64,000 nucleotides of DNA. It comes from a bacterium HR11. GTDB taxonomy: Bacteria; Acidobacteriota; HRBIN11. A program made the position numbers and the translations under genes. The stretch spans positions 186,001 through 250,000 of the forward strand of contig BEHN01000002.1 in assembly GCA_002898535.1 (NCBI GenBank). Direction: 5' to 3'. Each line of letters starts with the position of its first letter. Position 1 is the stretch's first letter. Below, one piece after another: positions 1 to 64,000 of the stretch. The notes beneath the pieces are model-generated. The model had not been told where the DNA came from. It ran no database searches and saw only the letters and a list, made by a program, of their open reading frames with translations.

Positions 1-132
1 CTCCTTCTGACGTTGGACGACGACCTGGGCCAGGGGGATCGCCAGACCGGCCAAGATGGCCAGAATCGTCGCCGTGACGATCAGCTCCAGAAGGGTCATC
101 CCGCGCGGGTCGGGTCGGTTCCGACAGGTCAT
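1..132 (-). CDS. type IV pilin-like / type II secretion pseudopilin, N-terminal part
   Basis: The gene starts at 132 on the minus strand and runs off the left edge, so only the first 44 codons are present. A GGGAGG ribosome site lies just upstream of the ATG. The product has a short charged leader ending in Arg-Gly, then MTLLELIVTATILAILAG, which is the class III (prepilin) signal: cleavage after Gly-11, N-methylation of Met-12, Glu-16 at the +5 position, followed by a hydrophobic helix. Such proteins are inserted in the inner membrane, cut by prepilin peptidase and assembled into a pilus or pseudopilus. A matching peptidase gene lies at 50633-51445. Whether this is a GspG/H-type pseudopilin or a pilus subunit cannot be told without the rest. 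Confidence 0.9.
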   Translation of the reverse strand, partial: MTCRNRPDPRGMTLLELIVTATILAILAGLAIPLAQVVVQRQKE

Positions 133-172
133 CGCCGTCCTCCCGGGGACGGGCCGGCGGTCGGGGCAGAGG

Positions 173-210
173 CAAGATACAAGATGCAGGATACAGGATG
201 CAAGACGCCG
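173..210. repeat. heptamer array CARGATR (forward)
   Basis: Five consecutive 7-base units (CAAGATA, CAAGATG, CAGGATA, CAGGATG, CAAGACG). The inverted partner is at 452-482. Other copies of the same family lie at 37721-37752, 59581-59622 and 59872-59906. Confidence 0.9.
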
Positions 211-336
211 GATGACGGTCCCAGGTGCCGGGTACCGGGTACGAGGAAACGTCTGTCCCGCGTCGGTCCTACGTTCCCACGACCTTCATCGGGATGAAAT
301 CCCTTGGAGCCGCCTCATGGGTCCGCCCTCCGGCAT

Positions 337-1941
<1,605 letters not shown>

Positions 1942-1977
1942 GCGGGCAGTAAGGCAGGGTGTTGGGAGGCCTTACCC

Positions 1978-2451
1978 GTGGGGACATTTCGGTATCCCAT
2001 CGTGCTGTACAGTCCGGATCGTTCCCGGTCGGTCGCCATCGAGGCCCTGGTCGATACGGGGGCGACCTACACGTGGGTCCCGGCCCCGGTCCTGCAGGGT
2101 CTGGGTCATCAGCCGTCCTTTCGCCAACGCCTGCGGTTGGCGGACGGGACCGTCATCGAACGGGACGGGACCGAGGTCGTCGTCGAAATCGATGGGGCCC
2201 GGCGGACGACCATCATCATCTTTGGAGACCCCGGTTCGGAGGCCCTGCTGGGGGCCGTCACATTGGAACAGTTTTCCCTGGCGCCGGACCCCATCGCCCG
2301 GCGGTTGGTTCCCGTCGTGGCCCTGATGGCCGGTAATAAGGCAGTAGAGTCATTCGGCATTCGGCAGAAGCGAAGGGGGGAGTCGTGCGGGTCGTCGACT
2401 TGCGGAGCGATACGGTCACCCAGCCGACGCCCGAGATGCGACGGGCGATGA
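1978..2451 (+). CDS. retropepsin-like (clan AA) aspartic protease family protein
   Basis: The core (residues 1-115) resembles bacterial single-domain retropepsin-like proteins: the catalytic motif is D26-T-G in [14 protein letters not shown], followed by a flap-like region and the ALLGAVTLE segment that occupies the place of the second conserved hydrophobic-hydrophobic-Gly motif. These proteins are thought to act as dimers; their substrates are unknown. The start is GTG at 1978 behind GGGAGG. Homologues normally end shortly after the RLVP segment; here the frame continues through an octamer repeat (GGCAGTAGAG...) and overlaps the next gene by 67 bases, so the last 35 or so residues look like read-through into repeat and foreign-frame sequence. 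No stop exists at the expected position. Confidence 0.75.
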
Positions 2452-3428
2452 GCCTCGCCGAGGTCGGCGACGACGTCTTCGGCGAGGACCCGACGGTCCG
2501 CCGTCTGGAAGAGCGGGCGGCCGAGCTCCTCGGGAAAGAGGCCGCCCTGTTCCTGCCGTCGGGGACGATGGGGAACCAGGTCGCCCTGAAGGCCTGGACC
2601 CGGCCGGGGCAGGAGGTCATCCTCGACGCCCGGGCCCATATCGTCCTGTACGAGATGGCGGCGATGGCCGTCATCTCGGGCCTCCTGCCGAATCCCGTCC
2701 CGACCGAGGCGGGCCACTTCGGGGCGGCCGACGTGGCGGCCCGGGTCCGACCGCCGGTATACTACGTGGCCCCGACGGGCCTCGTGTCCGTCGAGAACAC
2801 CCATAACATGGCGGGCGGCACGATCTTTCCGCAGGACCGGCTGGCCGAGGTCTATGCGTTCTGCCGGTCGCGGGGCCTGCCCGTTCACATGGACGGGGCG
2901 CGGATTTTCAACGCCGCCGTCGCCCAGGGGATTCCAGCCCGGGCGATCGCCCAGTACGCCGACTCCGTCATGTTTTCCCTGTCCAAGGGCCTGGCCTGTC
3001 CCGTCGGGTCCGTCCTGTGCGGGCCGCGGGACTTCATCGAGGAGGCCCGCCGGGTCCGCAAGATGCTCGGGGGCGGCATGCGGCAGGCGGGCGTCCTGGC
3101 GGCCGCCGGTTTGGTCGCCTTGGACACGATGGTCGAGCGCCTGGCCGAGGACCACGCCCGGGCCCGGGCGCTGGCCGAGGGCCTGGCCGACCTGCCGGGC
3201 CTGCGGGTCGACCTGACCCGCGTGCAGACGAACATCGTCATCGTGGAAACGACGGGGCCCCTCAGGGCCGAGGCTTTATGCGAACGCCTGCGGACGCAGG
3301 GCGTCTTGGCCCTCCCCGTCGGGCCGGACCGCATCCGGATGGTCACGCACTATCACATCACGGACGAGGACGTCCGATACGTCTTAGACAGGTTTCGTGA
3401 CGCCGTGACGGCGGGACGGGGTCCGTAG
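2385..3428 (+). CDS. ltaE: L-threonine aldolase, PLP-dependent
   Basis: Splits L-threonine or allo-threonine to glycine and acetaldehyde with pyridoxal phosphate, in the cytoplasm. The 347-residue product shows the family signature [16 protein letters not shown] at the N-terminus, [30 protein letters not shown] and the PLP lysine K201 in [12 protein letters not shown]. The GTG start at 2385 follows a GGGGGGAG site; it lies inside the 3' end of the retropepsin gene in another frame. Length and motifs are complete, so the enzyme is probably active. Low-specificity activity toward related beta-hydroxy amino acids is usual in the family. Confidence 0.95.
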
Positions 3429-3467
3429 CCCTTCGGGAGTTCGGCCAGCGGGCCATCTTCATCCAAG

Positions 3468-3487
3468 CCCCGCTCGCCAGAGCGGGG
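3468..3487. repeat. CCCCGCTC palindrome, copy 1
   Basis: CCCCGCTCGCCAGAGCGGGG: 8-base arms around a 4-base loop, followed by a CGCCATTTTAACGG-like tail. Other copies are at 37876-37895, 41766-41785, 44287-44306, 51629-51648 (inverted), 59699-59718 and 61951-61972 (inverted). Confidence 0.9.
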
Positions 3488-3563
3488 CCGCCATTTTAAC
3501 GGGACGTCGTTATGGCGGGACGGGGTAACGACCACCGATTCAACTTATTACAGACGATTCGTC

Positions 3564-3599
3564 ATTCGCTGTTCGCTACTCGCTGTTCGCCATTCGCTG
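3564..3599. repeat. heptamer array RTTCGCY
   Basis: Five 7-base units (ATTCGCT, GTTCGCT, ACTCGCT, GTTCGCC, ATTCGCT) followed by a GGTCGGATCGGC tail. The same array and tail recur at 41847-41882. Confidence 0.85.
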
Positions 3600-3662
3600 A
3601 CTGGTCGGATCGGCATCGTCACGGCGTCACGAAACGTGAATCGTGAGACGGGAGGGGGGCCG

Positions 3663-4628
3663 ATGTCATCGGTAGAGCCCGACCTGAGCGGGAGTTCCGT
3701 CCTGGTCATCGACGACGCAGAAGCCGAACGCCGGCAGATCGTGCGGGTCTTGCGGGAGCAGGGCATTTTCTCGGCCTTTTACGAGGCTTCCGATGGCCTG
3801 ACGGGCTTCCGCCTCCTGGTCGAAAAGCGGCCGGATCTCGTCATTTGCGACCTCGTCATGCCCGAATGCGACGGCCTGACGTTCCTCAAGATGCGGCAGG
3901 TCCGACCCGAGGAGGACATCCGGTTGATCCCCATCCTGGTCCTGACGGCCATCGACAACCTCCAGGTCAAGACCTTAATGTTCGAGCTGGGGGCGCAGGA
4001 CTACATCATCAAGCCCATCGACCCGGCCGAGCTGGTCGCCCGCGTGAAGGTGCATCTGAAGATCCGAAAGCTTCAGGAGCAACTGATCCGCCAGAACCAG
4101 CTCCTGGAGCGGCTTTCGACTATCGACGGCCTGACAGGCCTTTACAACCGTCGGCACCTCCTGCGACTGTACGAGCAGGCCGTCGCCAATGCGATCCGCT
4201 ACCGACACGACCTCAGCGTGTGCATGATCGACATCGACCACTTCAAGGCCATCAACGACGCGCACGGCCACCTGGTGGGCGACCAGGTCCTTCAAGAGTT
4301 GGCCCGCCTGCTCCAGCAGTCGGTCCGGAAGGGGGACGTCGTGGGCCGCTACGGCGGGGAGGAGTTCCTGGTCGTCCTGTCCCACACGCCCCTGGCGGGG
4401 GCCCTGACCTGGGCCGAGCGGTTTCGCCAGACCGTCGAAACGCATGAGATACAGATCACCTCCGGTACCGTCGTGCGGGTCACCGTCAGCGTGGGCGTCG
4501 CCTCGTGGCCGGAAGCGCTGGTCGCGGAGCCATGGGACCTTCTCCGGTATGCCGATGCGGCCCTCTATGAGGCTAAGCGGGCGGGCCGCAACCGGGTCTG
4601 CGCCTACCGGGTCGGCGTAGGGACATAG
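3663..4628 (+). CDS. response regulator-diguanylate cyclase (REC-GGDEF)
   Basis: Makes cyclic di-GMP from GTP when its receiver domain is phosphorylated. Residues 10-130 form a REC domain with the acidic pair DD at 17-18, phospho-acceptor D63 in VICDLVMPE, and the conserved lysine in IIKP. A short coiled segment (133-152) leads to the GGDEF domain, with STIDGLTGLYNRRHL, the active-site motif GGEEF at 231-235 and an RKGD inhibitory site five residues before it, so product inhibition is expected. The ATG at 3663 is chosen because GGGAGGGGGG lies right upstream; a GTG at 3636 is possible but has no such site. No kinase partner lies nearby. Confidence 0.95.
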   Translation: MSSVEPDLSGSSVLVIDDAEAERRQIVRVLREQGIFSAFYEASDGLTGFRLLVEKRPDLVICDLVMPECDGLTFLKMRQVRPEEDIRLIPILVLTAIDNLQVKTLMFELGAQDYIIKPIDPAELVARVKVHLKIRKLQEQLIRQNQLLERLSTIDGLTGLYNRRHLLRLYEQAVANAIRYRHDLSVCMIDIDHFKAINDAHGHLVGDQVLQELARLLQQSVRKGDVVGRYGGEEFLVVLSHTPLAGALTWAERFRQTVETHEIQITSGTVVRVTVSVGVASWPEALVAEPWDLLRYADAALYEAKRAGRNRVCAYRVGVGT

Positions 4629-4806
4629 GGCGGCACGGCAGTCAGGCAGTCAGGCCGGGGGCCGTCCCGGGGCGTCCGCCTCAGGGGTGTCCCTGCTGAA
4701 ATGCTTACAAGTTTCATCTACTATAGCCACGCAGGGTCTCCCCCATCACCGTACTGCCCTACTGCCTTATCGCCTTACTGCCCTATGCCCTTTCCGGGAG
4801 GGGACG
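4629..4806. repeat. inverted octamer arrays bounding a gene spacer
   Basis: Directly after the stop codon come forward octamers (about 4629-4660, CGGCAGTC AGGCAGTC). Directly before the ribosome site of the next gene come reverse units (about 4747-4795, CTACTGCCT TACTGCCC). The two arrays can pair. The downstream array ends in CCCTTTCCGGGAGGGG, which supplies the Shine-Dalgarno sequence. Confidence 0.8.
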
Positions 4807-6198
4807 ATGCTGGAAAACTGGATGGCGGAACTGCAAGCCCGTGTCGAGGGGGAGGTCACGCGGGCGACGGACCTCCTGGCGGAGGTCTCGGAAGACTTCG
4901 GGCACATCGTGACGAAGACGCCGCAGTTCATCGTCCGGCCCCGCTCGACACGGGACGTCGCTGAGACGGTCCGATTCGCCGTCGAGAGGGGCCTTTCGGT
5001 CTCGACCCGGGCGACGGGTCACTCCGAGAGCGGCCAGTCTCTGAGTGACGGCGGCATCCTGCTGGACATCCGCACGCTCAACGCCGAGCTCCGCATCGAG
5101 CCGGCGGAGGGCTGGTTTGAGGCCTCGGCCGGCGTCCTCTGGCGGGACGTCCTGGAGGCCCTCAAGCCCCATCGTCTCATCCCGCCCGTCCTGACCAACA
5201 ACCTGAACACGACGGTCGGGGGGACCTGCTCGACGGCCGGCCTCGGGGTGGCGTCCTTCCGATACGGGACGCAGGCCGACCAGTGCCTGGCCGTCGAGGT
5301 CGTGACGGGGACCGGCGACATCGTCTGGTGCACGCCGGAAGAGAACGCCGAACTGTTCTATCACGTCCTCTGCGGCGTCGGCCAGTTCGGCATCATCACC
5401 CGCCTGCGCCATCGCCTGCGGTCTTGCCGGCCGATGGCCCGGACGTACTACCTGCTGTACGACGACCTGGGCCGCCTCATGGACGACCTCGTCGCCCTGA
5501 TGAGCGCCGACCGGGTCGACTACATCGAGTCCTGGGCCTCGCCGGCGCCCCAGGGGTTTCGGACGGTCCAGGGCCGCCGTCAGCCCTTTGCCGTCTGGCT
5601 GTATCCCCTGCATGTCACGGTCGAATTCGATCCCGAGCGGCCGCCGGACGATGCGGACTACCTGGCAGGGCTTCATTTCTACCGCCACGTCCACACCGAA
5701 GACCAGAGCGTCTACGACTTTGCCCTGCGGGTCGAGCCCCTGTTTGCCCTGTGGCGTCAGATCGGCTACTGGACGAACGCCCATCCCTGGATGGAAATCA
5801 TCCTGCCGTGGGCGACGGCACGGACGTATGTCGAGGCCGTCCTCCGGGACCTGCCGCCGGTCTTTCTGGGCGGCGGTCACATCCTGATCTGGCCCTCGCG
5901 GGGGCGCATCTCGAAGATGTCGATGTTCCGGGTCCCGGATAGTGATTGGGTCCTGGGGTTCGGCATCCTGCCGGGGATTCCCAGGCCGGCCCTGCCGGAG
6001 GCCCTTGACCTCATCCGACGGCTGAGCGGCCTGGCGCTTCAGATGGGTGCCACGCATTATCTCTCGGGGTGGGTCCCCTATGATAAGGACCAGTGGCGCC
6101 GCCACTTCGGCGACGCCTGGCCGAGGGTGTGCGCCCTCAAACGCAAGTACGACCCCCACGGGGTCCTGAATCCGGGATGGATTCCCTATGATAGGTAG
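4807..6198 (+). CDS. FAD-linked oxidase, cytokinin-dehydrogenase-like
   Basis: A 463-residue flavoprotein of the PCMH/VAO superfamily. The FAD domain (about residues 38-210) contains TRATGHSESGQS, where H72 sits in the GHS position that carries the covalent flavin in cytokinin dehydrogenases and berberine-bridge-like enzymes. The C-terminal half resembles the cytokinin-binding cap, and the terminal YDPHGVLNPGWIPY is the FAD-domain return segment typical of this family. No signal peptide is visible. The ATG at 4807 is preceded by GGGAGGGG. The natural substrate of bacterial members is usually unknown; the downstream aldolase-like gene shares the same kind of leader, suggesting joint expression. 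Sure of the fold, not of the substrate. Confidence 0.85.
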   Translation: MLENWMAELQARVEGEVTRATDLLAEVSEDFGHIVTKTPQFIVRPRSTRDVAETVRFAVERGLSVSTRATGHSESGQSLSDGGILLDIRTLNAELRIEPAEGWFEASAGVLWRDVLEALKPHRLIPPVLTNNLNTTVGGTCSTAGLGVASFRYGTQADQCLAVEVVTGTGDIVWCTPEENAELFYHVLCGVGQFGIITRLRHRLRSCRPMARTYYLLYDDLGRLMDDLVALMSADRVDYIESWASPAPQGFRTVQGRRQPFAVWLYPLHVTVEFDPERPPDDADYLAGLHFYRHVHTEDQSVYDFALRVEPLFALWRQIGYWTNAHPWMEIILPWATARTYVEAVLRDLPPVFLGGGHILIWPSRGRISKMSMFRVPDSDWVLGFGILPGIPRPALPEALDLIRRLSGLALQMGATHYLSGWVPYDKDQWRRHFGDAWPRVCALKRKYDPHGVLNPGWIPYDR

Positions 6199-6307
6199 AC
6201 AGGAAGGTAATATGGCGATAAGGCAGTAAGGGCATAAGGACCGAGCGTCGCGACCGATGGGCCCTTCCCCCCTACTGCCCCACTGCCCCTTTCCAGGAGG
6301 TGCGCCG

Positions 6308-6958
6308 ATGGACATCACGCATCCGCTGGTCCAAACCCTTCAGATTCAGCGTTTGATCGTGACCCTGCACACTTCCCACGTGTGGTCCGACTTTCTCACG
6401 CCCCTCCTGGACACGCTCCATGAGGCCGGCATCCGGTGTCTGCAAGTCCCGCCCCACGGGCCGGATGCCCTCCTGGAGCGGCTCCGGCAGGACGGCGCCT
6501 GGGTCTGGGGCGTCGGCCCCGTGACGACACCGGAACAACTGGAGAGTCCGTGGATCTCGGACGCCCACTTCGTGACCCTGGCGTACAGTCACCCGGCTTG
6601 GGCGGATTGGATGGCTCAAGAGCACCCGCCGGTCCTCTGGACCGGGGCGACGGTCTCTGAGTGCGCCGAGGGCATCCGCCTGGGCGCCATCGCCGTCCGG
6701 CTGTTCCCCGTCAGCGGTTGGGACGCCGTCCGGTGGATTACCCAGGTCCGCAAGCACTTTCCGAGTTGGTCGCTCATCCCGGCCGGGGGCGTGAACTTCA
6801 CGAACGCCCGGCGCTTCCTCGAGCTGGGCGTCTTGGCCCTGGAGGTCGACGACGCCCTCTTGGAGCCGCACCTCATTCAGGAACGCAACTGGTCGGCCCT
6901 GCACCATCACGTCCGGGAGTGGCTCCGCCACATCCAGAGCTTCCAGACGATTGCCTGA
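6308..6958 (+). CDS. KDPG/KHG aldolase-like protein lacking both catalytic residues
   Basis: The 216-residue product aligns along its length with the KDPG aldolase (Eda) TIM barrel: GIRCLQVPP, WGVGPVTTPEQL, ATVSECAEGIRLGA, VRLFPVSGWDAV and LIPAGGVN match the family's landmarks. But the general acid/base Glu of GIxxxEV is Q46, the Schiff-base Lys of (V/L)KxFPA is R131, and GAGTV reads GVGPV. With both catalytic residues changed, normal class I aldolase chemistry is not expected. The ATG at 6308 follows AGGAGG. It is next to the FAD-linked oxidase, behind a similar repeat leader. It may be a binding protein or a repurposed enzyme; the function is not known. Confidence 0.8.
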   Translation: MDITHPLVQTLQIQRLIVTLHTSHVWSDFLTPLLDTLHEAGIRCLQVPPHGPDALLERLRQDGAWVWGVGPVTTPEQLESPWISDAHFVTLAYSHPAWADWMAQEHPPVLWTGATVSECAEGIRLGAIAVRLFPVSGWDAVRWITQVRKHFPSWSLIPAGGVNFTNARRFLELGVLALEVDDALLEPHLIQERNWSALHHHVREWLRHIQSFQTIA

Positions 6959-7105
6959 TGAAGGCCAACCATTCGAAGGTCAGCAGACCAAGAGGACGGG
7001 CGCCGGGCCCCACCTTCCCCTCTTTTCTTCTTGCCTACCCGATGTGCGCATTGGGGGCGCTTGGCGACGCCTCCGCCGCCATGAACGTATTTCCCAACCT
7101 CCATT

Positions 7106-7173
7106 TCACCGCGGAGGCGCCGAGAACGTAGAGAAAGATCGAAGAAAGACCCTCGTCCTCTGCGCCTCGGCGG
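7106..7173. repeat. GAGGCGC-type palindromic dispersed repeat, copy 2
   Basis: Arms CACCGCGGAGGCGCCGAG and CTCTGCGCCTCGGCGGTGAG are complementary over most of their length. It matches copy 1 at 337-421. Confidence 0.8.
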
Positions 7174-7283
7174 TGAGTTTTGAAACAGGCTCTACTGAAA
7201 CGCGCACGTCGGGTTTGCCTCCTGGCCCCTCCCCTTCGGCCACTTCTCGACACAGGCGGCGACCTGCATCCCGTGGCGCAGAA

Positions 7284-7312
7284 TTGACAGCTTTGGGAAG
7301 ATTCTATAAGAT
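7284..7312 (+). promoter_or_regulatory. sigma-70-type promoter of the kinase-TPR gene
   Basis: TTGACA at 7284-7289, 17-base spacer, TAAGAT at 7307-7312. Transcription would begin about 50 bases before the chosen start codon at 7368. Confidence 0.65.
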
Positions 7313-7367
7313 TTTCACGGTTTCCTGGCCCTTCACGCCGATCCCTTGGCCCGGGGCAATCCTTAAG

Positions 7368-10300
7368 ATGCAGGCGGAAAAGGAAGACGAAATCCTCCGC
7401 CGAGCCCTCCGAGAGGGGCGCCTGACACCGGGTGAGGCCGAGCGACTTCGCATCGAGGCCGGAGCGTTTCGACGATTGGTCGAACGCCTGGGGCCTTCCG
7501 TGACCCTCCTGCTCGTCGCCCGGCGTCTGGACCCGCAAACCGTCCTCCCCTATCTGGACGACCCGGAGGCCGTCGCCCTCGTCCGGCGCCTCCAGGACTC
7601 CGCCCTGCTGGAAACGGATGCCGGCCCGCCATCGTCGCCGACTCGAACGCTCGGCGAAGCGGAGTCCTCCGAAGCGCCCCCGGTCGGCCCGGGCGTTTCG
7701 CAGATCACCCTCCCGGGCCTCGACCGGTACGTGATCCTCCAGAAACTCGCCCAGGGCGGGACGGCCACGGTCTTCAAGGCCCTCGACCCGCGTCTGAACC
7801 GGCCCGTCGCTCTGAAGGTCCTCTGGGGCGATACGGGCGGCCAGGTCCGGCGGATCCTCCGGGAAGCCCAGGCCCAGGCGAAGGTCGAACATGAAAACGT
7901 CTGCCGCGTATACGAGGTCGGCGAGGCCGGGGGCCTGCACTACATCGCCATGCAGTACATCGAGGGCTTCACGCTGGACCAGGTCCAGAAGCAGTTGACC
8001 CTCGAGCAGAAGGTCCGCCTCGTAAAGCGGGTCGCCGAGGCCCTCCATGCGGCCCACCGCCAGGGCCTCATCCATCGGGACATCAAGCCCAGCAACATCA
8101 TGGTCGAGCTCACGGAGGACGGCGACTGGCACCCCTATGTCCTGGACTTCGGCCTGGCCCGGGAGATTCATCCGTCCGAGGCGACGCTGACGCACGTCAT
8201 CGTCGGGACGCCCCAGTACATGGCGCCCGAGCAGGCCCGGGGCGAGGTCGAGCGGCTCGACCGCCGGACCGACGTCTACAGCCTCGGGGCGACCCTCTAT
8301 GAGCTCCTGGTCGGCCGGCCGCCCTTCGAGGGTTCGACGCCCGTCGAGGTCCTCATGCGGGTCCTGTCCGAGGAGCCGACGCCGCCCCGCAAGCTCGACC
8401 CTTCGATTCCCGTCGACCTGGAGACGATCGTCCTGAAGTGTCTGGAAAAAGATCCCCAGCGGCGTTACGAGTCGGCCCGGGCCCTGGCCGACGACCTGGG
8501 TCGGTACCTGGACGGCGAGCCCATCCTCGCCCGGCCGGCGGGATGGACCTACCGCCTCTGGAAGCGGGCCCGCAAGCACAAGGCCCTCCTCACGGCCGTC
8601 GGGGCCGTCCTTTTCGTGGTGACCGTCCTTCTGGCCCTGAACGTCCGCACCCAACTGCGGGCCCGCCGGCAGGCCGCCCTGGCCCAACGCCTGGGGCAGA
8701 CGGTCCAGGCCATCGAGGGCCTCATGCAGATGGCCTTCCTCTTGCCGCCCCATGACATCCGCCGGGAGAAGGCCCTCGTCATGGAACGCATCCGGGAAAT
8801 CGAGGGCTACCTCCGGGACCGGGACCCCATCTTCCGGGGGCCGGCCGCCTACGCCCTGGGCCGGGCGTATCTGGCCCTGCAGGACTACGACCGGGCCCGG
8901 ACGCTTCTTCAAACGGCCTGGGACGCCGAGTACCGGGAGCCGGCGGTCGCCTACGCCCTCGGCCTGACCCTGAGCCACCTGTACCGACGGGAACTGGAGG
9001 CCCTCGACCGCATCGGCGACCCCGACCTCCGGGAAGCGCGCCGGCGCGAGCTGGCCGAACGCTACCGGACGCCCATCTTGCAGTTCCTCCGACAGGGTCG
9101 GTCCGTCGAGCTGGCCGGTCCGGCCTACGTCGAGGCGCTGGTGGCTTTCTACGAGCGCCGCTACGACGAGGCCCTGACCCGGGTCCGGGCCGCCGCCGCT
9201 CAAAATCCCTGGCCTTACGAGGAACGCCTCCTGGAAGCCGAGGTCCTCCGGGACCGGGGCGTCGAGGCGGCCGAGCGGGGTCGGTACGACGAGGCCCAGG
9301 ACCTGTTCCGGCGGGCCGAGTCGGTCTACCGGGGCGTTCTGGAGATCGCCCGGAGCTTTCCGAGTGCTCACGGCGCCCTGTGCCGGCTGGCCGTCCACCG
9401 GCTCGACCTGGCCGTGAGAGCGGGCCAAGACCCCGAGCCCCCTTGGGAGGCGGGCCGGACCCTCTGCCAGCGAGCCTTGCAGGTCGACCCGGAGGATGCT
9501 TATACTTACGCCCGTCTGGCCGAACTTCATTGGCGATGGGCCCTGTATGAGTACCAGCACGGTCAGGACCCGTCGGCGACCTTGGAGGCGGCCCGCCGGG
9601 CCGCCGAGACGGTCATCCGCCTCCGACCCGACCAGGCCATCGGCTACGAGGTCCTCGGGGACGTGTACGAGATCCAGGGATCATATATGATGGCCTGGGG
9701 GATGGACGCCGGGCCGGCCTTCGAGAAGGCCCTGGAGAACTATCAGAAGGCCCTGCAGATCAGCCCGGACGCCGCCCACTACAACATGGTGGGGCTCATG
9801 TATGGGAACCTGCTCCAATACGAGTTGGAGCGGGGCCGCGCCCCGGCCGACCGGCTCCGTCGGGCCGCCGAGGCCTTTCAGATGGCCCTCCGCTTGAATC
9901 CAAGCCTCTATAACGCTTACAGCAACCTGGGGCGAGCTTACCGATTCTGGGGCGAGTCCGAACTCCGTCGGGGCCGGGACCCCACGACCTCCCTGGCCCA
10001 GGCCCTGGACGCCTATCGTCGATCCCTTCAAATCAACCCCAATCACATCGTCGCTTACTTCGGCCTCGGAAAGACCCATCAGCTTGTAGCCGAATACCGG
10101 ATGGCGACCTGCGCGTCCCCGGAAGAAGCCCTGCAGGCGTCCGTCGAGGCTTTCCGGGAAGCGCTCCGACGGGATGCCCGGTACATTTTCGCCCTGTATG
10201 AGTTGGGCCAGACCTTCGGGCTTCAGGCCCGCCACCAGATGACGCGCGGGCAGGACCCCTGGCCGACCGCCCGGCAGGCCCTTGAATTCCTGGACCGAGC

Positions 10301-10919
10301 CGTTGAAGTCAACCCCCGGGAGGCGTCCGCTTATGCCGTCCGAAGCCGGGTCTATCAGACGCTGGCCCTCGACGCCTTACGGCGGGGCGAAGACCCGGCC
10401 GAATTCCTGAATCGGGCCGTCGCCGACGGCCAGGCGGCCCGGCAGGCCAACCCGAACCTCGCCGACGCCGTCCTGGCCCTGGCGGAGGCGTGGCTCTCCC
10501 GGGCCGCGTGGGACCTCCATCGGGGCCGACCGCCGATGGCGGCCCTCGCCGAGGCCCGGGCGGTCCTTCAGGCGGGCCTCGGCCGTCATGCCCACGACTT
10601 CCGCCTTCACCGGGCCCTGGGTCAGGCCGCTCTCCTGGAAGGCCGGTGGCACGCCCGCACGGGCCGCGCCCCGGACGCGGCCTGGGACGAGGCCCTGCGG
10701 CACCTTCGGGACGCCCTCGAGCGGAATCCCAACGATGCCGAGACACACCGATTCATGGCCGAGACATACCGCCGCATCGCCGAATACCGGACGGCTCACG
10801 GGCAGGACTCGACCGAAGCCCGCCGTCAGGCCGCGGCGGCCGTCGAGAAAGTCCAGACCCTTTGCCCCGACCCATCGGGGGCGCTCAGCAGACCATGGAC
10901 TATGGACCACAGACCATAG
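7368..10919 (+). CDS. Ser/Thr protein kinase with C-terminal TPR array (PknB type)
   Basis: An 1,183-residue membrane kinase. A 110-residue N-terminal region has no clear domain. The Hanks-type kinase domain spans about 120-385: glycine loop LAQGGTATVFKAL, K150 in VALKVL, catalytic HRDIKPSN (D238), DFGLAR (D260), GTPQYMAPEQARG. One transmembrane helix lies at about 405-427 (ALLTAVGAVLFVVTVLLALNV). The remaining 750 residues are TPR-like helical repeats, several with AL-NP-type turns, presumably outside the membrane. The start at 7368 fits the promoter at 7284-7312; its ribosome site is weak. The last residues (RPWTMDHRP) and the stop codon are made by a GTCYATG-type heptamer array. Kinase-TPR fusions are common in Acidobacteriota and Planctomycetota; targets are unknown. 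Confidence 0.93.
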   Translation: MQAEKEDEILRRALREGRLTPGEAERLRIEAGAFRRLVERLGPSVTLLLVARRLDPQTVLPYLDDPEAVALVRRLQDSALLETDAGPPSSPTRTLGEAESSEAPPVGPGVSQITLPGLDRYVILQKLAQGGTATVFKALDPRLNRPVALKVLWGDTGGQVRRILREAQAQAKVEHENVCRVYEVGEAGGLHYIAMQYIEGFTLDQVQKQLTLEQKVRLVKRVAEALHAAHRQGLIHRDIKPSNIMVELTEDGDWHPYVLDFGLAREIHPSEATLTHVIVGTPQYMAPEQARGEVERLDRRTDVYSLGATLYELLVGRPPFEGSTPVEVLMRVLSEEPTPPRKLDPSIPVDLETIVLKCLEKDPQRRYESARALADDLGRYLDGEPILARPAGWTYRLWKRARKHKALLTAVGAVLFVVTVLLALNVRTQLRARRQAALAQRLGQTVQAIEGLMQMAFLLPPHDIRREKALVMERIREIEGYLRDRDPIFRGPAAYALGRAYLALQDYDRARTLLQTAWDAEYREPAVAYALGLTLSHLYRRELEALDRIGDPDLREARRRELAERYRTPILQFLRQGRSVELAGPAYVEALVAFYERRYDEALTRVRAAAAQNPWPYEERLLEAEVLRDRGVEAAERGRYDEAQDLFRRAESVYRGVLEIARSFPSAHGALCRLAVHRLDLAVRAGQDPEPPWEAGRTLCQRALQVDPEDAYTYARLAELHWRWALYEYQHGQDPSATLEAARRAAETVIRLRPDQAIGYEVLGDVYEIQGSYMMAWGMDAGPAFEKALENYQKALQISPDAAHYNMVGLMYGNLLQYELERGRAPADRLRRAAEAFQMALRLNPSLYNAYSNLGRAYRFWGESELRRGRDPTTSLAQALDAYRRSLQINPNHIVAYFGLGKTHQLVAEYRMATCASPEEALQASVEAFREALRRDARYIFALYELGQTFGLQARHQMTRGQDPWPTARQALEFLDRAVEVNPREASAYAVRSRVYQTLALDALRRGEDPAEFLNRAVADGQAARQANPNLADAVLALAEAWLSRAAWDLHRGRPPMAALAEARAVLQAGLGRHAHDFRLHRALGQAALLEGRWHARTGRAPDAAWDEALRHLRDALERNPNDAETHRFMAETYRRIAEYRTAHGQDSTEARRQAAAAVEKVQTLCPDPSGALSRPWTMDHRP

Positions 10920-10980
10920 ACTATGGACTATAGGTCAGGGACTATGGGTTCGGCAGTCTATGGTCTATAGTCTATGGTCT
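10891..10980. repeat. inverted heptamer arrays GTCYATG
   Basis: Units such as GACCATA, GACTATG on the left and GTCTATG, GTCTATA on the right form an inverted pair around a short centre. The left arm begins inside the last codons of the kinase gene. Confidence 0.85.
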
Positions 10981-10999
10981 CCTCAGGAGGAGGGCGGTC

Positions 11000-11404
11000 A
11001 TGGCGCGCAAGAACCCCCGCAAGAGTGCCCAGCCGAAGGCGACGGCGCCGGCGACCCCGCCAGAACAGCGCGTGCAGGTCACGAGCGTCGTCGTCTACCT
11101 GCAATACCCCGACGGGACGACCCGGACCGTCACGTACGACCCCCGCCGGGTCGAGGCCCTGTTCTGGAGCCGCCGGGCCGTGACGGAGATCTTAGGTCCC
11201 TACTACGACGGCAAGAACATCTTGATGGACCGGGACCACTGCCTCCGGTGCTTCGGGCCGACCCGCACGCAAGCGATCATGGGGAACCAGCCCAAGGTTC
11301 GGGTCACGCCCGATCTCTTAGAACGCCTGTGGGATGCACCGGACGACCAGGGTTGCTGTATCGGCATCCTGGCGAAACAGGACAACAGCAATCCCGGTGG
11401 GTGA
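11000..11404 (+). CDS. hypothetical protein with CxxC and CC motifs
   Basis: I do not recognise this 134-residue protein. The ATG at 11000 has an excellent site (AGGAGGAGGG). The first 25 residues are basic and Pro/Ala-rich. The middle (QVTSVVVYLQYPDGTTRTVTY) reads as beta strands, then a helical part with RRAVTEILGPYYDG. The C-terminal part has HCLRC and GCCIGIL, four cysteines and a histidine that could bind metal. No signal peptide or membrane helix is seen. It sits between the kinase-TPR gene and parAB, which have their own promoters on either side, so it may be its own unit. Codon use matches its neighbours, so it is probably a real gene. Confidence 0.75.
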   Translation: MARKNPRKSAQPKATAPATPPEQRVQVTSVVVYLQYPDGTTRTVTYDPRRVEALFWSRRAVTEILGPYYDGKNILMDRDHCLRCFGPTRTQAIMGNQPKVRVTPDLLERLWDAPDDQGCCIGILAKQDNSNPGG

Positions 11405-11453
11405 AATGGGAGCCCCCATGAGACCTGGGCCTCTGTCCTGGCCTGTGGGGGCG

Positions 11454-11482
11454 TTTCGATTCGGCGGGGCTTCTGATACAAT
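11454..11482 (+). promoter_or_regulatory. extended -10 promoter of parAB
   Basis: TGATACAAT (extended -10, TACAAT at 11477-11482) with a weak TTTCGA -35 at 11454-11459 and a 17-base spacer. It lies about 65 bases before parA. Confidence 0.5.
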
Positions 11483-11548
11483 GGGAGACCGCCAGCCGGG
11501 GGCCGAGTCCATCGGCCTCTCCGGCATTTCCCGGACAGGCGGTCTCGG

Positions 11549-12325
11549 ATGCGTATCGTCGCCATCGCGAATCAGAAGGGCGGCGTCGGGAAGACGACGA
11601 CGGCCGTGAACCTGGCGGCCGCCTTTGCCCTGCAGGGCCGTCGGACCCTGCTGGTCGACATGGACCCGCAGGCGAACTCGACGATGACGTTCATCGACCT
11701 CCGGACGGTCGACCGGAACGTCTACCACGTCCTGACGGACGCCTCCACGCCGATGGAGACCGTCGTGCGGCCGACGGCGGTCCCGAACCTGTCGGTCGTG
11801 CCGGCCCGGATCGCCCTGGCCAAGCTGGAGAGCCAGCTCGTCGGGGAGCTGGACGCCCACTTTCGACTGAAGGACCGGCTGAAGCCCGTCGCCGACCGGT
11901 ACGATCTCGTCCTGATCGATACGCCGCCGGCCCTGGGCCTTCTGACCGTCAACGCCCTGGTGGCGGCCGATGCCGTGCTCATCCCGATTCAGGTCTCCTA
12001 CTATGCCTTAGAGGGGACCGAGGACCTGCTGGAGACCATTCAGAAGGTCAAGCAACACGCAAATCCCCGGCTTCAGGTCCTGGGCATCGTCGTCACGATG
12101 GCCGACCGCCGGACCGTCCTGGCGCGAGACGTCATCGAGCAGGTCCAACGGACGTTCGGTCCCCTGGTCTTTGAGACCGTGATCAGTCGGAGCGTGCGGC
12201 TGGAGGAGAGTCCGGCCTACCGGGAGTCGATCCACACCTATGCGCCGGACTCCCAGGCCGCCCGGGAATACCAAGCCCTGGCCGAGGAGGTGCTTCGGCG
12301 TGTCCAAACGGGGATTACCGCGTGA
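11549..12325 (+). CDS. parA: chromosome partitioning ATPase ParA (Soj)
   Basis: A 258-residue Walker-type ATPase that moves ParB-parS complexes along the nucleoid. The deviant Walker A motif KGGVGKTT is at residues 10-17, followed by LLVDMDPQANST (Walker A') and DLVLIDTPPALG (Walker B). No N-terminal HTH is present, as in chromosomal Soj proteins. The ATG at 11549 is the first in frame after the promoter. The gene overlaps parB by 26 bases, so the two are coupled. No parS site (TGTTTCACGTGAAACA-like) was seen in this window, so the origin region is not shown to be here. Confidence 0.96.
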   Translation: MRIVAIANQKGGVGKTTTAVNLAAAFALQGRRTLLVDMDPQANSTMTFIDLRTVDRNVYHVLTDASTPMETVVRPTAVPNLSVVPARIALAKLESQLVGELDAHFRLKDRLKPVADRYDLVLIDTPPALGLLTVNALVAADAVLIPIQVSYYALEGTEDLLETIQKVKQHANPRLQVLGIVVTMADRRTVLARDVIEQVQRTFGPLVFETVISRSVRLEESPAYRESIHTYAPDSQAAREYQALAEEVLRRVQTGITA

Positions 12326-13145
12326 CCTGAGCCTGGACAAGGACCTGCACTACGTCGAGGCCCTGCTCGAGCGGACCCCCCGACCCGTGGTGCGGATGAT
12401 CCCCATCGACCGCCTGGACCCGAATCCCTGGCAACCCCGGCAGGACTTCGGGGACCTGGAAGAGTTGGCCGAGTCGATTCGGACCAAGGGCCTGCTGGCT
12501 CCCATCCTGGTCCGCCCCCGGGGGGAGCGCTATCAGGTCGTCGCCGGCGAACGCCGTCTGCGGGCCTGCCGGATGGCCGGCCTGACCGAGGTCCCCTGCA
12601 TCGAGGTCGACGTCTCCGACAGCGAGATGCTGGAGGTCGCCCTCATCGAGAACCTCCAGCGAAAGGACCTGGACCCCTTCGAGGAGGCCGAGGCCTATCG
12701 GCGCCTGATGGACGAATTCGGCTACACGCATGCCGAGATGGCCCGGGTCCTGGGGAAAGCCCGCTCGACGATCACCGAGACGCTCAGCCTGCTGGCCATC
12801 CCCGACGAGATTCGGGCCCTCTGCCGGCAATACGGCATCACGAGCCGCCGCCAGCTCCTGACGGTCGCCCGTCAGCCGGACCCGATGGCCATGCGCTTGT
12901 GCGTCCAGGAGATCGTGCGGGGCCAACGGGGACGGGTCGAGGTCGGGACGGCGGGCGGGAAAGACCGTCGGCCGGAAGGCCCGGCCGAACCCGAAAAGCC
13001 GCCAAGCGGCCTTTTCGTCTTCCGGGACCCCTTCGGAACTTTTGAGGTCCGCGTCCGTTTTTACCGGGGTCAGGCCGAACCCGATGACGTCCGCCGGGCC
13101 CTCGCTCAGGTCTTGGCCGAACTCGAGGGCCCGGCCGAACGATAA
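12300..13145 (+). CDS. parB: chromosome partitioning protein ParB (Spo0J)
   Basis: Binds parS and CTP and loads onto DNA as a clamp. The 281-residue product shows the order expected: IPIDRLDPNPWQPRQDF, the CTP/arginine-patch motif GERRLRACRMAG, NLQRKDLDPFEEAEAYRRL, then an HTH (HAEMARVLGKARSTITETLSLL). The C-terminal dimerisation region is basic and less conserved. I use GTG at 12300 because GAGGAGG stands eight bases upstream inside parA and the resulting MSKRGL start is typical of the family. Confidence 0.95.
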   Translation: MSKRGLPRDLSLDKDLHYVEALLERTPRPVVRMIPIDRLDPNPWQPRQDFGDLEELAESIRTKGLLAPILVRPRGERYQVVAGERRLRACRMAGLTEVPCIEVDVSDSEMLEVALIENLQRKDLDPFEEAEAYRRLMDEFGYTHAEMARVLGKARSTITETLSLLAIPDEIRALCRQYGITSRRQLLTVARQPDPMAMRLCVQEIVRGQRGRVEVGTAGGKDRRPEGPAEPEKPPSGLFVFRDPFGTFEVRVRFYRGQAEPDDVRRALAQVLAELEGPAER

Positions 13146-13412
13146 CCGGTGTCGGGCGTTCGGTATGAGCCGGTGGCTTGGGGGGTCGGCAGACGGATTG
13201 ACTCGTGGCGGACGGCCCGGGTCGGCTCGTAGCTCATGGCTCATAGCTCATGGCTCATCGTTCATGGGTCATGGCCATGAGCTATCCGCTATGAAGCCAT
13301 GGCCTAAGGGAACCATCGGGCCAATGCTTGAAAAGTCGGCTTTCTCGAAGGGTCGAAAAAGCCAGTCAGGATCCTTGCGGTCCCGACGGCCCTGCGAGGA
13401 GAGGTCGTCCCT
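13146..13412. repeat. spacer with CTCATRG heptamers and an inverse copy of the 80-bp palindromic-arm repeat
   Basis: Heptamer array CTCATGG, CTCATAG, CTCATGG, CTCATCG at about 13231-13270, with partial inverse units to about 13300. From 13312 to 13372 is a reverse copy of the repeat best seen at 56861-56944 (CTTGAAAAGTCGGCTTT... and CGAAGGGTCGAAAAAGCC). No gene is seen. Confidence 0.7.
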
Positions 13413-14008
13413 ATGAAGCGTAGGGGCCGGCGACCGTCGTCCACATCGACGTCCGTCACGGAGCTGTTTCCACCACCGGGTCAATGGGCCGAGGACGACT
13501 ATTTCGCCCTGCCCGATACGAACCGATACGTCGAGCTGTCTGAGGGAAGACTCATCATGCCCCCGCACCCGACCCGCAGGCACCAGACGGTCGTCGAACG
13601 GCTCTTCGTCCAGCTTTATACGTTTGTCCGGACTCATGACCTCGGGGAGGTTCATGTCGCGCCTCTGCCGGTCCGCCTGTGGCCCGGCAAGATTCGGGAA
13701 CCCGATATTTCTTCATCGCTCGGGAACACGCTGACCGCCTCGGTGAGCAATTCTGCGGGGTACCGGACCTGGTCGTCGAGGTCCTTGCCCCCCAGACCCG
13801 CCGGCCGGACCGGAGTGAGAAGTTCTATGAGTACGCTCGAGCGGGCGTCGCCGAATACTGGCCGGTCGATCCGGATCGACGGACGGTCGAGGTCTTCGCT
13901 CTGCAGGAAGGGGCTTATGAGCTCGTCGGGCGTTACGGTCCCGGCGAGGTCGTCCGGTCCCGCCGGTTGGCCGGTCTGGAAATCCCCGTCGATGAAATCC
14001 TGACCTGA
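13413..14008 (+). pseudogene. Uma2 family (putative restriction endonuclease-fold) gene, frameshifted
   Basis: The first frame gives MKRRGRRPS..., PPGQWAEDDYFALPD and VRLWPGKIREPDI, the N-terminal half of a Uma2/DUF820 domain. From about 13708 the conserved sequence continues in another frame: FFIAREHADRLGEQF, CGVPDLVVEVLAPQTR, EKFYEYARAGVAEYWPVDP, ending at 14008. The join falls at GATATTTCTTC, where one extra T would restore a single 198-residue protein. So this is either a one-base deletion or a sequencing/assembly error in a short T run. Uma2 proteins have a PD-(D/E)XK-type fold and unknown role. Confidence 0.8.
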
Positions 14009-14146
14009 CAGGGCCAGTCCGGAAGCCCGATTCTCCTGCCGGGGCCGCACGGCCGTGCGGCCTTACCGTGACGTCGTAACGATGTGCCGACTCGGCTTCT
14101 CTCGGACGTCGTCACGACGTCACCCCTTCAAAGTGAGGTTGCGGCC

Positions 14147-14707
14147 GTGTTGAACGGTCTGATGGTCCCACGATATGCCTTCTTGACCCGGGGCGTCGGG
14201 TACCACCGGGAGAAGCTGGCCAGTTTCGAGGAGGCCCTGCGGAATGCGGGCATCGCCCCGTACAACCTGGTCCGGGTCTCCTCGATTTTCCCGCCCGGCT
14301 GTGAGCTCATCGACCGGGAGGAGGGCATCCGCATGCTCCGGCCGGGGAGCATCGTCTTCTGCGTCCTCAGTGAGAACTCGACGAACGAGCCGGGCCGTCG
14401 GATCGTCGCCTCCGTCGGCCTGGCCCTTCCCCGGGACCCGAACCTTTACGGATACATCTCGGAACACCACTCCTTCGGGCAGACCGAAGAGGAGGCCGGG
14501 GAGTACGCCGAGGACCTGGCGGCCTCCATGCTGGCGACGACCCTGGGCCTCGAGTACGACCCTCAGCGGGCCTGGGACGAGCAAATCGAAGCCTACCGGC
14601 TTTCGGGCCAGATCGTCCTGTCCCGGAACTGCACGCAGAGCGCCGTAGGGGACCCCCGGGGGTACTGGACGACCGTCGTGGCCGGGGTCATCTTTATCCT
14701 GGCGTGA
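14147..14707 (+). CDS. pdaD: pyruvoyl-dependent arginine decarboxylase
   Basis: Converts arginine to agmatine, the first step of a polyamine route. The 186-residue proenzyme shows the self-cleavage site in LVRVSSIFPPGC, with S45-S46 at the Ser-Ser bond that gives the pyruvoyl group on the new alpha chain; ENSTNEPGRRIVASVGLA and GYISEHHSFGQTEEEAGEYAE are further family blocks. I chose GTG at 14147 (MLNGLMVPRYAFLT) because GAGG stands eight bases upstream; ATG at 14162 is the alternative. No agmatine-using genes are nearby. The enzyme type is frequent in archaea, chlorobi-like and thermophilic bacteria. Confidence 0.93.
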   Translation: MLNGLMVPRYAFLTRGVGYHREKLASFEEALRNAGIAPYNLVRVSSIFPPGCELIDREEGIRMLRPGSIVFCVLSENSTNEPGRRIVASVGLALPRDPNLYGYISEHHSFGQTEEEAGEYAEDLAASMLATTLGLEYDPQRAWDEQIEAYRLSGQIVLSRNCTQSAVGDPRGYWTTVVAGVIFILA

Positions 14708-15170
14708 GGAGGATTCGGCAATTCGGCAGTTCGGCAATTGGGCAATTCGGCCGTTGGGAGCGAGGGTCCAGGAAAATGGGCAGGCCGGAGGCCTGCGCCA
14801 CCGGATTCGGTGCGGGGTGGGGGTGTTCGATGTTGGGTATAGAACCTACTGCTTCATCCATTTCTGATTTTTGGATCCCCCTCCCCGGGCCCTCTCCCCC
14901 AGGGGTGAGGCGACCCGCCGCAGGCCTCTCCCCGGGGAGGGAGGTCGGGTGAGGGGGGAACCATCCAAAACGAAACTGGACACAGCACTACACCCAACAC
15001 CGAAAATCTAACGGAGCGGTGGGCTTCATGAGAAAGCTGACGAGATCGGCGTTCTCACGGGCGTAACCGTTCGGCTAAGTCACCAAAGCCATAGGGGAGT
15101 CAGCTGCTCCGACCCACCTGCCCACCTGCCGAACTGCCGAATTCCCGAATTGCCGGATGAGAGTCCCCCG
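14708..15170. other. spacer with paired octamer arrays and a CCCTCTCCC-type repeat
   Basis: No gene. Forward octamers start right at the stop codon (14709-14755; ATTCGGCA, ATTCGGCA, GTTCGGCA, ATTGGGCA). The reverse array (about 15108-15156; CTGCCGAA, CTGCCGAA) ends 15 bases before the next start. Between them are a GGCAGGCCGGAGGCCTGCGC palindrome at about 14780 and a GGCCCTCTCCCCCAGGGG.../GGGGAGGG repeat at about 14880-14975, a type common in intergenic DNA of many genomes. Confidence 0.8.
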
Positions 15171-15698
15171 ATGCCGATCTACAGTTTTCGTGGGAAGACG
15201 CCGGTCGTCGACCCGACGGCGTGGGTCGCCCCGACGGCGACGCTCATCGGGGACGTCGTCCTGGGGCCTCACGTGAGCGTCTGGTTCGGCGCCGTCCTCC
15301 GGGCCGACATGCACTTCATCCGGGTCGGGGCTTACTCGAACTTGCAGGACAACGTGGTCGTCCACGTCACGAAGGACCTGTATCCGACCGAGATCGGGGA
15401 GTACGTGACCGTCGGCCACGGGGCCATCGTGCACGCCTGTCGGGTCGGGTCCCGGTGCCTCATCGGGATGGGGGCGATCGTCATGGACGGGGCCGAGGTC
15501 GGCGACGAGAGTCTCGTGGCGGCCGGGGCCCTCGTCCCGCCGGGCATGCGAATCCCGCCCCGGTCGCTCGTGATGGGCGTCCCGGCCCGGGTCGTCCGGG
15601 CTCTCTCCGACGAGGAGGTCGCCCGCATCCACGAGAATACGCTACTCTATGTCGAGTATAAAGACGTGTACGGGGCAGATGGGCAGTTCGGCAGATAG
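15171..15698 (+). CDS. gamma-class carbonic anhydrase-like protein (YrdA/PaaY family)
   Basis: A 175-residue left-handed beta-helix protein made of hexapeptide repeats, expected to form trimers with metal sites between subunits. The three histidine ligands are visible: H65 in NVVVHV, H83 and H88 in VGHGAIVH. The RADMHFIRVG and NLQDN segments match the family. Function could be CO2 hydration or an unknown role, as many members have not been shown active. The ATG at 15171 is preferred over the in-frame TTG at 15150, which lies in a repeat. The C-terminus GADGQFGR and the stop codon are encoded by the forward octamer array that begins here, so the natural end has been replaced. Confidence 0.9.
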   Translation: MPIYSFRGKTPVVDPTAWVAPTATLIGDVVLGPHVSVWFGAVLRADMHFIRVGAYSNLQDNVVVHVTKDLYPTEIGEYVTVGHGAIVHACRVGSRCLIGMGAIVMDGAEVGDESLVAAGALVPPGMRIPPRSLVMGVPARVVRALSDEEVARIHENTLLYVEYKDVYGADGQFGR

Positions 15699-15745
15699 GC
15701 AGATGGACAGGTCGGCAGATAGGCAGATGGGCAGTTGGAGCCCTT
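15676..15745. repeat. octamer array NGGCARNT (forward)
   Basis: Eight units in a row (GGGCAGAT, GGGCAGTT, CGGCAGAT, AGGCAGAT, GGACAGGT, CGGCAGAT, AGGCAGAT, GGGCAGTT). It overlaps the last codons of the carbonic anhydrase gene. The inverse partner is at about 16058-16103, just before hisS. Confidence 0.9.
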
Positions 15746-16120
15746 TGGGAGGCCGGCCATTCGGCAGTTCGGGCATTCGGGCGTTGGGTGATTGGGTGAT
15801 AGGGATGGCGATGGTCGAACCCCGAGGAAAGGAGGCCGGAAACTTTCCATACTATTCGAACCAGTCTCATCAATCCGACGGGACCGGGATCGGACCCTCG
15901 ACATCCGACCCCAGACCATGGACCATAGACCATGGACTATGGACTCCGTGGACCCAAGCCGGTCTACGGTCTGGGGTCTATGGGCCATGGTCGGATTTAT
16001 GAGATCGCTTGCATGCAAGCCTTTCCTTAAGCCGCTTGGCCCCATCCCCGGATGGCCGGACTGCTCACTTGCCGCACGCCCGAATTCCCGAACGGCCGGG
16101 TCCCTTACATCAGGCGTCCC
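15699..16120. other. spacer between carbonic anhydrase and hisS, all repeats
   Basis: No gene. In order it contains the end of the forward octamer array, more GGCAGTTCGGGC-like units, the 124-bp palindromic element (15873-15996, inverse orientation to the copy at 34439-34561), and the reverse octamer array (16058-16103) just upstream of hisS. Confidence 0.85.
15873..15996 (-). repeat. 124-bp palindromic element, copy 1
   Basis: Ends in ATCCGAC...GGTCGGAT. Inside are inverted GTCYATG heptamers and the block GGGTCCGATCCCGGTCCCGT (on the minus strand). It matches the element at 34439-34561 along nearly its full length, in the opposite orientation. Confidence 0.85.
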
Positions 16121-17404
16121 ATGACCGGAAAGACCTATCAGGCGCCTCGCGGCACGTCGGACCTGCTTCCGCCGGACAGCGAGCGGTGGGCCCGCGTGGA
16201 AGCGGCCGCCCGGACGCTGTTCCGGCTCTACGGCTTTCGAGAAATCCGGACCCCCATCTTCGAAGCCCGGGAACTCTTCGAGCGGGGTATCGGCGAGACG
16301 ACCGACATCGTCGAAAAGCAGATGTACGTCTTTCAGGACCGGGGCGGCGACTGGCTGGCCCTCCGACCCGAGGGGACGGCCTCGGTCCTGCGGGCCTTCG
16401 TCGAACACCGCTTCGACCAGACGATGCCGCCGCCCTACCGGTACTTCTACATCGGGCCGATGTTCCGCCATGAGCGGCCCCAGCGGGGACGGTACCGGCA
16501 ATTCCACCAGATCGGGGTCGAGGCCCTGGGGGAGTCGGCGCCTGAGGTGGACGCCGAGGTCATCGCCCTGGGCTGGGAGTTTCTTCGTCATGTCGGGGCT
16601 CAGAACGTTCAGGTCGAGCTGAACTCGATCGGTTGCTCGACGTGTCGGCCGGCCTACCAGGCGGCCCTTCGGGCCTACTGGCAAGCCCATGCCGAGGAAT
16701 TGTGCCCCGACTGTCGGCGCCGGATGGACCGCAACCCCCTGCGGGTCCTGGACTGCAAGAACGAAGCCTGTCAGCCGGTCTTGCAGGGGGCGCCGGTCAT
16801 CGACGCCTACTGGTGCGACCCGTGCCGGACGCACTTTGAGGCCGTGCGGACGGCCCTGGCGGCCCTGGACGTACCTTATGTTCGCAACGCCCGCCTGGTC
16901 CGGGGCCTGGACTACTACATGCGGACGGCCTTCGAGATGACGGCCGAGGGCCTGGGCGCCCAGAACGCCGTCCTGGGCGGCGGCCGGTACGACGGTCTCC
17001 TGCGGGCGCTCGGCGGACCCGACTGGCCGGGCATCGGGTTCGCCATCGGAATGGAGCGCCTGATGGCCGTTTTGCCGGAGGCGACGGACCCGACGCCGGC
17101 CCTGGCCGTGATGTTCCTGCCCCTGACGGAGGCGGCCCGCGGGGCGGCCCTCCGGGGCGTCCAGGCCGTCCGACGCTTGGGGGTCTCGGCCTGGGCCCGG
17201 ATGGACGTCGGGAGCGTCAAGAGCGGCCTCCGGAGCGCCCACCGGGCCGGCGTCCGCTTTGCCGTGATCATCGGCGAGGACGAGCTCCGGGCCGGCCGAT
17301 GGACGGTCCGGGACATGTCGGCCAGTCGTCAGGAGACGCTCTCCCCCGAAGAAGCCGTCGAGGCCCTCCGCCGGGCCCTGCGATTGGACGCGCCCTCGCC
17401 ATGA
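16121..17404 (+). CDS. hisS: histidyl-tRNA synthetase
   Basis: Charges tRNA-His. The 427-residue product begins at the conserved QAPRGTSDLLPPDS segment and shows class II motif 2 (GPMFRHERPQRGRYRQFHQIG), the HisA signature RGLDYYMRTAFEM, and motif 3 (GIGFAIGMERLMAVLP), then a C-terminal anticodon-binding domain. The ATG at 16121 is chosen because upstream in-frame codons lie in repeat sequence. A four-cysteine cluster (CSTCRPAYQ, CPDCRRRM) around residues 170-210 is present in the insertion domain. It is followed after 38 bases by the coiled-coil gene and then aspS; the hisS-aspS pairing is common in bacteria, with the coiled-coil gene as the insertion here. Confidence 0.97.
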   Translation: MTGKTYQAPRGTSDLLPPDSERWARVEAAARTLFRLYGFREIRTPIFEARELFERGIGETTDIVEKQMYVFQDRGGDWLALRPEGTASVLRAFVEHRFDQTMPPPYRYFYIGPMFRHERPQRGRYRQFHQIGVEALGESAPEVDAEVIALGWEFLRHVGAQNVQVELNSIGCSTCRPAYQAALRAYWQAHAEELCPDCRRRMDRNPLRVLDCKNEACQPVLQGAPVIDAYWCDPCRTHFEAVRTALAALDVPYVRNARLVRGLDYYMRTAFEMTAEGLGAQNAVLGGGRYDGLLRALGGPDWPGIGFAIGMERLMAVLPEATDPTPALAVMFLPLTEAARGAALRGVQAVRRLGVSAWARMDVGSVKSGLRSAHRAGVRFAVIIGEDELRAGRWTVRDMSASRQETLSPEEAVEALRRALRLDAPSP

Positions 17405-17442
17405 GCTAAACTTTACTGGACATCTCTATCGGAGTCTGCTCG

Positions 17443-18363
17443 ATGGAGGTTTTTGGTATCGCCATTACGCTCCTGACGGGCCTCTTAGGGGTCTTGGCCT
17501 GGCGGAACGGACGCTGGATGAAGCAGGCCCACCAGGATAGTCTGGCCCTTTTAGCTCATATCCAGCAGAGCCAGGAGGAGGCCCGCAAGATGGCCCAGCA
17601 GAACCACCAGCAGGTCACCGCCCTGCTGGAGCGCATTCAGGAGGCCATGCAGCAGAATCACCGGGATGCCATGGCCCTCCTGGCCCAGATTCAGGCCTCC
17701 GCCCAGCAGAATCATCAGCACGCCACGGCCTTCCTGGAGCGCATCCAGCAGAGTCAGGAGGAGGCCCGCAAGGTAGACCAGCAGAACCATCAGTACGTCG
17801 TGGCCCTCCTGGAGCGGATTCAGCAGAGTCAGGAAGAGGCCCGCAAGAGCCAGGAGGAGGTCCGGCGGATGGCCCAGCAGAACCACCAGCACGTCGTGGC
17901 CCTCCTGGAGCGTATCCAGGAATCCATGCAGCAGAATCACCGGGATGCCATGACCCTCCTGGAGCGCATCCAGCAGAGTCAGGAGGAGGCCCGCAAGGTA
18001 GACCAGCAGAACCATCAGTACGTCGTGGCCCTCCTGGAGCGTATCCAGCAGAGTCAGGAAGAGGCCCGCAAGAGCCAGGAGGAGGCCCGGCGGATGGCCC
18101 AGCAGAACCACCAGCACGTCGTGGCCCTCCTGGAGCGCATTCAGGAGGCCATGCAGCAGAATCATCGGGACGCCATGGCCCTCCTGGCCCAGATTCAGGC
18201 CTCCGCCCAGCAGAATCATCGGGATGCGATGGCTCTCCTGGAGCGTATCCAGCAAGGCCAGGAGGAAACCCGTCGGGAAGTCGCCGAGACTCTCCGCTAT
18301 ATCGCCGACCTTATCGTCGCCGAGTCCGAGAAGACCCGTCAGGTCATTCGGCAATCCCGATAA
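17443..18363 (+). CDS. membrane-anchored coiled-coil protein of 18/25/32-residue repeats
   Basis: I do not recognise a family. The 306-residue product has one N-terminal membrane helix (about residues 4-20, [15 protein letters not shown]) and then eleven modules from residue 27 on. Each module begins QQNH(R/Q)-like and has the 18-residue core [18 protein letters not shown]. Some carry one or two extra heptads ([21 protein letters not shown]), giving lengths 25, 18, 18, 25, 32, 18, 25, 32, 18, 18 and a final module with a basic tail. Eighteen equals a heptad plus a hendecad, so the stalk should be a continuous coiled coil, likely cytoplasmic or periplasmic depending on orientation. The DNA repeats are nearly identical, showing recent duplication. 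It lies between hisS and aspS, 38 and 11 bases from them, so probably co-transcribed. Confidence 0.85.
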
Positions 18364-18374
18364 AGAGTCTGCTT

Positions 18375-20144
18375 ATGTCGGCTTATCGAACCCACTTATG
18401 CGGTGAACTTCGGGAAGCCCACGTCGGCCAGTCTGTCTTGTTGGCCGGATGGGTCCACCGTGTGCGGGACATGGGGGGCGTCGTCTTCGTGGACCTCCGG
18501 GACCGGACGGGCATCGTCCAAGTCGTCTTCCGGGAGGAACGGGTCCCGGATTTGATCGACGCGGCGGCCAAGCTCCGGGCCGAGAGCGTCGTACAGGTCC
18601 GGGGCCAGGTCGCCCGGCGTCCGCCGGACACCGTGAATCCGAAGATCCCGACGGGGGCCGTCGAGGTCGTCGCCGAGGCCCTGGAAGTCCTGAACCCGGC
18701 CGAGCCGGTCCCCTTCTCTATCGCCGACGAGGCGGACGTCCACGACGCGACCCGCCTGCGCTACCGGTACCTGGACCTGCGGCGGCCGGCGATGTTCCGC
18801 AACCTGGAGCTCCGGCATCGGGTCGTCTGGGCCGTCCGGCAGTACCTGCACGAGCAGGGCTTTCTGGAGGTCGAGACCCCTATCCTCACGAAGTCGACGC
18901 CCGAGGGGGCCCGGGACTTTCTGGTCCCGTCTCGTCTCCAGCCGGGCAAGTTTTACGCCCTGCCCCAGTCGCCCCAGCTGTTCAAGCAGATCCTGATGGT
19001 CGCCGGCTTCGACCGGTACTTTCAGATCGCCCGCTGTTTTCGGGACGAGGACCTGCGGGCCGACCGTCAGCCCGAGTTCACGCAGGTCGACATCGAGATG
19101 AGCTTCGTCACGGAAGACGACGTCATGACGCTGACGGAGGGCCTCGTCCGGCGGATGTGGCAGGAGGCCGGTTACGACGTCGCCGTCCCCTTTCCCCGGA
19201 TGGATTACGACGAGGCCATCGAGCGATACGGCTCCGACAAGCCGGATACCCGCTTCGGCTATTGCCTCGCGACGGTCACGGACCTCTTCACCGATACCGA
19301 GTTCCGGGTCTTCCGGGAGGCCGCCCGGACGGAGGGTCACGTCGTCACGGCCCTGGCGATCCCGGGCGGGGCCGCCTGGCCCCGGAATCGGCTGGACCAT
19401 CTCACCGAACGGGCGAAACAGCTCGGGGGGCGAGGTCTCGTCTGGGTCCGGTGGCCCGAGGGCGAGGCCCCCCAGTCGCCGGTCGCCAAGTTCCTGCGGC
19501 CGACGGAGCTGGCGGCTTTGCGGGAACGTCTCGGGCTGGCCGACGGGGGGCTGGCCCTTTTGATGGCGGGTCCCCGGGAGGCGACGTGTAGCGTCTTGGG
19601 GATGATCCGTCTGGAGCTGGCCCGGCAGGAGGGTTGGATTCCCGACGACGCCGGGTGGCACTTCCTGTGGGTCGTCAACTTTCCCCTCCTCGAGTGGAGC
19701 GACGAGGAAGGCCGCTGGGTCGCCCGGCATCACCCCTTCACGAGTCCCCAGCCGGAGACGCTCGAGTGGCTCTCGTCCCGACCCGAACGGGTGCGGGCCC
19801 GGGCCTACGACCTGGTCGTCAACGGCGTCGAGATCGGCGGCGGGAGCATTCGGAATTACCGTCGCCCGGACCAGGAGCGCGTCTTTGAGGTCCTGCAGAT
19901 CCCGCCGGAGGAGTACCGCTCGAAGTTCGGCTTCCTGCTGGAGGCCCTGAGCTACGGGGCGCCGCCCCACGGGGGCATCGCCCTGGGCCTGGACCGCATC
20001 GTGATGCTCCTGGCCGGGGCCTCCTCGATTCGAGACGTCATCGCTTTCCCCAAGACTTCATCGGGCCAGTGTCTCATGACGGGAAGTCCGTCGGAAGTCA
20101 CCGAACGCCAGCTTCGGGAACTCCACCTGCGGGTCGACGTATGA
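18375..20144 (+). CDS. aspS: aspartyl-tRNA synthetase (bacterial type, with GAD insertion)
   Basis: Charges tRNA-Asp (or Asp and Asn if non-discriminating). The 589-residue length fits the bacterial form: N-terminal OB anticodon domain ([22 protein letters not shown]), class II core with [16 protein letters not shown], motif 2 [20 protein letters not shown], an internal GAD domain (about 290-400), and motif 3 [16 protein letters not shown]. The ATG at 18375 has a weak ribosome site and follows the coiled-coil gene by 11 bases. The stop codon overlaps the moxR start (ATGA). Confidence 0.97.
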
Positions 20145-21076
20145 ATGCGGCCGACCAGATTCGGTCGATTCGCCGGGAAGTCCAAAGGGCTGTCCTGGGC
20201 GTCGACCGGGCCGTCGACCTGGCCCTGACGGCCCTGATCGCCGGGGGCCACATCCTGTTCGAAGACGTGCCCGGCGTGGGCAAGACAGTCCTCGCCCAGG
20301 CCCTCGCCCGGGCGATCCAGGCCTCGTTCCGCCGCATTCAGTTCACCAGCGACATGCTCCCCTCGGACATCCTGGGCGTCCACATCTGGCGGCCCGACAC
20401 CCAGGCCTTCGAGTTTCGGGAAGGCCCCATCTTCGCCCACATCGTCTTGGCCGACGAAATCAACCGGGCGAGCCCCAAGACCCAGAGCGCCCTCCTGGAG
20501 GTCATGGCCGAGCATCAGGTCTCCCTGGACCACCGGGTGTACCCCCTGCCCCGGCCGTTCTTCCTGATGGCGACCCAGAACCCCATCGAGTTTCAGGGCA
20601 CGTTCCCCCTGCCGGAGAGCCAGATGGACCGCTTCATGATGTGCATCCCCGTCGGCTATCCCGACCCCCAGGCCGAGTCGCACATCCTGTTGACGCCCTC
20701 GCCGGAGCGCCTGCTTCAGCAGGTCCGTCCCGTCGCCACGACGCAGGACGTCCTGACCCTCCAGGCGGCGGCCGAACAGATATACGTCCATCCGGACGTC
20801 CTCCAGTACGTCGTCCAGCTGGCCCGGGCCACCCGACGCCATCCCCAGGTCCTCTTAGGCATATCGCCCCGGGCCGGCAAGCACATGGTCGCCGCCGCTC
20901 GGGCCCGGGCCCTCATGGAGGGCCGTCCGTACGTGACGCCCGACGACGTCCAGGCCCTGTGCGCTCCGGTATGGGCCCATCGCCTGATTCCCCGAATGCC
21001 TCCCTCGACGTCGCCCGCCGAATGGGCCCAGCGGGTCCTTCAGGACGTCCTCCAGCAGGTCCCCGTGCCGGTATAA
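20141..21076 (+). CDS. MoxR family AAA+ ATPase
   Basis: A 311-residue AAA+ ATPase with Walker A GVGKT (in [14 protein letters not shown]), Walker [19 protein letters not shown], sensor 1 in [26 protein letters not shown] and sensor 2 SPRAGKHMV. MoxR proteins act as chaperones that help mature or activate partner proteins, often with DUF58 and VWA proteins encoded next door; none is found here. The ATG at 20141 overlaps the aspS stop codon (ATGA), so translation is coupled to aspS. In this window a methanol dehydrogenase is encoded 22 kb away; MoxR was named for methanol dehydrogenase maturation in methylotrophs, but a link here is inference only. Confidence 0.93.
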
Positions 21077-21094
21077 ATAAAGGCAAAGGGCTAT

Positions 21095-22015
21095 CTATGT
21101 ACCTTGCTGGAGTGCCCATAGGGCCCCGACGGCCAAGAGGCCCGTAAGGACCAGGAAGACGGGACGTCGGAACAGGGCCTCGGGCTCGTCGCTGTAGTAA
21201 GGATGCCGGGTGGCCTGCCTGTAAATCCACAGGGCATACACCGCCACCCCCGGGAGGAGAAGCCACAGCCGGGGCCGTCCCAGATGCAGGGCCGCCCCGG
21301 CCAAGGCGACCAACGTGGCGATCCCGGATCCGACAATGCAGGCAACCAGGCGCCCCTTGGAGTAGGCCCCCAGGGAGCGTCGATAGAGGACGGCCTGCAC
21401 CTCGGGCAGGCTCAGCTTCTCGGCCAGCCGCTTCGTGTACATGAGAAAGGCGCTGAAGGCCCACACGGCCGCCAGGACCCACGGCGATGGCCAGTCCCAA
21501 CCCCAGGTCACGACGCTGAACCACCCGATGAGAAAGCGGATGGGTTGGTTGATGGCCTCCGTCAGGGCATCCAGATACGGCACGTCCTTCGTCCGCGGGG
21601 GTACGTTGTACAGGAAGCCGGCGATGGCCAGAAACAACAGGGGAAGCCAAGCATAGGGGCTCAGCCAATGGCCGACCAGGAATCCGGTCCCGAGGGCCAC
21701 CCAGCCCAGTCCCATCAGGCCTCCGACCGAAACCCGGCCCTGGACGACCGGACGGCCCCGCTTGACCGGATGGTGGGCGTCATACGGGGCATCCGTGACC
21801 TCATTGAGGACGTAGTTGAAGATGGACACGCCCAGGGTCGCCAGGTAAGCCCCGACCAGGGCTCCCAGGGCCGACCCCTCCCAGGGCCGACGGTGCCATA
21901 CCAAGGCCAAGACCCACCCCGGTAGGACGGCCAGACTCCGAGGCCACCGGTCCAGACGCAGGGCCTTCAGATAGACGCCCCACCTGGTCCGACGCTCGAC
22001 TCGGGGTGACCCCAC
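21095..22015 (-). CDS. UbiA family prenyltransferase
   Basis: An integral membrane prenyl- or phosphoribosyl-transferring enzyme. The diphosphate-binding motif is N-E-V-T-D-A-P-Y-D followed by HHPVKRGRP, which resembles decaprenyl-phosphate 5-phosphoribosyltransferase-like members more than UbiA of ubiquinone synthesis. About nine hydrophobic helices follow in the normal order. The frame is open up to 22087, but I use GTG at 22015 because GGAGG lies about ten bases upstream and this leaves only a 49-base overlap with the upstream methyltransferase gene; the start is uncertain. The two genes form one minus-strand unit, suggesting a lipid-linked sugar or quinone-like product. Confidence 0.85.
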   Translation of the reverse strand: MGSPRVERRTRWGVYLKALRLDRWPRSLAVLPGWVLALVWHRRPWEGSALGALVGAYLATLGVSIFNYVLNEVTDAPYDAHHPVKRGRPVVQGRVSVGGLMGLGWVALGTGFLVGHWLSPYAWLPLLFLAIAGFLYNVPPRTKDVPYLDALTEAINQPIRFLIGWFSVVTWGWDWPSPWVLAAVWAFSAFLMYTKRLAEKLSLPEVQAVLYRRSLGAYSKGRLVACIVGSGIATLVALAGAALHLGRPRLWLLLPGVAVYALWIYRQATRHPYYSDEPEALFRRPVFLVLTGLLAVGALWALQQGT

Positions 22016-22956
22016 CGGGCGTATACCTCCAAAGAGTCTCGAAGGTTGACCGGAAGGACCCATCGACGACACCTCTCGGGGAGCCACGATACGGGCCGGC
22101 CCCCGTGGAAACGGCTAAATAAGAAGTCCAGGCTGAAGAACCAGCAGTAGCGACGTCGCGCCACGACCCGCCCGCCCAAGCGCTCGATCAAGCATCGCAG
22201 GGAACGAGGCGAGAAGAACTGGACGTGACCGGGCCGGTAGTGCCACCAGCGCCGGCCCAGGAGCCGGGCCGCCACGCTCGTCACGTCCGGCGTCACGATG
22301 CAAACGACACCCCCCGGCCGGAGGTGCCGAAGGGCCTTGGCCAGAAATCGATCCGGCTCGGGGACGTGCTCGATCACGTCCAACAGCGTGATGACGTCAA
22401 AGGCATGAACCGGCCCGTCCCACGTCTCCAGCCGAGCCGTCTCCACGGGGATCCCCCGCCGCCGGGCCGCCTCGGCCATCGCCCGACTCGGCTCGATGCC
22501 GTAAGCCTCCCAGCCGGCCGCTCGGGCCGCCTCGACCAGGACGCCCAGGGCCGCCCCGACGTCCAGCAAACGCCCGGGCCGCAGGCCCAGCCGGTCCGTC
22601 AGAAATCGCAAAATCCGTTCAAAGTTCCGCCGTCGGAAGGGGGCCTCGGCCGCATAGGTCGGGTCCTCGACGGCTTCGTACAGCCGACCGAGGAGTTCCG
22701 CCGGGGGCATCGGATGGGCCGTCACCATCCCACACCGACGACAGCGGCCCAGGGGCCAACATCGTCCGTACTGGGCGTCCGTGATCCGGACGTCGTCCGG
22801 CCGGAGGTCCGCTCCTTGGAAGTCGCCGCCCCGGAAGGGGACCAGCGTGCCGAGGGCCCCACAGGCCGGGCACGACCGCGCCTCATCCGGGCCCAAGAGT
22901 TCGCGACGGATCTCAACGCCTTCCGATACTCGCTTCCGGGCAGGCTTATTTTTCAT
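21967..22956 (-). CDS. class I SAM-dependent methyltransferase with N-terminal zinc-ribbon
   Basis: The 329-residue product begins with a cysteine pair region (CPACGALG near residue 29, CRRCGM near 71) like the putative zinc-binding N-domain of sugar C-methyltransferases and related enzymes. The Rossmann methyltransferase core follows: LLDVGAALGVLVEAARAAG (SAM motif I), YGIEPS, FDVITLLDVIEHVPEPDRFL and LRPGGVVCIVTPD. No signal peptide. It is the first gene of the unit with the UbiA-like gene and has a strong promoter (22991-23020). Substrate is unknown; the DNA upstream is notably AT-rich. Confidence 0.88.
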   Translation of the reverse strand: MKNKPARKRVSEGVEIRRELLGPDEARSCPACGALGTLVPFRGGDFQGADLRPDDVRITDAQYGRCWPLGRCRRCGMVTAHPMPPAELLGRLYEAVEDPTYAAEAPFRRRNFERILRFLTDRLGLRPGRLLDVGAALGVLVEAARAAGWEAYGIEPSRAMAEAARRRGIPVETARLETWDGPVHAFDVITLLDVIEHVPEPDRFLAKALRHLRPGGVVCIVTPDVTSVAARLLGRRWWHYRPGHVQFFSPRSLRCLIERLGGRVVARRRYCWFFSLDFLFSRFHGGRPVSWLPERCRRWVLPVNLRDSLEVYARWGHPESSVGPGGASI

Positions 22957-22990
22957 TAAAATCTCACGTGCGGCTATTTTGTGTGATGAA

Positions 22991-23020
22991 ATTATAGACG
23001 GCTTTTAGATGGCATGTCAA
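22991..23020 (-). promoter_or_regulatory. sigma-70 consensus promoter of the methyltransferase-UbiA unit
   Basis: On the minus strand TTGACA (23020-23015), 18-base spacer, TATAAT (22996-22991). Both hexamers are perfect. The start codon is at 22956. Confidence 0.85.
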
Positions 23021-23124
23021 GGGGCTTAGGTCTTGACTCGGACAATTATTTGTAGGAAAATAGGACCGACCCGGACCGTCTATCCGATGGTCCCCGGTGC
23101 AGGTCTTACGGTAGGAGGGTTGGA

Positions 23125-23619
23125 ATGACTTTGTCGGATTTACGCCCGCGACGCAAGCGGGGACGTCCCCCGAAGTTTGGACGCCCAGCCCGGGCTGTCA
23201 CGGTGACGCTTCCCCTGGACGTCATCGACAAGCTCCGGGCCATTCACGCGGACCTATCCCGGGCGATCGTCGACTTGGTCGAGCAACAGTGGCATGAAGA
23301 GGACCCCCATCAAGTGCGCACTCGGGAGATACTACCGGGCCAGCATCTGATCTTGGTCCCCTACCTCGAGACCCTGACTCAAGTGGCTGGCATTCGTCTG
23401 TTTCCCGTATCGACAGGCCAATATCTTGTCGTCGTCCCGGCTCGGGGTCGAGCCCATGACCTCGAGCTGAGTTTACGGGACATGTTGGAGGCCGGGACTG
23501 TACCGGCCCACGAGAAGTCGGCCGTCGAGGACCTGGTCCGATTGCTGGCCCGATATCGGCGTCAGTTGAGCATCACCGAGGAGTCCTTTCTCATCGTCTT
23601 ACAGGATCGATCCGGCTAA
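23125..23619 (+). CDS. AT-hook plus ribbon-helix-helix-like DNA-binding protein
   Basis: A 164-residue protein. Residues 8-21 are basic with an AT-hook core RGRPPK (12-17). Residues 22-55 (ARAVTVTLPLDVIDKLRAI, then HADLSRAIVDLVEQ) fit a ribbon-helix-helix DNA-binding fold: one strand and two helices. The C-terminal 100 residues look like an alpha/beta ligand- or partner-binding part (LILVPYLETLTQVAGIRLFPV, QYLVVVPARG). The ATG at 23125 follows GGAGGG. It is divergent from the methyltransferase unit and could regulate the shared AT-rich upstream region; this is inference. Confidence 0.75.
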   Translation: MTLSDLRPRRKRGRPPKFGRPARAVTVTLPLDVIDKLRAIHADLSRAIVDLVEQQWHEEDPHQVRTREILPGQHLILVPYLETLTQVAGIRLFPVSTGQYLVVVPARGRAHDLELSLRDMLEAGTVPAHEKSAVEDLVRLLARYRRQLSITEESFLIVLQDRSG

Positions 23620-23752
23620 GGGGTGAAAAGAAAAGAGGAGCAGTGGGGCCGGGGGTGTTGAGTCCGGTCGGGGGCCTGCATCGGTGCAGGACAACCTTTG
23701 GGCCTCACGGCCGCCGACCTTACCGGTCATGGGCCACCGGCGGGGGTAGACG

Positions 23753-26107
23753 GTGGAAAGGGGTGGATGGTTTGGCCTCTTCTGGGCTCTCGGGTGCCTG
23801 TTGATGGGCCTCCCGGGGGTGGCCGTCGGTCGGATGTTATGGCCCGAATCTGTCGGGTGTCTCCTGTGGGGTGCCCTTGGGAGCCTCGGCTTTCTTTGGG
23901 GCGTCGAATACCTGCGCCTCCGTCGGTTAGAAGGCCGGTCCGTTCGATGGCGGCAGGTGCCGGCCCAGGGCTGGACGGACCAGCTCCCCTGGCTCCTTCT
24001 CTTGATCCCGTTAGGAACGACCCTGGACGCCTGGATGCTCGATGACCTGCGGGCGCGGCACGCCTGGGCCTGGGGAACCGCCGCCGGTCTCTACGTCGTC
24101 CTGGCATGGGGACCGGCCCTCGCCCGCCGGCTCGTCCGCCGGATGGACGGCCTGCGCCCGTGGCACGTGGGCCTGGGCTTTCTGGCCCTTTACGGCCTGA
24201 TGGCCTTTGAAGTCCTATTTCCGACGCTGGGCCTGACGGGCGACGAGCCGCACTACTTGGTCGTCACGCAGTCCATCGTCGAGGACGGGGACGTCAACGT
24301 TTACAACAACTACTTGGGGCGGACCTACCGGCGGTTTTTGGGGTCTTCGGCGAGTCCCCTGGCGATTCACGCCTGGCCGGGCCAGCGACCCGGCACGTGG
24401 TACTCGACCCATATGCCGGGCCTGAGCGTCTGGCTGGTACCGTTCTACGCGATGGCCATGCGCACCGGCCTTCCCGTCGAGTGCCTGGCCCGTGGAGCGA
24501 TGGCCCTGGTGGGGGCGTGGGCGATGGCGGGTCTCTGGTCCCTGCTTCGGCAGATAGGACATTCGCCCGCCCGGGCCCTGGCCGGGACGGCCGTCGTGGG
24601 CCTCTCGGTGCCCTGCTTCTTTCTGGCCTATCACCTGTATCCCGAGATGGCGGCCTTCGGTCTGATGGTCCGGGCGTTCCGGTGGTGGCAGGCGGGTCCC
24701 CACCGTCCGGCCCGACTCTTCCTGGCCGGCGGGATGGTCGGCCTCCTGGTTTGGCTGGGCTTGAAGTACGTGGCCGTCCTGCTCGCCTGGGGCCTCCTGA
24801 GCTTATGGCGCATGCGACGGCCCGAGCTTCGGCGGCCCATGCTGGCTTTCCTGGCCCCCGTCGTCGTGAGCCTGGGGCTGTACGAGGTGTGGGTCTTCGA
24901 CCTGTACGGCCAGGCCAATCCCCTGGCTTCTTACGTGGGCGGGAGCCGGCGGGAAGAGACGTGGGCGAACGTCCGATGGCTCCTGCGAGACCCAGCCCTG
25001 TGGCGGACTCGCGGGGAGACCCTGCTGAACTACTTCCTGGACCAGCGGGACGGTCTCCTGCCCCTGAGTCCCGTCTACGCCGGGGGCCTTCTGGGACTGG
25101 CTTATGGGTGCCTGCGGGGCGGGCACGCTCTCCGAGCGGCGACCTTCCTGATGGCCGCCCACGTAAGCTTCTACGCCCTTTCGACCATCCGGGGCGGCTT
25201 CTCGCCACCGGCCCGTCCCGTGGCGCCCGTCGTGTGGGCCCTGGCCCTGGGCCTGCCGACCGCATGGGACCGGCTGGGACGGTGGGGTCGGAACGGGCTT
25301 CTCATCGCCGGGGCGTTCAGCGTCGGGCTTCCCTGGTGGATGGCCTCGATTCCGCCGTCGATCTATCAGTCCACGAACCGGGACACGCCCGTCCGGGCTG
25401 GCCTGATCTTCGAGCACCTAAGCAACTTACGGGTCTACCTCCCGGACTTCCTGCCCTCTTATACAAAGGGCGTCTCCGGCTTCTGGCTTCCGAACTACGT
25501 ATGGGGCCTGGGTCTGGCTGCTGTCGGGCTTTTCATCTTGGTTCGATGGGTTCGGCCGAAGCCACCGGGGGTGGACGGCAGGGATAAGCCAGCCCCTGGA
25601 AGCCCGCTCGTTCGGCCCCTCTGGTGGGCCGCCGGCCTGGCCGTCGTCCTCCTGGAATCGGCCCAGCCCCGCATCGTCCCGGCCCTGTACCGCTTCTTGC
25701 CCCTCGGCGATGGGTCCGTCGAGGTCGGCATCCCCCGGGACCGATGCATCACCCGACCTCTCCGGACGGGGACCTGGTTGATCGTCTGCCCGCCCCGGCC
25801 GCAGTGGGACTTCCCCGTCCGGGTGCGCCGCCGGCCGCCGGCTTCCGATTTGCCTGCGATGGCGGCCCACCTGGCCTGCCGCACGCCGGGTCGGCCCCTT
25901 CGGTACGACCTGGTCTGGGGCGACCGCCCCCTGCCCACCGTCCAGGCTAACGAACAGGCTCGACGCTACGGGCCCTTCCGACTGCATCCCCTCTATCGAA
26001 CGGGGGACACCGCTTGGGGTCGCCTCCGTCTGCGAGCCTGGGACCCGCCGGCCCTGACGTGCCGGGACATCCACCTGGTCCTCGAGACCCTTTCGACCCC
26101 GCCCTGA
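23753..26107 (+). CDS. polytopic glycosyltransferase, GT39/ArnT-like
   Basis: A 784-residue membrane protein with about twelve hydrophobic helices. After the first helices comes LTGDEPHYLVV, with D164-E165 at the loop position of the catalytic acidic pair in GT-C enzymes of the PMT/ArnT/AglB type. Such enzymes move a sugar from a polyprenyl-phosphate donor to lipid or protein on the outer face of the inner membrane. The GTG at 23753 is the earliest plausible start; a GGGGG run lies upstream. The C-terminal 170 residues after the last helix are probably soluble. The UbiA/methyltransferase pair on the other side could supply a lipid-linked sugar, though this link is inference. Confidence 0.8.
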   Translation: MERGGWFGLFWALGCLLMGLPGVAVGRMLWPESVGCLLWGALGSLGFLWGVEYLRLRRLEGRSVRWRQVPAQGWTDQLPWLLLLIPLGTTLDAWMLDDLRARHAWAWGTAAGLYVVLAWGPALARRLVRRMDGLRPWHVGLGFLALYGLMAFEVLFPTLGLTGDEPHYLVVTQSIVEDGDVNVYNNYLGRTYRRFLGSSASPLAIHAWPGQRPGTWYSTHMPGLSVWLVPFYAMAMRTGLPVECLARGAMALVGAWAMAGLWSLLRQIGHSPARALAGTAVVGLSVPCFFLAYHLYPEMAAFGLMVRAFRWWQAGPHRPARLFLAGGMVGLLVWLGLKYVAVLLAWGLLSLWRMRRPELRRPMLAFLAPVVVSLGLYEVWVFDLYGQANPLASYVGGSRREETWANVRWLLRDPALWRTRGETLLNYFLDQRDGLLPLSPVYAGGLLGLAYGCLRGGHALRAATFLMAAHVSFYALSTIRGGFSPPARPVAPVVWALALGLPTAWDRLGRWGRNGLLIAGAFSVGLPWWMASIPPSIYQSTNRDTPVRAGLIFEHLSNLRVYLPDFLPSYTKGVSGFWLPNYVWGLGLAAVGLFILVRWVRPKPPGVDGRDKPAPGSPLVRPLWWAAGLAVVLLESAQPRIVPALYRFLPLGDGSVEVGIPRDRCITRPLRTGTWLIVCPPRPQWDFPVRVRRRPPASDLPAMAAHLACRTPGRPLRYDLVWGDRPLPTVQANEQARRYGPFRLHPLYRTGDTAWGRLRLRAWDPPALTCRDIHLVLETLSTPP

Positions 26108-26123
26108 TGCGCGAGGGCGGCGG

Positions 26124-27827
26124 TCAACGGCGGGGTCGCCAGCCGGGGCCTCGGACGACCCGACCCGGCGTGGCGCCCGTCGGTTCCCCGTCCCGTAAGA
26201 CGGGGACGCCGTTGACGAAGACGTGGAGGACGCCCGTCGCCAGGCGGTGGGGGTCCTCATACGTGGCGTGGTCCTGCATGCGGGCCGGGTCGAAGACGAC
26301 GATGTCGGCGTAGTAGCCGGGCTTCAGGCGGCCCCGCCGGGCAATCCGCAGGTTCCGGGCCGGGAACGACGTCAACCGCCGGATGGCTTCTTCCAGGGGG
26401 ATGATCTTCTCTTCTCGCACGTACCGGCCCAACAGGCGGGCAAAGTTCCCATACGCCCGGGGATGGGGCTTCCAGTTCAGGAACACGCCCTCCGGGGCCG
26501 GGGCCTCGGCGTCCGACCCGAAGGCGACCCAGGGGAGGGCGATCTTCCGGCGGACCTGGTCCTCGTCCATCAGGAAATAGATGGCCTCGACGCGACTGCC
26601 GTCCTCGACGACGAGGTCCATCACCGTCTCCTCCGGCGACTTCCCCCGCAGGGCGGCGACCTCGGCCAGGGTCTTGCCGATGAGGGGTCGGAGGGCTTCG
26701 TTTTTGAAGCCGGCCAGGACGATGTTTTCGGGGCCCGCCAGCAGGTAGAGGTTTTCCCACTCGTCGGAGGGCGTCGTCATCTCCTGACGGACCCGTTCCC
26801 GGACTTGCGGGTCTTTCAGGCGCTCGATCCAGGCCTGGAGGCCGCCTTCCTGGACCCACGGCGGCATGGCCGCGTCGAGGCCCGTGGCCCCGGCCGTGTA
26901 GACGTAAATGTCAGCCGTGATCGGGAGGCCCTCGGCGCGGGCGGCCTCGATTTTGCGGATGGCCGCCTCCAGCTTCGGCCAGTTGACCCGTCCCGCCGCC
27001 TTGAAGTGGTAGATCTCGGCCCGGATGCCCGCCCGACGGGCGATGGTGATGACCTCGTCGATGGCCTCCAGGAGGCGATGGCCCTCGCTCCGGATGTGGG
27101 AGATGTACATCCCGCCGTACCGGGCGGCGACCCGGGCCAGTTCGACGAGCTCGTCCGTCCGGGCATAGGCGCCCGGTGCATAGATGAGGGCCGAGCCGAC
27201 GCCGAGGGCGCCCTCCTCCATCGCCTGCCGGACGAGGTCCTTCATACGTTCGAGCTCGGCCGGCGTCGGCGCCCGATTCTCGTAGCCCAGGACGTGGACC
27301 CGCACGGTCGTCGCCCCGACGAAGGACGCCACGTTGGGGGCGACGCCCCGCCGGACCAGGTACTCAAGGTACTCTCCCAGGGTCGTCCACTCGATGTCGT
27401 ACCGGATGTCTCCCTGCTGGCGCTTCATCTCCGCCTTCATGGCGTCGTTGAGGGGACCCATCGACCAGCCCTCGCCGAAGACCTCGAGGGTGACGCCCTG
27501 CCGGATGTCGCTCAAGGCCCGGCCGTCGGCGATCAACGACTCGGTCGCCCAGCTCAGCATGTTGATGAACCCCGGGGCGACGGCGAGGCCCGTGGCGTCG
27601 ATTTCCAGACGACCTCGCGCTCGGCCGAGCCGGCCGACCCGGGCGATCGTGTCCCCCCGGATGGCGACGTCGCCGACGAAGGACGGGCGGCCGCTCCCGT
27701 CGTAGACGCGGCCGTTCCGGATGACGACGTCGTAAATCGCTTCGGGCGCCGGCCCGGCGGCCCCGCCGCTCAGGAGCCCCAGGCCCAATAGCCAACATCC
27801 CAGGAAGCACCACCGTCGGACCATCAC
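26124..27827 (-). CDS. secreted amidohydrolase, D-aminoacylase-like
   Basis: A 567-residue amidohydrolase-superfamily protein with an N-terminal signal peptide (about residues 1-25). The layout matches N-acyl-D-amino-acid deacylase: small beta domain (YDVVIRNGRVYDGSG), TIM barrel, and a return beta domain (LKPGYYADIVVFDP). Retained metal-site features are YISHIRSEG, IYHFKAAG and FGSDAEA. The usual HxH motif after PGFID is replaced by INMLSW (88-93), and the bridging Cys of GNCG is replaced by E119 (FGEGWSMGP). This variant may use one metal or different chemistry. Likely substrate is a cyclic or acylated amino acid or peptide. It ends 16 bases from the glycosyltransferase gene, in convergent orientation. 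Confidence 0.82.
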   Translation of the reverse strand: MMVRRWCFLGCWLLGLGLLSGGAAGPAPEAIYDVVIRNGRVYDGSGRPSFVGDVAIRGDTIARVGRLGRARGRLEIDATGLAVAPGFINMLSWATESLIADGRALSDIRQGVTLEVFGEGWSMGPLNDAMKAEMKRQQGDIRYDIEWTTLGEYLEYLVRRGVAPNVASFVGATTVRVHVLGYENRAPTPAELERMKDLVRQAMEEGALGVGSALIYAPGAYARTDELVELARVAARYGGMYISHIRSEGHRLLEAIDEVITIARRAGIRAEIYHFKAAGRVNWPKLEAAIRKIEAARAEGLPITADIYVYTAGATGLDAAMPPWVQEGGLQAWIERLKDPQVRERVRQEMTTPSDEWENLYLLAGPENIVLAGFKNEALRPLIGKTLAEVAALRGKSPEETVMDLVVEDGSRVEAIYFLMDEDQVRRKIALPWVAFGSDAEAPAPEGVFLNWKPHPRAYGNFARLLGRYVREEKIIPLEEAIRRLTSFPARNLRIARRGRLKPGYYADIVVFDPARMQDHATYEDPHRLATGVLHVFVNGVPVLRDGEPTGATPGRVVRGPGWRPRR

Positions 27828-28372
27828 CTCATCCCCCTTTCAGGCAGGTCGGCAGATGGGCAGTAGGCAAAGGGCATAGAGCATAGCAGAGCCGTTCAGT
27901 TCGTGAGACTTGGAACGATGGATACCCCCTTGCTTCTAAGCCTGCCGCCGAGCGGCCTTCCCAAATGGCCGAATTCCCAAACTGCCGAACTCCCCAATTG
28001 CCCTTTGCCTATCAGAGCCGTTCGGTTGGGAGAAATGCGGGTCCCATCCGGGAAAACGATGGTCCGGCCATCTCGATTTTTCAAACTTCCTCCGGATGAC
28101 CCGGCCATGACGGGCGGTGCATGGAGATGACGCCCGCAGGACGGCGGGCTCTCTACGGAAGGCACCGGTATGACGGCCGGCGTTCCGGGAATAGACGCCC
28201 GTCGCCCGACCGGCCCATCGGCCGACCGGCCGACCTGCCCATCTGCCGACGGCCCATCTGCCCATCTGCCTATTTGCCGACCTGCCCAACTGCCGAATAC
28301 TTGAAACATCATGCTTTCGTGGAGGTACCCTTTCCGCTCTCCATCTCACTTCTCACCGCCCAAACGGGTCTG
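27828..28372. other. spacer made of octamers and inverted 80-bp repeats
   Basis: No gene. It holds forward octamers at about 27842-27880, reverse octamers at about 27965-28008, a forward copy of the 80-bp repeat (28009-28090), a GACGCCCGC/GGCGGGC palindrome near 28129, a run of reverse octamers at about 28220-28300, and an inverse, more diverged copy of the 80-bp repeat (28301-28380). Confidence 0.8.
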
Positions 28373-29323
28373 CTATCTGTACCGATGGGGCCAGCGGGCC
28401 CGCGCATAAGCCATCAGGGCGTCCTCCGAGCTGTACCGGACCTCGAAGTCGTACTGGGCCGAAAAGCGGTCCGTCCGACCGACCCAGGGGTACCGGATGA
28501 AGTCCAGGATCGAAGGTGGGAATGGAAGCAAGCGGAGGGTCCAGCCGAGGGCGACCAGGGGATATAGGAGCCAAGCCGGGAGCCAGACGACCGGTTTGCG
28601 CAGACGCCGGACAATCTCCGAGTACCGCAGGGTCCCATGACCGGCGACGTTGAAGACGCCGACGGGTCGACGCCGGACGGCCCAGTGCAAGAGCCGTTGC
28701 ATGTCCTCTTCGTGGAGGAACTGGAGCGGCGGGTCGTAGCCCCGGACGCCGACCATGACGGGCAGGTCGGTCATCGCCGTCACGATGTTTCGAGTATTCG
28801 GCCCTAGGACGATCGGAGCCCGGACCATGAAGACGCCGACCTCGGGATGCGCCTGCATGAACGCGAGGACCATCGTATCCACGAGGGCCTTATGCTTGGA
28901 GTACAAATACGAGGGATGGCCCCGACGGGGGTAGTCCTCGTCGACGGCCGGGGGATTGTCCGGATGGGGCCCGTAAGACGTCGTGCTGCTTAAGTAAAGC
29001 AGATAGGGCACGCCGGCCGCGAGGACACACGTCAGGACGTTGCGGGTGCCCTCGACGTCCACCCGGTATTCCAAGGCCGGGTCGTGGGTCGGATTGAAGA
29101 CCCAGGCCAGGTGGACCAGGGTGTCGACCCGATGCTCTCGTAAGACATCGGCCAGGCTGGGGTCGACCACGTCGAGATGGAAGAAGTGCCAGCCCGTCGT
29201 GTCCGGAGGGGTCCGGACGTCATTGCCGCCGACCCACTCGACGTCGGGGTCTTCCCGGCAGGCCCGGATCAAACCTCGGGCCAGATAGCCCGCACATCCG
29301 GTGATGAAGACACGAAAGCCCAT
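28373..29323 (-). CDS. NAD(P)-dependent epimerase/dehydratase (extended SDR)
   Basis: A 316-residue extended short-chain dehydrogenase. The Rossmann motif is TGCAGYLARG at the N-terminus, followed by DV and VHLAW, the active-site SSTTSYG and YLYSKHK (Tyr and Lys of YxxxK). The C-terminal half carries the substrate part. Such proteins act on nucleotide sugars or related polyols; substrate is not readable from sequence. The start at 29323 has GGGAGGACGGCG upstream. It is the gene next to the insertion sequence, and its upstream region is partly CTCATRG-type heptamers (29338-29370). Confidence 0.88.
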   Translation of the reverse strand: MGFRVFITGCAGYLARGLIRACREDPDVEWVGGNDVRTPPDTTGWHFFHLDVVDPSLADVLREHRVDTLVHLAWVFNPTHDPALEYRVDVEGTRNVLTCVLAAGVPYLLYLSSTTSYGPHPDNPPAVDEDYPRRGHPSYLYSKHKALVDTMVLAFMQAHPEVGVFMVRAPIVLGPNTRNIVTAMTDLPVMVGVRGYDPPLQFLHEEDMQRLLHWAVRRRPVGVFNVAGHGTLRYSEIVRRLRKPVVWLPAWLLYPLVALGWTLRLLPFPPSILDFIRYPWVGRTDRFSAQYDFEVRYSSEDALMAYARARWPHRYR

Positions 29324-29441
29324 CGCCGTCCTCCCATCGGCTCATGGCTCATAGTTCCTGACTCATGGGACCATGGGGCCGAATGACGGTCCTCTTTCGG
29401 CTTCCCCTTCCAAGCGGGATGACGGTTCGACGCTCACTATA

Positions 29442-30880
29442 CTCGTTGCCTCACGAAAAGATCTTGCCGAAGACATGGGTCATTGCCTCACGAAAATTCT
29501 ATCCGAGATTTCCGGCCGCTACGATGGAATCTTCATCCCGGACCGCCGAGGGGTTTCCCTGCGGGCCACCTGCCGCCACAGCCGGTCCTGCAAGCGACGG
29601 ATGTGCCGATGGAGCTCGGCGGGATGGAGGCCCTCGAAGACCTGCCGAAGCCGCTCCTTCTGGGCGGGTTCGATGCGGGGGTCGGCCATCAGCCGCTGGT
29701 AGGGCGTCTGGGGCGCATCATAGCGGCGCCGGAGGCGACTGCCCTGGCGGACCTTCTCGACCCAGCGCACGCTGGCCTGGAAGAAGTTCAGGTAGAGGCG
29801 CAAGTAGCCGTAGAGCTCCTGCAAGATCCGGAGCTCGGCCTCGGTCTCATACCGGGCATAGCCGACGAACCGGCGGATGGCCATGAAGTTCTTCTGCTCG
29901 ACGTAGCAGTTGTCATTCTTCCGCTCAGGCCGACTCCGGGTGAAGGTGATGCCATGCTGAGTGCAGTAGGCCAGAAGATGGGCGTTAATAAACTCCGAGC
30001 CATTATCTGAATCGAGGCCCCGCAGGGGGAAGGGCAGACGCTGGCGGATGCGGTCCAGGGCCTCCACCGTCCAGACCTGAGCTTTGTTACGCAGGGCCTC
30101 CATCTCCGTCCATCCCGTGGAGACGTCGGTCAGATTCAAGGTACACAGGCACATCCCCCGGCTGTCGCCCCCGTCGTGGGCCACCAAGTCGGCCTCCATG
30201 AAGCCCGGGGCGGCATCGTCCCAGTCGGCGAAGGTCCGGATGGGGATTTGGTGCTTAAGCATCCCGCCCGGTTTCGTCCGGGTCCGGCGGCGTAGAGCCA
30301 GCCTGCGGCGTTCTGGTGCCAGGAGGCGGTCGATGGTGGCGGCGCTGATGGGGCGCAACTTCTCGGTGACCTCCGCGTCCCAGGGCCATGCATGGCAAGC
30401 CGCCAGACGTTCCATCCAGACGGGTAGCATAGCCGCCATCCGTTTCCCACAGGGCATGTCCATCATCCCCCAGAGCTCCCTCAGGGCCCGGGCGACGGCC
30501 CCGTCATAGACCCGACGCCGGGGACGTCGGACCGAGGCCCCCAGGACGCCGACGACATAGCGCCTCGGCCCGACCCGGACCCGCCGACCGTGATGACGCA
30601 AAAGCCAAGCCGCGTACTTGCGGTGGTACCCCAGAAGGCCGACCCCCTCGTCGAGGATGCGGCCCTTCTCTTTCCGATTCCGGGTCCGGCGGTAGCGTTC
30701 CGCCAGGACCTGGGCCATCTTCCTGCGTTCCCTCATCGTCCACGGCCTCCTCATCTCCGCCCTCCGGTCTCAGGCATCCCCCAAAATTCAGCCTGGGACC
30801 GGCCTCGGGCGACCTTTCGGCAAGATCTTTTCATGAGGCAACGAGGGCGATTTGGGAAAGATCTGGGGTGAGGCAAATCG
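29442..30880 (-). mobile_element. insertion sequence with DDE transposase (KGRILDE / integrase-core group)
   Basis: One transposase gene between ends that each carry two TTGCCTCA motifs. The best inverted repeat is 28 bp with a single mismatch: 29444-29471 against 30816-30843 (CGTTGCCTCAYGAAAAGATC, then TTGCCGAA). A second motif copy is at 29482-29500 on the left and at 30869-30879 (plus strand GTGAGGCAAAT) on the right. A likely 5-bp target duplication CTATA flanks the element at 29437-29441 and 30881-30885. The right-hand copy is immediately followed by TTGACA, the -35 of the ABC operon. Confidence 0.85.
29519..30754 (-). CDS. IS transposase, DDE integrase core
   Basis: A 411-residue transposase. 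The N-terminal part (KEKGRILDEGVGLLGYHRKYAAWLL) matches the helix-turn-helix region of a known group of integrase-core transposases. The catalytic triad is intact: D189 in FMEADLVAHDGG, D250 in LDSDNGSEFIN, and E286 in NCYVEQKN, with 35 residues between the last two. So the element may still move. Start at 30754 has GGAGG upstream; a second ATG six codons later (MRERRKMAQ) has an even better GAGGAGG site. Stop codon lies 19 bases from the inner left repeat. Confidence 0.92.
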   Translation of the reverse strand: MRRPWTMRERRKMAQVLAERYRRTRNRKEKGRILDEGVGLLGYHRKYAAWLLRHHGRRVRVGPRRYVVGVLGASVRRPRRRVYDGAVARALRELWGMMDMPCGKRMAAMLPVWMERLAACHAWPWDAEVTEKLRPISAATIDRLLAPERRRLALRRRTRTKPGGMLKHQIPIRTFADWDDAAPGFMEADLVAHDGGDSRGMCLCTLNLTDVSTGWTEMEALRNKAQVWTVEALDRIRQRLPFPLRGLDSDNGSEFINAHLLAYCTQHGITFTRSRPERKNDNCYVEQKNFMAIRRFVGYARYETEAELRILQELYGYLRLYLNFFQASVRWVEKVRQGSRLRRRYDAPQTPYQRLMADPRIEPAQKERLRQVFEGLHPAELHRHIRRLQDRLWRQVARRETPRRSGMKIPS

Positions 30881-30885
30881 CTATA

Positions 30886-30913
30886 TTGACAGGCGGAGGG
30901 CGTCGTCTACAAT
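30886..30913 (+). promoter_or_regulatory. promoter of the GldA-F-G ABC operon
   Basis: TTGACA at 30886-30891, 16-base spacer, TACAAT at 30908-30913. It begins right at the edge of the insertion sequence. The ATP-binding gene starts 130 bases downstream. Confidence 0.75.
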
Positions 30914-31044
30914 ATCGAATCCAACCCGCATGACTTCCTGCAATGCGTCGGTGGCCTTCAAACCGACGTGGCACATCCGTCGTCTGATGAGGAAGGTGGG
31001 CATTCTGTCTCTCGCCGAGACGACTTGCGGCAGAGGAGGCACCC

Positions 31045-32013
31045 ATGATCGAGGCGATGGGCTTGACCAAGTACTACGGACCCCGGGCGGCGATCCAGAA
31101 CGTGACTTTCTCGGTCGCGCCGGGGCAGATTGCGGGCTTCCTGGGCGTCAACGGGGCCGGCAAGACCACGACGATGCGCATCCTGGCGTGCTACCTCTAT
31201 CCGACGGAGGGCACGGCCCGCGTGGCCGGCTACGACATCCTGAGCCATCCCCTGGAGGTCCGCCGGGCGACGGGCTACATGCCGGAGCATCCCCTGCTGT
31301 ACAACGAGATGACGGTCCAGTCCTTCCTGCGGTTTGTGGCCGGCTTGCGGGGCGTGCCCCGTCGGCAGATCGCCGAGCGCATCGATACGGTCATCGAGCA
31401 GTGCGGCCTGAAGGAGGTCGCCGACCGGATCATCGGCCGCCTTTCCCGGGGGTACCGCCAGCGGGTCGGGATCGCCCAGGCCCTGATTCACGACCCGCCC
31501 GTCTTGATCTTGGACGAGCCGACGATCGGTTTAGACCCCAGGCAGATCCTGGAAATCCGGGAGCTCATCCGGTCTCTACGGGGCCGGCACACGGTCCTCT
31601 TCAGCAGTCACATCCTATACGAGGTCACGCAAGTCTGCGACAGCGTGGTCGTCATCCACGAGGGCCGCATCGTCGCCCAGGGTTCGCTGGAGGAACTCCA
31701 GCGCGGTCTGATGGCCGAGCACCGCCTGCGGGTCCGCTTCCTCCGGTCGGCCGACGGCCTGCCGACCCGCATCCAAGAGGTCCCGGGCGTCTTAGGGGTC
31801 GAGGCCCTGGACGGGCCGTCCCAGTTTCTGATCCGGCTGGAACCCCGGGAGGAGGTCGTCGCCGAGACCATCCGGTGGCTCTCGAACCAGGCCTGGGGCC
31901 TCGTCGAGGCCCGGCGGGAGACCCTGACCCTGGAGGACATCTTCATCCAGCTGACGACGGGCCGGACGCCCGTGCCGGCCGAGGAACCCGAAGTCCAGGA
32001 GGCGTCGGTATGA
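31045..32013 (+). CDS. gldA: ABC transporter ATP-binding protein, GldA-like
   Basis: A 322-residue ATPase subunit. Walker A is GVNGAGKTT, the signature LSRGYRQRVGIAQAL (LSxGxxQ with G-Y), Walker B LILDEPTIGLD, then the H-loop in FSSHILYEV. The C-terminal extension (residues 215-322) is typical of ABC-2/NosF/GldA exporters. It is the first gene of a four-part set with the permease, a GldG-like protein and a DUF4340 protein, overlapping the permease by four bases. In Bacteroidetes such sets are tied to gliding; elsewhere the substrate is unknown, so the gene symbol shows resemblance only. Confidence 0.9.
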   Translation: MIEAMGLTKYYGPRAAIQNVTFSVAPGQIAGFLGVNGAGKTTTMRILACYLYPTEGTARVAGYDILSHPLEVRRATGYMPEHPLLYNEMTVQSFLRFVAGLRGVPRRQIAERIDTVIEQCGLKEVADRIIGRLSRGYRQRVGIAQALIHDPPVLILDEPTIGLDPRQILEIRELIRSLRGRHTVLFSSHILYEVTQVCDSVVVIHEGRIVAQGSLEELQRGLMAEHRLRVRFLRSADGLPTRIQEVPGVLGVEALDGPSQFLIRLEPREEVVAETIRWLSNQAWGLVEARRETLTLEDIFIQLTTGRTPVPAEEPEVQEASV

Positions 32014-32792
32014 ACCTGCGGTCGATTTACTGGATCTTTCGGAAGGAAATGTCCATCTACCTGGCGACCCCCCTGGCCTACATCATCGCCGCCGTCTTTC
32101 TGGCCCTGGCGGGGTTCATGTTTTACAGCATCATGCTGTACTTCGCCCAGAACTACGCCCGTATGGCCATGATGGGCACGGAGAACCTCGACCTGACGCA
32201 GGAGATCCTCCGGCCCTTCCTGGGAAACCTGGCCTTCCTGTTCCTGCTCATCGTCCCCCTGATGACCATGCGCCTGCTGGCCGAGGAGCGCCGCCTGGGG
32301 ACGATCGAACTCCTGATGACCTCGCCGGTCCGGACGGTCGAGATCGTCCTGGGGAAGTTCCTGGCCGGCGTGGCGATGAACTTCCTGATCTACCTCCTGA
32401 CGATCGTGTTCCCCCTGTTCCTGCGACTGTACGGCCGACCTGACTGGGGTCCGGTCATCAGCGGCTACCTGGGCGTCCTGCTCCTGCTGATGGCCTTTGT
32501 CGGCCTCTCGATGTTCGCTTCAGCTATCACGTCGAGCCAGTTGGTCGCCGCCGCCGTGAGCTTCGGGATGCTGATCATGCTCTGGATCATCGGGTGGATC
32601 TCCTACGGCCAAATCGCTTCCGGGCCCCTTCAGCGAATCGTCCAGTACATCTCCATCGTCGACCACCTGGAAGACTTCTATAAGGGCGTCATCGACAGCC
32701 AACACGTCGTCTACTTCCTGTCCCTGACGCTGTTCGGGCTTTCCCTGACCTATCTGGCGATCGAATCCCATCGATGGAGGGCGACGTCATGA
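32010..32792 (+). CDS. gldF: ABC-2 type permease, GldF-like
   Basis: A 260-residue membrane protein with six hydrophobic helices, including AYIIAAVFLALAGFMFYSIM and VAAAVSFGMLIMLWIIGWIS. The cytoplasmic LLAEERRLGTIELLMTSPV segment is the coupling region typical of ABC-2 exporters. The ATG overlaps the preceding stop codon (ATGA), and the gene overlaps the next one the same way, so the three are translationally coupled. Confidence 0.9.
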   Translation: MNLRSIYWIFRKEMSIYLATPLAYIIAAVFLALAGFMFYSIMLYFAQNYARMAMMGTENLDLTQEILRPFLGNLAFLFLLIVPLMTMRLLAEERRLGTIELLMTSPVRTVEIVLGKFLAGVAMNFLIYLLTIVFPLFLRLYGRPDWGPVISGYLGVLLLLMAFVGLSMFASAITSSQLVAAAVSFGMLIMLWIIGWISYGQIASGPLQRIVQYISIVDHLEDFYKGVIDSQHVVYFLSLTLFGLSLTYLAIESHRWRATS

Positions 32793-34351
32793 AGCGGTGG
32801 GTCCGGCATCTGCCCCTTCCCCTGGCCGTCCTGGGGATGGTCCTCTTCGGGGTCGCTCAGTACCTGAAGTGGCCCACCTGGATCGGCCTGAGTGCATTTG
32901 TCCTGGCGGCCGTCATGCTGGTCGTCGGGCTTCTCATGGAGCTGGAAGCCTTCGCCCTGCTCCAGCGACGGGGTGCCCGCTTTGGGTTCTCTGTGGCCGT
33001 CGCCGCCCTCTTTGTCCTGGCCATCGTCGTCTCGGCCAACGTCATCGCCTCCCGACATGCCCGGCGGTGGGACCTCACGGAGCTCCAGATGTTCAGCCTC
33101 AGCGACCAGACCCGGAAAGTCCTGGGCCAGCTCAAGGAGCCCGTCCGCATCATCGGCTTCTTCACGGCCGACAACCGGGTCAACGAGCGGCGGTTTGACG
33201 ACCTGATGGAGGAGTACCGGGCCGTCTCGCCCCACATCAGGGTCGAGAAGTACGATCCCACGCTGTACCCCACGCTGGCCCAGCAGTTTCAGATCACGGC
33301 CGCCCAGATGGTCGTCGTCGCCCGGAAGGACCGCTTCGAGAAGACGCAAGACGTCACCGAGGCCGGCATCACCAGCGCCCTGATCCGACTCTTGTACCCG
33401 GAGAAGCCCGTCGTCTGCTACCTGACGGGCCACGGGGAACTGCCCCTGTCGGCCTTTCAGCAAGCCGGCGCCGTCAGCGGCTTTCGGCGGGTCGCCGAGC
33501 GAGAAAACTACGAATTCAAGGAGATCCCCTTCTTCGACGAATCCCGGGAGAAGGAGTGCCGGGTCGTCCTGATCGTCGGCCCCAAGTACGAACCCCCGAC
33601 CAAAGAGACGGATGCCCTGAGTCTCTTCTTACAGAAGGGCGGCCGCGTGTGGGTCAACATCGAGGCTGACGCTCACCCCCGGTGGATCGAGTGGCTCCAG
33701 GGTCTGGGCGTCCGGGTCTACCAGGACGTCGTCGTCGACCCCGTCCAGGCGATGGTCGGGAGCGACCCCTCGGTCGCCCAGATGAACACCCGGCCGGGGT
33801 CGCCCCTGTCGGTCCAGCGCTCGACGCCGGGCTTCATCGCCTACGGCCAGACCGTGCAGGCCCTCAGCGACGTCGCCGGAAGCCGGGAGGCCGAGGTCGC
33901 CCTGACGACGACCCAGTACAGTTGGGCCGACCGGAATCGGAACCTGAACTTTGATGAGGGCACGGACGAGAAGGGCCCCCTGACGGTCGGCGCCCTGGTC
34001 CGCTTCACGAAGCCGTCGGAGAAGCCGACCGGCACCGCCGGCGGGAAGGAAGCCAAGAAGGAAGAGACGGGCCTGAAGGTCGAGGGCCGGTTGGCCGTCG
34101 TCGGGGACGCCGACTGGCTGACGGACAACCTCATCGGCGTGGCCGGCAACGCCGTCATCGCCCTCAACATGCTGGCCTGGCTGTCTCAGCGGGAGGTCCT
34201 GATCAGCGAGAAGAAGCCGGGCGCCCTGCGCATCCAGTTGGACCGTCTGCTCCGGCAGAATGCCCTCTTTCGTTCCCTGACGGTCATCCTCATGCCGGGC
34301 CTGATGGTCGCCCTCGGCGTGGTCACGTGGGTCCGGCGGCGGAAGCTGTGA
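32789..34351 (+). CDS. gldG: GldG-like ABC transporter accessory protein
   Basis: A 520-residue membrane protein: three helices near the N-terminus (LPLAVLGMVLFGVAQYL, LSAFVLAAVMLVVGLLM, FSVAVAALFVLAIVVSAN), a large extracytoplasmic GldG/IFT52-like domain (WDLTELQMFSLSDQTRKVL, IIGFFTADN..., VCYLTGHGELPL, GGRVWVNIEAD), and a C-terminal helix. The ATG at 32789 overlaps the permease stop codon and has GGAGG upstream. It works with the GldA-F exporter; in gliding bacteria the complex helps cell-surface machinery, while in other phyla its role is open. Confidence 0.88.
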   Translation: MKRWVRHLPLPLAVLGMVLFGVAQYLKWPTWIGLSAFVLAAVMLVVGLLMELEAFALLQRRGARFGFSVAVAALFVLAIVVSANVIASRHARRWDLTELQMFSLSDQTRKVLGQLKEPVRIIGFFTADNRVNERRFDDLMEEYRAVSPHIRVEKYDPTLYPTLAQQFQITAAQMVVVARKDRFEKTQDVTEAGITSALIRLLYPEKPVVCYLTGHGELPLSAFQQAGAVSGFRRVAERENYEFKEIPFFDESREKECRVVLIVGPKYEPPTKETDALSLFLQKGGRVWVNIEADAHPRWIEWLQGLGVRVYQDVVVDPVQAMVGSDPSVAQMNTRPGSPLSVQRSTPGFIAYGQTVQALSDVAGSREAEVALTTTQYSWADRNRNLNFDEGTDEKGPLTVGALVRFTKPSEKPTGTAGGKEAKKEETGLKVEGRLAVVGDADWLTDNLIGVAGNAVIALNMLAWLSQREVLISEKKPGALRIQLDRLLRQNALFRSLTVILMPGLMVALGVVTWVRRRKL

Positions 34352-34438
34352 GGAGACGGCCATTCAGCAGTTCGGCAGTCCGGGGATTCGGCCCATAGGG
34401 GAAGGCGACTATCCGTTGGGATGGCCCATTTCCTTTGA

Positions 34439-34561
34439 ATCCGACCATAGACCCCAGACCCCAGACCATAGACCGGCTTGGGCCCAGGGGCCTATGGTCC
34501 ATGGTCTATGGTCCATGGTCTGGGGTCGGATGCCGAGGGTCCGATCCCGGTCCCGTCGGAT
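34439..34561 (+). repeat. 123-bp palindromic element, copy 2
   Basis: Begins ATCCGACCATAGACCCCAG and closes GGTCTGGGGTCGGATGCCGA plus CGATCCCGGTCCCGTCGGAT. Left and right arms are complementary over about 30 bases. It matches 15873-15996 in inverse orientation. Forward octamers (about 34362-34400) and reverse octamers (about 34562-34600) lie on either side of it, so it sits in the middle of a paired-array spacer. Confidence 0.85.
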
Positions 34562-34621
34562 CTCTGTCCGATGGCCGAGCTCCCGAACTGCCGAATTCTC
34601 GAACCCCCGGAGGTGCCGACG

Positions 34622-36031
34622 ATGCGACCGAAAACGCTGATCGTCTTGGGGAGCCTGGCGGTCATCGCCGTCGGTCTCGTCGTCTTCGACGCCTACTGGG
34701 CCAAGCGGAAGGAGCGTCAGGAAGAAGCCGCCAAGAAAGTCCTGGCGGCCCTGCCATGGGAGAAAATCACCCGCCTGGAGATCGAGACGGAAAAAGAGAA
34801 GGGCGGCCGGATCGTCCTTGAGCGGACTTCGGCCGGCTCTCCTTCGACCTGGCAGATCCGCCAGCCGGTTCAGGAGGAGGCCGACGGGAGTGCCGTCGAC
34901 CGCCTCTGGAATGGTCTAAAAGACTTAACCTACGACAAGAAGTTTGCGATGGCCTCTGGCACGAAGCTCTCGGACTTTGGTCTGGACCCGCCCCGGTCGC
35001 TTATCCGTCTCCAGGACGCCGAGGGCCATACGCTGGCCGCCCTGCGGGTCGGTCGGAAGACCCCCGTCGAGGGCGACCTCTACGCCATGCTCGAGGGGAG
35101 CCGGGACGTCCTCATCGTACCGAGCTGGCGGGAATCGACCCTCGTCCCGGCCTTGAAGGACCTCCGGAACCGCCGCCTGACGACCCTGAAGGCGACAGAC
35201 TTGGCCCGCATCGTCATCGAACGGAAGGGCCTCGAGCCCCCGACCCTCGCCTTTCGAAAAGAGCAAGGCCTGTGGCGCATCGAACAACCCCGCCCCATGC
35301 TGGCCAGCGCATCGACCCTGGCCGCCCTGACCAGCACCATCGAGTTCCTGGAGGCCGAGGACTTCGTCGCCGAACGGGCGACCGACCTGGCGCCGTACGG
35401 CCTCGATAACCCGGAGGTCCGCCTGACCGTCGAGACCGCCCAGGGGGCCCAGCAGGTCTTCCTCTTCGGCAAAAAACGGGACGATGCGACCTTCTTTGCC
35501 CAGGTCGCCCAACGGCCCCGCATCGTCGCCGTCCGGCGGTCTATCGTCGAGGACCTCCAACGGGGTCTCGACTACTGGCGGTCCCAGCAGGCCGCCGACT
35601 TTGAGTCCTACAACCTCCAGTCGGCCCGCATCCGGCAGGGAACGCAGACGTGGGAGTTCGTCAAAGAAACTCAGCCGGGCGAGACCTGGAAGGAACAGTG
35701 GTTCCTGAAGGCCGGTACCCAGAAAAAGGAGATTCCCCTGAACACCGTCGAGGACTTCTTCCGGAACCTGGACTACGCCGAGGCGGCGACCATCCGGGAC
35801 GACGTCCCCGCATCCGAGTTGGCTTCGATGGGCTTGAACGACCCGGCCCTGGTCGTTCGGGTCACCGACAAGGACAAACCGACCCAGACCATCGAAATCG
35901 GTCGGGCCGGCGACAAGACGTACACCCGCAATCCGGCCTTCCCCTCGACAGTTTTCGAGCTGAAGAAGGAATCGGCCGACAAACTCTGGCAGGCCTGGGA
36001 GGAACTCAAGAAGAAGCTGCAGGGGAAATAG
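34622..36031 (+). CDS. DUF4340 family protein of the GldG-type ABC set
   Basis: A 469-residue protein with one N-terminal membrane helix (TLIVLGSLAVIAVGLVVFDAYW) and a long periplasmic part. Segments such as ITRLEIETEKEKGG, TWQIRQPVQEEADGSAVDRL, LSDFGLDPPRSLIRL and LAPYGLDNPEVRL fit DUF4340, a domain usually encoded next to GldA-F-G-like transporters. The ATG at 34622 follows GGAGG. It is separated from gldG by a 270-base repeat spacer, unlike the tight coupling within the ABC genes, but the family pairing makes joint function likely. Confidence 0.85.
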   Translation: MRPKTLIVLGSLAVIAVGLVVFDAYWAKRKERQEEAAKKVLAALPWEKITRLEIETEKEKGGRIVLERTSAGSPSTWQIRQPVQEEADGSAVDRLWNGLKDLTYDKKFAMASGTKLSDFGLDPPRSLIRLQDAEGHTLAALRVGRKTPVEGDLYAMLEGSRDVLIVPSWRESTLVPALKDLRNRRLTTLKATDLARIVIERKGLEPPTLAFRKEQGLWRIEQPRPMLASASTLAALTSTIEFLEAEDFVAERATDLAPYGLDNPEVRLTVETAQGAQQVFLFGKKRDDATFFAQVAQRPRIVAVRRSIVEDLQRGLDYWRSQQAADFESYNLQSARIRQGTQTWEFVKETQPGETWKEQWFLKAGTQKKEIPLNTVEDFFRNLDYAEAATIRDDVPASELASMGLNDPALVVRVTDKDKPTQTIEIGRAGDKTYTRNPAFPSTVFELKKESADKLWQAWEELKKKLQGK

Positions 36032-36099
36032 GGAGATGGGCGGGTCGGCAGGTCGGCAGATGGGCAGATAAGGAGGTAGGGAGATAGGGAAATGGGGAT

Positions 36100-37695
36100 C
36101 TATTCGCCATTCGCTACTCGCCGTAGGTCGGAGGGGCGGAAGACCTGGTGGCGGCGCCACTCGGGCCGCTCGAGGGGGAAATCCTCTCGATAGTGGGCGC
36201 CGCGGCTCTCCTGCCTCAGGTAGGCAAACCCGGCCAGGAGGTACAGGGCCTGCATGGCGTTGAGGGCCTCCATGACCCATCGGACGGGGACGGGGTAGGG
36301 CCACGTCCGGAGCCACTCGGAGAGACGTTGAAGGGCGGTCGTCAGGCCCGCTTCCGTGCGGATGAGGCCACATCGCTCCCACGCCAGGTCCGGGAAGGGC
36401 GGCGGCCCGGACGGGAGCGCCGTCGGCGGAGGCTCCCGGTACGGTGCCGGAAGCGGCACGTGCTTCGGGACCGGGACGGCCTGCGTGTCTTCCCAGAGGG
36501 CTTGCCCGGCCCGGGCCCCAAAGACGAGGCCGTCCAAGAGGGAGTTGCTGGCCAGGCGGTTCGCCCCATGAACGCCGTTGCAGGCGACCTCGCCGGCCGC
36601 ATAGAGGCCCGGCAGGTCCGCCCGGCCCCAGGCGTCCGTCCGGATGCCCCCCATGTAGTAGTGGGCCGCCGGGATGACGGGAATCCGGTCCCGCCCCAGG
36701 GTCAGCCCGAACTGCGCGCACACCTGAGCGACCCGGGGAAACCGTTCCCGTGCGAAGGACTCCCCGAGGGGCGACGTGTCCAAAAAGACGGGCGCGCCCG
36801 TCCGTTGAATTTCCAGGAACATCGCCCGGGCGACGACGTCCCGGGGCGCCAGCTCGCCGCGGGGGTCGTACCGAAAGAGGAAGCGTTCGCCGTCTGCGTT
36901 GACGACCCAGGCGCCTTCTCCCCGCAGGGCCTCCGTCAGCAGGAAGTGGGGGGCGCCCGGGACGTTGAGAGCCGTCGGGTGGAACTGAAAGAACTCCATA
37001 TCCTGAAACGGCAGGTCGGCCCGGAAGGCCAGTCCCAGGCCGTCGGCCGTCGCAAAGGGCGGATTTGTCGTATACCGAAAGATGCGGCCGCTCCCACCGG
37101 TCGCCAGGACGACGCCCCGACAGCGGACGTGCACGAGCCGGGGCGTGCCCGGTCCCATCAGGACGAGAAGGCCCCCGCACCGGCCGTCGTCCGTCACCGT
37201 GAGGTCCATCGTGAAGGCATACTCGTGGAACTCGATGACGGGGAGCGACCGAGCCTTCTGCATGAGGACCCGGACGATCTCCTGGCCCGTGGCGTCGCCC
37301 CCGGCGTGGAGGACCCGACGGCGGGAGTGGGCTCCCTCGATGGCAAACACGAGGCGGCCGCCGGTCCGGTCAAAGGCGGCGCCCCACTCGATGAGCTCCT
37401 CGACCCGTCGGACGCCCTCCTCGACGAGGATCCGGGCCATCTCGGGGTCCGACAGGCCGGCCCCGGCCTGGAGGGTATCCTGGAGGTGAAAGTACACCGT
37501 GTCCTCGTCGCTGAGGGCCGCCGCGATGCCGCCCTGAGCATACCGGGTATTGCTCTCGGCCAGACTGTCTTTGGCCAGGACCCAGATGCGGGAACGGCCG
37601 TCCGCCGCCAGCGCCAGGGCGATGGCCGCCCGCAGGCCGGCGACGCCGGCCCCCACGACGACGTAATCGACGGCGACCGTTTCGACAGGTTCCAT
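36100..37695 (-). CDS. nadB: L-aspartate oxidase
   Basis: First enzyme of de novo NAD synthesis: oxidises L-aspartate to iminoaspartate with FAD. The 531-residue product has the FAD motif VVGAGVAGLRAAIALA at the N-terminus, RYAQGGIAAA, the active-site region of the fumarate reductase/succinate dehydrogenase flavoprotein family (FFQFHPTALNV, AHYYMGGIRTDAWGR) and GVHGANRLASNSLLDGLVFG. The usual C-terminal helical domain is present. nadA and nadC are not in the window. The gene stands alone on the minus strand between the DUF4340 gene and moaA, with repeats at both ends. Confidence 0.95.
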   Translation of the reverse strand: MEPVETVAVDYVVVGAGVAGLRAAIALALAADGRSRIWVLAKDSLAESNTRYAQGGIAAALSDEDTVYFHLQDTLQAGAGLSDPEMARILVEEGVRRVEELIEWGAAFDRTGGRLVFAIEGAHSRRRVLHAGGDATGQEIVRVLMQKARSLPVIEFHEYAFTMDLTVTDDGRCGGLLVLMGPGTPRLVHVRCRGVVLATGGSGRIFRYTTNPPFATADGLGLAFRADLPFQDMEFFQFHPTALNVPGAPHFLLTEALRGEGAWVVNADGERFLFRYDPRGELAPRDVVARAMFLEIQRTGAPVFLDTSPLGESFARERFPRVAQVCAQFGLTLGRDRIPVIPAAHYYMGGIRTDAWGRADLPGLYAAGEVACNGVHGANRLASNSLLDGLVFGARAGQALWEDTQAVPVPKHVPLPAPYREPPPTALPSGPPPFPDLAWERCGLIRTEAGLTTALQRLSEWLRTWPYPVPVRWVMEALNAMQALYLLAGFAYLRQESRGAHYREDFPLERPEWRRHQVFRPSDLRRVANGE

Positions 37696-38063
37696 GCTTG
37701 CCTTGACGGAGCCGGAGGTGCAAGATACAAGATGCAGGATGCAGGATGCAAGCCGGACAGCCGGTCGCAGGTCCCGGACGTCGGGTCCCAGGAGAGGACC
37801 GGAGCCATTCGGCAGTTCGGGAGTCTGGGCATTCGGCCGATGGGCAGGTCGGCAGACAGGCCGTTTTCGTCCAAGCCCCGCTCGCCCGAGCGGGGTCGCG
37901 AGATGAGTCCTGGACTGCCGGGGCTCGGATCGCCCGACGCCACCCCGTGACCGTCCGCCAGACGGAGGGAGGTCCGGCGGGAGGGGCTATCTTTCACCGG
38001 CACCCGGGACCTGAGACCGCATATCCAGTTTGAATATTTTGAATATTCCAGTTTGAGGTAGGG
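37696..38063. other. divergent spacer nadB-moaA with repeats
   Basis: No gene. It has a CARGATR heptamer array (37721-37752), forward octamers (about 37806-37860), the CCCCGCTC palindrome (37876-37895) and, just before moaA, a small AT-rich inverted repeat GAATATT TTG AATATTC (about 38033-38050) set between two CCAGTTTGA direct repeats, a possible operator. I looked for a molybdenum-cofactor riboswitch and could not support one. Confidence 0.7.
37876..37895. repeat. CCCCGCTC palindrome, copy 2
   Basis: CCCCGCTCGCCCGAGCGGGG followed by TCGCGA. Confidence 0.85.
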
Positions 38064-39098
38064 ATGACCCGTCGGCCCGTGTCGCCCGTGCGGGACGTCT
38101 TTGGTCGGCCGATGACCGATTTGCGGATTTCGGTCACGGACCGTTGCAACTTCCGGTGTGTCTTCTGCATGCCGCCCGACCGGGTCTACGCCTTCCTCCC
38201 CCGAGAGGAGCTCCTGACCTTCGAGGAGATCACCCGTCTGGCCCGCCTGTTTGTCGAGATGGGCGTCCGGAAGATCCGCATCACGGGCGGCGAACCCCTG
38301 CTCCGGAGCGAAATCGAGAAGCTCATCGCCATGCTGGCCCGTATCCCCGGCCTGGAGGACCTGGCCCTGACGACGAACGGCTACCTCTTGGCCCAGAAGG
38401 CGGCGGCCCTGAAGGCGGCCGGCCTGCGGCGGGTGACCGTCAGCCTCCATGCCCTGGAGGACTCGACCTTCGGCCAGATCAACGGACGCGGCATCGGGGT
38501 CTCCCGAGTCCTGGAGGGCATCGAGAGGGCCGTCGAAGTCGGTCTGGTCCCGGTCAAGATCAACGTCGTCGTCCTCCGGGGCGTCAACGACCATCAGGTC
38601 GTCGAGCTGGCCCGTTTCTTCAAGCGGCCTCACTGTGTCGTGCGGTTCATCGAGTACATGGACGTCGGGACCGTGAACGGATGGAACCTGGAGAAGGTCG
38701 TGCCGGCTCGGGAGATCGTCGAGATGATCGACCGGGCGATGCCCCTGGAGCCGCTCCCCCGGGAGTATGCCGGCGAAGTCGCCCTCCGGTTTCGCTACCG
38801 GGACGACGGGACCGAGGTCGGCGTCATCGCCTCGGTGACGGAGCCCTTCTGTGGGGACTGTTCGAGGGTCCGGCTGTCGTCAGACGGGAGGCTCTATACG
38901 TGCCTGTTTGCGGCCGAGGGTCACGACCTGAAGGGACCCCTCCGGGCGGGTGCGACCGACGAGGAGCTGAAGGCGATCATCGCCTCGGTCTGGTCCCGTC
39001 GGACGGACCGGTACTCGGAGGAACGGACGGCCGCCTTACGGCAGGGCCAGCCTCGGACGCCCGTCCCGAAGGTCGAGATGTTCCGGATCGGAGGGTAG
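38064..39098 (+). CDS. moaA: GTP 3',8-cyclase (molybdenum cofactor synthesis)
   Basis: Radical-SAM enzyme that starts molybdopterin synthesis from GTP. The 344-residue product carries both Fe-S cluster motifs: N-terminal CNFRCVFC (CxxxCxxC) for SAM cleavage and C-terminal CGDCSRVRLSSDGRLYTCLF. ITGGEPLLR and TTNG are the usual SAM-binding blocks. The C-terminal GG is present. No other moa or moe genes are in the window, but a MocA-like cytidylyltransferase lies at 46536-47162, in keeping with a molybdoenzyme elsewhere. Confidence 0.96.
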   Translation: MTRRPVSPVRDVFGRPMTDLRISVTDRCNFRCVFCMPPDRVYAFLPREELLTFEEITRLARLFVEMGVRKIRITGGEPLLRSEIEKLIAMLARIPGLEDLALTTNGYLLAQKAAALKAAGLRRVTVSLHALEDSTFGQINGRGIGVSRVLEGIERAVEVGLVPVKINVVVLRGVNDHQVVELARFFKRPHCVVRFIEYMDVGTVNGWNLEKVVPAREIVEMIDRAMPLEPLPREYAGEVALRFRYRDDGTEVGVIASVTEPFCGDCSRVRLSSDGRLYTCLFAAEGHDLKGPLRAGATDEELKAIIASVWSRRTDRYSEERTAALRQGQPRTPVPKVEMFRIGG

Positions 39099-39240
39099 CC
39101 GCAGGATCGGGCGCCGGGTCCCTGGGGCCAGATGCCGGGAGGCGAGTGGGTCTTCCAAGACGGTCCTGGGGTCTGTGATGGGAGCCCGGAGCCCTTTCCG
39201 GGGACCCGACACCCCATCCGTCAACGGGAGGTCGCACCGC

Positions 39241-41673
39241 ATGAGCACCGGGGCTTCGCAAGGGCGACCGGTTGGCTCGTCGGGGACAGACGTCCGTCTC
39301 CGACGACGACTTCAAGAGACGGTCGCCCTGATTTCGGCCGGCGTGGGATTATTCTTCCTGCTGAGCTTGATCTCTTATCACCCCCTGGACGTGGCCTCGG
39401 CGGCTTATACCGACGTGGCCCACGAACGGGCCAACCTGGGCGGCCGCCTCGGGGCCTGGGCCGCCGAATACTTCTTCCAGACGTTCGGCCTATCGGCCTT
39501 CTGGATCCCGGTCCTTCTATTTCTACTGGCCTACCGGTGGGCCCGGGAGTCGGGTCCGACATCGGAATGGTCGTGGCTGGGCTTCCTGGCGACGGTCCTG
39601 AGCACGGCCGGCCTGATCGGCCTGTGGCTTCCCGAGTTTCGGCTGACGGTCCAGGTCGGGGACGAAGCCTTGTCTATCGGGATGGCCGGCGGCGGCTGGC
39701 TGGGTCAGACCCTGGCCCGGTATGGGGCCGAGTGGGTCGGCCGGTGGGGGGCCACGGTGGCCGGTGCCCTCGGGACCTTGATCGGCCTGGCCTTGGTGAC
39801 GGCCTGGCCACCTTGGACGGGCCTGCGCCGACTCGGGCAGTGGGCCTACCTGCGGGGCCAACTCCTCTGGACGGCCTACCAGGGGTACCGCCAGCGGAAG
39901 GCCTTAGAACGGCTCCACCGACCGGTCGAGCGGCCGGGGGCGGCGACCCCGACGCGAGAGGCCCCCGCCCCGACGACGCCGACCCCTGTCGCATCGCCGG
40001 AGACCCCCATCGAGGTCACCCGGGAGGACGTGCCGCCGGTCGAAATCGTCGAGAAGAAGCGACCGATTTTGCAAACGGACCGGACTTGGCGGCGGAAGCC
40101 TGCGGTCGAGAAACCGGAACCGGTCCCGGTATCCTCGGGCGGCGAGGAAATCGACGAGCTGGAGACAGAAGCCCGCCGGTGGTACGAGCAGGCCCGCCAG
40201 GGTCAGAGCGCCGAGGGCTACGTCCTGCCGCCCTACCAGATGCTGGTCCCTGCGGAGACCCACGAAGGCCCCTCTCCGAAAGAGCTGGCCGAAACGGCCC
40301 GGGTCATCCAGGCCAAGCTGGCCGAGTTCGACATCGAGGGCGAAATTACCCGGGCCCTCTCGGGACCCGTCGTGACGACCTTCGAGTTCCGACCGGCCCC
40401 CGGCGTCAAGATTAGCCGCATCCAGGGCTTGGCCGAGGACCTGGCCTTGGCCCTGGGGACCGAGTCGGTCCGGATCGACCGGATCGTCCACGAGTCGGCC
40501 ATCGGCATCGAGGTCCCCAACCGCCAGCGGTCGGTCATCGCCCTCCGGGAAGTCGTCGAGTCGGAGATCTTCCTGCATAGCCGGATGCCGATGACGATCG
40601 CCCTCGGCCAGACGGTCCACGGCGAGCCCTACGTGACCTCCCTCTTGAAGATGCCCCACCTGCTGATCGCCGGGGCGACGGGATCGGGCAAGAGCGTGGC
40701 CCTCAACTGCATCATCGTCAGCCTCCTCCTCAAGCACACGCCTGACGAGGTCCGTCTCGTTTTGATCGACCCCAAGCACGTCGAACTCAAGCTGTACAAC
40801 GGGATTCCCCACCTGCTGACGCCCGTCATCACGGACGCCCAAAAGGCCTCGGCCGCCCTCAAGTGGCTGACCCGGGAGATGGAAGAACGCCAACGCCAGC
40901 TGGCCCTCTTCAACGTGCGGAACCTTTTACAATACAACCAGATGGTCCAGACCCAGCGGGGCCGGCGGCTGGCTCAACGCCTGGGCATCGAGCGCCCGAG
41001 TCCCCTGCCCTTTTACATCGTCGTCATCGACGAATTTGCCGACCTCATGGCCGTCTCCTCCCGGGAGGTCGAGGACTCCATCCAGCGGCTTTCCCAGATG
41101 GCCCGCGCCGTCGGCATCCACCTCATCCTGGCGACCCAGCGGCCCTCGGTCGATGTCATCACGGGCGTCATCAAGGCGAACTTCCCGTGCCGCATCGCCT
41201 TCCGGGTCGCCTCGTCGGCCGACTCTCGCACGATTCTCGACCGGGCCGGGGCCGAACGCTTGCTGGGCCGGGGCGACATGCTGTTCGTCCCACCTGAGAG
41301 CTATCGCATGGTCCGCCTCCACGGGGCCTACGTCTCCGAGGCCGAGATCGAAAAGGTCGTCCGCTTCTGGCAACAGCAGGGCGAACCCCAGTACTCGACG
41401 ACCCAGTTCGAGCGGGTCCTGGAGATGAGCCCCGCAGGCTCCAACGGAGGCGACGAGGACTGGAACGACCCCCTCTACGACGAGGCCGTTCAGATCGTGC
41501 TCCGGACGGGGAAGACGTCCATCTCGTACCTCCAGCGGGCCATGCGCATCGGCTACAACCGGGCGGCCCGCCTCATCGAGATCATGGAGCACAACGGCGT
41601 CCTGTCTCCGCCGGACCATCAGGGCCAGCGCAAGATTCTGGTCTCCACGGACGTGACCCCGGGAAAGGACTGA
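39241..41673 (+). CDS. ftsK: DNA translocase FtsK/SpoIIIE
   Basis: Pumps DNA through the division septum and helps resolve chromosome dimers. The 810-residue product has about four N-terminal membrane helices, a Pro/Thr-rich linker, the RecA-like motor with Walker A GATGSGKSVALN (about residue 478) and Walker B FYIVVIDEFADLM (about 590), the LATQRPSVDVITGVIKANFP segment, and a C-terminal winged-helix gamma domain (ISYLQRAMRIGYNRAARLIE) that reads KOPS/SRS DNA motifs. The ATG at 39241 follows GGGAGG; an upstream ATG at 39175 is in frame but lacks a site. Confidence 0.95.
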   Translation: MSTGASQGRPVGSSGTDVRLRRRLQETVALISAGVGLFFLLSLISYHPLDVASAAYTDVAHERANLGGRLGAWAAEYFFQTFGLSAFWIPVLLFLLAYRWARESGPTSEWSWLGFLATVLSTAGLIGLWLPEFRLTVQVGDEALSIGMAGGGWLGQTLARYGAEWVGRWGATVAGALGTLIGLALVTAWPPWTGLRRLGQWAYLRGQLLWTAYQGYRQRKALERLHRPVERPGAATPTREAPAPTTPTPVASPETPIEVTREDVPPVEIVEKKRPILQTDRTWRRKPAVEKPEPVPVSSGGEEIDELETEARRWYEQARQGQSAEGYVLPPYQMLVPAETHEGPSPKELAETARVIQAKLAEFDIEGEITRALSGPVVTTFEFRPAPGVKISRIQGLAEDLALALGTESVRIDRIVHESAIGIEVPNRQRSVIALREVVESEIFLHSRMPMTIALGQTVHGEPYVTSLLKMPHLLIAGATGSGKSVALNCIIVSLLLKHTPDEVRLVLIDPKHVELKLYNGIPHLLTPVITDAQKASAALKWLTREMEERQRQLALFNVRNLLQYNQMVQTQRGRRLAQRLGIERPSPLPFYIVVIDEFADLMAVSSREVEDSIQRLSQMARAVGIHLILATQRPSVDVITGVIKANFPCRIAFRVASSADSRTILDRAGAERLLGRGDMLFVPPESYRMVRLHGAYVSEAEIEKVVRFWQQQGEPQYSTTQFERVLEMSPAGSNGGDEDWNDPLYDEAVQIVLRTGKTSISYLQRAMRIGYNRAARLIEIMEHNGVLSPPDHQGQRKILVSTDVTPGKD

Positions 41674-41765
41674 AACTCATCTCCACATCGGGTCCCGGGG
41701 AGGGACCTCAGACCAGGATACAAGGATAAAGATGGGGGATAGAAATTGAGGAATGGAGATCCAAG

Positions 41766-41785
41766 CCCCGCCCGCCAGAGCGGCG
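41766..41785. repeat. CCCCGCTC palindrome, copy 3
   Basis: CCCCGCCCGCCAGAGCGGCG, two changes from copy 1, followed by TCGCGAGA. Confidence 0.8.
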
Positions 41786-41846
41786 TCGCGAGACAGCCCA
41801 CGGACTACAGACTACTGCTGTGTTAATCGGCCAGTACCTAACACCC

Positions 41847-41882
41847 ATTCGCTGTTCGCCATTCGCTATTCCCCGTTCGCTG
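41847..41882. repeat. heptamer array RTTCGCY
   Basis: Same units and GGTCGGGTCGGC tail as 3564-3599. Confidence 0.8.
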
Positions 41883-41975
41883 ATTGGTCGGGTCGGCGTC
41901 GGCCCGTCGTTACGTCGTCCCGACGTCCCGGCGCTTGAGAGACCCCTAAAGCCCCAGCGGGTGATAGGTCCCAAA

Positions 41976-42005
41976 TTGACAAAGGGTTCGGGGTTCTCCT
42001 ATAAT
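41976..42005 (+). promoter_or_regulatory. consensus promoter of xoxF
   Basis: TTGACA at 41976-41981, 18-base spacer, TATAAT at 42000-42005. Both hexamers are perfect, predicting strong expression and a leader of about 325 bases. Confidence 0.85.
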
Positions 42006-42338
42006 GAGGGATGACATAAGGGGGCTGGGGCGGTGCCCGCCGCCCTTGCAAAGAAGCCTGGAAGGGTGCAATGCGGCACCATACCCCTTGGTGTGTTTGC
42101 TTGTCCGACTTGCATCGGCCGCCGACCGACCAGGTCCTACCCGCCTATCTGTCCTCGAGTCCTTCCCTTCCATCCCTTCCCCGGAGAAGAGAACAAGGTA
42201 AGGCCCTCATCCCGACTTCTAATCCGCAATCTGCAATCTTGACGTTCCCTCTCGACGAAAAAAGAACGTCCGAGACGACTTGTCCTTTCTTCCCTCCTCC
42301 TGGGTATGTCCCTCCGCACTTATCCTTGGAGGGGAACT

Positions 42339-44168
42339 ATGCGGAGCAAATGGGTTTTACCCTGGCTGGCCTTCGGGCTGGTCCTGGTGCCCTTCGTGGC
42401 TTACCCCAACGAGGAGGTCCTCCGCCTGGGCAAGGACCCTGGCCAGTGGCCGATGCAACGGAAAAACTACTGGGCCACGGGCTACAGTGAATTAAACCAG
42501 ATCAACACCCAGAACGTGTCCCGGCTCAAGGTGGCGTGGACGTTCTCGACGGGGGCCCTGCGGGGCCACGAGGGGTCGCCCCTGGTGGTCGGCACGACGA
42601 TGTACGTCCACTCGGCTTACCCGAACCACGTGTACGCCCTGGACCTGACCAAGAAGCCTTACGCCCTCAAGTGGAAGTACACCCCCAAGCAGGACGAACG
42701 GGCCGTCCCCGTGGCGTGCTGTGACCTGGTCAATCGCGGCCTGGCGTACGCCAACGGCAAGATCTTCCTGAACACCCTGGACGGGCAGGTCATCGCCCTG
42801 GACGCCAACACGGGCAAGGAGGTTTGGAAGACCAAGCACGCCGACCCGGCCCGAGGGGAAACCATCACGATGCCCCCCATCGTCGTCCATGACAAGGTCC
42901 TCGTCGGCATCTCCGGCGGTGAGTTCGCCGTGCGGGGACGGGTCGCCGCTTACGACATCAACACGGGCAAGCGGGTATGGCTGGCGTACAACACGGGTCC
43001 CGACGAAGACCTCTTGCTGGACCCCGACTTTAACAAGGAGAACCCCCACTACGGCCGCTTCGGCGAGGGGACCCGGACGTGGGCCGGTGAAGAGTGGAAG
43101 ATCGGCGGCGCCACCCAATGGGGCTGGCTGTCCTATGACCCCGACCTGAACCTCTACTATTACGGGACCTCGAATCCCGGGACGTGGAACCCGACCCAGC
43201 GGTGCCCGGCGGGTCGGGACCCCAAGAAGGGCGAGTGCGACAACAAGTGGTCGACGTCCATTTGGGCCCGGAACCCCGACACGGGCCGGGGTCGGTGGGC
43301 CTACCAGATGACGCCCTGGGACGCCTGGGACTACGACGGCGTCAACGAGAACATCTTGGTCGACCTGACCATCGGCGGCAAGAAGGTGAAGGCCCTCGTC
43401 CACTTCGACCGGAACGGGTTTGCCTACACGCTGGACCGGGCCACCGGGACGCTCTATGTGGCCGAGCCGTTCGTGTACGTGAACTGGGCGAAGGGCGTCG
43501 ACAAGAAGACGGGCCGTCCCATCGAGGTCCCCGAGAAGCGGACGAAGCAGGGCGTGGACACCAAGAACATCTGCCCCTGCGCCATGGGCGGCAAGGACCA
43601 ACAACCCGCGGCCTACTCGCCCCAGACGGGCCTGTTCTATGTCCCGACCAACAACATGTGCATGAACTACGAGGGCGTCGAGGTCAAGTTCACGGCCGGG
43701 GCGCCTTACGTCGGGGCCAACGTCCTGATGTTCCCGGGCCATGAGGGCAAGGACGACTACTGGGGCGCCCTGATCGCCTGGGACGCCACGACCGGCAAGC
43801 GTGTCTGGGAGATCCGGGAGAAGTTCCCGGCCTGGAGCGGCGTCTTGGCGACGGGCGGCGGCCTCGTCTTCTACGGGACGATGGACGGTTGGTTCAAGGC
43901 CGTGGACGCCAAGTCCGGCAAGGTCCTGTGGCAGCACAAGGTCGGCTCGGGCATCATCGCGGCACCGATGACCTTCCTGGGTCCGGACGGCAAGCAGTAC
44001 ATCGCGACCTACTCGGGCGTCGGTGGGTGGTTCGGCCTGCCGGTGGCGGCGGGTCTGCCGCCGGACGACCCCTTCGGCGCCCTGGGTGCCGTCGGGGCGG
44101 CCTACCAGTCGGGCTTGGATAAGGCCACGACACTGGGCGGCATGCTCTACGTGTTCGCCCTCGAGTAA
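42339..44168 (+). CDS. xoxF: lanthanide-dependent PQQ methanol dehydrogenase, XoxF type
   Basis: Periplasmic quinoprotein that oxidises methanol to formaldehyde or formate and passes electrons to cytochrome c. The 609-residue precursor has a signal peptide and the eight-bladed propeller repeats. Visible site residues: vicinal disulfide C127-C128 (VACCDLVN) over PQQ, metal ligands E195 and N279, catalytic base D331, and D333 two residues later in AWDYDGVNE. This second Asp marks the rare-earth (Ln) form; the calcium form MxaF has Ala there. The ATG at 42339 follows GGAGGGG; the in-frame ATG at 42306 is less likely. A strong terminator follows. XoxJ and a cytochrome fusion are next, completing the oxidation system; PQQ synthesis genes are not in the window. 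Confidence 0.95.
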   Translation: MRSKWVLPWLAFGLVLVPFVAYPNEEVLRLGKDPGQWPMQRKNYWATGYSELNQINTQNVSRLKVAWTFSTGALRGHEGSPLVVGTTMYVHSAYPNHVYALDLTKKPYALKWKYTPKQDERAVPVACCDLVNRGLAYANGKIFLNTLDGQVIALDANTGKEVWKTKHADPARGETITMPPIVVHDKVLVGISGGEFAVRGRVAAYDINTGKRVWLAYNTGPDEDLLLDPDFNKENPHYGRFGEGTRTWAGEEWKIGGATQWGWLSYDPDLNLYYYGTSNPGTWNPTQRCPAGRDPKKGECDNKWSTSIWARNPDTGRGRWAYQMTPWDAWDYDGVNENILVDLTIGGKKVKALVHFDRNGFAYTLDRATGTLYVAEPFVYVNWAKGVDKKTGRPIEVPEKRTKQGVDTKNICPCAMGGKDQQPAAYSPQTGLFYVPTNNMCMNYEGVEVKFTAGAPYVGANVLMFPGHEGKDDYWGALIAWDATTGKRVWEIREKFPAWSGVLATGGGLVFYGTMDGWFKAVDAKSGKVLWQHKVGSGIIAAPMTFLGPDGKQYIATYSGVGGWFGLPVAAGLPPDDPFGALGAVGAAYQSGLDKATTLGGMLYVFALE

Positions 44169-44193
44169 GATACGGTAACCCTCTGAAATCGTC

Positions 44194-44232
44194 GCTCCCC
44201 GTCCCGTCTCTCGACGGGGCGGGGAGCTTTAT
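44194..44232 (+). terminator. rho-independent terminator after xoxF
   Basis: GCTCCCCG TCCCGTC loop TCTC GACGGGG CGGGGAGC: a 15-pair stem (one G-U) at 44194-44227, followed by TTTAT. Confidence 0.85.
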
Positions 44233-44286
44233 CCATCCCCCACCCTGACCGTGGACCCCGCCGGAGAAAGCGAGGCAAGATCCCAG

Positions 44287-44306
44287 CCCCGCTCACCAGA
44301 GTGGGG
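44287..44306. repeat. CCCCGCTC palindrome, copy 4
   Basis: CCCCGCTCACCAGAGTGGGG; the two changes keep pairing (C-A to G-T partners), evidence that the hairpin itself is kept. Confidence 0.85.
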
Positions 44307-44418
44307 GTCCATATCAGGATGCAAGGGGATCGGGAATGGTGAATGGAGAGAACACGCTGGCGGATGGCTGGTATTGATATCATATACTATACAGGTTGAA
44401 CGTTTTGGGGATGTTAAG

Positions 44419-45297
44419 ATGATTCATTTACGAAAGATCATTCAGGAAATCATTGGATGCGTCGGTGTCGGCCTCCTTTTGACCCTGGGTAGCCTGGGGG
44501 CCCAGGAGGCGACGCCGCCGACAGAGAACGTCCTGCGGGTCTGTGCCGACCCGGCCGACTTGCCCTTTTCAGACCAGAATCGGCAGGGCTTCGAGAACAA
44601 AATCGCCGAGGTCGTCGCCCAAGCGATGGGTGCCCGGCTTGAGTACTACTGGTGGCCTTATCAACGGGGTCTGGTCCGGCGTACGTTGGAAGAAGGCAAG
44701 TGCGACGTTCTCATCAACGTCCCGACGGAATGGGAACTCGTCCTGACGACCCGGCCGTATTACCGGACGACGTATGTCCTGGTATCCAAGGCCGACAGCG
44801 AGTTGCAGGTCTCTTCCGGCCTCCAGGACCCCGTCCTCCAGAAGGTCCGGGTCGGCGTGCATCTCAATACGCCGCCTCACGTCTTGCTGGCCGAGCATGG
44901 GATTGTCGAAAACGTCACGGCCTATCCCCTTTCCTACGACCCTCAATTTCATCCAGAGGACTATCCGGGTAAGCTCATCGAGGACCTGCTGGCCGGGAAG
45001 GTCGATGTGGCCGTCGTGTGGGGGCCTATCGCCGGGTACTTTGCCAAGAAGAAGGGAGCGCCCCTGCGGATCGTCCCGGTCCCGGACGAGAATCCCCGGA
45101 TCCCGATGGCCTTTAACATGTCGATGGGCGTGCGTAAGGGAAATAAGGCGTTAAAGGCTCGACTGGAGGAAATTCTGACGGCCAAAGCGGCGGAAATCCG
45201 GGCCATCCTGGAGGACTATGGCGTCCCCCTCTTGGAAATTCAGCCGGTCCGGGAAAAGCCCGCCCCGCCGAAGGAAGGCCACAAGCATCCGGGATGA
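44419..45297 (+). CDS. xoxJ: XoxJ-like periplasmic binding protein of the methanol dehydrogenase
   Basis: The 292-residue product has a signal peptide (to about GAQEA) and the fold of a family-3 solute-binding protein: LRVCADPADLPFSDQNRQGF, then WWPYQRGLVRRTL, VPTEWELVLTTRPYYRTTYVL, a second-lobe block DPVLQKVRVGVHLNTPP, and KVDVAVVWGPIAGYF. This is the MxaJ/XoxJ type found next to PQQ alcohol dehydrogenases, thought to help activate or stabilise the dehydrogenase rather than transport a solute. The ATG at 44419 is the first good start after the xoxF terminator. Residues 115-210 are closely similar to the C-terminal part of the downstream cytochrome fusion. Confidence 0.92.
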   Translation: MIHLRKIIQEIIGCVGVGLLLTLGSLGAQEATPPTENVLRVCADPADLPFSDQNRQGFENKIAEVVAQAMGARLEYYWWPYQRGLVRRTLEEGKCDVLINVPTEWELVLTTRPYYRTTYVLVSKADSELQVSSGLQDPVLQKVRVGVHLNTPPHVLLAEHGIVENVTAYPLSYDPQFHPEDYPGKLIEDLLAGKVDVAVVWGPIAGYFAKKKGAPLRIVPVPDENPRIPMAFNMSMGVRKGNKALKARLEEILTAKAAEIRAILEDYGVPLLEIQPVREKPAPPKEGHKHPG

Positions 45298-45464
45298 TGG
45301 GAAGTGGCGGAGTGACGACGTGACGACGTGACGCATGGCTCACCGCCGGTAGGGTCGTTTCCACCCACTTTTCAGGCCACTCTTAAGCTATGAGCCATGA
45401 CCCTGCGCCGTAGAGGGCCTGCGTCGCTCCGTCCCATCGTCACTCTCCCAAATGGAGGCCTCCG
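45298..45464. other. spacer xoxJ to cytochrome fusion
   Basis: Contains GTGACGACGTGACGACGTGACGC (tandem GACGACGT units), then inverse CTCATRG-like sequence around a TAAGCTATGAGCCATGA stretch. No gene. Confidence 0.6.
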
Positions 45465-46427
45465 ATGTGGCAGGGACACCGGATCTACGGGTGGGTCGGA
45501 CTCCTGATCGCCGGCGTCGTGGTCGGCCACGGCCTGCTGGGAGCCCAGAACCCGCCGCAGAATCCCTATGCCGGCAATGCCGAAGCCGCCAAGGAAGGGT
45601 ATCAGATCTTCCAAAAGATGGGTTGTCCGGGGTGCCACGGTGCCGGCGGCGGAGGCGGTATGGGCTGGTCCCTGATCGACTGCGTCTGGCGTTTCGGATG
45701 GGACGACGCCACGCTGTTCCGCCTGATCAAGGGCCAAATCCCCGAGCAGACGATGCCCCGCGGGTTTGGCGACGTCCTGACCGACGACCAAGTCTGGAAA
45801 ATCATCGCCTGGGTGCGGACGATCAACCATTGTGAAGAAAACGTCATCGGCACACCGACAGCGGCGACGACGGCCCCGAATCCAGAAGCCGAGGCCCAGG
45901 AACAAGAAAAGGCTTGCCGGTTGGTCGCCATCAATCAAAATATGATTCGCCAGACCCTGCAGGCTTTTCCCGACTACGCCTCGACTTACGTGATCCTGTA
46001 TCGGGACGACGTGACGAAGCCTGTCCAGTCCCTGGAAGACCCGGCGCTTTCGAAACTTCGGGTCGGCGTGAACGCCGATACGCCCGTCGTGGACCTCTTG
46101 AAGAAGGCCGGGGCCTCCAACGTCGTGACCTACTCGCTGTCGGAAGGCCCCATGGGGCAAATCGTGACGGACGTCTTGGACCGGAAGATCGACGTGGCCG
46201 TGGTATGGGCGCCCCTGGCCGGCTTCTTCATCTGGCAGTCGGACACGGAGCATCGTCTGACGGCCGTGCCCCTGGCGGCGGTTCTGACGGCCCCGACACC
46301 GTTGCATTCTGCCGAAGCTTCGTCCACGCCGTATGTCCAGCGCTGCCAGCAGTTCTTGCACGGCATCCTGGAGTCTTACGGCGTCGTGCCGGCTCAGGTC
46401 CTGACGGCGGGCTCCAATTCACGCTGA
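45465..46427 (+). CDS. cytochrome c fused to a partial XoxJ-like domain (cGJ type)
   Basis: A 320-residue exported protein. An N-terminal membrane/signal segment (about 8-27) is followed by a class I cytochrome c domain: heme-binding C54-P-G-C57-H58 and likely axial M97 in TMPRGFG. After a Thr/Ala/Pro-rich linker (about 128-145), residues 173-260 repeat the second half of XoxJ: TYVILYRDD, LEDPALSKLRVGVNADTPV, KIDVAVVWAPLAGFF. The first XoxJ lobe (LRVCADP... block) is missing. Fused XoxG-XoxJ proteins (cytochrome cGJ) are known as XoxF electron acceptors in verrucomicrobial methanotrophs; here a separate full XoxJ is also present and the J part is cut down. The ATG at 45465 follows GGAGG. Confidence 0.9.
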   Translation: MWQGHRIYGWVGLLIAGVVVGHGLLGAQNPPQNPYAGNAEAAKEGYQIFQKMGCPGCHGAGGGGGMGWSLIDCVWRFGWDDATLFRLIKGQIPEQTMPRGFGDVLTDDQVWKIIAWVRTINHCEENVIGTPTAATTAPNPEAEAQEQEKACRLVAINQNMIRQTLQAFPDYASTYVILYRDDVTKPVQSLEDPALSKLRVGVNADTPVVDLLKKAGASNVVTYSLSEGPMGQIVTDVLDRKIDVAVVWAPLAGFFIWQSDTEHRLTAVPLAAVLTAPTPLHSAEASSTPYVQRCQQFLHGILESYGVVPAQVLTAGSNSR

Positions 46428-46535
46428 CCTAATGATTCGGCCCTTCGGGGTTCGGCCGTTGGGCAGGCCGGCCGATAGACCCCTTCGCTTACGGCTCATA
46501 GCCGACCCGACGCCACTTTCACGAACCGAACGGCT

Positions 46536-47162
46536 ATGCGTAAGAGGCCTATCGGGGCGGTCGTCTTGGCGGCCGGGGCCTCGACCCGCTTGGGGACCCC
46601 TAAGCAGTTGATCCGGTTCCGGCACCGGCGCCTCTTGGAGCATGTGATTTACGCCGCCGTGACGGCCGGCTTCCGGCCCGTCGTCGTCGTGGTCGGGGCT
46701 CATGCGGACCGCATTCGACAGACCGTCGTCCTCCCGCCGGGTGTTCGGTGGGTCGAGAACCCTCAATGGCCGGGGGGGATGAGCACATCCATCCGCACTG
46801 GCCTGACGGCTCTCGTCGAGGCGGACCCCTCCGTCGCCGGCGCCTTGCTGATGGCTTGCGACCAGCCCTACGTGTCGGCGGCTCTCCTGCGACGGATCCA
46901 GGCGGCCTACCGGCGCACGGGCGCGCCGGTCGTGGCCTGCGCATACGGCGGCACGTTCGGCGTGCCGGCCCTCTTCGACCGGTCGCTGTTCCCCGAGCTA
47001 CAGGCCCTGCAGGGCGACCGCGGGGCGAAGTCGGTGATCGCCAAGTATCTGGACCGAGCCGTCCAGGTCTCCTTTCCCTGGGGCGCCATCGACATCGACA
47101 CGGCGGCAGACCGTGCGAAGCTTCTGCGCCGCTCGACCCGTCGGTCGGCGGACCGCTCGTGA
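46536..47162 (+). CDS. mocA: MocA/MobA-like nucleotidyltransferase (molybdenum cofactor cytidylyltransferase)
   Basis: A 208-residue NTP-transferase domain: VVLAAGASTRLGTPKQLI at the N-terminus, VVVVVGAHADRIR, WPGGMSTSIRTGL and LLMACDQPYVSA are the landmarks of the MocA/PucB group, which adds CMP (or GMP) to molybdopterin before it is inserted in xanthine-dehydrogenase-type enzymes. MoaA at 38064-39098 belongs to the same pathway. The ATG at 46536 lacks a good ribosome site; the 40 bases before it look like the end of an inverse 80-bp repeat, so the original leader may have been replaced. Confidence 0.88.
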   Translation: MRKRPIGAVVLAAGASTRLGTPKQLIRFRHRRLLEHVIYAAVTAGFRPVVVVVGAHADRIRQTVVLPPGVRWVENPQWPGGMSTSIRTGLTALVEADPSVAGALLMACDQPYVSAALLRRIQAAYRRTGAPVVACAYGGTFGVPALFDRSLFPELQALQGDRGAKSVIAKYLDRAVQVSFPWGAIDIDTAADRAKLLRRSTRRSADRS

Positions 47163-47485
47163 GACATTCAGTTGACAGGGGCGGAGGTGGGCTCTATATT
47201 TTTCATCCATCATCGGACGATGCTGTGGAGCGATGCGGAGCGACGTCTCTGAAGAGCCATACGGTCCTGAAGCGTTTCGGCAAGCGGGGCGCTGGACGGG
47301 TCCGCGGGGCGGCTGGACGCTCGCGAAAAGGAACAAGAGAGGTTTTTCTTGTGTCTGGGTTCCGAGGGATCTGCTGATCGCTTTCCCCATGCGTCTCCCT
47401 CGACGAGGCCGAGAGGACCCGAGCGTGGATTTCCCCCATCGGACCTTTTTACCTCGACAGTCTCAGCCTACATAGAGGATCCCCC
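47163..47485. other. corA promoter region and 285-base leader
   Basis: No gene. The promoter is at 47172-47200. The leader holds GC-rich stems and a possible long-range pairing of ACGCTCG (about 47317) with CGAGCGT (about 47421). It does not match the M-box consensus I know for magnesium-sensing leaders, so its role is open. Confidence 0.55.
47172..47200 (+). promoter_or_regulatory. sigma-70 promoter of corA
   Basis: TTGACA at 47172-47177, 17-base spacer, TATATT at 47195-47200. It starts nine bases after the mocA stop and leaves a leader of about 280 bases. Confidence 0.8.
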
Positions 47486-48574
47486 ATGCCCCGCTTCTTT
47501 AAACGCTACGCACCGCCCGGTACGTCCCCTGGTTTGCTGACGATCCCGGCGGAAGCGCCGGCCCGCCCGGTGAGCCTGGCGGCCCTTTACTACCACGGCG
47601 AGGCCTTTGAAGAGTTCACACCGGCCCGGGTCGCCGACGTCCTGCCCTATTTGTCCCGGCGGGGCGTCCTCTGGCTCAACGTCGAGGGCCTCGACCGGAC
47701 GGTCCTGGAGGAGCTCGGCCAAGCCTTCTCGATCCATCCCCTCACCCTGGAAGACATCCTCCACACGGGCCAGCGGCCCAAGATCGAGGACTACGAGCAC
47801 TACGTCTTCATCGTGCAGTACCTCTTTCGCCATCGGGAGGACGCCACCGACTTTCATCTGGAGGCCGAACAGATCAACATCGTCCTGGGGTCTAACTATG
47901 TGGTAACCGTTCAGGAAGGCAAGCCGGGTGATGCCTTCGATCCCATCCGCGAGCGGATTCGGTCCGGCCATGGGCGGATCCGTCAGATGGGCGCTGACTA
48001 CCTGGCCTATGCCCTGCTGGATACGATCGTGGACCACTACTTTCCACTACTGGAAGCCGTCGGCGAGACGGTCGAGGACCTACAGGACGAGCTGGTCCTG
48101 CACCCGTCGCCGGGGCTCCTGCCCCGCCTGCACGCCCTGAAGCGGGAACTCCTGTTCATGCGCCGGACGTTGTGGCCGACCCGGGAGGTCGTCCTCGGGA
48201 TGATGGACCGCATCGGCAATCAGGCGATTCACGCCGAGACCCGGGTCTACCTGCGGGACGTTTACGACCATGCCGTGCAGGCCATCGACATCTTAGAGAC
48301 GTACCGGGAAATGCTGGCCGACATGGTCGACGTGTACCTCTCCAGCGTCAGCAACCAGATCAATCAGGTCATGAAGGTCCTGACGGTCATCGCCACGATC
48401 TTCATTCCCCTGACGTTCATCGTCGGGGTCTACGGCATGAACTTTAATACGCAGGTCAGCCCCTGGAACATGCCGGAGCTGAACTGGCGGTACGGCTACC
48501 CGGCCGTCCTGGCCGGGATGGCCCTGATCGCCGGCGGGATGCTCTACTACTTCAAGCGGAGGGGATGGCTATGA
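47486..48574 (+). CDS. corA: magnesium/cobalt transporter CorA
   Basis: Pentameric inner-membrane channel for Mg2+ (also Co2+, Ni2+). The 362-residue product has the large cytoplasmic funnel domain (LEDILHTGQRPKIEDYEHYVFIV in the N-terminal part), then two C-terminal helices, with the selectivity motif Y-G-M-N in TFIVGVYGMNFNTQVSP after the first helix and a basic end (YYFKRRGWL). Start at 47486 follows AGAGGA. The gene overlaps the following methyltransferase/ATP-grasp gene by ATGA, so they are made together. Confidence 0.95.
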   Translation: MPRFFKRYAPPGTSPGLLTIPAEAPARPVSLAALYYHGEAFEEFTPARVADVLPYLSRRGVLWLNVEGLDRTVLEELGQAFSIHPLTLEDILHTGQRPKIEDYEHYVFIVQYLFRHREDATDFHLEAEQINIVLGSNYVVTVQEGKPGDAFDPIRERIRSGHGRIRQMGADYLAYALLDTIVDHYFPLLEAVGETVEDLQDELVLHPSPGLLPRLHALKRELLFMRRTLWPTREVVLGMMDRIGNQAIHAETRVYLRDVYDHAVQAIDILETYREMLADMVDVYLSSVSNQINQVMKVLTVIATIFIPLTFIVGVYGMNFNTQVSPWNMPELNWRYGYPAVLAGMALIAGGMLYYFKRRGWL

Positions 48575-50568
48575 CCAAGACAAACAACGAGGACGCCAAA
48601 CCGCCCCAGCGCAAGCGGTGGATGACCCTGCGGCCCCGGACCCTGGGGCCGGTCCACAACCTGGAGCAACACGTGCGCCCCGACTGGTGGCGCCGCATCT
48701 TCAATTCCATCTATCTCAAGACGGACGCCGACGTCATCGACGACCCTACCATCACGGCCCAAGAAGTCGACTACATCATCCGGGTCCTCCAGCTCCAGCC
48801 CGACGACCGCATCCTCGACCTCTGTTGCGGCCAGGGCCGGCACAGCCTGGAGCTGGCCCGTCGGGGCTTCCGCTCCATCGACAGCCTGGACCGGTCCCAC
48901 TACCTCATCCAGCGGGCGAAGGCGGCCGCCCGGAAGGAGGGCCTGCCGGTCCGCTTCCGGGAGGGCGACGCCCGCAAGCTCCCGTACGGACCCGACACCT
49001 TCGACGTGGTCCTCCTGCTGGGCAACAGCTTCGGCTACTTCGAGACCCTCCAGGACGACCTCCAGGTCCTGCGGGAGATCTTCCGCGTCCTGAAGCCCTG
49101 GGGCCGCGTCCTCATCGACGTGGCCGACGGCGACTACCTGCGGCAGAACTTCGAGCCCCGTTCGTGGGAGTGGATCGACCGCAACTACTTCGTCTGTCGG
49201 GAACGGAGCCTCTCGTCGGACGGAGAGCGCCTCATCACGCGGGAGGTCGTGACCCACGTCCGGAAGGGCGTCATCGTCGACCAGTTTTACGCCGAGCGCC
49301 TCTACAATCGGGAGCGCCTGCGGTCCCTGCTGGCCGAGGCCGGCTTCAGCGACATCGAGTTTCCGGGGACCCTGACGCCCGAGTCCCAGCGGAATCAAGA
49401 CCTGGGCATGATGGCCCGCCGGATCATCGTCACGGCCGTCGTCAAGAAGGCCTGGTCGCCGGTTCGCCACAAGCCCCAACCGGCCGTCCGCTCCGTCGCC
49501 GTCGTCCTCGGCGATCCCCGGAAGCCGGACCCCCTCAAGCCGGGGCACCGCTTCGACGAGGACGACCTCTACACGATCGACCAGCTCAAGGACGCCCTCC
49601 GGAGCCTCTCGGGCTACCGGTTCATCTACTTGGACGACCACGACCGGCTGGTCGAGCACCTGACCCGCCTGAAGGGGAAGATCGACTTTGTATTTAACCT
49701 CTGCGACGAGGGTTTCGGGAACGATTACGCCCGTGAGCTCCACGTCCCGGCCCTCTTGGAGATCCTGGGCATCCCCTATACGGGAGCGGGCCCCCAGTGC
49801 TTGGCCTACTGCTACGACAAGTCGCTCGTCCGGGGCGTCGCCAAGGAAATGGGCATCCCCGTCCCGGAAGCCATCTTCATCCGTCCGGAGGACACGACCT
49901 TCGAGCTCCCGATGAGCTTTCCGGTCATCGTGAAGCCCAACTTCGGGGACAGTAGCTTTGGCATCACGGTCCGGTCGGTCTGCTCGACCATCGAGGAGCT
50001 GTCGGCGGCCATCGAGGAAATCCGGACGAAGTTCGGCTACGAGAAGCCCATCCTCGTCGAGGAGTTCCTGACGGGCAAGGACCTGACGGTCGGCATCATC
50101 GGGAATCCCCCGGACGACTACATCGTCTTGCCCATCGCCGAGGAGGACTACTCGGTCCTGCCGCCGGGCCTGCCGCCCATCTGCGGATATGAGGCCAAGT
50201 GGCTCCCGGACTCCCCGTACTGGAAGCTCCGGTCGATCCCGGCGGACCTGCCGGACGACGTCGAGAAGGCCATCATCGAGGACTGCCTCCAGCTCTTCCA
50301 ACGCCTCGGCTGTCGGGACTACGCCCGATTTGACTGGCGGCTGGACGCCGAGGGACGGCCCAAACTCCTGGAGGTCAACCCGAATCCCGGCTGGTGCTGG
50401 GACGGCCATCTGGCCAAGATGGCGGCCTTGCAGGGCATGAGTTACACGGAAATGCTCCTGGCCATCCTGCAGGCGGCCGAACGGCGGCTGGGCCTGACGC
50501 CGACCGTCGAGGCGGCCGAGGTCCTCGCCCCGGTACGGTCGGAAGCGTCGGCGGCCGTGCGGCGATAG
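48571..50568 (+). CDS. fusion of SAM methyltransferase and D-Ala-D-Ala-ligase-like ATP-grasp
   Basis: A 665-residue two-domain protein. Residues about 20-285 are a class I methyltransferase: ILDLCCGQGRHSLELARRG (motif I), FDVVLLLGNSFGYFE, LREIFRVLKPWGRVLIDV. Residues about 300-640 are an ATP-grasp ligase of the D-Ala-D-Ala ligase type: IDFVFNLCDEGFG, LEILGIPYTGAGPQC, SFPVIVKPNFGDSSFGI (ATP lysine), PILVEEFLTGKDLTVGI, and the metal-binding LLEVNPNPGW. The substrate could be a small peptide or amino-acid-derived compound that is methylated and ligated by one protein. ATG 48571 is chosen for its spacing from GGAGGGG; ATG 48565 is an alternative. It is coupled to corA; ATP-grasp enzymes need Mg2+, but a functional link is only inference. 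Confidence 0.88.
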   Translation: MTKTNNEDAKPPQRKRWMTLRPRTLGPVHNLEQHVRPDWWRRIFNSIYLKTDADVIDDPTITAQEVDYIIRVLQLQPDDRILDLCCGQGRHSLELARRGFRSIDSLDRSHYLIQRAKAAARKEGLPVRFREGDARKLPYGPDTFDVVLLLGNSFGYFETLQDDLQVLREIFRVLKPWGRVLIDVADGDYLRQNFEPRSWEWIDRNYFVCRERSLSSDGERLITREVVTHVRKGVIVDQFYAERLYNRERLRSLLAEAGFSDIEFPGTLTPESQRNQDLGMMARRIIVTAVVKKAWSPVRHKPQPAVRSVAVVLGDPRKPDPLKPGHRFDEDDLYTIDQLKDALRSLSGYRFIYLDDHDRLVEHLTRLKGKIDFVFNLCDEGFGNDYARELHVPALLEILGIPYTGAGPQCLAYCYDKSLVRGVAKEMGIPVPEAIFIRPEDTTFELPMSFPVIVKPNFGDSSFGITVRSVCSTIEELSAAIEEIRTKFGYEKPILVEEFLTGKDLTVGIIGNPPDDYIVLPIAEEDYSVLPPGLPPICGYEAKWLPDSPYWKLRSIPADLPDDVEKAIIEDCLQLFQRLGCRDYARFDWRLDAEGRPKLLEVNPNPGWCWDGHLAKMAALQGMSYTEMLLAILQAAERRLGLTPTVEAAEVLAPVRSEASAAVRR

Positions 50569-50632
50569 GGACGGTCTACGCGAGGGCGGGGGGACGACGG
50601 GGCCCCGAGCCCCGATATTGGGGACGTTGGGT

Positions 50633-51445
50633 ATGTGGGAGCCTCTGCTACCCAAGTGGGCCGGCTGGGCTTACTGGGGGGCCATGGGGGCCGCCGTCGG
50701 GAGCTTCCTGAATGTATGCATCTACCGCATCCCGCGGGGCGAGAGCATCGTCTTCCCCCGGTCCCGATGCCCGCGGTGCGCCCACCCGATCCCTTGGTAC
50801 TACAACATCCCGGTCCTGTCCTGGCTGTGGCTCCGGGGCCGGTGTGCCTTCTGCCGGGGACCCATCAGCGTGCGGTACTTCCTGGTCGAACTCTGGACGG
50901 CTCTTACGTATGTCGGCCTCTTTGACCGCTGGGGCTGGAGCCCAACGTTCCTTATCCTGGCCGTCTTCCTGAGCCTCTGCATCGCCTTGTTCTTCATCGA
51001 CCTGGAGTGGCAGGTCCTCCCGAACGGACTGACGATCCCGGGCGCGGCCGTCGGCCTCCTGACGATGGGGCCGAACGCCTTGGTGACCTGGGAATCAGGC
51101 CTGCTTGGGTTCGGCCTGGGCGTGACGATCCCCCTGGGGCTGATCGGCCTCTACTGGCTGGTCCGGCGGGAAGAGGGTATGGGCCTCGGAGACGTGAAAC
51201 TGCTGGCCATGATCGGGGCCTTCCTGGGGGCCGGACGGCTCCTGATGGTCCTGATGATAGCTTCGGTGGCGGGCGTCCTCGGGGGCTTGGTCCTCTGGCG
51301 GCGCCAGCGGACGACCCCACTCGGCCGGGTCGCCGTGCCCTTCGGGACGTTCCTCTGCGGGGCCGCCTGGCTCGTCGTGTTCTGGGGCGACACCGCCTAC
51401 GAGGCCTACCATCGGTGGCTGATCCGGTGGTATCTGGGATTGTAA
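50633..51445 (+). CDS. pilD: prepilin peptidase / N-methyltransferase (PilD, GspO)
   Basis: Inner-membrane aspartic peptidase that cuts type IV pilins and pseudopilins after Gly and methylates the new N-terminus. The 270-residue product has the N-terminal GSFLNVCIYRIPRGESIVFPRSR block, the zinc-binding cysteines CPRCAHP and CAFCRGP, and both catalytic aspartates in FFIDLEWQVLPN and GLGDVKLL (GxGDxK). About eight membrane helices follow. The ATG at 50633 is used. Its likely substrate class is shown by the prepilin start at 1-132. Confidence 0.95.
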   Translation: MWEPLLPKWAGWAYWGAMGAAVGSFLNVCIYRIPRGESIVFPRSRCPRCAHPIPWYYNIPVLSWLWLRGRCAFCRGPISVRYFLVELWTALTYVGLFDRWGWSPTFLILAVFLSLCIALFFIDLEWQVLPNGLTIPGAAVGLLTMGPNALVTWESGLLGFGLGVTIPLGLIGLYWLVRREEGMGLGDVKLLAMIGAFLGAGRLLMVLMIASVAGVLGGLVLWRRQRTTPLGRVAVPFGTFLCGAAWLVVFWGDTAYEAYHRWLIRWYLGL

Positions 51446-51879
51446 AGGCCTCGCTTCGTGACCACCGGATGTCGGGACGACGAGATGGGGTCTGAAAAAG
51501 AAGCCGTCGTCTGGACCGAGGGATATGGGTCGGCGTCGTCCCTTTGGAATGGCGGGTCGCGACCGGCGAATGGTCTGGAGTCCGTGGCTCTCATTCAACC
51601 CCGTCCCGCCATCCCGTTGGAATGATGACCCCGCTCTGGCGAGCGGGGCTTGGACGAGAACGGCCTATTGCTTTGTCAATTAAACTGTTTCGGCCATTCG
51701 GGAACCCGGCCGTTCGGGAGTCCGGCGACTTCACGACGAATTTCCCTGGTTCCCGGACGTCCGGATTCCCAAAGAATCTAAGATGACAAAGGAGCACTAT
51801 CGGCCGACCTGCCCATTTGCCGAATTCCCGAATGGCCGAACTCCCGATATCCTGCATCTGTCCAAAGCGGCTGGGATTC
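51446..51879. other. spacer with inverted palindrome and reverse octamers
   Basis: No gene. Holds a CCCCGCTC palindrome in inverse orientation (51629-51648), a run of TTCGGCCATTCGGGAACCCGGC-like units (about 51685-51730), a complementary CCCGGACGTCCGGATTCCC stretch (about 51755-51773), and a reverse octamer array (about 51803-51850) just before the transporter gene. Confidence 0.7.
51629..51648 (-). repeat. CCCCGCTC palindrome, copy 5 (inverse)
   Basis: CCCCGCTCTGGCGAGCGGGG; the CCATCCCGTTGGAATG before it is the inverse of the tail after copy 6. Confidence 0.85.
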
Positions 51880-53142
51880 ATGCGGACGGCCTGGTACTGG
51901 TGCCTGTACGACTGGGCCAACTCGGCCTTTGCGACCGTCATGCTGACGGCCGTCCTGCCGACGTACTTCCTCGGCGTGGCACCCGAGCGGGTCCGCTTCT
52001 TGGGTCTCGAATGGCCGGCCGAGAGCCTGTGGGCTTACACGGTCGGCGTATCCGTCGGCCTGATGGCCCTCCTGATGCCGGTCCTGGGGGCCATCGCCGA
52101 CCAGGCCGGCCGCCGGTTTGCCTCCCTCGTGGCCTTTGCGGCCGTCGGCGTCCTGGCGACCGTCGCCACGGGGACCGTGTCCCCGTCGGCCTGGTGGGGC
52201 CTCCTGATAGCCTTCATCGTCGGCAACGTCGGGTTTGAAGGCTCGTTGGTGTTCTACAACGCTCTGCTCCCCCACGTCGTCGGGCCGAAGGACTACGACC
52301 GGGTGTCGAGCTGGGGCTTTGCGGCCGGCTACGTCGGCGGCGGTCTGGCCCTGGCCGGCGTACTGGCCTGGCTGTGGATTGCCCCGGCGTGGTGGGACAT
52401 CCCGGCCGTCCAGGCCGTCCGCCACGGGCTGGTCGCCACGGGCCTCTGGTGGGGCCTCTTTGGGGCCGTCGCCTGCTGGGGCCTGCGGCGGGTCGAGGCC
52501 GGGTCAGCTCGGCCCCTCCACCTGGGCGAGGCCTTCCGGCAGGGCTGGGCCCGCCTCTACCAGACCTTTCGGGCCCTCCGGCCGTATCGGTCGGCCTTTC
52601 GATTCCTGGCGGCGTACCTGATATACAACGACGCCGTCGAGACGACGATCGCCCTGGCGGCCGTCTTCGGTCAGAAGGCCCTGGACATCCCCCAGACCCG
52701 CCTGATCCTCATCATCCTGGTCGTACAGTTTCTGGCTTTTCCGGGGGCTCTCTTCTGGGGATGGACCACCCGGCGGGTCGCGACGTTTCACGTCCTGGAG
52801 GTCCTGTTGGGCCTGTGGGCGGTCCTGACGGGGAGCGCTTTCTTCGTCCGGACAGAAGCGGCCTTCTGGGGTCTGGCAGGCGGGATCGCCTGGATTTTGG
52901 GCGGGATCCAGGCCCTCAGCCGCTCGTACTACGCCCGCCTGTTCCCCCCGGAGAGCTCGGGCGAGTTCTTCGGTTTCTATGCCGTCACGAGCAAGTTTGC
53001 GGCCATCCTGGGGCCCATCCTGGTCGGGGCGATGACCCAGGTCTTCGGCCACATCCGCTACGGCATCCCGGGATTGGTCCTGTTTTACGTCGTCGGCTGG
53101 GCCCTCCTGCGGACGATCCCGCCCTCGGACCGGCGAATATAG
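51880..53142 (+). CDS. MFS transporter of the UMF1 / Atg22-like family
   Basis: A 420-residue protein with about twelve membrane helices. The N-terminal WYWCLYDWANSAFATVMLTA is the hallmark of the UMF1 group related to yeast vacuolar Atg22. DQAGRRFASL is the usual loop between helices 2 and 3. Bacterial members are of unknown substrate; in yeast Atg22 exports amino acids. The frame is open from 51817, but that stretch is reverse octamer repeat, so ATG 51880 is used; its ribosome site is weak. Confidence 0.88.
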   Translation: MRTAWYWCLYDWANSAFATVMLTAVLPTYFLGVAPERVRFLGLEWPAESLWAYTVGVSVGLMALLMPVLGAIADQAGRRFASLVAFAAVGVLATVATGTVSPSAWWGLLIAFIVGNVGFEGSLVFYNALLPHVVGPKDYDRVSSWGFAAGYVGGGLALAGVLAWLWIAPAWWDIPAVQAVRHGLVATGLWWGLFGAVACWGLRRVEAGSARPLHLGEAFRQGWARLYQTFRALRPYRSAFRFLAAYLIYNDAVETTIALAAVFGQKALDIPQTRLILIILVVQFLAFPGALFWGWTTRRVATFHVLEVLLGLWAVLTGSAFFVRTEAAFWGLAGGIAWILGGIQALSRSYYARLFPPESSGEFFGFYAVTSKFAAILGPILVGAMTQVFGHIRYGIPGLVLFYVVGWALLRTIPPSDRRI

Positions 53143-53253
53143 GGCAGTAAGGCAATAAGTGGACCGGCGGTTACGGCTCCATGAAGCGGCAATCGTCTTG
53201 GGCAGACAGACAAGGCGGGGGGGGTTACCTTCATACTCCGCCTCCTTACTACC

Positions 53254-56200
53254 CTACTTTTCCGGTAGGATGACCCGGACTTCGGCGGGGACGCCCTCGA
53301 CGGGAGCCACCGACGCTTGGCCCCGCCGGCCCTCCTTTTGGGCCTCGACGATAATGCCCCCCTGCGTCGGAACCCGGCGGAATTCCAAGAACCCTTGTTC
53401 GTCGGTCAAGACCGTCTGAACACGGGGGCCGCAAAAGTAAGTCAGGTCCAGACCGCCCGGCGAACGGAGGGTCACCCGAGCCCCAGCGACGGGCCGCCCT
53501 TGGGCGTCTATGACCTGAACCCGGAGCGGGGCGCCTAAGCTCAACCGAAAGTCCACGAAGGCAGTCTCCTGGGCCACCGTCAGGCCCTCGACGAAGCTCG
53601 GCGCATAGCCGTCGGCAGAGGTGACGACGTTTAAGGGCACGCCCATCGGGAGGCCGTAGACCGTATATTCTCCCATGCCCGCCCCGGATTGCAGGTACGA
53701 CCCCTGGCGGGCGTCATAGACCTGGACCTCGCCCTGCACGGGGCGGCCCTGCATGTCCAGGATCTTGCCCCGCAGGGTTCCGCCCGTCGTCAACTCGACC
53801 CGCAGGGTCGGCGGGATCCCCTGGGGATCGTCCCAGGTCTGCTCGAAGCGGGCATATCCCGGCCGAACGACCGTCAGAGTCGTCGGACCGGTCGAAAAGC
53901 CGATCAGCGAACAGGTCCCGTCGGGACGGGTGGAGCAGGCGGCCCAGAAAAGGCCGACCCCGGACGCCGAAGCCGCCGAAGGCCGGATGGAGACCCCGGC
54001 CCCTTCGAGGGGAGCGCCGGTATCGGCCCGGACGACCTGCACGTCCATGCGAGTCGGCGGCAGGCGGATCTCGACCGACGCTTCCGAAGCTTCAGCAGGA
54101 GCGCCGACCTGAATCTCGCCATTGACCTGAGTCCCGTCCAGACTCTCGTAAAAGAAGCGATACCGATCGGCGGGCTGGGTACAAACCTGAAAAGTCGGAT
54201 CTCCCTTCAGCGAAACCCGAGCCCATGAAGGCGCTCCCGGGGACTGCCCCGACCGAGACCGGGCCACGATATTCAAAGTGCCCGTCGTCAGGGGGGTCGT
54301 CCCGTAAAGTATCCGACCCGTCAGTCGGAAGGCGCACGCCCGGAGCAAGACGTCCCGGAGTTCACCGGCCCGGACCTCGACCTGGACCGGGGCAGGCCGC
54401 TGGAAACCCCGCTCCGCCTCGGTCGCCGCCGTCACTCGATAGGCGCCCTCCGCTAAGAGGGGCGTCGTCACACAGCCGGAGGCGTCTGTCGTCAGAAGCG
54501 GGATGGCCTGCAAAGAATAATCCAGTCCACCTTCCGGATTTTGCCAGAGGACCCGGACGAGTGCCCCGGCGACCGGCGCCTCTTGTTCGCCCAAGACGCA
54601 AACCCGAAGCCGCCCGCCCGGCTTCAGGACGATTTCCGTCGGCTGGACCTCACAGGCCGGGCTGACTTCTATCCGTTGGACCGCGATCGCAAAATCTGGA
54701 TGGCTGACGGTGACTTCGTAGCGGCCCGGCATCAGGGTGCCCAGGGGCACGTCGCCCCGCTCGTCCGTGACCTTCCACGAATCCCTGCCCCCGAGGGAGA
54801 AGAGCCGGCCCTCGGTCCGTCGCACCGAGACGACAGTCGCCAACGGGACGGGCTGGCCGGAAGCGTCTCGCACGTGCACCTGCACGAGGCACCCGCGGTC
54901 CACGACGATCTCGCCCAGGTCTTTGCTTTCACCGGGTCGGACCGACACCGAGAGTTCCCGGACCCCGTGATCGGGCGCCTCGATTTGAATCCAGACGACG
55001 CCCGGAGCCACTTCCCGGTCGAACGACCCCTGGACGTCGAAGACGGGTTCGTCGGCACCGCCAAATGCCACAAAGGCCTGGACGCCCTCCGGAGACGTAA
55101 AAGCCCGGACGTAAAAGAAGGGGATCGGTTTCTTGTCGGCCGTGACGACCCGCCCCCGGACGCGGGCCTGGCGGGCCAAAGTAAGGACGACCCCCTTCGA
55201 ATTGGCGGCGACCCTCACGGAGCCCCATCCGACTTGGGCGTATCCCGTAGCGCTGGCCCGCAGTTCATAGCGGACATCCGCCTCGAGACCGCCTATGACG
55301 AAGGTCCCGTCGGACCCCGAGGTCGCCTCTATTTCAAGCGCCCCGATGCTAAGGACGCCGTCTAAGGGCGTGGCCGTGATCCGGGCGTTGGGGACCGGCC
55401 GGCCCGTATCGTCCACGACCCGGCCCTCGATGGTCGCCCCCCGCCGGAAGACGACTCGCCCGAGGTCGTGCCGCTCCCCCGCCCCCGCCAGCCGAAGTTC
55501 CTGCCGGACGGACCGGTACCCCGACGCTTGGAAGACGACCTCGACCGGCACCGACGGGACCAGCCCGACCCGGAAACGACCCTTTTCGTCCGGCGCCTGC
55601 CATTCGGTCAGGAGGGGGAGCCGCCACTGAACCGGTCCTTCCAGAAGCCGGACGGTCGCCCGCACGTTCCGTAAGACGTCCCCGTCCTCGTCGACGGCCA
55701 CGCCGACGATCTCATGGCCCGGGACGAGCCGCACGGTACGGCGGGCCGACTCGCCGGAACTCAGCCGGAGGGCCTCCGTCAACTGAACGCCCCGACCCGG
55801 CGCCCGCACCAGGAGTCGGAAGTCTACGCCCGATGGGAGGCCGTACAACGTCACCTGGCCCTCGGCGTCCGTCACCGGGACCTGGTCCCGGAGGATGGAC
55901 CATAGTCGGGAAGACGGATTCCCGGCTACGGCGGGTAAGAGAGAGACACGGGCGTTCGGGACCGGTCGGTCCTGCATGTCGACGGCCCGCACGGTCAATT
56001 GGGCACCGCCCCGGATGACCCGAAGTCGGACCCGGGCCGTCTGACCCGCCGCGACCGTCGCCGTGCCGGGGACGCCCGTGTAGCCCGTCATGTGGACCAT
56101 CAGCCGATAGGCGCCCGGCAGGAGGCCCGAGACCCGGAATCGCCCCTCCCTGTCGAGAGGGGTCGTCCATGCAAAGAGGGGCTCCCGGTCGTACGTCATG

Positions 56201-56664
56201 GCATCCGACCATCGGTCGCGTAACTTCAAGTGGAAGGCCCGAACGACGCCCCCGGCCGGGGCGACGCCCGTCTCGGAGACGACCTCGCCCTCGATGACAC
56301 CGGCCTTCTGGAGACGTAGCGTTAAGGTCACCCCGGCCTTGAGGGAACTACACTCCTGCAAGCCGACCCGGGACCGCGTCTCGTCCCACGCCAGGACGTC
56401 ATACCGCCCGGAGGCGTCCGAAAATTCGGCCCGGCCCTCGGCGTCCGTCGTCCCCTGAAGGATTCGGGCCGATGCCCGGTCCCGGTCACAGGGGACCAGC
56501 CGCACGGCGGCTTGAGGGACGGGCTGACCCGCCTCGTCTAAGACCCGCACGACCCCCGGTGGGGGCGCCGAGGCGCCCTCGGTCGGACGGGCCAGGCCGT
56601 TCGTCCCCAAAGCCAGCCAGAGACCGACCCCGCCGATGCTGATACGGATGAGTCCCCTTCGCAT
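53254..56664 (-). CDS. giant secreted carboxypeptidase-regulatory-like repeat protein
   Basis: A 1,136-residue exported protein: signal peptide in residues 1-26 (IRISIGGVGLWLALGTNGLA), then about ten or more repeats of a beta-sandwich type (CarboxypepD_reg/Cna_B-like), marked by recurring GxVxDxxGxPVPxAxVxL and LPPGxYxLxVxAPGY-like segments, for example VVDDTGRPVPNARITA, DAQGRPVAGARVTL and DMQGRPVQGEVQV. No catalytic residues are seen. Such proteins likely act at the cell surface or outside. The start at 56664 follows GGAGG; the open frame further upstream is repeat spacer. It is divergent from a secreted subtilase (57265), and cleavage or joint surface function is possible but not shown. Confidence 0.85.
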   Translation of the reverse strand: MRRGLIRISIGGVGLWLALGTNGLARPTEGASAPPPGVVRVLDEAGQPVPQAAVRLVPCDRDRASARILQGTTDAEGRAEFSDASGRYDVLAWDETRSRVGLQECSSLKAGVTLTLRLQKAGVIEGEVVSETGVAPAGGVVRAFHLKLRDRWSDAMTYDREPLFAWTTPLDREGRFRVSGLLPGAYRLMVHMTGYTGVPGTATVAAGQTARVRLRVIRGGAQLTVRAVDMQDRPVPNARVSLLPAVAGNPSSRLWSILRDQVPVTDAEGQVTLYGLPSGVDFRLLVRAPGRGVQLTEALRLSSGESARRTVRLVPGHEIVGVAVDEDGDVLRNVRATVRLLEGPVQWRLPLLTEWQAPDEKGRFRVGLVPSVPVEVVFQASGYRSVRQELRLAGAGERHDLGRVVFRRGATIEGRVVDDTGRPVPNARITATPLDGVLSIGALEIEATSGSDGTFVIGGLEADVRYELRASATGYAQVGWGSVRVAANSKGVVLTLARQARVRGRVVTADKKPIPFFYVRAFTSPEGVQAFVAFGGADEPVFDVQGSFDREVAPGVVWIQIEAPDHGVRELSVSVRPGESKDLGEIVVDRGCLVQVHVRDASGQPVPLATVVSVRRTEGRLFSLGGRDSWKVTDERGDVPLGTLMPGRYEVTVSHPDFAIAVQRIEVSPACEVQPTEIVLKPGGRLRVCVLGEQEAPVAGALVRVLWQNPEGGLDYSLQAIPLLTTDASGCVTTPLLAEGAYRVTAATEAERGFQRPAPVQVEVRAGELRDVLLRACAFRLTGRILYGTTPLTTGTLNIVARSRSGQSPGAPSWARVSLKGDPTFQVCTQPADRYRFFYESLDGTQVNGEIQVGAPAEASEASVEIRLPPTRMDVQVVRADTGAPLEGAGVSIRPSAASASGVGLFWAACSTRPDGTCSLIGFSTGPTTLTVVRPGYARFEQTWDDPQGIPPTLRVELTTGGTLRGKILDMQGRPVQGEVQVYDARQGSYLQSGAGMGEYTVYGLPMGVPLNVVTSADGYAPSFVEGLTVAQETAFVDFRLSLGAPLRVQVIDAQGRPVAGARVTLRSPGGLDLTYFCGPRVQTVLTDEQGFLEFRRVPTQGGIIVEAQKEGRRGQASVAPVEGVPAEVRVILPEK

Positions 56665-56860
56665 GGCCGCGCCTCCTTGACCGCGCTCGCTATCACTCCG
56701 GCGTTCCCTATCCGTACGGTATTGATATTGGCAAATGAGGGAAATCATTGCAAGCGGCCCGGGTCGGTTCGCAGGACCGGCGGGGCCGGTTCGCCCATCC
56801 GCCTGCATCTCGATGGGCGCATCAGAAGACGCCCGCATGACGGTGGGCACTTGGTGCCCT

Positions 56861-57130
56861 CTTATCAGAGCCGTTCGGTTGGTGAAAACCCGCATGGATT
56901 CGGCTTTTCCGACCCTTCGGGAAGGACGGTTTTTCAAGCTTTGGCAGATAGGCAGTTCGGCAGATGGGCAGATGGTCCCAAAAGCTCTGGGGCTGATCCT
57001 TGCCCACCCGGCTTCTATCTGCCTATCTGCCGACCTACCCATCTGCCGGATGCTTGAAAAATCGTGCTTCCCGGGCGATGGAAAAGGCCGTCCCGACGCC
57101 ATCCTCACGAACAGAACGACTCTGTTATCA
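56861..57130. repeat. 270-bp palindromic composite element (80-bp arms plus octamers)
   Basis: Left arm contains GAGCCGTTCGGTTGGTGAAA and GGACGGTTTTTCAAGC; the right arm reads the same on the minus strand with changes (GAGTCGTTCTGTTCGTGAGG, GCACGATTTTTCAAGC). Related arms occur at 28009-28090, 28301-28380, 13312-13372 and, partly, 46495-46535. Confidence 0.8.
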
Positions 57131-57183
57131 GTCCCGATCGGTCTTGCACCGAAATGGCTCGTAGGATAGAGTAATGGGCATGA

Positions 57184-57223
57184 CGAAGTCGGCCTCGTGC
57201 GACTTCGGCCTCTTCCCTTTTTC
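57184..57223 (+). terminator. hairpin with pyrimidine tail before the subtilase gene
   Basis: CGAAGTCG (57184-57191) and CGACTTCG (57200-57207) form a perfect 8-pair stem, followed by CTCTTCCCTTTTT. It could end transcription from upstream or act as a leader attenuator, 40 bases before the start codon. Confidence 0.4.
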
Positions 57224-57264
57224 CCGACGCCATCATACCGACCATAACCCCATGGAGGAGGGCG

Positions 57265-58494
57265 ATGCATCACCGCATCTACGGGGGGAGGGCATCTCGG
57301 GTCCTCCTGTCAATTCTGCTTCTGACACTGGGTCTCGCTGGCGGGTCCTTCGTCGGGTCGGCCCCCCAGCGGCCCCATCCCAAGTTCGTGCCGCCCCAAG
57401 CGGGGCAACCCATCCTGCCGGACCAGTTTATCGTGCAACTCCAGCGGGATGTGGTCCCGGCCGACATCCATGCGTTCCGTCAGCAGGCTGAACGCATGGG
57501 CCTGGAAGTCGTCTTGCAGAGTGACGGTCCTGTGCCTTTTATCACCGTTCGGGGCCCTGAGGCCGTCGTCTTCCGGCTGGCCGACGACCCGCGCGTGCGT
57601 CTGGTGGAGCACGATGGTCCCGTTTATGCCGTGGAGCAAACGCTCCCCTGGGGCATCGACCGGATCGATGCCGACGTCAGCCCGACGGCAAATATCAACG
57701 GCGTCGATGAGCGAGTCGGGGTCGATGCGTTTATCATCGACACGGGGATTCAGCCGGACCATCCGGACCTGTATGTCGTCGGGGGTCGCAACTTTACAAG
57801 CAAGAACCCCGACGCATGGAAGGACTGCAACGGTCACGGTACCCACGTGGCGGGTACGGTGGCGGCCTTAGACAACACATACGGGGTCGTCGGGGTAGCG
57901 CCGGGTGCGCGGCTGTGGGCCGTTCGGGTGCTTGGCTGTGGCGGCTCGGGCACATGGTCCGCAGTCGCCGCCGGGGTCAACTGGGTGACCCAGTGGAAGC
58001 AGTCACATCCGACGTCGCCGGCGGTCGCCAACATGTCCCTGGGCGGGAGCGGTCACAACGCCACAGTCCATGACGCGGTCGTCACGTCTATTCAAAACAA
58101 CGTCGTCTATTGTATCGCCGCCGGCAATGACGGGGCCGACGCTTCTAACTTCGAACCGGCTCACGTGACGGAGGCCCTGACGATCACGGCGACCGACTCG
58201 ACGGACACGATGCCGTCCTGGGCCAACTGGGGGTTCGTCGTAGACCTGGCCGCCCCGGGCGTGAGCATTCTGAGCACGTACTTGCGGAGCGGCTACACGA
58301 CCCTGTCGGGGACGTCGATGGCGACCCCCCACTGTACCGGAACGGCTACCCTCTACTTGGCGACACATCCGACGGCGACGGCCTCGGATGCCATGAACGA
58401 TATCGTGACGAAGGCCCAGACCTTCGGCGGTTTCACGGCCAACACGGACCCCCAGGGTCGGCGATATGCCATCGTCTATGCCGGCCGGTACTGA
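57265..58494 (+). CDS. secreted subtilisin-like serine protease (S8)
   Basis: A 409-residue preproprotease. Signal peptide (about 1-33), inhibitor-type propeptide (about 50-123, with DQFIVQLQ and PAVYAVEQ-like end), then the mature S8 domain with the triad D159 (AFIIDTGIQPDHPDL), H191 (CNGHGTHVAGT) and S351 (TLSGTSMATPH), and oxyanion N287 (AAGNDG). The domain ends soon after the triad without extra C-terminal domains. The ATG at 57265 follows GGAGG. Two cysteine pairs (CNG, CGG, YCIA, HCTG) may form disulfides that stabilise it. Divergent from the giant repeat protein. Confidence 0.95.
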   Translation: MHHRIYGGRASRVLLSILLLTLGLAGGSFVGSAPQRPHPKFVPPQAGQPILPDQFIVQLQRDVVPADIHAFRQQAERMGLEVVLQSDGPVPFITVRGPEAVVFRLADDPRVRLVEHDGPVYAVEQTLPWGIDRIDADVSPTANINGVDERVGVDAFIIDTGIQPDHPDLYVVGGRNFTSKNPDAWKDCNGHGTHVAGTVAALDNTYGVVGVAPGARLWAVRVLGCGGSGTWSAVAAGVNWVTQWKQSHPTSPAVANMSLGGSGHNATVHDAVVTSIQNNVVYCIAAGNDGADASNFEPAHVTEALTITATDSTDTMPSWANWGFVVDLAAPGVSILSTYLRSGYTTLSGTSMATPHCTGTATLYLATHPTATASDAMNDIVTKAQTFGGFTANTDPQGRRYAIVYAGRY

Positions 58495-58549
58495 CTCTGC
58501 GATCGAGGTCGAGGGGACTGCACGCCGGCCCGGACCCGGTACACGGTCT

Positions 58550-58580
58550 GGCCGGCCCGCCAGTGAGGGGCGGGCCGGCC
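58550..58580. terminator. strong hairpin between convergent genes
   Basis: GGCCGGCCCGCC (58550-58561) and GGCGGGCCGGCC (58569-58580) pair perfectly over 12 bases around a 7-base loop. It lies between the subtilase and VOC genes, which face each other; there is no T tract, so a bidirectional terminator role is likely but not certain. Confidence 0.55.
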
Positions 58581-58635
58581 TTGCGGAAGAACCCTGCAAA
58601 CCCGGTGGGCCCCGTCGCAGTGGTGATCTTTCCAT

Positions 58636-59502
58636 TCACGCTGGGGGCTCCAAGAGGACGATGCGGTGGCCGTCGGGGTCCGAGACCTGCGGGCGGCGAC
58701 CGGCGGGCGTCTCGACCCACAGGACCGGTACGCCGGCCGCCTCCAGACGCGGAAGGAGCGCCGAGACCGGCTGTCCGTCGGGTGGGACCAGGGCGAAGTG
58801 GTCCAGGCCGACGGCATCCGGCGGGGGCGGCGGCGCACCGACGCCGGCCCACGTGTTGACGGCCACGTAGTGGTGATAGCCATGGGCCGAGAAGAAGAGG
58901 GCCGACGGCCACCGGAGGGCCACATCGAACGCAAGCAAGTCCCGGTAGAAGGCCTCGGCCCGGCGCAAGTCGGCCACCTGGAGGTGAACGTGACCGATGG
59001 ACGTCCCGGCTGGCATCCGCCAGGGCGTGTCGATGGAAGCCGACCGCAGGAGGTCTTCCCAGTCCAGGGCATCGACGGTCATGAGGACTGAGCCGCCCCG
59101 ACGGGGCCATCGGTCCTCGGGTCGGTCGACGTAAAATTCCAGGCCGTTGCCGTCGGGGTCTCGCACGTAGAGGGACTCCGTCACGGCGTGATCGGCGCCC
59201 CCTTCCAGGACAACGCCGACGTTCGTCAGATGGACGAAAAGACGGGCCAGGTCGGCTCGGTCCGGAAGCCGGACGGCTACATGAAAAAGGCCGGTCGTGC
59301 GAGGCGGTCTGGGCCGAGCGTCGGGACGGACCCACAGGCGGAGGATAGGCTCGGAGGCGTCTTCGGGGAGGAGGTCGAGGCCGCCGTCCCGGGGCCGGAC
59401 GTGGAAGCCGAGGCCCTGTTCATAGAAGGCCCGAGCCCCGTCACGCACGACGAGCTGGACCCAGGGGATGAGGACGGGCCATGCAGAGACCGTTCGGGAC
59501 AT
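58636..59502 (-). CDS. two-domain VOC (glyoxalase/bleomycin-resistance/dioxygenase) protein
   Basis: A 288-residue protein with two vicinal-oxygen-chelate domains: about 12-135 (PWVQLVVRDGARAFYEQGLGF ... GLFHVAVRLPD ... VRDPDGNGLEFYVD) and about 163-285 (GHVHLQVADLRRAEAFYRDLL ... GLDHFALV ... VSDPDGHRIVLLEPP). The His and Glu metal ligands are in their usual strands. This layout matches CatE/extradiol-dioxygenase-like proteins of the Bacillus type, but glyoxalase-like roles are possible. Start at 59502 (MSRTVSAWPVL) with GGAG upstream; in-frame sequence further up is repeat DNA. Confidence 0.87.
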   Translation of the reverse strand: MSRTVSAWPVLIPWVQLVVRDGARAFYEQGLGFHVRPRDGGLDLLPEDASEPILRLWVRPDARPRPPRTTGLFHVAVRLPDRADLARLFVHLTNVGVVLEGGADHAVTESLYVRDPDGNGLEFYVDRPEDRWPRRGGSVLMTVDALDWEDLLRSASIDTPWRMPAGTSIGHVHLQVADLRRAEAFYRDLLAFDVALRWPSALFFSAHGYHHYVAVNTWAGVGAPPPPPDAVGLDHFALVPPDGQPVSALLPRLEAAGVPVLWVETPAGRRPQVSDPDGHRIVLLEPPA

Positions 59503-59580
59503 CGACGCAACTCCAGGTCCGTTGGATAAGGGAACAGGACGGCGGGACGACGGGACGGGGTCCAAGAAACGACCACGGGC

Positions 59581-59622
59581 CAAGATACAAGATACAAGAT
59601 GCAGGATGCAAGATGCAGGATG
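59581..59622. repeat. heptamer array CARGATR (forward)
   Basis: Six units: CAAGATA, CAAGATA, CAAGATG, CAGGATG, CAAGATG, CAGGATG. Inverted partner at 59872-59906. Confidence 0.9.
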
Positions 59623-59698
59623 GGAACGGGGGACGAGGCCCCGGTCCCGGGAGAGAACCGGAGCCGTTCGGGAGTTTGGGAATTCGGTAGCATCCCAG

Positions 59699-59718
59699 CC
59701 CCGCTCGCCAGAGCGGGG
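59699..59718. repeat. CCCCGCTC palindrome, copy 6
   Basis: CCCCGCTCGCCAGAGCGGGG, identical to copy 1, with TCGCCATTTCAACGG after it. Confidence 0.9.
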
Positions 59719-59871
59719 TCGCCATTTCAACGGTACGGGGTTGAATAAGGGCCACGGAGGCTCCAGACCATTCGCCAGCCGCGGACCGGCCGGGTCGGCC
59801 TCGTCACGCCGTCACGCAACTGGACAGATTGAACCTATGGATATAGGCCCTACGGCTTTCCGCCGATCCCG

Positions 59872-59906
59872 CATCTTGCATCATGCATCCTGTATCCTGC
59901 ATCCTG
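59872..59906. repeat. heptamer array, inverse of CARGATR
   Basis: CATCTTG, CATCATG, CATCCTG, TATCCTG, CATCCTG. Partner of 59581-59622. Confidence 0.9.
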
Positions 59907-59934
59907 GCGTGAGACCCATCCTGCCCGGCCGGCG

Positions 59935-60624
59935 ATGAACGATTGGGAGCGTCTGTATCGGGAAGTCATCGACTGCCGGCGGTGTCCCCGGCTCGTCGAG
60001 TACCGGGAGTCCGTCGGTCGCCTCAAGCGGCGGGCCTACCGGGATGAGACCTACTGGGCCCGCCCCGTCCCCGGCTGGGGCGATCCCCGGGCTCGGCTCC
60101 TCGTCGTCGGTCTTGCTCCGGCGGCCCACGGCGGGAACCGCACCGGCCGCATCTTCACGGGCGATGCCTCCGGCAACTTCCTGATGGCCGCCCTCCACCG
60201 GACCGGCTTTGCGAATCAGCCGTATTCTCTCCACCGGGACGACGGCCTGGTCCTGCGGGACGTTTACATCACGGCCGTCGTGCGGTGCGCCCCGCCGGGC
60301 AACCGACCCCGACCGGACGAACTCCGAAACTGCCGGCCCTTCCTGATTCGGGAGCTGGAGCTCCTGACTGGCGTACGGGTCGTCCTGACGCTCGGGGAGG
60401 TCGCCACACAGGGGTTTTGGGCCGCCTGGTCGGCGTGGCGGTCCCTGCCGAGGCCGCTCCGGATTCGATTTCGCCACGGCGGCGAATGGCCCCTGGACGA
60501 AGCCCGCGTGCTCCTGATGAGCTATCATCCGAGCCGGCAGAATACTCAGACGGGTCGCCTCACGATGGCGATGCTCGTGGCCGTCCTGGAGCGGGCTCGA
60601 GAGCTTTTGGGGTCTGGGGATTAG
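59935..60624 (+). CDS. uracil-DNA glycosylase, family 5 (UDGb) type
   Basis: Removes uracil (and often hypoxanthine or ethenocytosine) from DNA. The 229-residue product has Fe-S cluster cysteines starting with C14-x-x-C17 (CRRCPRL) and two more in VRCAPPGNRP and LRNCRPF, the motif A GLAPAAHGGNRTGRIFTGDA that has no catalytic Asp or Asn in the usual place (the family-5 signature), and motif 3-like MSYHPSRQNTQTGRL. Family 5 enzymes are typical of thermophiles and some actinobacteria. The ATG at 59935 follows the inverse repeat array directly, with only GGCCGGCG as a possible ribosome site. Confidence 0.92.
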   Translation: MNDWERLYREVIDCRRCPRLVEYRESVGRLKRRAYRDETYWARPVPGWGDPRARLLVVGLAPAAHGGNRTGRIFTGDASGNFLMAALHRTGFANQPYSLHRDDGLVLRDVYITAVVRCAPPGNRPRPDELRNCRPFLIRELELLTGVRVVLTLGEVATQGFWAAWSAWRSLPRPLRIRFRHGGEWPLDEARVLLMSYHPSRQNTQTGRLTMAMLVAVLERARELLGSGD

Positions 60625-60675
60625 GCGTCAGGGGCCGGGCTCCAGACCGTCGACCTAAGGCCGGGTAAACCGAAC

Positions 60676-61749
60676 ATGAGCATCGACGTGCGGACGTACC
60701 TGGGTCAGCTCTTCTGGGTCGGCTTGGAGGGGCTTGAACTGGCCCCGTATGAGCGGGAATTCCTCCGGGACGTGCGGCCCGGCGGGATCATCCTGTTCCG
60801 ACGTAACGTTGGCCATCCGGAGCAACTGGGTCGGCTCATCGAGGACGTCTACCGGACGGTCGGTTCGCCGCCCCCGTGGGTCGCCGTCGACGAAGAGGGC
60901 GGCCGGGTCCAGCGTCTGCAGGGCATCCTGCCGACCCTGCCGTCGGCCCACTGGCTGAGTCAGGTGCCCGGCTTCCCCCATGAACGCTACCACGAGCTCG
61001 TCGCCGAGTGTCTCTTCCATTTAGGCATTCGGGTCAATCTGTATCCGGTCTTAGACCTATGCCAGTCGGATAGCTGGATGCATGGGTTTGAACGCTGTAT
61101 CGCCGCCGACCCCCGGGTCGTCGTCCGGCAGGCCCGACTCATCGCTCGGGCCTACCGCCGGCGGGGCGTGGCCCTCTGCATGAAGCACTTTCCCGGTCTG
61201 GGCCGGGCCGTGCAGGATACCCACGTCGGTCGGGCCGTCGTCCCGGTCGATGAGGCGACTCTGTGGGCGACGGACCTTCGGCCCTTTCGGGCGATGCGCC
61301 GCTGGATCCCGATGACGATGGTCGCCCACGCCGAGTATCCCGCCTGGGACCCGGGGGTCCCGGCTTCTCTGTCAGCCCGGGTCTATGAGGTCCTGCGCCG
61401 ACGGCTTCGCTACTCAGGTCTGGCCCTGACCGACGACCTCCAGATGGACGCCGTCGCCCGCCGATGGAGTCCCGTCGAGGCCGCCTCGCTCGCCCTCCGG
61501 GCCGGGGCCGACGGCCTCCTGTTTGCCCACGGCCTGACCTCGGCCGACTTGGCCCTGGCCGAAGTCCGGGCCCACGTGGCCTATCGGGCCGAACCGGCCC
61601 TGGCCGCCCGCATCCGTCGGATTTTACGCTGGAAGGCCCGCTACCTCCGGGAGCCGCCTCGGGTCGCATGGCCTGAATTCGATATCGCCCGTCGCCGTCT
61701 GACGGGCCTGCTGGATGCCTTCGGGTGGTCGTCGGCTGAATCGGCGTGA
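60676..61749 (+). CDS. nagZ: glycoside hydrolase family 3 beta-N-acetylhexosaminidase (NagZ)
   Basis: Releases GlcNAc from muropeptides in peptidoglycan recycling. The 357-residue single-domain product has GGIILFRRNV, the substrate-binding VAVDEEGGRVQRL, KHFPGLGRAVQDTHVG and the nucleophile-bearing LTDDLQMDAV (D253-D254). In the flexible loop the usual KHFPGHG has Leu for the second His, but the Asp-His dyad (D181, H183) that replaces the usual acid/base is kept, so activity is expected. No signal peptide, as fits cytoplasmic NagZ. The ATG at 60676 has no strong site. Confidence 0.9.
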   Translation: MSIDVRTYLGQLFWVGLEGLELAPYEREFLRDVRPGGIILFRRNVGHPEQLGRLIEDVYRTVGSPPPWVAVDEEGGRVQRLQGILPTLPSAHWLSQVPGFPHERYHELVAECLFHLGIRVNLYPVLDLCQSDSWMHGFERCIAADPRVVVRQARLIARAYRRRGVALCMKHFPGLGRAVQDTHVGRAVVPVDEATLWATDLRPFRAMRRWIPMTMVAHAEYPAWDPGVPASLSARVYEVLRRRLRYSGLALTDDLQMDAVARRWSPVEAASLALRAGADGLLFAHGLTSADLALAEVRAHVAYRAEPALAARIRRILRWKARYLREPPRVAWPEFDIARRRLTGLLDAFGWSSAESA

Positions 61750-61950
61750 CGGGTGATGAGTGACGCGCCATCGTCCTGGACAGGTGGGTGGATGGGCGTA
61801 GGAAGCGCGGTCTACAGCCTGCCGGTGACGGTGGCGTATAGAGGGGAACGTCCCCTCGCAGGGACAGATGTCGTTTCTGTCGAAGACGACGCCGATGCCT
61901 GGCCAGGTAGCGGCCTCCTCTCCTATCTCCGTCGGCCGAGTCGCCCCGGA

Positions 61951-61972
61951 CCCCGCTCTCGGGCGAGCGGGG
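61951..61972 (-). repeat. CCCCGCTC palindrome, copy 7 (inverse)
   Basis: Arms CCCCGCTC and GAGCGGGG around TCGGGC. Confidence 0.85.
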
Positions 61973-62022
61973 CTGGGATGAAAACCTGCCCCTCGGCTCA
62001 CCCGCTCACCCTTTCCCCTTTC

Positions 62023-62038
62023 TGGCACGCGCCTTGCA
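62023..62038 (+). promoter_or_regulatory. sigma-54 (RpoN) promoter
   Basis: TGGCACGCGCCTTGCA matches the -24/-12 consensus TGGCAC-N5-TTGCA exactly, with GG at 62024-62025 and GC at 62036-62037. Transcription would start near 62048; the start codon is at 62070 with GGAGG between. Confidence 0.85.
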
Positions 62039-62069
62039 AGTATGTCAAGACCTGCTTCGGAGGTGAGCG

Positions 62070-62975
62070 ATGAAGACGTTCGGTCGGAGAAGCCTGGGAA
62101 CAGCGGCCACGGTGGTCGTCCTGGCCTTTTGCGTGGCCTGCGCCCCGGCCTATGCGCACAAAAAGCGCTACGGCGCTTATGCCTACGGTGGGGTCTACGC
62201 CTCGCCGGTCGGCGTCTTTGCGGAACTGCAGTACTACGGGACGTGGGTCTCGGTCCCGCCCTTCGGATACTGCTGGCGACCCTGGGTCGTGGCAGGCTGG
62301 CGGCCCTATCTGTACGGGCACTGGATCTGGACTCGATACGGCTGGTTCTGGGTCTCCTATGAGCCCTTCGGCTGGATCGTCTATCACTACGGCCGATGGC
62401 TGTTCCATCCCGTCTACGGATGGCTCTGGGTCCCGGACTATACGTGGGGACCGGCGTGGGTCCAGTGGGTCGTCGTCGGGACCTACATCGGATGGGCGCC
62501 CCTGCCGCCGCCCGGTTGGAACGTCCCACCGCCCTGGCCCGGCGAGGGCCATTATGACGATGACGACTACGAGGACGACGGGCCCTATCCGGGGCCTTAC
62601 GGTTATGGACCCACGCCCGGACCGGCCCGACCCCGACTTTCGGCCCACCTGTGGGTCTTCGTCTCGGTCCAGGAATTCACCCGGGACAACGTGGCCCGGT
62701 ACGTTCGAACCCCGGCCTTCCCGCGCGACTCTAATCTAAGAGTCGAGCGACGGGTCCCGGACGTCCGGGAGGTCGAGCGGCTGGCCGGCCAGCCGATTCG
62801 GCCGGTACCTTTAGAATGGGCGAAGACGGACGATGGCCCTGCAAGCGTGGTCCGACCGCAGTTACCGCAGAGCGAAGAGCGGCGGGTGGAATCGTACCGT
62901 CCGATGGTCGAGCGGGAAGTGTTGCGACCCCAGGGAAAGCCGAGGTTCCGGCCCCGCGAGGGGGAGGACCGGTAG
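62070..62975 (+). CDS. aromatic-rich secreted protein, DUF6600-like
   Basis: A 301-residue exported protein. A signal peptide ends at about APAYA (residue 29). The middle is very rich in Trp and Tyr: WRPYLYGHWIWTRYGWFWVS, EPFGWIVYHYGRWLFHPVYG and a further WVPDYTWGPAWVQW unit, short repeats typical of DUF6600-type envelope proteins. A DDDDYEDDGP acid stretch and a basic, Arg/Glu-rich tail (about 200-301) follow. Expected location is periplasm or outer surface; molecular role is unknown. The ATG at 62070 follows GGAGGTGA. Control by sigma-54 suggests expression under a specific stress, nutrient or surface signal through an enhancer-binding activator. Confidence 0.82.
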   Translation: MKTFGRRSLGTAATVVVLAFCVACAPAYAHKKRYGAYAYGGVYASPVGVFAELQYYGTWVSVPPFGYCWRPWVVAGWRPYLYGHWIWTRYGWFWVSYEPFGWIVYHYGRWLFHPVYGWLWVPDYTWGPAWVQWVVVGTYIGWAPLPPPGWNVPPPWPGEGHYDDDDYEDDGPYPGPYGYGPTPGPARPRLSAHLWVFVSVQEFTRDNVARYVRTPAFPRDSNLRVERRVPDVREVERLAGQPIRPVPLEWAKTDDGPASVVRPQLPQSEERRVESYRPMVEREVLRPQGKPRFRPREGEDR

Positions 62976-63087
62976 TCGGACCCCCTTGCCGACCTGGGGG
63001 GAAAGACCTATATATAAGAAGACCAACGCTCTTATTGCCCCAAACCCCAGCCAAGCCCCGTGATTAAGCGCCACCTGGGGCCCCGAT

Positions 63088-63136
63088 GGGATCGTGACTC
63101 CCCCTCCCGGTCACGATCCCACCCCCTCCTCCTTTT
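63088..63136 (+). terminator. rho-independent terminator
   Basis: GGGATCGTGAC (63088-63098) and GTCACGATCCC (63110-63120) form a perfect 11-pair stem with an 11-base loop, followed by CCTCCTCCTTTTCTTTTT-like pyrimidines. Confidence 0.85.
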
Positions 63137-63153
63137 CTTTTTGAAGCCCGCTA

Positions 63154-63182
63154 TATATACCCCAATCGACACTTTATGTCAA
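63154..63182 (-). promoter_or_regulatory. orphan minus-strand promoter-like site
   Basis: On the minus strand TTGACA (63182-63177), 17-base spacer, TATATA (63159-63154). It points toward the DUF6600-like gene's 3' end; no clear minus-strand gene follows. Confidence 0.5.
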
Positions 63183-63384
63183 ATCGACCCCCTGATCCAG
63201 GGACTATGGGACGATTTGCCCCCAAAAGTCGCTGAAGCATCTGAAGTTCGCCCAATGGCGCCTTAAAGTTCACCGGCGCATGGCCGAGCCTACGCCCGAC
63301 GACCCGTCTACCGACTTCAGCGCTCTCTGCGTCCTGGTGGGTTAACAAGTCCATGAGGGGGTCGCCTTGGCCGGGGTGCGATAT

Positions 63385-63414
63385 TTGACGGCCATCGGGC
63401 CGCGCTTGTAAGAT
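63385..63414 (+). promoter_or_regulatory. promoter of the MBL-fold gene
   Basis: TTGACG at 63385-63390, 18-base spacer, TAAGAT at 63409-63414, 28 bases before the start codon. Confidence 0.65.
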
Positions 63415-63442
63415 AGCAGGCCCAAAGCCGAGGGGCCCACGT

Positions 63443-64000
63443 ATGGCCAGAAGGGCGGGTATTGTCGTCCGCTTCCGGGGTGTTCGGGGTAGCCATCCCG
63501 TGCCGGGACCGCGTACGGTCCGGTACGGGGGGAACACGTCTTGTGTGGAAGTTCAAGCCGGTGGGCACCGGATCCTGTTGGACGCGGGGACGGGCATCAT
63601 CTCCTTGGGGGACGAGCTGTTCCAAGCGCATATCGCCTCATCGCGGGAGGCGGCGGCGCCCGAATCCATCGTCCTGACCATCCTGTTCAGTCATACCCAT
63701 TACGACCACACGCAGGGCCTGCCCTTCTTCAAGCCCATCTTTCTGCCCTCCACGACGTGCTTCCTCTTCGGGCCGAAGACCCTGGAGCTCCCCTTTGAGG
63801 AGGGCCTCCGCCGGGCGATGGTCTCGCCCTACTTCCCGGTGAATCTGGAAGACCTTCAGTCGGTGCGGGTCGTCCGAAGCGTGAAGCCCAGCGAGGTCAT
63901 CGTCTTCCAAGAGGGCTCGCTATACCCGGAAGTCTACAATGCCACCCGGGAGCGGCACCTCTATCAGAATGCCCCTCTCAAGGTGTGGGTCGGCCACTCC
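63443..64000 (+). CDS. MBL-fold metallo-hydrolase, cut by the right edge
   Basis: The first 186 codons of a gene that runs off the window. The ATG at 63443 gives MARRAGIVVRFRGVRGSHPV. Landmarks are RGSHPVPGPRTVRYGGNTSC, LLDAGTGI and the metal-binding FSHTHYDHTQGLPFF (H84, H86, D88, H89). This opening matches the phosphodiesterase/PhnP-like branch of the metallo-beta-lactamase superfamily. The remaining metal ligands and C-terminus lie outside, so the reaction cannot be named. The frame has no stop before 64000. Confidence 0.85.
   Translation, partial: MARRAGIVVRFRGVRGSHPVPGPRTVRYGGNTSCVEVQAGGHRILLDAGTGIISLGDELFQAHIASSREAAAPESIVLTILFSHTHYDHTQGLPFFKPIFLPSTTCFLFGPKTLELPFEEGLRRAMVSPYFPVNLEDLQSVRVVRSVKPSEVIVFQEGSLYPEVYNATRERHLYQNAPLKVWVGHS

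Follow-up and report, generated by a model that had tools for sequence, protein, structure and literature searches.

Why would a cytochrome carry a J-like domain when a complete XoxJ is encoded by the gene next to it? This question is raised by a three-gene cluster for methanol oxidation in the genome of bacterium HR11 (Acidobacteriota; assembly GCA_002898535.1), located in a stretch of 64,000 nucleotides of contig BEHN01000002.1 (positions 186,001 to 250,000) that is referred to here as the window. A corresponding operon of Methylacidiphilum Kam1 has been named xoxFJG:J, with a J part in the fusion that is shorter than free XoxJ and a suggestion that this truncated J serves to bind XoxG:J to the methanol dehydrogenase (MDH) (PMC6688271). 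A review names the cGJ fusion as the electron acceptor of XoxF and places a separate xoxJ gene beside it (PMC8498564). Both the gene arrangement and the docking idea are already in print for another phylum, and the combination of genes that a first-pass annotation of the window pointed out is thus the one published for Methylacidiphilum. What may be new is not the three-gene arrangement but the truncated J, here called half-J, as a module of its own, together with the other genomic contexts in which it occurs.

The xoxF gene and its upstream region

The start codon of xoxF has a GGAGGGG ribosome site in front of it and is kept in the relatives L031 and L032. The encoded protein matches TIGR03075 (686 bits), and its best match in the PDB is the XoxF2 of M. 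fumariolicum SolV (4mae, 1039 bits), followed by a XoxF1 (7o6z, 718 bits). All four SolV ligands (E172, N256, D299 and D301) are identical in the window XoxF when it is aligned to 4mae, where they correspond to E206, N290, D342 and D344 in the numbering of the 620-residue open reading frame. Numbered from the 42339 start, the two aspartates become D331 and D333, which bears out the lanthanide-type D331-x-D333 motif claimed at first pass. By this alignment D331 is assigned as the catalytic and D333 as the lanthanide-binding aspartate, and we infer from the sequence that the enzyme uses a lanthanide. A short insertion that is missing from SolV XoxF2 contains two cysteines (RCPAGRDPKKGECDNKW, window 43200-43255), and an extra disulfide is possible at this position.

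The promoter hexamers and their spacing are identical upstream of xoxF in L031 and L032, and the untranslated leader is 92% (L031) and 77% (L032) identical to that of the window. An Rfam search of the leader matched no known RNA family; on the few sequences at hand, it is a candidate cis-regulatory RNA.

Table 1. Features of the methanol oxidation cluster, in window positions
Feature	Position	Strand	Description
Sigma-70-type promoter	41976..42005	+	TTGACA-N18-TATAAT, 12/12 consensus positions
xoxF untranslated leader	42019..42150	+	Conserved, GC-rich, about 130 nt
xoxF	42339..44168	+	XoxF2-type lanthanide methanol dehydrogenase (putative lanthanide use); 609 aa from the 42339 start, reading frame open from 42306
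D-Y-D motif of XoxF	43329..43337	+	D331 and D333, aligned to D299/D301 of 4mae
xoxJ	44419..45297	+	Full-length periplasmic XoxJ, 292 aa; cysteine pair C42/C95
Cytochrome cGJ-type fusion gene	45465..46427	+	320 aa: signal-like N-terminus, XoxG-type cytochrome c, linker, half-J
XoxG-type cytochrome c domain of fusion	45585..45827	+	Residues 41-121; CPGCH heme site at 54-58
Half-J domain of fusion	45915..46412	+	Residues 151-316; cysteines C151 and C294

XoxJ and the cytochrome fusion

The full-length XoxJ that had been claimed to follow xoxF is indeed present, as the protein covers the whole TIGR03871 model (311 bits against a cut-off of 212) and has XoxJ of M. extorquens as a solved relative (6onp, E 1e-54). 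The cytochrome domain of the fusion contains one CxxCH motif, corresponding to one heme, and matches PF13442 (7e-10) and TIGR03872 (4e-13). Half-J matches positions 55-181 only of the 232 positions of TIGR03871 (E 5e-22) and is 40% identical to the neighboring XoxJ over 115 residues (BLASTP, E 9e-20); because the resemblance is found by profile and by BLASTP, it is not due to chance. The first-pass description of a cytochrome fused to a J-like domain without the first lobe is correct with regard to the fusion but not with regard to the loss of an entire lobe. The fused J is missing no more than the first portion of lobe I, as far as the residue equivalent to XoxJ C95, and retains the strand that starts at C95, the hinge, lobe II and the C-terminal helix.

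The reading frames of xoxF, xoxJ and the fusion gene are all open and intact, and the three genes apparently constitute a single operon behind the sigma-70-like promoter. The fusion is 85-88% identical in two sister species, in which mocA and corA likewise lie downstream, and the public relatives are the metagenome-assembled genomes JZ-1.bins.94 and SKYB104, labelled Acidobacteria/Acidobacteriota. Intergenic repeats are dispersed among the genes of the window in both orientations (36031-36073, 37807-37897, 41760-41793 and 51627-51847) and consist of GGCAGGTCGGCAGATGGGC-like repeats and a 40-nt palindrome-like CCGCTCGCCCGAGCGGGG element.

Kinship with the verrucomicrobial operon and proposed mechanism

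Methylacidiphilum sp. Yel (L033) has xoxF, a xoxJ for 290 residues and a 292-residue cytochrome-J fusion in an order identical to that of the window, and the window fusion corresponds to cytochrome cGJ of verrucomicrobial methanotrophs. As in the xoxFJG:J operons of strains SolV, V4 and Kam1, the order is xoxF-xoxJ-xoxG:J with a separate full-length xoxJ and an XoxF2-type enzyme, and as in the Methylacidiphilum fusion the cytochrome is N-terminal, the truncated J is C-terminal and both half-J cysteines are present. Unlike the Methylacidiphilum systems, the window operon is found in an Acidobacteriota host whose genome contains further half-J fusions, and the two fusion proteins are only about 38% identical. 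Half-J is present in 5 of the 289 Verrucomicrobiota genomes sampled, and all five have a xoxJ of its own standing free about 1 kb upstream.

Phylogenetic trees extend this kinship to the individual proteins. In a tree of 38 sequences the XoxF proteins of the window and of L031 form a clade with those of Methylacidiphilum and LP2A (100/100). XoxF clades 1, 3, 4 and 5 are not all present in this tree as named references, and one row (L065) is frameshifted and its position is meaningless. XoxJ forms a clade with XoxJ of Methylacidiphilum and G560 (97/90), while the grouping of half-J with the Methylacidiphilum fusion (84/79) and that of the cytochrome with Methylacidiphilum, which includes a paralogue on contig C16 of the window genome (89/76), receive weaker support. 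Since XoxF and XoxJ strongly, and half-J and the cytochrome weakly, group with verrucomicrobial proteins, the best-fitting account is that the operon as a whole passed from one phylum to the other, in either direction. Verrucomicrobia LP2A has an XoxF2-like gene (L040 5908-7797) with W-G-Y-D instead of W-D-Y-D, which replaces the catalytic aspartate by glycine; it forms a long branch, no adjoining J or XoxG was detected, and it is probably a non-canonical or decaying paralogue.

A search for PmoA/AMO gave no match in the window genome and two relatives and a clear match in the positive controls G396 and G560, which makes methanol, rather than methane, the likely entry point. The genome does contain pqqC and pqqE genes. 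A Methylacidiphilum-type lanthanide methanol operon is now seen in a second phylum, probably as a result of transfer, and in a genome in which no methane monooxygenase gene was found.

We consider it likely that the window locus is a Methylacidiphilum-type xoxFJG:J methanol oxidation operon in which XoxF2 donates electrons to the fusion, half-J provides docking and free XoxJ provides activation. In such a pathway XoxF2, containing PQQ and a lanthanide, would act in the periplasm and oxidize methanol or some other primary alcohol, and free XoxJ would participate in the loading or activation of XoxF. The fusion cytochrome would accept electrons singly, a role reported for the Methylacidiphilum protein, and would hand them on towards an oxidase. 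Half-J, as a lone lobe II with its own disulfide, would hold the heme near the dehydrogenase in the manner of a tether or docking arm. The division of labor raised at first pass, with the free J activating and the fused J docking, is plausible.

Half-J is a module of its own

When 71 full J proteins are aligned with 17 half-J domains, which are all related sequences and not independent counts, a cysteine signature separates the two. All full J proteins (71/71) have two cysteines, corresponding to C42 and C95 of the XoxJ encoded in the window. Half-J is without the stretch that bears the first of these, keeps the second (C151 in the window fusion) and has an additional cysteine (C294) within its C-terminal helix; a cysteine occupies that column in 17/17 half-J domains and 0/71 full J proteins. 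This exchange suggests a relocated disulfide, which in the window fusion would connect C151 and C294. Additionally, all 13 half-J domains included in a tree fall on one side of a 100/100 branch, although several half-J branches are long and the order inside the group is unsure. The J-domain phylogeny thus places half-J apart from the window XoxJ, and sequence comparison indicates that half-J is an old single module and not a recent copy of the adjacent xoxJ.

Predicted structures agree with a relation to the XoxJ fold. For the window fusion, AlphaFold gave a low-confidence model (pLDDT 55, built on 8 sequences), whose sole PDB match with E <0.001 is XoxJ 6onp. The model of a fusion of reverse order, encoded on contig C18 of the same genome, is better, with half-J blocks mostly at 80-95 and with 6onp and MxaJ 5sv6 as its first matches. 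The relatedness of the fused J to XoxJ that was assumed at first pass is consequently found in sequence (TIGR03871, BLASTP) as well as in predicted fold, with 6onp as best solved match of both models. Domain 2 of T. maritima ArgBP, solved in excised form (6gpm), and the half-J model from contig C18 can be superposed with a deviation of 1.9 A across 93 columns (TM 0.79 of target), so it is reasonable to regard a lone lobe II as a folding unit.

These results bear on two simpler explanations of the fused domain. One is that half-J was copied from the adjacent xoxJ in its own lineage and subsequently lost its first lobe, as the duplication proposed in the first-pass annotation would have it, and the 40% identity and adjacency of the two within one operon fit such an event. 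However, pairing of half-J with the xoxJ of its own operon is rejected for the window (AU p = 0.00012) and for Methylacidiphilum (3e-61), the cysteine exchange is without exception, and all half-J domains share one branch, even if the long half-J branches weaken that part of the tree; local duplication is almost certainly not the source. It is also very unlikely that half-J is a functionless, decaying remnant retained through its attachment to a cytochrome. While half-J does lack part of the binding-protein fold and some Verrucomicrobiota have a very divergent version, every species seen, from two phyla, has an intact domain, its C, Y, W-x-P and C positions are invariant, and it has been re-used in at least four genomic contexts. 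Now that the truncated J is set apart as a module recognizable by its signature, what XoxJ/MxaJ does, so far unsolved, becomes testable lobe by lobe.

Half-J in other genomic contexts

The window genome has two other half-J fusions, both with the J domain first. On contig C18 (L022 5844-9613) downstream of a half-J-cytochrome gene lie genes for a full J and for a PQQ alcohol dehydrogenase of divergent sequence, which has a D-W-D motif and is up to 50% identical to XoxF; this operon is a second, possibly lanthanide-dependent system. On contig C1 (L024 5085-7454, minus strand) a half-J-cytochrome fusion adjoins a glucose/sorbosone-dehydrogenase-like gene with matches to the GSDH/PVC type only, a pairing that is kept in G002 (L030). 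All three half-J fusions of this genome (3/3) adjoin a dehydrogenase gene, two of which encode PQQ alcohol dehydrogenases and one a GSDH-like protein. Contig C16 (L023 6848-7816) encodes a cytochrome of the XoxG type that shares 59% identity with its counterpart in the window fusion, is joined to a cupredoxin and a CarboxypepD_reg-like domain and has no J.

A different setting is found in four other Acidobacteriota (G245, L143; G065, L144; G1192, L183; G1187, L184), where a J-first fusion lies between a preceding MtrB/PioB-like porin and a following cupredoxin-like gene, with a DmsE-type decaheme cytochrome in front of the porin in G065 and G1192. In the stretches compared, we detected no quinoprotein dehydrogenase adjacent to these fusions. 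The module must therefore do more than dock to XoxF, and it may have different partners in different contexts. A survey of MtrCAB clusters mentions neither MxaJ nor cupredoxins (PMC8805035), and we found no description of half-J in porin-cytochrome loci or in its other contexts in the open-access literature.

We tentatively propose that half-J could be an old, portable docking module for electron carriers, composed of one XoxJ lobe with a relocated disulfide and attached to unrelated cytochromes in both orders, that serves quinoprotein dehydrogenases as well as MtrB/PioB electron conduits of the outer membrane. If true, this module links an accessory fold of methanol oxidation to extracellular electron transfer. 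Half-J could also be a general cap for periplasmic cytochromes, with a role in partner recognition or redox tuning, that in the xox operon steers the cytochrome towards the next carrier or oxidase and not towards XoxF. Two observations would fit a general cap: half-J is joined, J first, to another kind of cytochrome next to the divergent PQQ alcohol dehydrogenase and next to the GSDH-like gene, and in the stretches compared no dehydrogenase adjoins it at the four porin-cupredoxin loci. We nevertheless regard this as rather unlikely, since every half-J fusion of the window genome adjoins a dehydrogenase gene and the family TIGR03871 defines full J proteins as partners of quinoproteins.

Other arrangements of J and cytochrome

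NC10, Rokubacteria and M. extorquens (XoxJ 6onp) share with the window the XoxJ fold and family and an XoxG-type cytochrome but, unlike the window fusion, have XoxJ and XoxG as separate proteins with a full-length J. At a threshold of E 1e-24, which weak members could escape, half-J was found in 0/95 NC10 and 0/247 Binatota genomes, while its matches elsewhere have E 1e-30 or better. Vicinamibacteria, Binatia and one Myxococcota do have a J and an XoxG-like cytochrome in one frame beside xoxF, as in the window (L041-L043, L045, L047, L049, L055-L059 and L061). No second J was found in these loci, and in contrast to the window fusion their J is complete and located on the N-terminal side of the cytochrome, which is the opposite order. 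The full-length J-cytochrome protein is a separate kind of fusion.
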